From: a virus
DNA: 24,097 nt
IMG/VR virus record: IMGVR_UViG_3300027898_000040
Span: 1 to 24,097 of that record
Strand: one strand, 5' to 3'
This document shows positions 1 to 24,097 of the stretch, piece after piece. The notes beneath the pieces are model-generated. The model was not told where the DNA came from. It worked only from the letters and a program-made list of their open reading frames with translations, and made no database searches. A program made the translations under genes and the position numbers. Numbering within the stretch: position 1 is the first letter of the stretch; each line of letters opens with the position of its first letter.

Positions 1-14
1 ACAAGGAGTCCAAT

Positions 15-293
15 TTGTTGCCATTTTTGAAAAACAAACAGCGCCAAGAGTCCGGCGTTATTATGAAAACTCGTCCCGCAGACGAGAAACCTGAAGAAAA
101 ACAGGAAGATAGCGACAAAATTGATATTGACGCAAGTGTAGACGCCCTTATTTCAGCTATCCACGCACGAAACGCCAAAGACGCTAAAGAAGCAATCAAA
201 GATATATTTTACATCCTAGACGCTCAGCCACATGAAGAGGGCGAGCACACTGAAGCTGAACCTCACAGCTATGACGCGAGTAAAGAGGACTAA
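15..293 (+). CDS. Hypothetical small acidic protein
   Basis: This is a 92-residue protein that I do not recognise. The middle is charged and Glu/Asp/Lys-rich, followed by a short helical segment (VDALISAIHARNAKDAKEAI) and a His/Glu-rich tail. I chose the TTG start at 15 because AAGGAG at 3-8 sits 6 nt upstream. An in-frame ATG at 63 is the alternative and would give 76 residues, but only a weak ribosome site precedes it. The stop overlaps the next ATG as TAATG, so the two genes are probably translationally coupled. Its place just ahead of the portal gene suggests a virion or assembly accessory role, which is inference from position only. Confidence 0.7.
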   Translation: MLPFLKNKQRQESGVIMKTRPADEKPEEKQEDSDKIDIDASVDALISAIHARNAKDAKEAIKDIFYILDAQPHEEGEHTEAEPHSYDASKED

Positions 294-1387
294 TGTCTTT
301 AATCAAATCTAAAAGCCAAAAAGCATTTAAAAAGAATATGGAGGCTGAAATGGCCGCTGGTAAACCTATGAAACAATCCTTGGCCATTGCCTACGATATG
401 AAGCGCCGAGCCCCTAAGAAAAAAATGGCTGAGGGCGGAATGGCTAAAGATCAAGCCAAATCAGAACCGCGTCCTAAACCTACTGAAGTTGCTAAAGATA
501 AACCTCAGATTGTGCACAACGAAGCTAAGCAACCTGTCAGTAAGCAACCTGTCAGTAAACAACCTAATTTTAAAGCAGAAACGAAGCCGAGTGCTGACAG
601 CCGTCCTAAAATGGTCCCTATGGCCAAACCAAAAATCGCAATGTCAGGTGCGTTTAAAGTGCGTGACATGGACGACGTAATGCAAGAAAAACTGCGCCAG
701 CACGAAGAACACCTCATGCGTTTGGCTAACGGCGGTATGACTCAAGACGACCCAGATCACCAGGCTTTAGAGCATAACGCCAAGGTTGACCATGAGTACG
801 GTGACGGTATTGAAGAAGACCAAGCGCACGATCCTAAACGTCTTGAAGACGAAAACGACATGGAATTTCTTCCTGAATCTGAGATCATGGAAAGCGATCT
901 GCAGAAAGACAAGCCTAAGTACGCAGACGGCGGCGACGTAGACATGGGCCAAACTACAGGCGTAACTCTTGGGACCAAGGACAAGGGTAAAATTAAGTCT
1001 ATGGGCTTAGACATCTTTAAAGCTGAAGGCGGCGAGATCGGCGACGACGAGATGGAAATGGACCACCACAGTTCTATTACAGCGGCTATTATGGCCAAAC
1101 GTAAACAGATGCACGACCTAATCGACTCAGGTTCACTTGACGAAGACGACGCTGCTATGTTTGCAGAAGGCGGCGAAGTTGATATGTCAAGTCACTCAAA
1201 CCAACTCGAAGACGAGTACGACGAAGACAACCAAGAAGCTATCAAAAAAGAGAACTACGGCGATCAGTCATTCCTGCATAAGAGCCAACCAGCCGACTCT
1301 AACGAGCACGGTGACGATCTGGACAGCGATAAGCACGACATGATCAGCCAGATCCGCTCTAAGATGAAAAAACAAAAGCGATTTTAA
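293..1387 (+). CDS. Acidic virion-associated protein with repeated A(D/E)GG motifs
   Basis: This is a 364-residue, highly charged and probably largely disordered protein. The N-terminus is basic (SKSQKAFKKNMEAEMAAGKP), a start I recall from proteins encoded next to portal genes in podovirus-like phages. The rest is rich in Asp, Glu, Lys and Met and is punctuated by short glycine motifs: MAEGGMA, LANGGMT, YADGGDVDM, KAEGGEIGD and FAEGGEVDM. The same motif recurs in the partial virion protein at the right end of the window. A KQPVS tandem repeat lies near residue 80. The gene overlaps both neighbours by TAATG junctions. I infer a structural or assembly-linked role from motif sharing and position; no enzymatic motif is visible. 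Confidence 0.75.
   Translation: MSLIKSKSQKAFKKNMEAEMAAGKPMKQSLAIAYDMKRRAPKKKMAEGGMAKDQAKSEPRPKPTEVAKDKPQIVHNEAKQPVSKQPVSKQPNFKAETKPSADSRPKMVPMAKPKIAMSGAFKVRDMDDVMQEKLRQHEEHLMRLANGGMTQDDPDHQALEHNAKVDHEYGDGIEEDQAHDPKRLEDENDMEFLPESEIMESDLQKDKPKYADGGDVDMGQTTGVTLGTKDKGKIKSMGLDIFKAEGGEIGDDEMEMDHHSSITAAIMAKRKQMHDLIDSGSLDEDDAAMFAEGGEVDMSSHSNQLEDEYDEDNQEAIKKENYGDQSFLHKSQPADSNEHGDDLDSDKHDMISQIRSKMKKQKRF
527..565 (+). repeat. 15-bp in-frame tandem repeat (KQPVS)
   Basis: The unit AAGCAACCTGTCAGT is repeated exactly at 527-541 and 542-556, followed by a partial third copy, AAACAACCT (557-565). It encodes KQPVS-KQPVS-KQP in a disordered stretch, so it is probably a slippage-prone linker of variable length. 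Confidence 0.85.
917..941 (+). repeat. 25-bp near-identical repeat encoding KYADGGDV, copy 1
   Basis: This 25-nt segment encodes KYADGGDV and matches 23748-23772 in the partial protein at the right end at 23 of 25 positions. Both differences fall at third codon positions (AAG/AAA and GGC/GGT), so the peptide is conserved more strictly than the DNA. Copies sit in two otherwise unrelated structural-type genes about 23 kb apart. Confidence 0.8.
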
Positions 1388-1665
1388 TGGATATCAACAG
1401 CGTTAAAGACCTAGAAACACTAATCAAAATGCTGCGTAAAAACGGCGTAGAAGCCGTTAAAATCGACGGTATTGAGCTAGTACTAGGTCGACAACCAGAC
1501 ACCGCCAAACGCATTAGAGCCCCTAAAGAAAGCTATAGCATTGGCGGTATCGACGACACAACTAAGATCGACGTCAACGTACAAGTACCCGAAGACACCC
1601 TGTCAGACGAGGCTCTCCTCTTTTGGTCTGCCACCGGTGGCGAACAGACCCCCGAAGCTATTTAA
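1387..1665 (+). CDS. Hypothetical 92-aa protein of the portal cluster
   Basis: The start codon overlaps the stop of the preceding gene (TAATG at 1385-1389), so translation is probably coupled. The N-terminal half reads as a helix followed by a beta hairpin (LETLIKMLRKNGVEAVKIDG, then IELVLG). The C-terminal half is acidic. Small proteins of this type commonly sit just upstream of podovirus portal genes, but their role is not known to me. There are no membrane segments and no catalytic motif. Confidence 0.75.
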   Translation: MDINSVKDLETLIKMLRKNGVEAVKIDGIELVLGRQPDTAKRIRAPKESYSIGGIDDTTKIDVNVQVPEDTLSDEALLFWSATGGEQTPEAI

Positions 1666-1684
1666 CTAAACGCTTAGGACCCGC

Positions 1685-3583
1685 ATGAAAGTATCTCCAG
1701 CTAAAACCAAAGTTAACCGCGTTACCTTTAAAACCAAAGACGTCTCAGGCGCTATGGTTTTATCACAGTGGTGGATTGAAAAAGACGCCGACAAAGCAGC
1801 AGCTCTTATGCTCACCTCCGCCGCATTCCTTAAAGAGTCTCAGGGTTACAGGTACCGCCAAGCCGCCGTCTACGCTAGACTCTACGGTAACCAGAGCCTT
1901 TACTCATTTGCCGGCTCTAATATGTCTAAGATGGACCAAACTACAGGTCTACCGCAGGAACGCCCTACATTCAACCTTATCCAGTCAGCCACAGACACCC
2001 TGGTGTCACGCATCAGCCAATCACGCCCTAGCCCCGTATTTCTTACAGACGGCGGCGACTACAAACAACGCACCCTAGCTAAAAAACTCAACCATTTTAT
2101 CGGCGGTGAGTTCTACAACACCAAGGCTTACGAACTAGGCGCTATTGCGCTTAGAGACGCTCTGGTTGAAGGCACAGGCGTTATCCATACCTTTGAAACC
2201 CCAGACGCTAGAGTCGGTATGGAGCGCGTTTTATTGACCGAACTGCTCGTCGATCCAAACGAATCAATGTACGGTGAACCACGCCAGATCTATCGTATCA
2301 AACTGATTGACCGCGACGTCCTCTATGCCAATTTCCCTAAGTTTAAAGATAAGATCGAGATGGCTACTAAGGCCTATCCTGACAACAGCGTAGACAGTTC
2401 AAAGACGGTAGCTGACCTAGTCATGGTGGTCGAAGGTTGGCACCTCAGATCCGGTAAAAACGCTACAGACGGCAGACACACCCTGGCTTGTTCTGCAGGC
2501 TATTTGATCGACGAGCCCTACACCAAGGACCGTTTCCCTTTCACTTTCCTGCATTATAGTCCACGCCTGCTAGGTTTCTGGTCACAAGGGCTAGCTGAAC
2601 AGCTTATGGGTACTCAGCTTGAACTCAACTCAATCCTGTTCACCATTAGCCGCGCAATCAAACTGGTTGGTGTACCTCGTATCTTCGTTGAAGACGGCTC
2701 TAAGGTAACTTCAGCTCACTTTAACAACGAGATCGGCTCAATCATCAAGTATCGCGGTATCAAGCCAATGTTTGAAACACCACAATCAAACGCACAAGAG
2801 CTGTACGCAGAACGTGACAAACTCATCCAGTACGGATATCAACAGTGTGGAGTATCTGCTCTACAAGCCTCAAGCCAAAAGCCCCAGGGCCTTGACTCTG
2901 GAGAAGCGATAAGGACCTATGACGACATCAGTACAGACCGTTTTGCATCTCTTTCACGGCGCTACGACAATCTTTTTATTGATCTCGCATATCAAACCAT
3001 CGACATTGCAAGGGATATTGCCGAAAGAGACGGCTCCTACAGCACAGTCTACCCAAACAAAAACAGAATCACCGAAGTCAACCTCAGAGCCGCAGATCTC
3101 ATTGAAGATAAATTTATCATTCAATGCTTTACCCAGTCCAGCCTCCCGAAAGACCCGGCGGGTCGCCTTGCAAAAGTCACGGAAATGATCCAAGCGGGTA
3201 TGATCACCCTGCAGGAAGGTCGAAGACTCCTTGACTACCCAGACCTCGAACAGGTTGAAAAGCTCGCCAACGCCGGTGAAGAGCGCATATTCCAAATCCT
3301 AGACGAGATAGTAGACGACGGTAAATATACGCCCCCAGACCCTTTTATGGACCTTAATTTGGCAACCGAACTGGTGACTAAGTACATCAACCTGTACAGT
3401 CAAGCCAAGCTAGAAGAACGCAAAGCCCAGATGCTTCGTGATTTCTTCTCTCAGATTCAAGCTATTAAACAAGCAGCTACCCCACCCCCTATGCCCGGTC
3501 AACCCGGTGTACCTACCCCACAGGCCAATCCGGCCCCACTGCCCACAAGCCCCCTCGTCCCGAACGCTAACCCACAACAGTAA
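1685..3583 (+). CDS. Portal protein (podovirus-like)
   Basis: At 632 residues this is within the usual size range for podovirus portals, which form the dodecameric ring at the capsid vertex for DNA packaging and tail attachment. The assignment rests on the whole sequence pattern and context. There is a helical N-terminal region with a QSRPSPVF stretch, a central region with LLVDPNESMYGEPRQIY, a GLAEQLMGTQLELNSILFTI helix typical of the portal stem region, and a long helical region before a Pro/Gln-rich tail (about 595-632). Scaffold and major capsid genes follow directly, the classical order. The ATG at 1685 has only a weak upstream ribosome site (TAGGAC at 1676-1681). I see no truncation or frameshift. 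Confidence 0.85.
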   Translation: MKVSPAKTKVNRVTFKTKDVSGAMVLSQWWIEKDADKAAALMLTSAAFLKESQGYRYRQAAVYARLYGNQSLYSFAGSNMSKMDQTTGLPQERPTFNLIQSATDTLVSRISQSRPSPVFLTDGGDYKQRTLAKKLNHFIGGEFYNTKAYELGAIALRDALVEGTGVIHTFETPDARVGMERVLLTELLVDPNESMYGEPRQIYRIKLIDRDVLYANFPKFKDKIEMATKAYPDNSVDSSKTVADLVMVVEGWHLRSGKNATDGRHTLACSAGYLIDEPYTKDRFPFTFLHYSPRLLGFWSQGLAEQLMGTQLELNSILFTISRAIKLVGVPRIFVEDGSKVTSAHFNNEIGSIIKYRGIKPMFETPQSNAQELYAERDKLIQYGYQQCGVSALQASSQKPQGLDSGEAIRTYDDISTDRFASLSRRYDNLFIDLAYQTIDIARDIAERDGSYSTVYPNKNRITEVNLRAADLIEDKFIIQCFTQSSLPKDPAGRLAKVTEMIQAGMITLQEGRRLLDYPDLEQVEKLANAGEERIFQILDEIVDDGKYTPPDPFMDLNLATELVTKYINLYSQAKLEERKAQMLRDFFSQIQAIKQAATPPPMPGQPGVPTPQANPAPLPTSPLVPNANPQQ

Positions 3584-3598
3584 CCAAGGATTTAACAC

Positions 3599-4627
3599 AT
3601 GAAGATCGCTCCAATTGCAGGTCCAATGCCCGTACAACCCACAATCACGCCTAACGTAGCGGCACGAGAGCGCGCGGTGGCTAAAATCATGGGCAGCGGG
3701 GAACAGTCTCCAGTTCAGAACCAGAACGCCGTAAGCCCTGAGGAAATCTCAGCTATTAGGCCTTCAAATCAGCAGCCTACAGAGCCTGAGACTACCGAAG
3801 CTGAACAAACACCCGCAGAAACACAGCCTGAAGAGCCTAAAAAGACCGAAGACCCCAATATTAGCCGTCAGTTTGCCCAACTCGCCAGACAAGAGAAACA
3901 ACTGCGCCAACGAGCACAGCAGCAGGAGCAAGCGATTAAAGCGCGTGAGGCGGCTCTAGCTGCACGAGAAGCCGAACTGGCTGCTAAGTCTCAACAACAG
4001 CCTTCAGGATACACCAAAGACCAGATTAAACAGAATTTCCTGCGTATCGCCACAGAAGCCGGTGTCTCTTACGACGAGATCGTAAACCAGGTGCTGCAGA
4101 ACCAAACACCGCAGGACCCTAGAGTAGAAGCTCAACTGTCAGCACTACAGGCTGAGATCAAAGCACTGAAAGACCTGCAAGACCAAGGTCGCAAAGCCCA
4201 AGAAGAACAGCAGACTCAAGCCTATCAAGCCGCTGTGCAACAGATTCGTTCAGATGTCAAAAATTTAATCAGACAAGATTCAACTTTTGAAACAGTCAAA
4301 GCCGCTAACGCCGTAAACGACGTCGTTGAGCTTATCGAAACTACCTACAAAGAAGAAGGTATCTTGTTGTCAGTGGAGGAAGCCGCTCAGCAGGTAGAAG
4401 ACTACCTGGTTGAGGAAGCTATGAAACTGACTCGATTGGAAAAGATTCAAAAGAAATTGCAGGCGTCGACACCTGCAGCTTCTAAACCGCAGCAGAACAC
4501 AGCGGGAGCCTCAACACCGAAGCAGCCACAACCTATGAAAACCCTTACGAACGCCGCCAGCAGCAATCGGCAGTTGTCCGCAAAAGAGCGAGCGATCCTT
4601 GCTTTTAAGGGGGAGCTCAAAACGTAA
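3599..4627 (+). CDS. Capsid scaffolding protein
   Basis: This 342-residue protein lies between portal and major capsid genes, where phage scaffolds are encoded. It is Gln/Glu/Ala-rich with a long predicted coiled coil at about residues 95-140 (RQFAQLARQEKQLRQRAQQQ and the following KAREAALAAREAELAAK) and a second helical stretch near 180-215. The N-terminus is Pro-rich and probably disordered. The C-terminus is basic (SAKERAILAFKGELK), as expected for a scaffold's capsid-binding tail. AAGGA upstream of the ATG supports the start. No protease motif is visible, so this is a scaffold without an evident fused protease. Confidence 0.8.
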   Translation: MKIAPIAGPMPVQPTITPNVAARERAVAKIMGSGEQSPVQNQNAVSPEEISAIRPSNQQPTEPETTEAEQTPAETQPEEPKKTEDPNISRQFAQLARQEKQLRQRAQQQEQAIKAREAALAAREAELAAKSQQQPSGYTKDQIKQNFLRIATEAGVSYDEIVNQVLQNQTPQDPRVEAQLSALQAEIKALKDLQDQGRKAQEEQQTQAYQAAVQQIRSDVKNLIRQDSTFETVKAANAVNDVVELIETTYKEEGILLSVEEAAQQVEDYLVEEAMKLTRLEKIQKKLQASTPAASKPQQNTAGASTPKQPQPMKTLTNAASSNRQLSAKERAILAFKGELKT

Positions 4628-4769
4628 TAGTTTTGAACACTTAGGATGTTCCAAGTACCTAAGACCTAGCGTCAATGTGGGTCGCTGAGAAGCGCGTTTG
4701 AACTAGGCTAAGACCAAAGGCATGGTGCCTGAGGACTTAAAAACTTAATTTATAGAAAAGGAATTGCAC
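4617..4769 (+). promoter_or_regulatory. Hairpin-rich leader between scaffold and capsid genes
   Basis: No gene is seen here. Several inverted repeats would fold in RNA. TCAAAAC (4617-4623) pairs with GTTTTGA (4630-4636) across the scaffold stop codon. CTTAGG (4640-4645) pairs with CCTAAG (4658-4663). AGCG (4668-4671) pairs with CGCT (4683-4686). AGGCA (4718-4722) pairs with TGCCT (4726-4730) around a 3-nt loop. No U-run follows any of them, so a simple terminator is unlikely. They may stabilise or process the abundant capsid mRNA. The capsid ribosome site AAAAGGAA (4756-4763) closes the region. Confidence 0.5.
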
Positions 4770-7115
4770 ATGGCTGCAGTTTATGCAAACAGCTCCAACC
4801 AGATTGCTGCGTTGAAAGAGCTTTATACCGACGATATCTAGTCTCTTTGTCGTCGTGACTTCATGTTGAATTGAAAGAGTACATGAAGGATTTGGTAGGA
4901 CGGAAGTCTTGTATGCCAAATTAAAATCTCCGTGTATCGGTGAAGGCTGAAACGCTAATACCGAGGGCTAGAGACAGGATGTCTCAGTTCGTAACGACTA
5001 GGCCACATAGATTGGCCCACGAGCCGGGGAATTGCAAAAACCTTGCAATAAAATATAGTCTGAGCTAACATAAAGGATATATGAAAACTTGTACCAGATG
5101 CAAAAATACTAAAGAATTCACAGAGTTTATAAAAAACTCTAGGTATTCTGACGGGTATGCAACTTGGTGCAAAGAGTGCAAAAAAGAACATGCTAGGCAA
5201 AACCCTCAAATTCACGCTAATTGGGTAAAAAAGAACAAAAAGCGGTCAGATGAGATCAAAGCTAAGTATGTTGCAGAAAACAAAGGTAAGGTAAAAGAAG
5301 CTAAACGCCGTTGGTCAAAAGCAAACCCTAAAAAAGAACTTGCTAGAACCAGAAAATACCAGGCGTCTAAACTTCAAGCTACTCCAAAGTGGTTGACAAA
5401 AGAGCAGATTAAACAGATGGAAACATTCTACGTTAACTGCCCTAAAGGATATCACGTTGACCACATTCGGCCCTTGCAAGGAAAGAACGAGCGAGGGTTA
5501 CATGTACCTTGGAATCTGCAGTATCTTCCCGCCTCTGAAAATCTTCGTAAATCCAATAAATGTTAGAAGTGTGGGATAAAGAGCCTGCACGATAACAAAA
5601 ACCTAGTAAAATCACTAGGTTGACGGTACAAAGAGAACCCATTCCTGGCCCTGGTGCCAAAAAACGAATCGGCTGATGGATTTGCCGGTAAGTATATCCC
5701 CGTGCCACTTGAGTACGGCACGCCCCAAGGTCGCGCGCACACATTTTCGAATGCTCAAAGCCAACAAACTGCTACTGCACTTGTTAGCTTCTTCGTTTAT
5801 GTGATCAGCGACTACCAACTGGTAACTATCACTAACTTGTTGATGGAACAGACAAAATCAAACGCAGGAGCGTTTGTTGATGCTGCCAAACTGCAAGTTG
5901 ATGGTGGTTTCCGAAACTTGACAAACAACATCGCTTTTGAGTTGTTCGGTGATGGAACTGCTACACGCGGTATCTCGTCTTCGTCTTCTACTCAAGCTAC
6001 TACTACCGTTGGTGGAACCGTTCTGCCATTGACAAACGCTCAACAGATCGTTGCGTTTGAGGTTGGTATGTTGTTGGTTGCTTCTAGCTCTGCTGGTGGC
6101 GCTCCTTCTTCTGACACTGTGCTGATTACTGCGGTTGACCGCGCTAACGGTATTGTGTACGGTACAGCTTCTGCTTCCACACTGTCCAGCAACTGGGCAA
6201 TTGGTTCAGGATCTGCTTACCTGTCAGTATCGGGCGATATCCCATCTACAGGTGCTTCTAGCACTTCTAGCTTCCAAGCTCTGTCAGGATTGGCTGCTTG
6301 GATTCCTGTAACTACACCTAGCGGCTCGGACAGCTTCTGGGGTGTTAACCGTTCTGCTGATCCTACTCGTTTGGCTGGATTGCGTTACAACGCACAATCT
6401 TTGACAATCGAAGAAGGTATCACTAACGCACTTGCATTCCTGAACCGTGAGGGTGGAAAACCTGACCTTTGCGTCATGGATTTCGCTTCTTACGCTGCTC
6501 TGGTTAATGCTTTGGGCGCTAAAGTGCAGTACGTTCAAGTTAACCACGACGAAGTTGAAGTAGCTTTCGAAGGTATCACCTTCCAATCTGCTTATGGCCG
6601 CGTCACTGTGTTGGCTGACCGCTCTTGCCCTCCACAAACAGCTTACCTGTTGACTATGTCAACTTGGAAACTGCGTTCGTTGGGTAAAGTTCCTCACATT
6701 CTCACTTATGGAATGGAAGGTTTGGAAGGTCTGCGAACTGGTTCTGCAGATGCTTTGGAGATCCGAATTGGCTGTCATAACGAGCAGTTAGCTGCTTAAC
6801 CGTAGTGGCCAATTTCAGATCAAGTAATTTGACTACGGAAACTTGATCTGCTCGGCTAAACTTGTGGCCGAGTAAAACTCCCTCTGATTGACTTGGAACC
6901 CCTTCGAACAAAAAGAAGAAGGGCAACAAGGGGCAAGCGAAAGCAGCCTGAACGACTAAGTGAGAGAGCGCCGAAAGGTGATGCGATAGTCTGAACACCA
7001 GCAATACATAAAACTGGTGAGGAGAATCCGAAGAGGTTTTCCCGCACAATGAAAGTTGTGTCATAAAGTAACAGATTTGCCAGGTTGGAACTGTGTAGTT
7101 CAACTGAGTGCTTAA
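4770..7115 (+). CDS. Major capsid protein, split gene (two group I introns plus a candidate bypass)
   Basis: Coding pieces: 4770-4838 (starts MAAVYANSS and runs to YTDDI before UAG), about 4877-4896 (EYMKDLV), 5626-6773 (VYKENPFLALVPKNES to ALEIRIG) and about 7075-7115 (LPGWNCVVQLSA). Joined this way they give about 425 residues, the usual size for a podovirus HK97-fold major capsid. The VYKENPF, FAGKYIPVP and PGWN stretches fit my recollection of such capsids, and the gene follows the scaffold. Frames agree: removal of 4897-5625 joins GGT to GTAC as L-V-Y, and removal of 6774-7074 joins GGC-T to AT as G-Y. The 5' piece is in a different frame from the second and is separated by 38-56 nt with a UAG, which intron splicing does not explain. 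A strong ribosome site (AAAAGGAA) precedes the ATG. The GTG at 5654 and the TAA at 6797 are not the true ends. Confidence 0.85.
4829..4891 (+). other. Candidate translational bypass element in the capsid gene
   Basis: The capsid frame stops at UAG 4839-4841 and resumes in another frame by 4877-4896. Hairpin 1 pairs CGACGATA (4829-4836) with TGTCGTCG (4848-4855), eight pairs including one U-G, and places the UAG in its loop. Hairpin 2 pairs CTTCATG (4859-4865) with CATGAAG (4882-4888). Matching GAT codons lie in the stem of hairpin 1 (4833-4835) and immediately after hairpin 2 (4889-4891), the latter in the downstream frame. A stop codon in a take-off hairpin with matched take-off and landing codons resembles the T4 gene 60 bypass of 50 nt. 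That mechanism is inference; a shorter skip retaining EYMKD, reinitiation at ATG 4883, or an assembly error remain possible. Confidence 0.45.
4897..5625 (+). ncRNA. Group I self-splicing intron 1 in the capsid gene
   Basis: The 5' exon ends in U (T4896) and the intron ends in G (G5625). P1 pairs exon ATTTGGT (4890-4896) with GCCAAAT (4915-4921), with a U-G wobble at the splice site. P10 pairs 3' exon GTACAA (5626-5631) with TTGTAT (4909-4914), directly adjacent to P1, so both splice sites are independently supported. P7 is GACTA (4996-5000) with TAGTC (5056-5060), inside recognisable R-like (AACGACTAGG) and S-like (AATATAGTCTGAG) core segments. P8 is ATTGCAA/TTGCAAT (5031-5037/5043-5049), and a P9-type stem CCTAGT/ACTAGG lies at 5602-5619. 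An HNH gene fills the space between core and 3' end. Splicing joins the capsid codons for L-V-Y in frame. Confidence 0.93.
5081..5566 (+). CDS. Intron-encoded HNH homing endonuclease
   Basis: This is a 161-residue protein inside group I intron 1. The N-terminus has a zinc-binding CxxC pair (C4/C7 and C30/C33). A long, very basic linker follows (about 35-100). The C-terminal HNH motif has H125 and DH at 127-128 (GYHVDHIRPL), then PWNLQYLP and SENLRKSNK as the His-Asn-Asn part. It would cut the intronless capsid allele and promote intron homing. AAAGGA (5072-5077) precedes the ATG. The gene starts after the P7/P8 core and ends before the P9-type stem, so it does not disturb the ribozyme. All motif residues appear intact, suggesting an active nuclease. 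Confidence 0.9.
   Translation: MKTCTRCKNTKEFTEFIKNSRYSDGYATWCKECKKEHARQNPQIHANWVKKNKKRSDEIKAKYVAENKGKVKEAKRRWSKANPKKELARTRKYQASKLQATPKWLTKEQIKQMETFYVNCPKGYHVDHIRPLQGKNERGLHVPWNLQYLPASENLRKSNKC
6774..7074 (+). ncRNA. ORF-less group I intron 2 in the capsid gene
   Basis: P1 pairs exon AATTGGCT (6766-6773) with GGCCAATT (6807-6814), with U6773-G6807 as the splice-site wobble. P2 is CAGATCAAG/CTTGATCTG (6816-6824/6842-6850), and a further stem CTCGGC/GCCGAG lies at 6851-6872. P7 is GACTA (6954-6958) with TAGTC (6987-6991) in a core reading AACGACTAAG and GCGATAGTCTGAAC. P8 has a GAAA loop (CGCC/GGTG near 6969-6980). P9 is CACCAG/CTGGTG (6996-7001/7014-7019). The 3' site must follow a G in frame: G7074 (exon product RIGYLPGWN, weak 3-pair P10) or G7068 (RIGLTDLPGWN). 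I list 7074, but this end is uncertain by 6 nt. No endonuclease gene fits inside. Confidence 0.85.
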
Positions 7116-7148
7116 TAGTTAGACAATCTTAAAAAGGTATTTTTTTGG

Positions 7149-7179
7149 GGCGTCGGGATAAAGTCCGACGCCTTTTTTT
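7149..7179 (+). terminator. Rho-independent terminator after the capsid gene
   Basis: GGCGTCGG (7149-7156) pairs perfectly with CCGACGCC (7165-7172) around an 8-nt loop and is followed by seven T residues (7173-7179). It lies 34 nt after the spliced capsid stop and just before a promoter, so it probably closes the portal-scaffold-capsid transcript. Confidence 0.93.
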
Positions 7180-7180
7180 A

Positions 7181-7209
7181 TTGACTTCTTGTTTATTCGC
7201 CCATAGTTT
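7181..7209 (+). promoter_or_regulatory. Probable sigma70-type promoter for the UDG-like/helicase operon
   Basis: TTGACT (7181-7186) is followed by CATAGT (7202-7207, 15-nt spacer) or TAGTTT (7204-7209, 17-nt spacer). The CATAGTT(T)AAG block is shared with the promoter at 12144-12172. It stands directly after the terminator and before a ribosome site, as expected for a new transcription unit. Confidence 0.55.
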
Positions 7210-7227
7210 AAGTGCTGGAGGTCAAAA

Positions 7228-7578
7228 ATGAAAGTCCTATTTGTCGGTGACCGCCCCTCGTCCAAAAATACATACGCCCACATTCCTTTTGTCGGAACGC
7301 CGAGCCACAAAGTCCTTTTAGGCTGGTACCAACCCCTCGGTGTTAAGGCCCCTGCCTTATACAACAGCCACACAGCTGCCCTGTTAAGCAAAGTATATGC
7401 TATGCACGCGATAGGCTATAAAGTCGTAGCTTTAGGTAATAACGCCTCAAAACGACTCACTAAGCTCGGTGTGCCTCACTTCAAACTCCCTCATCCAAGC
7501 CCTAGAAATAGACAGCTCAACGATCCGAATTTCATAGTTGACAAACTGGCAGAGTGCAAAGTATATTTAAACAAGTGA
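7228..7578 (+). CDS. Uracil-DNA-glycosylase-superfamily-like protein
   Basis: This 116-residue protein has the order of motifs seen in the UDG fold. VLFVGDRPSSKN near the N-terminus resembles the family 4/5 VGExPG loop. PFVGTPSHKVLLG resembles PFVGxAGxLL. A core strand KVVALGNNASKRL and LPHPSPRNRQLND match the vALGxxA and HPSP elements. It is much shorter than typical family 4 enzymes (about 200 residues), and the iron-sulfur cysteines are not apparent. Activity on uracil is therefore uncertain; it may bind or process another modified base. GGAGG precedes the ATG. It is the first gene of a unit with the helicase 10 nt downstream, suggesting a DNA repair or replication role. Confidence 0.6.
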   Translation: MKVLFVGDRPSSKNTYAHIPFVGTPSHKVLLGWYQPLGVKAPALYNSHTAALLSKVYAMHAIGYKVVALGNNASKRLTKLGVPHFKLPHPSPRNRQLNDPNFIVDKLAECKVYLNK

Positions 7579-7588
7579 TGGAGGTCAC

Positions 7589-8902
7589 ATGAAAGCGTTT
7601 AATACTATGCAACAAAAGGTAGTTCAAGAGGCGTCTAAATCTTTGGACAGCACAAAAAAAGCTCTTATCTACATGGCAACCGGTACGGGCAAAACCGAGA
7701 CAGCTATTAAACTGTTACAAAAAAGAGGTTACGAAAAAGTACTCTGGCTTACCCATCAGGATGAGCTGGCTAAACAGAGCTTTGAGCGCTTCAACAAGCT
7801 TGGTGTTTTTGATACATCAATTTATTCGGGACAAATTAAAGATTCTAGCGGGGCCGTTGTGGTGGCCACTATTCAAACTATTAGTAAAATTAAACATTTA
7901 AGTAGGTTTTCCAAGTCTCAATTTGACGCAATAGTTGTCGATGAATGTCATCACGCGCCTGCGGCCACTTGGGAAAAAACCATTAAGCATTTTGAGTGCG
8001 ATCGCATTGGACTCACAGCCACTCCTTTTCGCCCAGATAACAAGTACGAAAAGATCTTCGATGTTTTTGGCCAACCCGTGGGCAACATTTCTTTTGACCT
8101 AGCGGTTAAGAATAAATTTTTGGCAAAACCTGTTTCAAGCCTTATTTTGACAGATAGCGTAATTAAAGGATTTACTAATGTTAACAAAGAGTTAACCTCT
8201 TTTCAGCTAGACAAATTATATTCTTCTATGGAAAGAAACAAGATTATTGTTAAAGCTTACCAGGAAGAAGGCAGAAATGTACTTTTGGCTAAAAAAATCA
8301 AGCCTAAAGCCGTTGTGTTTTGCATAAATGTTGCCCACGCCAGACTTATGGCCGATTTGTTTCAGACCAATGGTTTGTCCGCCGCTTTCGTGTGCGGGGA
8401 TTCGGCGCAACAATCTGCATTTGAGCGAGAGCTTATAATGACTAAATTTAGGACTTCAGATAAAATTGAGCTTATTTGCGCGGTTAACATATTTAACGAA
8501 GGCGTGGACATCCCAGAAGCCAACATCTGTATGATGCTCCGACCTACAGGCAGCAACATCATTTACCAGCAGCAGGTGGGCAGGGTGGCTAGAAACAACG
8601 GAGGGAAGAAAAAGTTTTTCATTGTGCTAGATTTTGTAGATAACTGCACAAAGGGGTTTAGCACTTATATGTCTACTAATTTGACTAAAGGCGGTAGCCA
8701 AGGAGTTAAAGTAGTTTTTAAATATTTACGCGATCCGGACAGCATCGCTGTAAAAAAACGAGTTGAAGATCTTATGTTAAAAGTACGCGAGTTTGAGGCT
8801 AGCATGTGGCGCAGCGTTGAAGTTAACAAACAAAATGCAAAAGATCATTTAGATGCTCTAAAAGAAGGAAAAGTCTTAGTTTTTAAGAAAAGGATGACGT
8901 AA
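7589..8902 (+). CDS. SF2 DEAD/DEAH-type helicase (type III restriction/UvsW-like)
   Basis: This 437-residue protein carries a full SF2 set. The Walker A motif ATGTGKT is at 30-36 and motif Ia WLTHQDELA follows. Walker B is DECH at 118-121 and motif III TATP is at 143-146. A second RecA domain begins near residue 220 with KAVVFCINVAHA, then ICAVNIFNEGVDIPEA (motif V), and motif VI is QQQVGRVARN at about 325-335. It probably unwinds or remodels DNA (branch migration or replication restart, as for T4 UvsW), but the substrate cannot be read from the sequence. The stop overlaps the next start (TAATG at 8900-8904). The C-terminal 60 residues are basic and helical. Confidence 0.92.
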   Translation: MKAFNTMQQKVVQEASKSLDSTKKALIYMATGTGKTETAIKLLQKRGYEKVLWLTHQDELAKQSFERFNKLGVFDTSIYSGQIKDSSGAVVVATIQTISKIKHLSRFSKSQFDAIVVDECHHAPAATWEKTIKHFECDRIGLTATPFRPDNKYEKIFDVFGQPVGNISFDLAVKNKFLAKPVSSLILTDSVIKGFTNVNKELTSFQLDKLYSSMERNKIIVKAYQEEGRNVLLAKKIKPKAVVFCINVAHARLMADLFQTNGLSAAFVCGDSAQQSAFERELIMTKFRTSDKIELICAVNIFNEGVDIPEANICMMLRPTGSNIIYQQQVGRVARNNGGKKKFFIVLDFVDNCTKGFSTYMSTNLTKGGSQGVKVVFKYLRDPDSIAVKKRVEDLMLKVREFEASMWRSVEVNKQNAKDHLDALKEGKVLVFKKRMT

Positions 8903-9630
8903 TGGAAAAAATAAAAGCTTCGGCTTATCAAAAACACAAGGTTAAGCAGCAGCTAAAAAAATATTTTACTGATTCCGAGTTGAAAGAACAAGGACTACAA
9001 ATACGTCAAAAAAGAAACAAAAAAGATTGTATTTTAGACGCTAAAAAATATAAAACAGTTAGAGATTGGGAAAAAGCAAATCCAAACGCCGTGCAGTGGG
9101 CAAGAAAAATGAAAATTATGGACGCTTGTACTTCTCACATGAGTAGCTTGAGAACAAATTGGACTTTAAAAATTTTATTGGATTTTTTAAAAATTAAAAA
9201 ATATAAAAATTTTTCAGAATGGGCTAAAAAAAGTTCCGGTTCTTACAACAAAGCTATGGAAAATGGGTGGCTGCCCGAAGCTGCTAAGATAGTTCCAAAT
9301 AAAAGAAATCGTTATATGCGCGTGGAGGATATTAAAGAAAATGCAAAAAAATATACACGTATCTCTGATTGGACACAGAACGGAAACAATGTGTATTATA
9401 GAAGGGCGCTTAAATTAGGAATTGTAAAAGAGATGACTTTGCATATGCAAAGAATTAGCAAGATTACGAAAGAAGTAGTAAATTTAGACACGGGTGAAAT
9501 TTTTTTTAGCATAGAATCGGCTTCAAAAAGCGTAAAAGTTCGAGCGCAAGGGATTTCTGGAGTTTTAAGAGGCGTTAAAAAAACAGCTGGCGGCTTTCGT
9601 TGGGCATATTTGGAGCACAAAAATGTATAA
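8902..9630 (+). CDS. Nuclease-less NUMOD1-type DNA-binding protein with three modular repeats
   Basis: This 242-residue protein has three copies of a module commonly attached to homing endonucleases, at about 46-80 (KKYKTVRDWEKANP to CTSHM), 94-128 (KKYKNFSEWAKK to NGWLPEAAK) and 146-182 (KKYTRISDWTQN to LHM). A NUMOD1-like domain follows at about 192-236 (VNLDTGEIFFSIESAS to GGFRWAYLEH). No HNH, GIY-YIG or other nuclease motif is present, so this is a DNA-binding array without a cutter. The DNA is visibly more A/T-rich than the flanking methyltransferase and structural genes, a sign of separate origin. It overlaps the helicase by TAATG and shares N-terminal and C-terminal domains with the next gene. 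It could be a remnant of a homing endonuclease or a sequence-specific regulator. Confidence 0.8.
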   Translation: MEKIKASAYQKHKVKQQLKKYFTDSELKEQGLQIRQKRNKKDCILDAKKYKTVRDWEKANPNAVQWARKMKIMDACTSHMSSLRTNWTLKILLDFLKIKKYKNFSEWAKKSSGSYNKAMENGWLPEAAKIVPNKRNRYMRVEDIKENAKKYTRISDWTQNGNNVYYRRALKLGIVKEMTLHMQRISKITKEVVNLDTGEIFFSIESASKSVKVRAQGISGVLRGVKKTAGGFRWAYLEHKNV

Positions 9631-10048
9631 AATTGAAGCAAATAAACATCAAAAAACTAAAATAATTAAACAACTTAGGTCGGTTTTAGGAGACGATTTT
9701 CTTTATGAAAACGGCGTAAAAATTAACGGTTATTGGAATTTAAATAGATGCAAGGCCAGCGCGAGTAAATTTACAACCAAAGAGGTTTGGCGTACAACGT
9801 GTCACGGAGCCTACAAAGCGGCGTATAAAAACGGATGGTTTGACCAATGCTGTGCCCACATGTCTACACATCGAAACAACACCAAGCTTACCGTTAACCT
9901 TGACACCGGGGAAATTTTTGATTCTCAAACAAAAGCCGCACATCAGTATGGCGTAAGTCCCACTTCCATTAGAGTTGCCATGCTTTACAATAGGAGATCC
10001 GCCGGCTGCAGGTGGGCTTATTTTTCTCAGTCCGAGACAACAAAATGA
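9623..10048 (+). CDS. Shorter paralogue: single repeat plus NUMOD1 DNA-binding protein
   Basis: This 141-residue protein has the same plan as its upstream neighbour but with one module. There is a shared N-terminal segment (YKIEANKHQKTKIIKQL versus KIKASAYQKHKVKQQL), one KASASKFTTKEVWRTT to GWFDQCCAHM module (43-80) and a NUMOD1-like domain (89-133, VNLDTGEIFDSQTKAA to RWAYFS). No nuclease motif is seen. It overlaps the previous gene by 8 nt, so the two are coupled and probably arose by duplication with loss or gain of repeats. Function is unknown; DNA binding is inferred from the domains. Confidence 0.78.
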   Translation: MYKIEANKHQKTKIIKQLRSVLGDDFLYENGVKINGYWNLNRCKASASKFTTKEVWRTTCHGAYKAAYKNGWFDQCCAHMSTHRNNTKLTVNLDTGEIFDSQTKAAHQYGVSPTSIRVAMLYNRRSAGCRWAYFSQSETTK

Positions 10049-10054
10049 ATAAAT

Positions 10055-10083
10055 TTGATTTTTTAGTAGTTCAAAGCTACAGT
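10055..10083 (+). promoter_or_regulatory. Probable sigma70-type promoter
   Basis: TTGATT (10055-10060), a 17-nt spacer and TACAGT (10078-10083) lie just upstream of a GGAGG ribosome site (10092-10096) for the small membrane protein gene. The layout matches the other promoter-like sites at 12144 and 12837. Confidence 0.5.
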
Positions 10084-10100
10084 GTTTATATGGAGGTTAT

Positions 10101-10238
10101 ATGATTAAGGGTCTAATGTTGATTATCGGCTTGGTAGCACTTCTGGGTTTTGGCATCTGGGGTCTTTTTAATTTTCCGCCGATCTCAGGTGTAGAAGCTT
10201 TGTTGTTTTTGATCTTACTTAACATGAACAAGAAATAA
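10101..10238 (+). CDS. Small two-segment membrane protein (45 aa)
   Basis: The reading frame starts MIKGLMLIIGLVALLGFGIW, ends LLNMNKK, and has GGAGG 4 nt upstream of the ATG. Residues 4-23 form one hydrophobic segment and 31-41 a shorter second one, split by NFPPISG. The charged C-terminus (NKK) suggests a small inner-membrane protein. A holin-like or superinfection role is possible, but nothing in the sequence decides it and no lysin gene is adjacent. The 12-nt gap to the next gene, with no promoter, implies co-transcription with the methyltransferase. Confidence 0.7.
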   Translation: MIKGLMLIIGLVALLGFGIWGLFNFPPISGVEALLFLILLNMNKK

Positions 10239-10250
10239 GCCGGAGGGCAT

Positions 10251-11522
10251 GTGATTTTAACAGGTAATTGTCTAGAAGTATTAAAAGATGTCCCCGACAA
10301 CAGCATTGATGCCGTGGTGACAGACCCGCCCTATGGCCTAAGTTTTATGGGCAAAAAATGGGACTACGATGTTCCAAGCGTTGAGATCTGGCGCGAGGTA
10401 TTGCGAGTTTTAAAGCCTGGTGGTCATGTGCTGAGCTTTGGTGGGACTCGCACTTATCATCGCATGGTCGTCAACATAGAGGATGCTGGTTTTGAGATCA
10501 GAGATCAGATTCAATGGATCTATGGAAGTGGGTTTCCTAAGTCTTTGAACATCGGCAAGGCGATTGATAAAGCTGCAGGAGTTGAGCTTGAAATCGTTGG
10601 AAACGGTCGAAGCGGATCAAATAGTAGAGCATATCAAGCAGAAGAAAAAACAACTGCAGGAACTTATCATCAAACTAAATCAAACAAGGAATGGCAAGGA
10701 TGGGGCACAGCGCTTAAACCAGCGAATGAACCAATCTGTTTAGCTCGCAAGCCTCTGGACGGCACGGTCGCCGCTAATGTTGAGAAGTGGGGAGTCGGTG
10801 GAATCAATGTTGATGGGACGAGGATTGGGACTGAGCAAGTCACCGATTATTTTCAAGAGCAGTCTGAAAAAGGACGCGCTGGAAGGGGCCAACATAAATC
10901 GACGGCTATGAATGAACTACGCGGCAGCAACCTTGTTAATGGATTTTCCACGGGCCGATGGCCCGCAAACGTCATCTTTGACGAAGAGGCTGCTGCGATG
11001 CTCGATGAGCAGAGTGGGGTGCTTAAGAGTGGTGCGCTGAAACCATATACAACCGTTAACACGAGCAAGACTTCAATAGCGTACGATGGCACAAAAACAT
11101 GGACGGGTGATGCTTCTTACGGCGGCGCATCTCGGTTTTTCTACGTCGCAAAAGCATCCAAGCGCGAGCGAAATGCTGGGCTTGAGGGAATGCCTTTCAA
11201 AACAAACGATACGCACAACAACCCTTCAAGGATGGTCGGCGCTTCGGCGGCAAAAGCAAAGGCCAAAATGGACACAAGTGGAACCGCTGGAAATCAAAAC
11301 CATCATCCGACGGTCAAACCAATCAAACTCATGGAATATTTGGTCAAAATGATCACGCCGCCAAACGGCATTGTGCTTGATCCCTTTGCAGGAAGCGGAT
11401 CAACAGGAGTTGCGGCTGTTGGCCTTGGCTTTGACTTTATTGGAATTGAAATGAGCGAGGAGTATGCTGCTATCGCCACAAAACGCATAGAAGCGGCTCA
11501 AAATAAGACAAATCAAGATTGA
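10251..11522 (+). CDS. DNA methyltransferase (N4-cytosine or N6-adenine type)
   Basis: This 423-residue protein has the catalytic DPPY motif at 25-28 and the SAM-binding FAGSGSTG motif near 379-386, followed by FIGIEMSEEYAAIA. Catalytic before SAM motif is the beta-type order of amino-methyltransferases. The middle (about 95-350) holds the target-recognition region. No restriction endonuclease gene is adjacent, so it is probably an orphan enzyme that protects phage DNA or marks it. DPPY does not separate adenine from cytosine N4 targets. The start is GTG at 10251 with GGAGG at 10242-10246; the overlapping ATG at 10249 is out of frame. Confidence 0.92.
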   Translation: MILTGNCLEVLKDVPDNSIDAVVTDPPYGLSFMGKKWDYDVPSVEIWREVLRVLKPGGHVLSFGGTRTYHRMVVNIEDAGFEIRDQIQWIYGSGFPKSLNIGKAIDKAAGVELEIVGNGRSGSNSRAYQAEEKTTAGTYHQTKSNKEWQGWGTALKPANEPICLARKPLDGTVAANVEKWGVGGINVDGTRIGTEQVTDYFQEQSEKGRAGRGQHKSTAMNELRGSNLVNGFSTGRWPANVIFDEEAAAMLDEQSGVLKSGALKPYTTVNTSKTSIAYDGTKTWTGDASYGGASRFFYVAKASKRERNAGLEGMPFKTNDTHNNPSRMVGASAAKAKAKMDTSGTAGNQNHHPTVKPIKLMEYLVKMITPPNGIVLDPFAGSGSTGVAAVGLGFDFIGIEMSEEYAAIATKRIEAAQNKTNQD

Positions 11523-11544
11523 TCTGTTAATTTTAACTAAACTT

Positions 11545-11553
11545 TGGTAGTAT
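11545..11553 (+). promoter_or_regulatory. Possible extended -10 promoter
   Basis: TGG followed by TAGTAT (11548-11553) matches an extended -10 element. No good -35 box lies at the expected distance (TTGATC at 11519-11524 is too far at 23 nt). It precedes AGGAGG and the next gene. Confidence 0.35.
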
Positions 11554-11571
11554 TTAAGTCAGGAGGCATTT

Positions 11572-11775
11572 ATGGTAGGCGAGAAGTGGGATAACAAAAT
11601 GTACAAAGGACTTAAAATTTACAGAGAAGAGTTGGACGAACGAGGTCATTGGTTTATGTACTTCTCGGACGACGACGGCTATGAGTGGTACATTGAAATT
11701 GACACCACCGACACGGTGATTGCAGAAGAACAAAGCGGCGGTTGTAGCTGCTCAAATTGCAGAAATGCAGGATAA
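11572..11775 (+). CDS. Small acidic protein with C-terminal cysteine cluster
   Basis: This is a 67-residue protein that I do not recognise. It is rich in aromatic and acidic residues (GHWFMYFSDDDGYEWYIEID) and ends with a compact cysteine cluster, GGCSCSNCRNAG, which could bind a metal. AGGAGG (11561-11566) precedes the ATG. The next gene, a lipoprotein, starts 9 nt after its stop, so they are probably co-transcribed. Confidence 0.7.
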   Translation: MVGEKWDNKMYKGLKIYREELDERGHWFMYFSDDDGYEWYIEIDTTDTVIAEEQSGGCSCSNCRNAG

Positions 11776-11784
11776 GGGGTATTT

Positions 11785-12120
11785 ATGAAAAAAGCTATAG
11801 TTATCTATGCGACATTGCTAAGTTTAGTGGCTTGCGACAATTGGCAAGGACCCAAAGGAAACGACGGGGCTGCAGGAGTTACAGGCAAGCCGGGAATGGA
11901 CATAACACCAGTTACCGTGGTACAGTTTTGCCCTGGCAAACCGACGTACCCAAGCACTTTCCCAGAAGACGGCATCTGCTTAAACGGCAATATCTACGCA
12001 GTGTACTCTGCAAACGACGGGTTTTTGACCCTACTGCCCCCAGGCGCTTATCTTAGTAACGCTGTGGGCAGTAGTTGCGATTTTACCGTCAAACCAAACT
12101 GTCAGGTGACAAATCCTTAA
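11785..12120 (+). CDS. Phage-encoded lipoprotein with collagen-like Gly-X-Y repeat
   Basis: This 111-residue protein begins with a signal peptide ending in a lipobox (MKKAIVIYATLLSLVAC), so Cys17 is predicted to be lipidated. Asp at +2 would favour inner-membrane retention under the E. coli Lol rule. Directly after it come six Gly-X-Y triplets (GPKGNDGAAGVTGKPGMD), a collagen-like stretch. The remaining 70 residues contain four cysteines (FCPGK, GICLNG, SSCDF, NCQ) that could form disulfides. It is not a typical virion gene. Expression in the host envelope, perhaps blocking superinfection or altering the surface, is inference from the lipobox and location. Confidence 0.78.
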   Translation: MKKAIVIYATLLSLVACDNWQGPKGNDGAAGVTGKPGMDITPVTVVQFCPGKPTYPSTFPEDGICLNGNIYAVYSANDGFLTLLPPGAYLSNAVGSSCDFTVKPNCQVTNP

Positions 12121-12143
12121 ATGAGACAACTAATTAAAATTAT

Positions 12144-12172
12144 TTGATTTTTTTAAGTTGTAGGCGCATAGT
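12144..12172 (+). promoter_or_regulatory. Probable sigma70-type promoter
   Basis: TTGATT (12144-12149), a 17-nt spacer and CATAGT (12167-12172) lie before the GGAGG ribosome site of the secreted protein gene. The GC-CATAGTTAAG block resembles that at 7200-7211. Confidence 0.55.
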
Positions 12173-12189
12173 TAAGGAATGGAGGTTAT

Positions 12190-12834
12190 ATGAACTACAA
12201 AATCGTAACAATCGCTCTGCTCCTGGCTTCTTCGGTTGCCTTGGCTAATGACTCTTGGGCATGTGTTGAGATGTCCTCTACCCGCAACGCAGAGGGTATT
12301 ATGGCCTGCGGTATTGGTACTGCCGCCACTGAAGAGGTGGCTCGTGAAGAGGCGTTTAAACGCGCCCACAGTGAATTTAACCTGGTTTGTAAGAATTCGG
12401 ACGATTGTAAGGATCATTCAGTTATGATTGATCCTAAACGTACAAGCTGTAAAAAAGATCGACATGGGTTTAAATGCTATCGAGCGGTTCAGTTTATCAT
12501 CAAAGAACTGAAAGTTTTGCAAGAAGAAGTAAAGGTTGTAGAGCAGAAGGTCAAAGAAGTGGACGATCGGATCACTTTCAAAGTTAAGGCTTTGATCGCT
12601 AAGCAAGAGCAGTCTGTTACAGGCATCAAAAAAGGTATGGACGTTGAAGACGTGATCGCTACCCTTGGCAACCCCTATGTGCACTTTAAAAATGGCGCAG
12701 GCGAAGATATCTTGGCTTATGAAAAAAACAGTCCATTTTGTATAGCTGGATCTTGCGTTCTTAAGTTTCATCCAAAAACCGGCAAGTTGTACAAATGGGA
12801 AAACGTAAGTAAACATTACATTGCCAATAATTAA
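12190..12834 (+). CDS. Secreted protein with BamE/SmpA-like C-terminal domain
   Basis: This 214-residue protein has a cleavable signal peptide (MNYKIVTIALLLASSVALA, cut before NDSW). The N-terminal domain (about 22-100) has six cysteines and a GIGTAATEEVAREEAFKRAH helix. A coiled coil follows (about 105-145, LKVLQEEVKVVEQKVKEVDD). The C-terminal 65 residues match the pattern of small BamE/SmpA-like domains: IKKGMDVEDVIATLGNP, then an aromatic strand and FHPKTGKLYKWENV. The mature protein would lie in the periplasm. It has its own promoter and follows the lipoprotein, suggesting an envelope-directed pair. The exact role is unknown, and BamE likeness is judged by pattern only. Confidence 0.68.
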   Translation: MNYKIVTIALLLASSVALANDSWACVEMSSTRNAEGIMACGIGTAATEEVAREEAFKRAHSEFNLVCKNSDDCKDHSVMIDPKRTSCKKDRHGFKCYRAVQFIIKELKVLQEEVKVVEQKVKEVDDRITFKVKALIAKQEQSVTGIKKGMDVEDVIATLGNPYVHFKNGAGEDILAYEKNSPFCIAGSCVLKFHPKTGKLYKWENVSKHYIANN

Positions 12835-12836
12835 GA

Positions 12837-12865
12837 TTGCAAGTCAGTAAGGTCAGAGTTATAAA
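12837..12865 (+). promoter_or_regulatory. Sigma70-type promoter
   Basis: TTGCAA (12837-12842), a 17-nt spacer and TATAAA (12860-12865) form the best consensus match in the window. It begins 3 nt after the preceding stop and drives the short membrane protein and probably the cluster after it. Confidence 0.65.
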
Positions 12866-12885
12866 GGTTGCAGATGGAGGTATTT

Positions 12886-13002
12886 ATGAAACTTGAAACT
12901 TTGATCAGTGTAGCGGTAGTAACAGGTATTTCGGTTCTTATGCTTTTGGTTATGTTTGAGATCAGTCAGACAGGTACGCTTTTAAAACAAATTTTACAAT
13001 AA
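12886..13002 (+). CDS. Single-pass membrane micro-protein (38 aa)
   Basis: A short frame with a good GGAGG site follows the strongest promoter in the window. Residues 6-25 (LISVAVVTGISVLMLLVMFE) form one membrane helix, followed by a short polar tail SQTGTLLKQILQ. The next gene's ribosome site (AAGGAG) overlaps its stop codon, so the genes are coupled. The function is unrecognised; a holin or envelope modulator is possible but unsupported. Confidence 0.65.
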   Translation: MKLETLISVAVVTGISVLMLLVMFEISQTGTLLKQILQ

Positions 13003-13011
13003 GGAGACAAT

Positions 13012-13296
13012 ATGTCTAGAACAGCAGAACTTGAAAAGAAGGTCGCAGCTTTGCCAGGCGGTGCAGAGTTTAAGGACGCCGTTGACGGGTTACCGGTAGA
13101 AGCTTTGAAGGCTCGAATCACCAGCTTACAGCAGCAGTTGGACGAGTCTGAGGAGCACAAAGAGGCCAATGAGGCGTTGACCGAGGCCCGAGCCACGGTG
13201 TCCGAGCTTGTCGGCCCTTATAACGACGTCAAGAAGGCCGTTAAAGTCAAAACCAAGTATATCTTGGAGTTGATTAAGGAAAAAGGCGGCAACTGA
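13012..13296 (+). CDS. Hypothetical coiled-coil protein (94 aa)
   Basis: This is an all-helical, charged protein with no hydrophobic segment. The N-terminal SRTAELEKKVAALPGGAEF and the ITSLQQQLDESEEHKEANEA stretch form a coiled coil, and the C-terminus is basic (VKVKTKYILELIKEKGG). The start has AAGGAG 6 nt upstream. The next gene starts 2 nt after the stop. No family is recognised. Confidence 0.75.
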   Translation: MSRTAELEKKVAALPGGAEFKDAVDGLPVEALKARITSLQQQLDESEEHKEANEALTEARATVSELVGPYNDVKKAVKVKTKYILELIKEKGGN

Positions 13297-13297
13297 T

Positions 13298-13675
13298 ATG
13301 TTGTTTGAAAGGACTACAGCTGCACCAGACGTGTACGACAGTTTGTACCTCCACTTCGGGTACATCATATCTATTCCACCTAGTAACTGGTTTCCTAAAG
13401 AAAAGGAGCGCTTGCGCCTATCTACCAAAGCTAACCGTAATGTTAGGCGCAGGCTGTACCAAGAACAACTGCTAAGTCTTAAGCAGGCTCGGTTTGAGTA
13501 CGAAAGTGCGATATTTATGAACACAGACGAGCCTTTTTGGATTGAGCGTTCTAATAAAGAATTAGAAGCGGTTAACAAGGCAATCGAAGGCATGTATTTT
13601 TTAATTAACGCCATTGACCATATTGAAAGGATGAAAGAAGATGATCTGTCCGAAATGCAACACGCAAGCCGTTGA
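13298..13675 (+). CDS. Hypothetical helical protein (125 aa)
   Basis: I do not recognise this protein. It is mostly helical and basic, with KEKERLRLSTKANRNVRRRL and a C-terminal helix NKELEAVNKAIEGMYFLINA. The ATG follows the preceding stop by 1 nt, and a GG-rich stretch at the end of the previous gene serves as ribosome site. The last 35 nt overlap the next gene in another frame. That is unusually long for this window, but both frames look coding: the next one opens with a clean zinc motif. Confidence 0.65.
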   Translation: MLFERTTAAPDVYDSLYLHFGYIISIPPSNWFPKEKERLRLSTKANRNVRRRLYQEQLLSLKQARFEYESAIFMNTDEPFWIERSNKELEAVNKAIEGMYFLINAIDHIERMKEDDLSEMQHASR

Positions 13676-14051
13676 AAACGAAGCTCTGCACAAAAAGTTT
13701 TGGTACTGTCGCAAGTGTAAGGACGAGGTCGTACCACCTAAGCAAGACGCTAAGAACCAGAGCGGCGAACTCAATACTCTGAACGCTTGGCTTCCTTTGT
13801 CGGAGGACACTGATAGCCTAGACTTTAGCGATCTGGGCAGTGACATTCAACTTAAGATCGTCTATGGTGACTACTACGCAAAAGATAAAATAATTTACCA
13901 GTTTGATTTAGACAATAAATTGAGAAAATTTGCCGCTAAAAGATCGCATGAGTTTAGAAAAGTGCAAAATTCACAGAACAGATTAGTAGAGTTTATGCCC
14001 GTGGGGGCTTTATTTGGTTTTTTTGCTTGGGACGGAGGAGGTAACTTATGA
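13641..14051 (+). CDS. Zinc-ribbon protein (136 aa)
   Basis: The N-terminus is a four-cysteine zinc ribbon: CPKC at 3-6 and CRKC at 23-26. The rest is a mixed region (LNTLNAWLPLSEDTDSLDFS) and a beta-rich C-terminus with GALFGFFAWDGGG. The ribosome site overlaps the end of the preceding gene (AAAGAAG before the ATG). It overlaps the next ATG by ATGA at 14048-14051. Zinc binding is likely; whether it binds nucleic acid or protein is not shown. Confidence 0.72.
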   Translation: MICPKCNTQAVENEALHKKFWYCRKCKDEVVPPKQDAKNQSGELNTLNAWLPLSEDTDSLDFSDLGSDIQLKIVYGDYYAKDKIIYQFDLDNKLRKFAAKRSHEFRKVQNSQNRLVEFMPVGALFGFFAWDGGGNL

Positions 14052-14686
14052 TTGATCAATTTGGCCTTATTGTAGAAACTAACGGAGACGGTGGCGACTG
14101 CCCCTGCAGGTGCGGTGTTGTTATAGCTCACCGCAGTCAGACCAGTGATCCGACGTCTTTAGTCAAGGCAACGCAGTTTAAACTGATGCCCTCGAATGGT
14201 GTCTACTATCGCTACCCTACGACCTATAACCAAACCAACGATTTTAGCCGCGACCAAGCGTCTAGGTTGATGCTAGGTTATGGGTTTGCGGGGTTTGGCT
14301 CCTACGTCTCGGAGTATTACACCAAACTTACTAAGAACTGGTTTAGACACCAGAACGGCGATTTTATGGGCACCGGGGAGCCCGGCAATATCATCAGGAG
14401 CACAAAGTCCTGGTATCTATACCCTTTGCTTCTATTGCTAGACGTCAAATTTTTAGTCGATATCATTGCCTATAAGTGGCAGGGTTGGGACTACGACAAC
14501 CTGTTTATCGCAGACCTTTACTTTGCTAAGATCCGCTATCCAACGCCCTTTGCGTTTATAGCCAGGAAGCTGTATAACAAAGGGCTTGCAGCGGAGCGAG
14601 TAACTAAAAACCTAGACAGCGTAAACGGTAACAACGGGTGCGCAGAAGCTTTGGAGGCTAATTTATGGTTCTTGACCCAAATGTAG
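14048..14686 (+). CDS. Conserved phage hypothetical protein with FSRDQ motif (212 aa)
   Basis: A strong ribosome site, GGAGGAGG (14034-14041), lies inside the end of the preceding gene. The sequence opens with VETNGDGGDCPCRCGVVIAH, followed by YYRYPTTYNQTNDFSRDQASR. I recall this NGDGGD...DFSRDQ pattern from phage proteins of unknown function, with Asp/Cys/Arg residues that could be catalytic. A hydrophobic segment, SWYLYPLLLLLDVKFLVDII, near 120-140 could touch the membrane. The last 22 nt overlap the HNH gene. No function is assigned. Confidence 0.72.
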   Translation: MIDQFGLIVETNGDGGDCPCRCGVVIAHRSQTSDPTSLVKATQFKLMPSNGVYYRYPTTYNQTNDFSRDQASRLMLGYGFAGFGSYVSEYYTKLTKNWFRHQNGDFMGTGEPGNIIRSTKSWYLYPLLLLLDVKFLVDIIAYKWQGWDYDNLFIADLYFAKIRYPTPFAFIARKLYNKGLAAERVTKNLDSVNGNNGCAEALEANLWFLTQM

Positions 14687-15180
14687 AAACGTGGATATTT
14701 TTGGACGACTATCCTGACTATGAGATCAGCTCGTTTGGCAGAATCCGCCGAGGGGAAAAAATTAACCGCCAGACCGTAACTCGAGATGGTTACCTGGCGG
14801 TATGCATTAGAAACAAGCAGAAACAGACGCACAACACCTTGGCGACGCATGTGCTGGTGGCAAAGACGTTTATCGGGCCTAACCCAGGGGGCTCTCGAGA
14901 GTTTAGGGTAGTGCACCTGGACGGAGATCTTAAAAACAACCGCGTCAATAACCTTGAATGGCAACCCTGGATTTACCGCAACCAGTTTTCGGGTAAACTT
15001 GTCCAAACTCAAGCCACTATTGTAAAAAATAGACAACTTGGGCCTAAAGAGATGGCCATAGTCGTCTCAAATCCAGACAAAGCCACGACTTTCTTGGCAG
15101 CGTATTTGCAAGTGCCTATTGCACAGATCGAAAAAGTTAGACCAAAGGCTAAAGTTTTTGTTAATTATGCCGATGAGTAA
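14665..15180 (+). CDS. Free-standing NUMOD4-HNH homing endonuclease
   Basis: This 171-residue protein has NUMOD4 at about 10-55 (WIFLDDYPDYEISSFGRIRR, with the usual W..l.dYp.YeiS..GriR pattern). An HNH_3-type core follows: H62 in LATHVLVAKTFI, H84 in VVHLDGDLKNNRVNNLEW, with Asn91-92 and 95-96. The C-terminal 60 residues (LGPKEMAIVVSN and FLAAYLQVPIAQIEKVRP) read as a helix-turn-helix that could read DNA. It would cut DNA at a homing site and spread among phages. It is not in an intron; it overlaps the previous gene by 22 nt and sits in a packed small-gene cluster, consistent with insertion between genes. Confidence 0.88.
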   Translation: MVLDPNVETWIFLDDYPDYEISSFGRIRRGEKINRQTVTRDGYLAVCIRNKQKQTHNTLATHVLVAKTFIGPNPGGSREFRVVHLDGDLKNNRVNNLEWQPWIYRNQFSGKLVQTQATIVKNRQLGPKEMAIVVSNPDKATTFLAAYLQVPIAQIEKVRPKAKVFVNYADE

Positions 15181-15192
15181 CTAGGAGGTAAC

Positions 15193-15435
15193 ATGGGCGC
15201 AGTAAGACAGTTGTACCGACAGACAGAACCAAACGATGTTTTGATCACAGAAAGGCTGCAGCAACTGCAGGATTTCTACGGTGAGTTAGCCGTAGCTAAA
15301 CAAATGCAGATGGGTCTTGACTTTGTTTACAGTGAAGAAATTTACAGGCATTTGGCTAATTTAGCCAATACTTACGGGATGTTGTCCACACGTCAAGTTT
15401 GGCACATTATTTATTATGGCCGATCAGAATTCTAA
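15193..15435 (+). CDS. Hypothetical protein (80 aa)
   Basis: AGGAGG (15183-15188) gives a clear start. The protein is helical, with no cysteine, no membrane segment and no motif I recognise (for example TERLQQLQDFYGELAVAKQM). It lies between the HNH gene and another small gene with no promoter visible, so it is part of the same unit. Confidence 0.68.
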   Translation: MGAVRQLYRQTEPNDVLITERLQQLQDFYGELAVAKQMQMGLDFVYSEEIYRHLANLANTYGMLSTRQVWHIIYYGRSEF

Positions 15436-15448
15436 AAATGGAGAGACT

Positions 15449-15610
15449 ATGACAGAACAAGAGATGGAAGCTATCTGCAAGAGGGTCGAAGAAATCAACG
15501 AGATTATTAGGCTCGCTTACCGTGAAAACCGAATTGACATCGTCGAACAGATGATCGACGAGATCAAAGAACTAGAGTCAAGACTCAACCACAAAGGCTA
15601 TCTGTGTTGA
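15449..15610 (+). CDS. Hypothetical short acidic helical protein (53 aa)
   Basis: I chose ATG 15449 because GGAGAG lies 4-5 nt upstream; a longer frame from 15416 would overlap the previous gene by 20 nt with no ribosome site. The product is one long helix pair, EAICKRVEEINEIIRLAYRE and VEQMIDEIKELESRLNHKG. Its stop overlaps the next start. No function is recognised. Confidence 0.62.
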   Translation: MTEQEMEAICKRVEEINEIIRLAYRENRIDIVEQMIDEIKELESRLNHKGYLC

Positions 15611-15843
15611 AGGTCTATTTTGTTCAACAATCAGATTATGCTTGGCAGATTGAGTCAGAGTCTGGTAAAGTCATTCAAAAGGACATAACTTGTGCAAGTA
15701 TTTTCAAAGCTGAAGAGTATATTAAAAACTATGTTTCAAGTTTCATCAACTGGGACTACGAACTCAAACTTCTTACCCCCTCTGAAGGGATTTCGCGTGG
15801 TGAAAGTGGACATTATATTTCGATTAGAAAGCCTAAAACTTGA
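15604..15843 (+). CDS. Hypothetical protein (79 aa, GTG/TTG start)
   Basis: The start is GTG at 15604, overlapping the previous stop; the adjacent TTG at 15607 is equally possible. The N-terminus is beta-rich (LKVYFVQQSDYAWQIESESG), followed by a helix AEEYIKNYVSSFI. No family is recognised. Weak ribosome site evidence and overlaps on both sides lower confidence, though the frame stays open through the whole interval. Confidence 0.55.
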   Translation: MLKVYFVQQSDYAWQIESESGKVIQKDITCASIFKAEEYIKNYVSSFINWDYELKLLTPSEGISRGESGHYISIRKPKT

Positions 15844-16075
15844 AGTGTTTGCGGTTAAGAACGAGCCTAGCATGCTAAACCCTTCAGGTGACGGCTATAG
15901 CTACTTCTGGCGTGATCCAGGAAGTCCCCAGGGACAGGGGCCTTTTGACAGTCCATTGACCGCCACAAGGCACTACGAATACTTGATGAAAGTAGTAAAA
16001 AGCTCAAAAGGTCAAGAAAGTCAACTAATTAGAGCCGATTTTAAAGCTAAAAAGAAGTTAGACCCTCAAATCTAA
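15797..16075 (+). CDS. Hypothetical protein, start inside preceding gene (92 aa)
   Basis: The frame is open from 15692, but the first part lies wholly over the previous gene. I prefer GTG 15797, which has GAAGGGA (15784-15790) upstream. The C-terminal part is distinctive: NPSGDGYSYFWRDPGSPQGQ, then TATRHYEYLMK and a basic end. A Trp/Tyr-rich turn like this suggests a folded domain, but I do not know the family. It is the last gene before the structured region that opens the late structural block. Confidence 0.55.
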   Translation: MVKVDIIFRLESLKLEVFAVKNEPSMLNPSGDGYSYFWRDPGSPQGQGPFDSPLTATRHYEYLMKVVKSSKGQESQLIRADFKAKKKLDPQI

Positions 16076-16183
16076 GGACAAACCGCCAATTGTGAGGCCA
16101 GAGATTCCCTCGAACCTTTCCCATTGGCTTGTCCGGCAGTTCAGTGGTGAGACCGCGTAGGCAATAACGCCTGCTCTACGGTC
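16076..16183 (+). promoter_or_regulatory. Structured intergenic element, GGACAAACCGCCA copy 1
   Basis: The element starts right after a stop codon. GGACAA (16076-16081) pairs with TTGTCC (16129-16134), and inside it CCAAT (16086-16090) pairs with ATTGG (16123-16127). A second bulged hairpin pairs TAG/CTA, CCG/CGG and GTGA/TCAC between about 16147 and 16185. The leading 13 nt recur at 22878-22890. No U-run follows. It may be a transcript processing or pausing site, or carry a phage-specific promoter for the late genes. Confidence 0.55.
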
Positions 16184-16210
16184 ACAAAGCTGGACAAAAA
16201 AGAGGGTACA

Positions 16211-16807
16211 ATGGCCAATCGCAATTTTGCATCGCAAAAGATGTTTTCAATGCACATTAGCCCAGTCGTGATTGACACAACAATCACTATTGGAGCTTCT
16301 GGAGCAGTTTCTTCGTTCACAAACTCAGGAAACTTGATTTCCTCAATCACACGGCTTTCTGCCGGTACTTATCAAGTACAACTCAAAGATCCTTATGCTA
16401 AACTCCTGGCAGCTTCTGGCTACCTGGTGTCACCTGCTACTGGTTCGGCTATCACTGCTGGCTCATTTGTATCTGGCACCCTGTACCAAATCGTTTCTTT
16501 GGGAACTACAAACTTTAACTCTGTAGGATTGCCTGCAAATCTGACACCTGCAGTTGGACAAGTGTTTGTAGCGACTGGCGTCGGATCTGGTACCGGAACA
16601 GTTAAAGCTGTTTCTTTGTCTGGAATCAACAACGTAGAACTTGCAAGCCCCCTGATGAACGCTACCCAGGCTCAAAACGGTTCTTATTTGATCATGCAGT
16701 GCCAAGGTCCTACTTCTGGAACCAGCACCGTGCCCAAAGCTACAGACCCAACTCAAGGTTCTCTGTTAGTGCTTGAATTCTACATGAACAACAGCGGGCA
16801 ACAGTAA
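16211..16807 (+). CDS. Probable capsid decoration or minor structural protein (198 aa)
   Basis: This protein is rich in Ser, Thr, Gly and Ala and mostly beta strand, with few charged residues. The segment SGTLYQIVSLGTTNFNSVGL followed by VGQVFVATGVGSGTGTV is a pattern I recall from phage head-decoration and fibre-like proteins. GAGGG upstream of the ATG supports the start. It opens the second structural block and stands alone between two hairpin regions, as a highly expressed virion protein gene often does. The structural role is inferred; the exact position in the virion is unknown. Confidence 0.6.
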   Translation: MANRNFASQKMFSMHISPVVIDTTITIGASGAVSSFTNSGNLISSITRLSAGTYQVQLKDPYAKLLAASGYLVSPATGSAITAGSFVSGTLYQIVSLGTTNFNSVGLPANLTPAVGQVFVATGVGSGTGTVKAVSLSGINNVELASPLMNATQAQNGSYLIMQCQGPTSGTSTVPKATDPTQGSLLVLEFYMNNSGQQ

Positions 16808-16826
16808 TCTAGGCTGATTCTTACGA

Positions 16827-16877
16827 TTACTTGGTGCGGACTGACAGGTACCGCTTAAAGACTGAACCGCCAAGTAA
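16827..16877 (+). promoter_or_regulatory. Intergenic hairpin upstream of the Fn3-connector gene
   Basis: TTACTTGG (16827-16834) pairs with CCAAGTAA (16870-16877), and GCGG (16836-16839) can pair with CCGC (16851-16854) inside it. A short T stretch (ACTTTTC) follows, so it may be a weak terminator or an mRNA-stabilising stem. AAGGAG for the next gene lies at 16886-16891. Confidence 0.55.
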
Positions 16878-16894
16878 ACTTTTCTAAGGAGCCT

Positions 16895-17950
16895 ATGGCA
16901 ATACCTTCACAGCCTCAGAATTTTTACGTCCAACAGGCTAACGGTAAAATCCTATGCTCATGGGATTTAAGCGCCGGAGCTACGTCCTACATCGTTCAAC
17001 GCAGCTTAGACAATGTTACCTATACCACTCTTGCCACGGTGTCTGGCAGCCCTTTAGCTACGTCCTATCTGGACACCAGTTGCGCACTCGGTACTCAATA
17101 CTACTACCAGGTTGCAGCGTCTAATACCTCGGGCACTAGCACTTACACCACTCCACAATCCGAAGTACCAGCAATCACCGGTGAAAAAACACTTGGGCAA
17201 ATCAGATTGGCCGCTCAACAAAGAGCCGATCGCGTCAATTCTAATTTTGTAACAAAGCCTGAGTGGAATTCTTTCATTAACCAGAGTATGTTTGAGCTTT
17301 ATGACCTTCTAGTTACACTCTACGAAGACCTCTACATCGCTACCCCAGTATCTTTTGTGTCAGACGGCACAACTTTCCTTTATCCACTGCCAGACGGTGT
17401 AACTACTTTCACCAATAGCCTGACTCAAACTACTTTTGTCGCTCCTCCTTTCTATAAACTGGTAGGCATGGACCTCGGGCTTAACCTGAACAACCGCGCC
17501 TGGGTGACTTTGAACAAGTTTCAATTTGCTGAGCGCAACGACTACATCTTCCCTAATACTAATAGCGCAATCTACGGTGTATTTAATAGCCGCTATCGTT
17601 TGATGGGCAATAAGATTGAGTTCATTCCAACACCTACAGCTAATCAGATCTTTCAGGTGTGGTATATACCTAGAATTACAGAACTTTTACAGGATACTGA
17701 CACCACAACTGTCGGCATTAGCGGCTGGATCGACTACGTCATCACTAAAGCTGCTTATTACGCTTTGACTAAAGAAGAGTCAGACACCACCTCACTTGTT
17801 ATGCAACTTGCCGCCCTTCAAAAACGCATCGAAGAGAGTGCTTCTAACAGAGACGCAGGTCTTCCTGACAAGATTAGCAACACACGCCGAGGTATGGGCA
17901 GCGGTTGGGACTCAGGTAGCGGATTCAATGGACCTTTGGGTGGTTGGTGA
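16895..17950 (+). CDS. Head-tail connector-like structural protein with N-terminal fibronectin type III domain
   Basis: This 351-residue protein has two parts. Residues about 4-92 form an Fn3 domain (QPQNFYVQQANGKILCSWDL, YIVQRSLDNVTY, YYYQVAASNTSG). From about 95 onward it matches a phage structural family recognised by LGQIRLAAQQRADRVNSNF, KPEWNSFINQSMFELYDLL and an aromatic beta region. Proteins of this second type usually occur without Fn3 near tail genes of podovirus-like phages. The Fn3 domain would be displayed on the virion and may touch carbohydrate or neighbouring proteins. The AAGGAG-to-ATG spacing is short (3 nt). The stop overlaps the next start (TGATG). The connector role is inferred from family context. 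Confidence 0.65.
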   Translation: MAIPSQPQNFYVQQANGKILCSWDLSAGATSYIVQRSLDNVTYTTLATVSGSPLATSYLDTSCALGTQYYYQVAASNTSGTSTYTTPQSEVPAITGEKTLGQIRLAAQQRADRVNSNFVTKPEWNSFINQSMFELYDLLVTLYEDLYIATPVSFVSDGTTFLYPLPDGVTTFTNSLTQTTFVAPPFYKLVGMDLGLNLNNRAWVTLNKFQFAERNDYIFPNTNSAIYGVFNSRYRLMGNKIEFIPTPTANQIFQVWYIPRITELLQDTDTTTVGISGWIDYVITKAAYYALTKEESDTTSLVMQLAALQKRIEESASNRDAGLPDKISNTRRGMGSGWDSGSGFNGPLGGW

Positions 17951-18237
17951 TGGCTCAACTTCCTTTACGTTTACCCATAGAACAGATGCAGCAGCAATGG
18001 AAAAGCCAACTCGATCCAATTTTAGCTATTCCTATGCTTTCAGGCCTTCAACTGAAGTCTATCGCATTAAAGTCTGGGGCAAATGTAATCAACCACAAAC
18101 TCGGCGCTGTGCAACAAGGGTGGATGATTACAGATCAAGACGGTCCGGCAACCATTTACCGAAGTCAACCTTTTAACAATTTAACTTTGACACTTACCAG
18201 CTCAGCGGCTTGTAACGTCAATCTGTGGGTGTACTAA
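17950..18237 (+). CDS. Small conserved structural protein (95 aa)
   Basis: ATG 17950 overlaps the preceding stop as TGATG, so TTG and GTG further upstream are not needed. The protein carries a LPLRLPIEQMQQQWKSQLDP N-terminus, then NVINHKLGAVQQGWMITDQD and a beta-rich end. I recall this LPLExMQxxWKSxLDP...INHKLGxxxQGW pattern from small phage proteins placed just before collar fibres. It is probably a trimeric virion component, but its role is not established to me. It overlaps the fibre gene by TAATG. Confidence 0.7.
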   Translation: MAQLPLRLPIEQMQQQWKSQLDPILAIPMLSGLQLKSIALKSGANVINHKLGAVQQGWMITDQDGPATIYRSQPFNNLTLTLTSSAACNVNLWVY

Positions 18238-19445
18238 TGGCTTCCACCATAACTCCAAACATGAATTTGATCTCGCCAACGGTAGGGTCTGAGGCAGGAC
18301 CTCAGTACGCTTATGACATCGACAACAGCCTCACACTGATTGACACTCACGACCACAGCTCTGGCCGAGGTGTTCAGATTACGCCTGCCGGAATGAATTT
18401 CAACGCCTCTGTCAACTTTAACAATAACAGCCTGTACAACATCGGTGGCCTGACGCTTGAGGCTCAGTCTACAACCCCAGCAAATTCAACTATTTACGAG
18501 TCAGGCAACGACCTTTACTTCGTAGACGCTATCGGTAACAACATCCGTTTGACACTGTCTGGCGCTGTAGCAGGTACTCCAGGCTCTATTTCTAACCTGG
18601 TGTCACCAGCTTCTGCGTCCTACATCGCTGTATCAAACACTTTTGTGTTTCAATCCGGGGCAAACCTAGCCGGTAACTTGGATGGCGCTAGTGTCAACTT
18701 ACGCAATATCAGCCCTAACAGCACCTACGCTTTGACACTCAGCCCGCCTGTTCTAAGTGCTGCTTATCAACTGACATTGCCTTATTTGCCTTCGGCTCAA
18801 AGTATCATGTCAATGAGCACCGCCGGTGTTATGTCTCAGGCCTATCCTGATAACAGCACCTTGCAATTGTCGTCTGGCACGTTGTCGGTTAAGGCTAACG
18901 GTATTACTGCAGCGCAATTGGCCCCGTCTGTGATTGCAACCACCGTCCCCTCGGGTGTGATTTCAGCTTACGCCGGAACTGCAGCACCGACGGGCTACTT
19001 AATGTGCGATGGTACTTCTTACTTGCAAAGCGCATACCCAACTCTTTACGCCGCAATAGGAAACGCTTACGGAAGCGCAGACAGTACTCATTTCAATGTG
19101 CCAGATTTTCGGGGCCAATTTCTTCGCGGTGTGGATGCTGGCGCTGGCAGAGACCCAGATACTTTAACCCGTACTGCAATGAATACCGGCGGAAACACCG
19201 GGGACAATGTCGGTTCTGTGCAAAGTTATGAGAATTCAAGCCACAACCATGCGGTGGCCACATTTGGAGTTACAGGGGCTGGCTCAAGTTACGGTGGAAC
19301 TGTGGCAGATGCTTATTCAACATCACAAGCATTAGGTCATGCAGGTTTTGGCAATGCTCAGGTCGGAACTTATACAACTGGTTCACAGGGGGGCAGCGAA
19401 ACCAGACCAATCAATGCTTACGTGAATTACATTATTAAAACTTAG
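18237..19445 (+). CDS. Tail fibre with phage tail-collar domain
   Basis: This 402-residue protein starts at the ATG of a TAATG overlap; an upstream in-frame GTG/ATG at 18225 is less likely. The N-terminal NLISPTVGSEAGPQYAYDID and THDHSSGRGVQI stretch resembles the virion-anchoring part of such fibres. The middle is a beta-helical shaft rich in Asn, Ser and Leu. The C-terminus is a collar domain beginning PSGVISAYAGTAAPTGYLMC, followed by the conserved FNVPDFRGQFLRGVD, a His-rich SSHNHAV and a final NAYVNYIIKT. It probably contacts the host surface. No gap or frameshift is seen. Confidence 0.87.
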   Translation: MASTITPNMNLISPTVGSEAGPQYAYDIDNSLTLIDTHDHSSGRGVQITPAGMNFNASVNFNNNSLYNIGGLTLEAQSTTPANSTIYESGNDLYFVDAIGNNIRLTLSGAVAGTPGSISNLVSPASASYIAVSNTFVFQSGANLAGNLDGASVNLRNISPNSTYALTLSPPVLSAAYQLTLPYLPSAQSIMSMSTAGVMSQAYPDNSTLQLSSGTLSVKANGITAAQLAPSVIATTVPSGVISAYAGTAAPTGYLMCDGTSYLQSAYPTLYAAIGNAYGSADSTHFNVPDFRGQFLRGVDAGAGRDPDTLTRTAMNTGGNTGDNVGSVQSYENSSHNHAVATFGVTGAGSSYGGTVADAYSTSQALGHAGFGNAQVGTYTTGSQGGSETRPINAYVNYIIKT

Positions 19446-19452
19446 GATTAAA

Positions 19453-22400
19453 GTGCCATTACAAAAGCAGCCGATCTCATTAGTTTTTAACCAAGGATTG
19501 AATCTCAAGGCTGATCCTTATCAGATTCCTTTGGGTCAATTTGCAGCACTCGAGAATACGACGTTTACGACGACCGGCAGGCTGTCCAAACGAAATGGCT
19601 TTAAAAACATCACCAACCTGCCAAACGCTACACAGACCACACTCACTACGTTAAACCAGAACCTCATAGCTACAGGATCAAACCTGTACGCCTACAGTTC
19701 TGACACAAACGCGTGGCTCAACCAAGGCACAGTGCAGCCGGTGTCAATGTCTGTTCAACCCTTGGTCAGGGTGTCCACTAGTCAGTCAGCACCAGACGCA
19801 GCAGTAACGTCAAACGGACTCACATGCCTTGTCTACACGGACTCAGGCCAGGTGTACTACCAGGTGTCAGACTCAAACACAGGCCAGCAGGTCGTCCAGC
19901 GCCAAGCCCTGGGTGCTAACACCTACGACGGCAGAGCGTTTTTGTGCGGGCAGTACTTCATGGTGACGTATCTACTGAATACCTCTGGCAATATCACCCT
20001 TAATTACGTCGCTATACCTACCAATATGCCTTCAAGCCCTAAGGCTGCAGCTAATATAGGCAGCGGGCTGCGTGTAAGCAACTGCGGTTATGACGGCGTA
20101 GTAGCCAACGACGTATTATATTTAGGCTGGGCAACCTTGGCTAATACCATGAATCTAGGCGCAGTGACGCAGTTTCTAGTTGTTGCAAGCCCCGCTGTTA
20201 TACCGTCAGCCACAGCCCGCTTGGTGTCTTTAACGGCTGATACCTCAGGTTCAACCGCTAACATCTGGATGAGCTACTGGGACGACGGTTCTGGTAACGG
20301 CTACAGCACCTTATATTCACACAACCTATTGCAGGTACTAGCGCCTGTGCAGATCATAACTACCACGCAGATCAACGAGATCACGTCTACCGTCAACAGC
20401 ACGGTGCTAAACGTGGTTTATGAGAACGCCAACACTTACGGCACAGGTCCAAACTCGTCGACTAAAACCGACTACATATCAACTTTGACATGTACAACTG
20501 CAGGCGTAGTATCGTCACCTACGATAGTACTTCGTTCGGTAGGGCTTGCGTCTAAGTCGTTTTTAGCGTCAAACAGTCAGATATACTTTTTAGCTACCTA
20601 CGGCGAAACCTCACAGCCCAGTTATTTCCTGGTAAACACAGCCGGCACAATCGTTATGCGCCTAGCCTACTCAAACGGCGGCGGCTACCAGGCAAGTCAG
20701 ATACTGTCAAACGTCACGCTGTTAACTTCTGGTAACTACGTCACGCCGTACCTCATTAAAGACTTCTTAACCACGATCAACAAGAACACGAACAACGCCT
20801 CAGGCACACCTGTCAACGCTATTTACACCCAGACAGGAATTAACCTGGTGACTTTTGGCATTAACACGTCTGGCCAGTATAGTTCTGAGATCGCAGGCGC
20901 TTTGCATCTGACAGGCGGTCAGGTGTGGGAATACGACGGCGTCAAGCCAGTTGAATTAGGCTTTCACGTCTGGCCTGAGAACCAAGCCGCTACCTTTACC
21001 AATAGCGGTGGAAACATCACAAACCAGCAGTATTACTACCAGTTTACCTACGAGTGGACAGACAACCAGGGCAACCTGCACAGGTCAGCTCCTAGCATTC
21101 CGCTTGGTGTCAACGTAACGTCTGGTAGCACCAACACCGTAACCCTGTACGTTCCAACGCTTAGGCTGACCGCTAAAGTAAGCCCTAACCCTGTCAGGAT
21201 CGTTGGTTATCGTTGGTCGGCAGCCCAGCAGGTTTACTACCAGTTTACCAGCGTCACTAGCCCTACACTCAACGACCCCACAGTTGACCTCGTAACCATA
21301 ACAGACACCTTGTCAGACGCGTCTATCCTCGGTAACGCAATCCTGTACACCACAGGCGGGGTGATTGAGAACATTGCACCTCCAGCGTCAGTGCATAGCA
21401 CTTTGTTTAATAACCGTTTGTGGCTGGTAGATGCCGAAGATCGCAACCTTTTGTGGTATTCAAAGCAGGTGATCGAGGCCGTGCCGGTTGAAATGTCTGA
21501 TCTTTTGACAATATACGTTGCACCTACGACCGGAGCGCAAGGCTCCACAGGCCCTATCCAAGCCCTCGCTGCGATGGACGATAAGCTAATCATTTTTAAG
21601 CAAGACGCTATATACTACATAAACGGTATTGGTCCAGACAACACAGGAGCCAACAGTGGATATTCTGACCCAATCTTTATTTCTTCTGCTGTCGGGTGTT
21701 CTAATCCTTCTAGTATCGTTTTAACGCCTAATGGCCTCATGTTTCAATCCGACAAGGGTATCTGGCTGTTGGGTAGGGGTCTTGACACACAGTACGTTGG
21801 TGCCCCTGTAGAGGCGTATAACAGCAACACGATCAACTCTGCACAAGCTATTCCTGCCACCAACCAGGTAAGGTTCGTCCTTAGCGACAACACAACATTG
21901 GTTTATGACTACTTCTTCCAGCAATGGTGTACTTTTAACAACATATACGCAATTTCATCGACCCTTTACCAGGGTTATCAGACCTATTTAAACTCCTACG
22001 GCGCGGTGTTCCAAGAAACCCCAGGCACCTATCTTGATGGTTCGCAGCCCGTTTTAATGAGCTTCACGACGTCTTGGATCAACGTAGCTGGACTGCAAGG
22101 CTATGAGCGCCTTTACCAACTGTTGTTCCTTGGCACCTACCTGTCGCCGTTTAAAATGAACATTGGCCTTGCCTACGATTACAACCCGTCAACCACCCAG
22201 CAAACGCAGATCGTACCTGACAACTACGTCGCAGCCTGGGGTGGTGAAAACGTATGGGGCGGGGGTCCAGCATTTGGTGGCCCTGGCAACGTATTCCAAG
22301 CGCGCTTGTTTCCACAAAAACAAAAGTGCGAGTCGTTCCAAGTGACAATGCAAGAAGTCTATGATAGTAGCTACGGAGTGAACTCTGGTGCAGGATTGTC

Positions 22401-22476
22401 TTTGTCTGGAATGAATCTTGTGGTAGGTTTGAAAAAAGGTTACAGACCCAACAAGGCAGCACAATCTTTTGGATGA
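19453..22476 (+). CDS. Large tail nozzle/tube-like virion protein (1007 aa)
   Basis: The start is GTG 19453 with AGGA 5 nt upstream. The N-terminus (SLVFNQGLNLKADPYQIPLG, LENTTFTTTGRLSKRNGF) carries the LxKRxGF signature that also opens T7 gp12-type nozzle proteins and other phage tail beta-propellers. The rest is nearly all beta strand, with repeated Gly/Asn/Thr-rich blades, no membrane segments and few cysteines. At over 1000 residues it is the largest gene here and follows the fibre directly. A nozzle or stabilisation role is inferred. The stop overlaps the next gene by 8 nt. Confidence 0.6.
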   Translation: MPLQKQPISLVFNQGLNLKADPYQIPLGQFAALENTTFTTTGRLSKRNGFKNITNLPNATQTTLTTLNQNLIATGSNLYAYSSDTNAWLNQGTVQPVSMSVQPLVRVSTSQSAPDAAVTSNGLTCLVYTDSGQVYYQVSDSNTGQQVVQRQALGANTYDGRAFLCGQYFMVTYLLNTSGNITLNYVAIPTNMPSSPKAAANIGSGLRVSNCGYDGVVANDVLYLGWATLANTMNLGAVTQFLVVASPAVIPSATARLVSLTADTSGSTANIWMSYWDDGSGNGYSTLYSHNLLQVLAPVQIITTTQINEITSTVNSTVLNVVYENANTYGTGPNSSTKTDYISTLTCTTAGVVSSPTIVLRSVGLASKSFLASNSQIYFLATYGETSQPSYFLVNTAGTIVMRLAYSNGGGYQASQILSNVTLLTSGNYVTPYLIKDFLTTINKNTNNASGTPVNAIYTQTGINLVTFGINTSGQYSSEIAGALHLTGGQVWEYDGVKPVELGFHVWPENQAATFTNSGGNITNQQYYYQFTYEWTDNQGNLHRSAPSIPLGVNVTSGSTNTVTLYVPTLRLTAKVSPNPVRIVGYRWSAAQQVYYQFTSVTSPTLNDPTVDLVTITDTLSDASILGNAILYTTGGVIENIAPPASVHSTLFNNRLWLVDAEDRNLLWYSKQVIEAVPVEMSDLLTIYVAPTTGAQGSTGPIQALAAMDDKLIIFKQDAIYYINGIGPDNTGANSGYSDPIFISSAVGCSNPSSIVLTPNGLMFQSDKGIWLLGRGLDTQYVGAPVEAYNSNTINSAQAIPATNQVRFVLSDNTTLVYDYFFQQWCTFNNIYAISSTLYQGYQTYLNSYGAVFQETPGTYLDGSQPVLMSFTTSWINVAGLQGYERLYQLLFLGTYLSPFKMNIGLAYDYNPSTTQQTQIVPDNYVAAWGGENVWGGGPAFGGPGNVFQARLFPQKQKCESFQVTMQEVYDSSYGVNSGAGLSLSGMNLVVGLKKGYRPNKAAQSFG

Positions 22477-22876
22477 AATTAGTGTCACCCCGTTCAAGTT
22501 CAAACATTTTGAAGACCTCATTGCTTTACTCCAAAGCAATAACTACCCAGACGTTGAGTCAATTACAATGCGCACGCTCCCAAAGCTTGGTTATATCGCC
22601 TATTTGGGTAAACAACCGGTTGCAGCAGGGTTTTTGCGGCGTTTGGAGCCATGTTTCGCACAGATTGACACCTTATGCTCCTATAAGTTCTTTGGAAGCA
22701 AAGTACGTCACGAGGGTATTAAACTCGTTGTTGACGCTTTGATAGAAGACGCTAAACGCTTGAAGCTAGAGGGTATTTTAGCCTTTAGTCAAGACACAGG
22801 TGTTCTTAAACGTGCAGAATCTTTAGGTTTTACAACAATCCCTCAAACTTTAATCGGTCTAAACCTCAAAAAATAA
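22469..22876 (+). CDS. GNAT-like N-acetyltransferase (135 aa)
   Basis: The start is TTG 22469, overlapping the previous stop by 8 nt. The fold pattern fits small phage GNAT proteins: a first helix FKHFEDLIALLQSNN, a strand IAYLGKQPVAAGFLRR, a second strand AQIDTLCSYKFFGSKVRHEG, then VVDALIEDAKRL, and a C-terminal LKRAESLGFTTIPQTLIGLN resembling the GNAT 'a..lGF' motif. The acetyl-CoA Q/RxxGxG/A loop is poorly conserved (KVRHEGIK). Catalysis is therefore not certain. Similar genes are often found within tail gene clusters; the substrate is unknown. Confidence 0.68.
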   Translation: MDEISVTPFKFKHFEDLIALLQSNNYPDVESITMRTLPKLGYIAYLGKQPVAAGFLRRLEPCFAQIDTLCSYKFFGSKVRHEGIKLVVDALIEDAKRLKLEGILAFSQDTGVLKRAESLGFTTIPQTLIGLNLKK

Positions 22877-22949
22877 GGGACAAACCGCCATTTACAGTGG
22901 CAGAAGTGTCTCTATTGCCCGTAGTTTCTTTTTAACGCAGGAGTAGACT
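22877..22949 (+). promoter_or_regulatory. Structured intergenic element, GGACAAACCGCCA copy 2
   Basis: It begins right after a stop codon, like copy 1 at 16076. GGGACA (22877-22882) pairs with TGTCTC (22907-22912) with one wobble, enclosing GCCA (22887-22890) paired with TGGC (22898-22901). GGACAAACCGCCA is identical to 16076-16088 apart from downstream drift (one A inserted before TT). A weak T stretch at 22927-22933 follows. The ribosome site CAGGAG (22939-22944) serves the next gene. Confidence 0.55.
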
Positions 22950-24097
22950 TTGGGTTCAGTAGTTTCAGCCTTAACTGGCGGTGGCAAAGGCGCAGGATTT
23001 ACCGCACAATCTGCTGACGTCGTAACTCCGACAACAGCTCAAAACGCCACAGATCAATATACCAACGCACAAAACGCCTTGACCCAGCAGCAACAATTCT
23101 TGCAAGCTGTCCAAGGTCAAAACGGCATTCAAAACCAATCAAACGTATTCAATCAACTCCAAGGTGTCGCAAACGGCACAGGCCCCAACCCCGCACAAGC
23201 GCAACTAGCGCAAGCGACAGGCGCTAACACCGCCAACCAAGCCGCTTTGATGGCTGGTCAACGAGGCGCAGGCGCTAACGCCGGGCTGATAGCACGTCAA
23301 GCCGCAATGCAGGGTGGTGCTAATCAACAAAACGCCGCCGGCCAAGCTGCTACGCTGCAGGCTCAACAAAGTCTTAATGCTTTGGGTCAGATGGGAAACA
23401 TTTCAGGCCAGCAGGTAGCTAATCAGGCTGCTGCAACTGGAGCCAACACTCAAGCTGCTCAAGGCGAACAAGGTTTGATCTTAAACTCGATCAACGCACA
23501 AAACCAAGCTAACATTTCAAACACCCAGCAACAGAACGCTGCAAACGCTCAAATCGCTGCAGCCAACCAACAGTCCCAAGGCGCAATTCTTGGAGGATTG
23601 TTACAAGGGGGCGCTGGTTTAGCGGGTTCGTTGTTAACGGGAGGAGCCAGCACTTTGGCAAACACGGGGCTTGCTTCAACTTTAGGTGGGAATGCCGGGG
23701 CCATGGTAGCAAGGATGCAAAAAGACGCCGAAGGCGGTATGGTTGAAAAATACGCAGACGGCGGTGACGTAGCGCAACCACAAATGCAACCTTCTGGACC
23801 TAGTTCAAGTTTTGGTAAATTTTTATCCACAATAGGTAAAGCAGTAGCACCGCAGCCTGCGCCTAGCGCAATTGCAGACGGCCTTTCTGAATTGGCAAAA
23901 AGTTTTACAGCTACGCAAAAACCTCAAATGGCCGAAGGCGGTAAAGTACCCGCCCTTGTTTCCCCCGGTGAAAAATACTTAAGCCCTGAACTCGCTAAAA
24001 AAGTAGCTGAAGGCCGTGCCAACCCTATGAAAGACGGTAAAACCGTCCCAGGTACGCCTAAGGTTGGTGGTGCTAAAAACAGTTACGCTAACGACAC
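22950..24097 (+). CDS. Ala/Gln-rich virion protein (internal/ejection-like), partial at the right edge
   Basis: The frame opens at TTG 22950 with CAGGAG upstream and stays open to the last base, so the C-terminus is missing. Residues about 5-215 are Ala/Gln/Asn-rich and helical (for example ALTQQQQFLQAVQGQNGIQN), followed by a glycine-rich hydrophobic stretch (GGLLQGGAGLAGSLLTGGAS) that could insert in a membrane. The C-terminal part carries KYADGGDV, MAEGGKVPALVSPGEKYLSP and KVAEGRANPMKDG. The PALVSPGE segment is familiar from phage virion proteins of podovirus type. A P22-like ejection protein (as gp7/gp20) is a guess from composition and location after tail genes. The A(D/E)GG motifs link it to the 293-1387 protein. 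Confidence 0.7.
   Translation, partial: MGSVVSALTGGGKGAGFTAQSADVVTPTTAQNATDQYTNAQNALTQQQQFLQAVQGQNGIQNQSNVFNQLQGVANGTGPNPAQAQLAQATGANTANQAALMAGQRGAGANAGLIARQAAMQGGANQQNAAGQAATLQAQQSLNALGQMGNISGQQVANQAAATGANTQAAQGEQGLILNSINAQNQANISNTQQQNAANAQIAAANQQSQGAILGGLLQGGAGLAGSLLTGGASTLANTGLASTLGGNAGAMVARMQKDAEGGMVEKYADGGDVAQPQMQPSGPSSSFGKFLSTIGKAVAPQPAPSAIADGLSELAKSFTATQKPQMAEGGKVPALVSPGEKYLSPELAKKVAEGRANPMKDGKTVPGTPKVGGAKNSYAND
23748..23772 (+). repeat. 25-bp repeat encoding KYADGGDV, copy 2
   Basis: This matches 917-941 with two synonymous differences. It lies in the partial virion protein, 15 nt after another AEGG motif (DAEGGMVE). Confidence 0.8.

Follow-up and report, generated by a model that had tools for sequence, protein, structure and literature searches.

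Background

A natural group I intron is assumed to bring its own ribozyme, and we know of no natural group I intron that uses the core of another intron. Group I introns of about 206 nt without an open reading frame (ORF) are known from phages (PMC12363816), and trans-excision-splicing ribozymes excise segments of up to 28 nt by means of P1, P9.0 and P10 (PMC4094466). The locus described here is the capsid gene of an IMG/VR virus record of 24,097 bases, analysed at its full length (the window), in which two full introns alternate with two much shorter inserts. Its pairings, compared with those of related loci, indicate that phages probably carry guide-only, coreless introns that depend, via a bridge helix, on a neighbouring core, so that one ribozyme would serve two introns.

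Capsid gene organization and spliced product

A protein profile was built from intronless relatives and aligned to the DNA by dynamic programming, inserts being allowed in any phase. This spliced alignment revealed four inserts (38, 729, 58 and 222 nt) in the capsid gene of the window (Table 1). Excision of all four leaves a capsid of 432 amino acids (N-terminus MAAVYANSSNQIAALKELYTDDKEYMKDLVYKENPF, C-terminus EIRIGYYGNLICSAPGWNCVVQLSA), a form that matches the protein of the intronless relatives; the called capsid ORF (5654-6799) is an artefact of the inserts. Exon skipping from the 5' site of the first mini-intron to the 3' site of the full intron was ruled out, as exon 2 is conserved coding sequence that is present in intronless relatives. 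Searches of the annotated phage collection with the capsid exon and with intron B returned no relative of either.

Table 1. Features of the interrupted capsid gene (positions in the window)
Feature	Position	Strand	Elements or basis
Capsid exon 1 (MAAVYANSSNQIAALKELYTDD)	4770-4835	+	spliced profile alignment; spliced product
Mini-intron A, 38 nt, coreless	4836-4873	+	P10' 4843-4848, P1' 4849-4855, PB' 4859-4866, terminal G 4873
Capsid exon 2 (KEYMKDL + GT)	4874-4896	+	P10 strand 4874-4879, PB strand 4881-4888, intron B P1 strand 4889-4896
Full group I intron B, 729 nt	4897-5625	+	P10' 4909-4914, P1' 4915-4922, P3 4927-4932/5025-5030, P7 4996-5000/5056-5060
HNH/endonuclease VII-like ORF, 161 aa, within intron B	5081-5566	+	
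Capsid exon 3	5626-6773	+	spliced profile alignment; spliced product
Mini-intron C, 58 nt	6774-6831	+	P10' 6800-6806, P1' 6807-6815, PB' 6816-6825, terminal G 6831
Capsid exon 4 (YYGNLICSA)	6832-6857	+	P10 strand 6832-6838, PB strand 6841-6850, intron D P1 strand 6851-6857
Full group I intron D, 222 nt, no ORF	6858-7079	+	P1' 6866-6872, P3 6878-6884/6962-6968, P7 6954-6958/6987-6991
Capsid exon 5 (PGWNCVVQLSA, stop TAA 7113-7115)	7080-7115	+	spliced profile alignment; spliced product

Full introns B and D

An earlier, sequence-only reading of the window had placed a group I intron with an HNH gene at the site of intron B, both splice sites being fixed by P1 and P10. These helices were found as described: P1 pairs GATTTGGT with GCCAAATT over eight pairs, of which the seven originally given are a subset, and P10 pairs GTACAA (5626-5631) with TTGTAT over six pairs. 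The profile alignment arrived at the same two boundaries without using P1 or P10, and the U preceding the 5' site and the terminal (omega) G fit the aligned boundaries without shift. The L-V-Y junction predicted by that reading is also correct and in frame; however, removal of intron B alone leaves the capsid gene broken by three more inserts, and the 5' exon that it had assumed is itself interrupted by the 38-nt insert, which has a UAG in frame shortly after it begins. Intronless alleles, for which a search had been proposed, exist at the exact site of intron B, the junction D-L-V/Y-K-E-N-P (the slash marking the insertion site) being uninterrupted in 54 intronless capsid loci.

A covariance-model search, proposed in the same place, did not assign the intron: the Rfam scan of the window matched neither intron B nor intron D as group I, even at E<=10, and group I identity was therefore tested by covariation. 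In 49 introns with the core signature of intron B, P3 is located mostly 4-5 nt ahead of a fixed CGG, and its two strands covary: the 5' strand takes 35 different forms, and 6.6 pairs are formed on average, versus a mean of at most 5.4 when the partners are swapped. For P7, four compensated types were seen. P3 (UCUCCG/CGGGGA) and P7 (GACUA/UAGUC) of intron B lie within these covarying helices, which bears out the group I class. For intron D, a 28-sequence alignment, in which P3-P8 were named by hand, had 96.8% of its cells paired and contained 118 two-sided changes, versus 37 after shuffling and no more than 31 with slid partners; its boundaries were aligned at 6857-7078 and moved by one position by the junction rule (Table 1). 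Intron D is assigned, on this covariation, to the group I introns without an ORF. Both introns possess P1 with a U.G pair at the 5' site, P10, a terminal G and, as judged by covariation (P3-P8 in intron D, P3 and P7 in intron B), a catalytic core with the P3/P7 pseudoknot. On these features they are phage group I introns, an already known kind.

The HNH gene of intron B turned out to be an intact ORF that resembles the endonuclease VII/HNH families. Of its closest relatives, that of L003 (68% identity) resides in an intron at this very site and that of L010 (57%) in an intron elsewhere in the gene, positions that would fit homing of intron B. With its intact ORF, the family match and the presence of intronless alleles, intron B is a candidate HNH homing intron, for which the earlier reading had suggested recent or active homing. 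Elsewhere in the window, a NUMOD4-HNH gene lies at 14665-15180, and at 8902-10048 an ORF with a weak match to an I-HmuI NUMOD-like domain precedes a similar ORF that has no match in Pfam. Cores related to those of introns B and D are frequent in viral contigs and may be widely missed in annotation. A class-2 intron core separates two annotated P22 coat fragments in a phage genome on deposit (L364; MW202674.1, 16544-17089), and an annotated hypothetical protein overlies it.

Mini-introns in the capsid family

Twenty-six inserts of 30-63 nt, hereafter mini-introns, were collected in this capsid family, the spliced protein-profile alignment placing them at eight sites. Each is preceded by U and ends in G, the junction being nearly always only 0-1 nt from the position given by the protein alignment; since U and terminal G were required when refining the junctions, they are not independent evidence, and only their closeness to the aligned position is informative. 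Each mini-intron contains a bipartite guide, in which one half forms P10 with the first bases of the following exon and the adjoining half, beginning with G, forms P1 with the last bases of the preceding one. P1 and/or P10 pairing with its own exons was found for every mini-intron, those at column 30 (after DLV-U; L020, L032-L034) forming P1 only with a bulge. In mini-intron A, the guide halves CUCUUU and GUCGUCG pair with AAAGAG and CGACGAU, respectively. Mini-introns A and C thus have the preceding U, the terminal G and the P1/P10 guide of a group I intron, and the P3-P8 core is absent from both, their 38 and 58 nt being taken up by the guides and a bridge strand. Neither is long enough for a core, which by definition excludes them from the group I introns; they resemble the substrate part of one.

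The mini-introns track full introns. In every capsid locus with a mini-intron, a full intron follows about 20-130 nt downstream (23-26 nt in the two pairs of the window), and none of the 54 intronless capsid loci has a mini-intron. A search for mini-less alleles of the full intron at column 54 returned only two contigs, each with a mini-intron elsewhere. Three sites are occupied by a full intron in one phage and a mini-intron in another, namely column 29 (full in the window and L003, mini in L093), column 50 (full in L020, L033 and L042, mini in L031 and L093) and column 406 (full in L093, mini in the window). This suggests that the mini-introns may be core-deleted introns. Many of these loci share ancestry and the counts are therefore not independent events; the stronger argument is their recurrence at different sites, with different partner introns and in several gene families.

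The bridge helix

The remainder of the mini-intron, beyond the P1/P10 guide, pairs with exon 2. This helix between the mini-intron tail and the exon, the bridge helix (PB), stops where P1 of the downstream full intron (P1(full)) starts. Mini-intron A forms PB as CUUCAUGU/ACAUGAAG, and the exon continues with GAUUUGGU, which forms P1 of intron B; PB of mini-intron C is CAGAUCAAGU/ACUUGAUCUG and is followed by CUCGGCU, which forms P1 of intron D. The PB' arm of mini-intron A was also recovered blind as an inverted repeat. In 21 of the 26 mini-introns, the best helix between tail and exon lies at most 3 nt from P1(full), and the PB site ranks first of 51-93 positions in L020, L032-L035, L188 and L192. 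Mini-introns after D22 pair with different exon stretches, following the full intron (column 29 in the window, column 35 in L010, farther in L188). In the column-45 group, the mini-intron strand tends toward the best match with the synonymous variant of its own exon, a comparison that is informative only within the group, as the strands were selected as helices. Furthermore, unconstrained folds of seven segments gave P1 of the mini-intron (P1(mini)), PB and P1(full) as adjacent stems (z-scores of -3.3 to -5.7), the P1(mini) register of L016 being seen in the centroid only.

Five of the 26 mini-introns fit the bridge rule poorly (L039, both of L093, L016 at column 28, and L201). In L039 (3244-3281 and 3394), the tail of the mini-intron pairs close to its own 3' site (TTTCATG/CATGAAA) instead of next to the full intron, which is distant; the partner that it once had may have been lost. 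The capsid gene of L093 (1911-5249) contains two mini-introns off the bridge rule together with several full introns, possibly a dependency chain.

Among the full introns of the capsid family, 24 of the 29 without P2 are accompanied by a mini-intron, versus one of the ten with P2; this tally covers the capsid cases read by eye, an automatic P2 classifier having been discarded because it mistook P1(full) for P2. Full introns lacking both P2 and a mini-intron occur in L031 (2492-3209, column 31), L024 (5061-5276, column 400) and L093 (4975-5191, column 406).

Mini-introns in other genes and genomes

A scan based on structure only (P1, P10 and PB) was carried out around 188 unique full introns. 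It recovered the known capsid cases and found new mini-introns, with scores of 43-58; in three rounds of shuffling over 126 introns, the maxima were 34.5, 36.0 and 44.5. An earlier scan with P1 and P10 but without the bridge had been weak versus shuffles; inclusion of PB raised the specificity. For the mini-introns of L302 (also L365), L229 and L240, the spliced product matches a Pfam phage capsid family and a PHROG major head protein; that of L249 (also L445) lies in a P22 coat gene; and those of L248 and L315 lie in a gene reading YYPP/WNN and FQP/IEQARWNQSNID. Removal of the mini-intron restores the reading frame in each of these cases. Uninterrupted alleles confirm two of the predicted junctions: the reading of L366, ISFYGTYVILNEQVTLQNQDPVLNEAAARLGV, equals that of L302 after splicing, and 52 of the 80 P22 coat loci have no interruption at the L249 sites. 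L315 (4658-5062) apparently contains two tandem pairs of mini-intron and full intron within one gene. In bacterial and archaeal genomes, there were 24 class-2 pattern matches, several of them not intron-like; none had a mini-intron alongside or a score above 27.

Proposed mechanism

From the boundaries, the helices, the tracking of partner introns, the group I identity of the full introns and the repair of the reading frame, all of which can be read from the DNA, we infer splicing itself, its agent and its order. Quite probably, the mini-introns are coreless group I introns that are excised in cis by the core of the neighbouring full intron. The mini-intron would supply the guide parts only: its P1 strand, which pairs with the last bases of the upstream exon and places a U.G pair at the cut, its P10 strand, which pairs with the start of the next exon, and the terminal G. 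Since PB ends at the start of P1(full), P1(mini), PB and P1(full) would lie side by side, and P1(mini), with PB standing in for P2, would dock into the core of the full intron. A guanosine would then cut the 5' site of the mini-intron, and the freed exon would attack behind its terminal G, joining exons 1 and 2. PB would thereby be lost and P1(full) released, upon which the full intron would splice itself out. That the mini-intron would use the neighbouring core first, with PB as P2, is proposed because PB ties it to P1(full) and most partner introns lack P2; moreover, a full intron that left first would deprive the mini-intron of its core. Against excision in this way stands that P1(full) would have to vacate the docking site.

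Alternative explanations

A mini-intron could also be a group I-like intron at the RNA level whose splicing takes place in trans, on free intron RNA or a core elsewhere. P1, P10 and a terminal G require just a core, and engineered group I ribozymes do cut out segments in trans; however, each mini-intron is bound by PB to P1 of its own downstream intron, and no capsid mini-intron without such an intron was found, which makes trans splicing unlikely.

Much more doubtful is that the ribosome skips the mini-intron by programmed bypassing, as in T4 gene 60 and the mitochondrial byps, the RNA remaining uncut there. The gap is of similar size, stem-loops occur on either side, and a stop soon follows the upstream exon: 24-25 of the 26 mini-introns have an in-frame stop within 18 nt (25 with automatic frame choice, which misassigned the frame of the mini-intron at 6774 in the window), versus about nine expected from shuffles. 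As happens in other phage introns, early stops would also exclude ribosomes from the guides. Matched take-off and landing codons, by which bypassing is recognized and which are GGA at both positions in gene 60, occur in none of the 26 mini-introns. Neither would bypassing predict P10 pairing, a terminal G or a bridge adjoining P1 of a group I intron, and intronless genes never have a mini-intron.

Similarly improbable is a single regulated unit of mini-intron and full intron, in which the mini-intron would chiefly provide P2 and its removal would be partial or of secondary importance. This would account for the lack of P2 in most of the associated full introns and for PB occupying the place where P2 would be, but several introns without P2 have no mini-intron either (L031 column 31, L024 column 400 and L093 column 406), and the coding frame requires complete removal of the mini-intron. 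Lastly, assembly errors, decayed remnants or dead alleles, with the gene unused or restarting at the ATG at 4881 shortly past mini-intron A (GAAAGAG being located ahead of it), are very improbable, as similar inserts are found at various sites, in many independent contigs and in no fewer than three families of head proteins, the exons are conserved, the guides match the exons, and re-initiation would be of no use for the 3'-terminal mini-intron C.

Implications

Under excision by the neighbouring core, the mini-introns appear to have lost their own ribozyme and to use that of a neighbour, through pairing that is readable in the sequence. If true, existing genomes show a transition from self-splicing introns to dependent introns with a shared core, a step that has been postulated for spliceosomal introns and of which, to our knowledge, no group I case is known. 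This would be the group I counterpart to degenerate group II introns that perhaps became core-dependent en route to the spliceosome. In practice, it would mean that gene callers split essential phage genes where inserts of 30-60 nt lie, none of which is reported by the Rfam scan used.

Comparison with known systems

In the open-access library searched, which most subscription papers lie outside, no natural group I intron dependent on the core of another was found. We could not find a known kind that would include the dependent mini-introns, the closest being engineered trans-excision-splicing ribozymes and spliceozymes. Introns B and D themselves resemble described phage group I introns, HNH-bearing or ORF-less (PMC12363816), in P1, P10, the P3-P8 core, the terminal G and their location in structural genes. 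In contrast to these, the mini-introns are coreless, and B and D would each have a dependent mini-intron 23-26 nt upstream that is tied to their P1. The euglenid group III introns and twintrons (PMC3534033) are also short and degenerate and have lost their own catalytic parts, but belong to the group II lineage, whereas the mini-introns would follow group I chemistry and have a partner core that can be identified. T4 gene 60 (PMC11194080) likewise has a non-coding gap of about 50 nt with an early stop and stem-loops; the mini-introns differ from it in lacking matched codons and in having group I guide pairings and partner introns. The trans-excision-splicing ribozymes and spliceozymes (PMC4094466) share with the present system a group I core that would remove a segment other than itself via P1 and P10. 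Those are engineered and intermolecular, with the guide in the ribozyme, whereas the mini-introns hold the guide in the segment to be removed and would be linked to the ribozyme in cis by the bridge helix.
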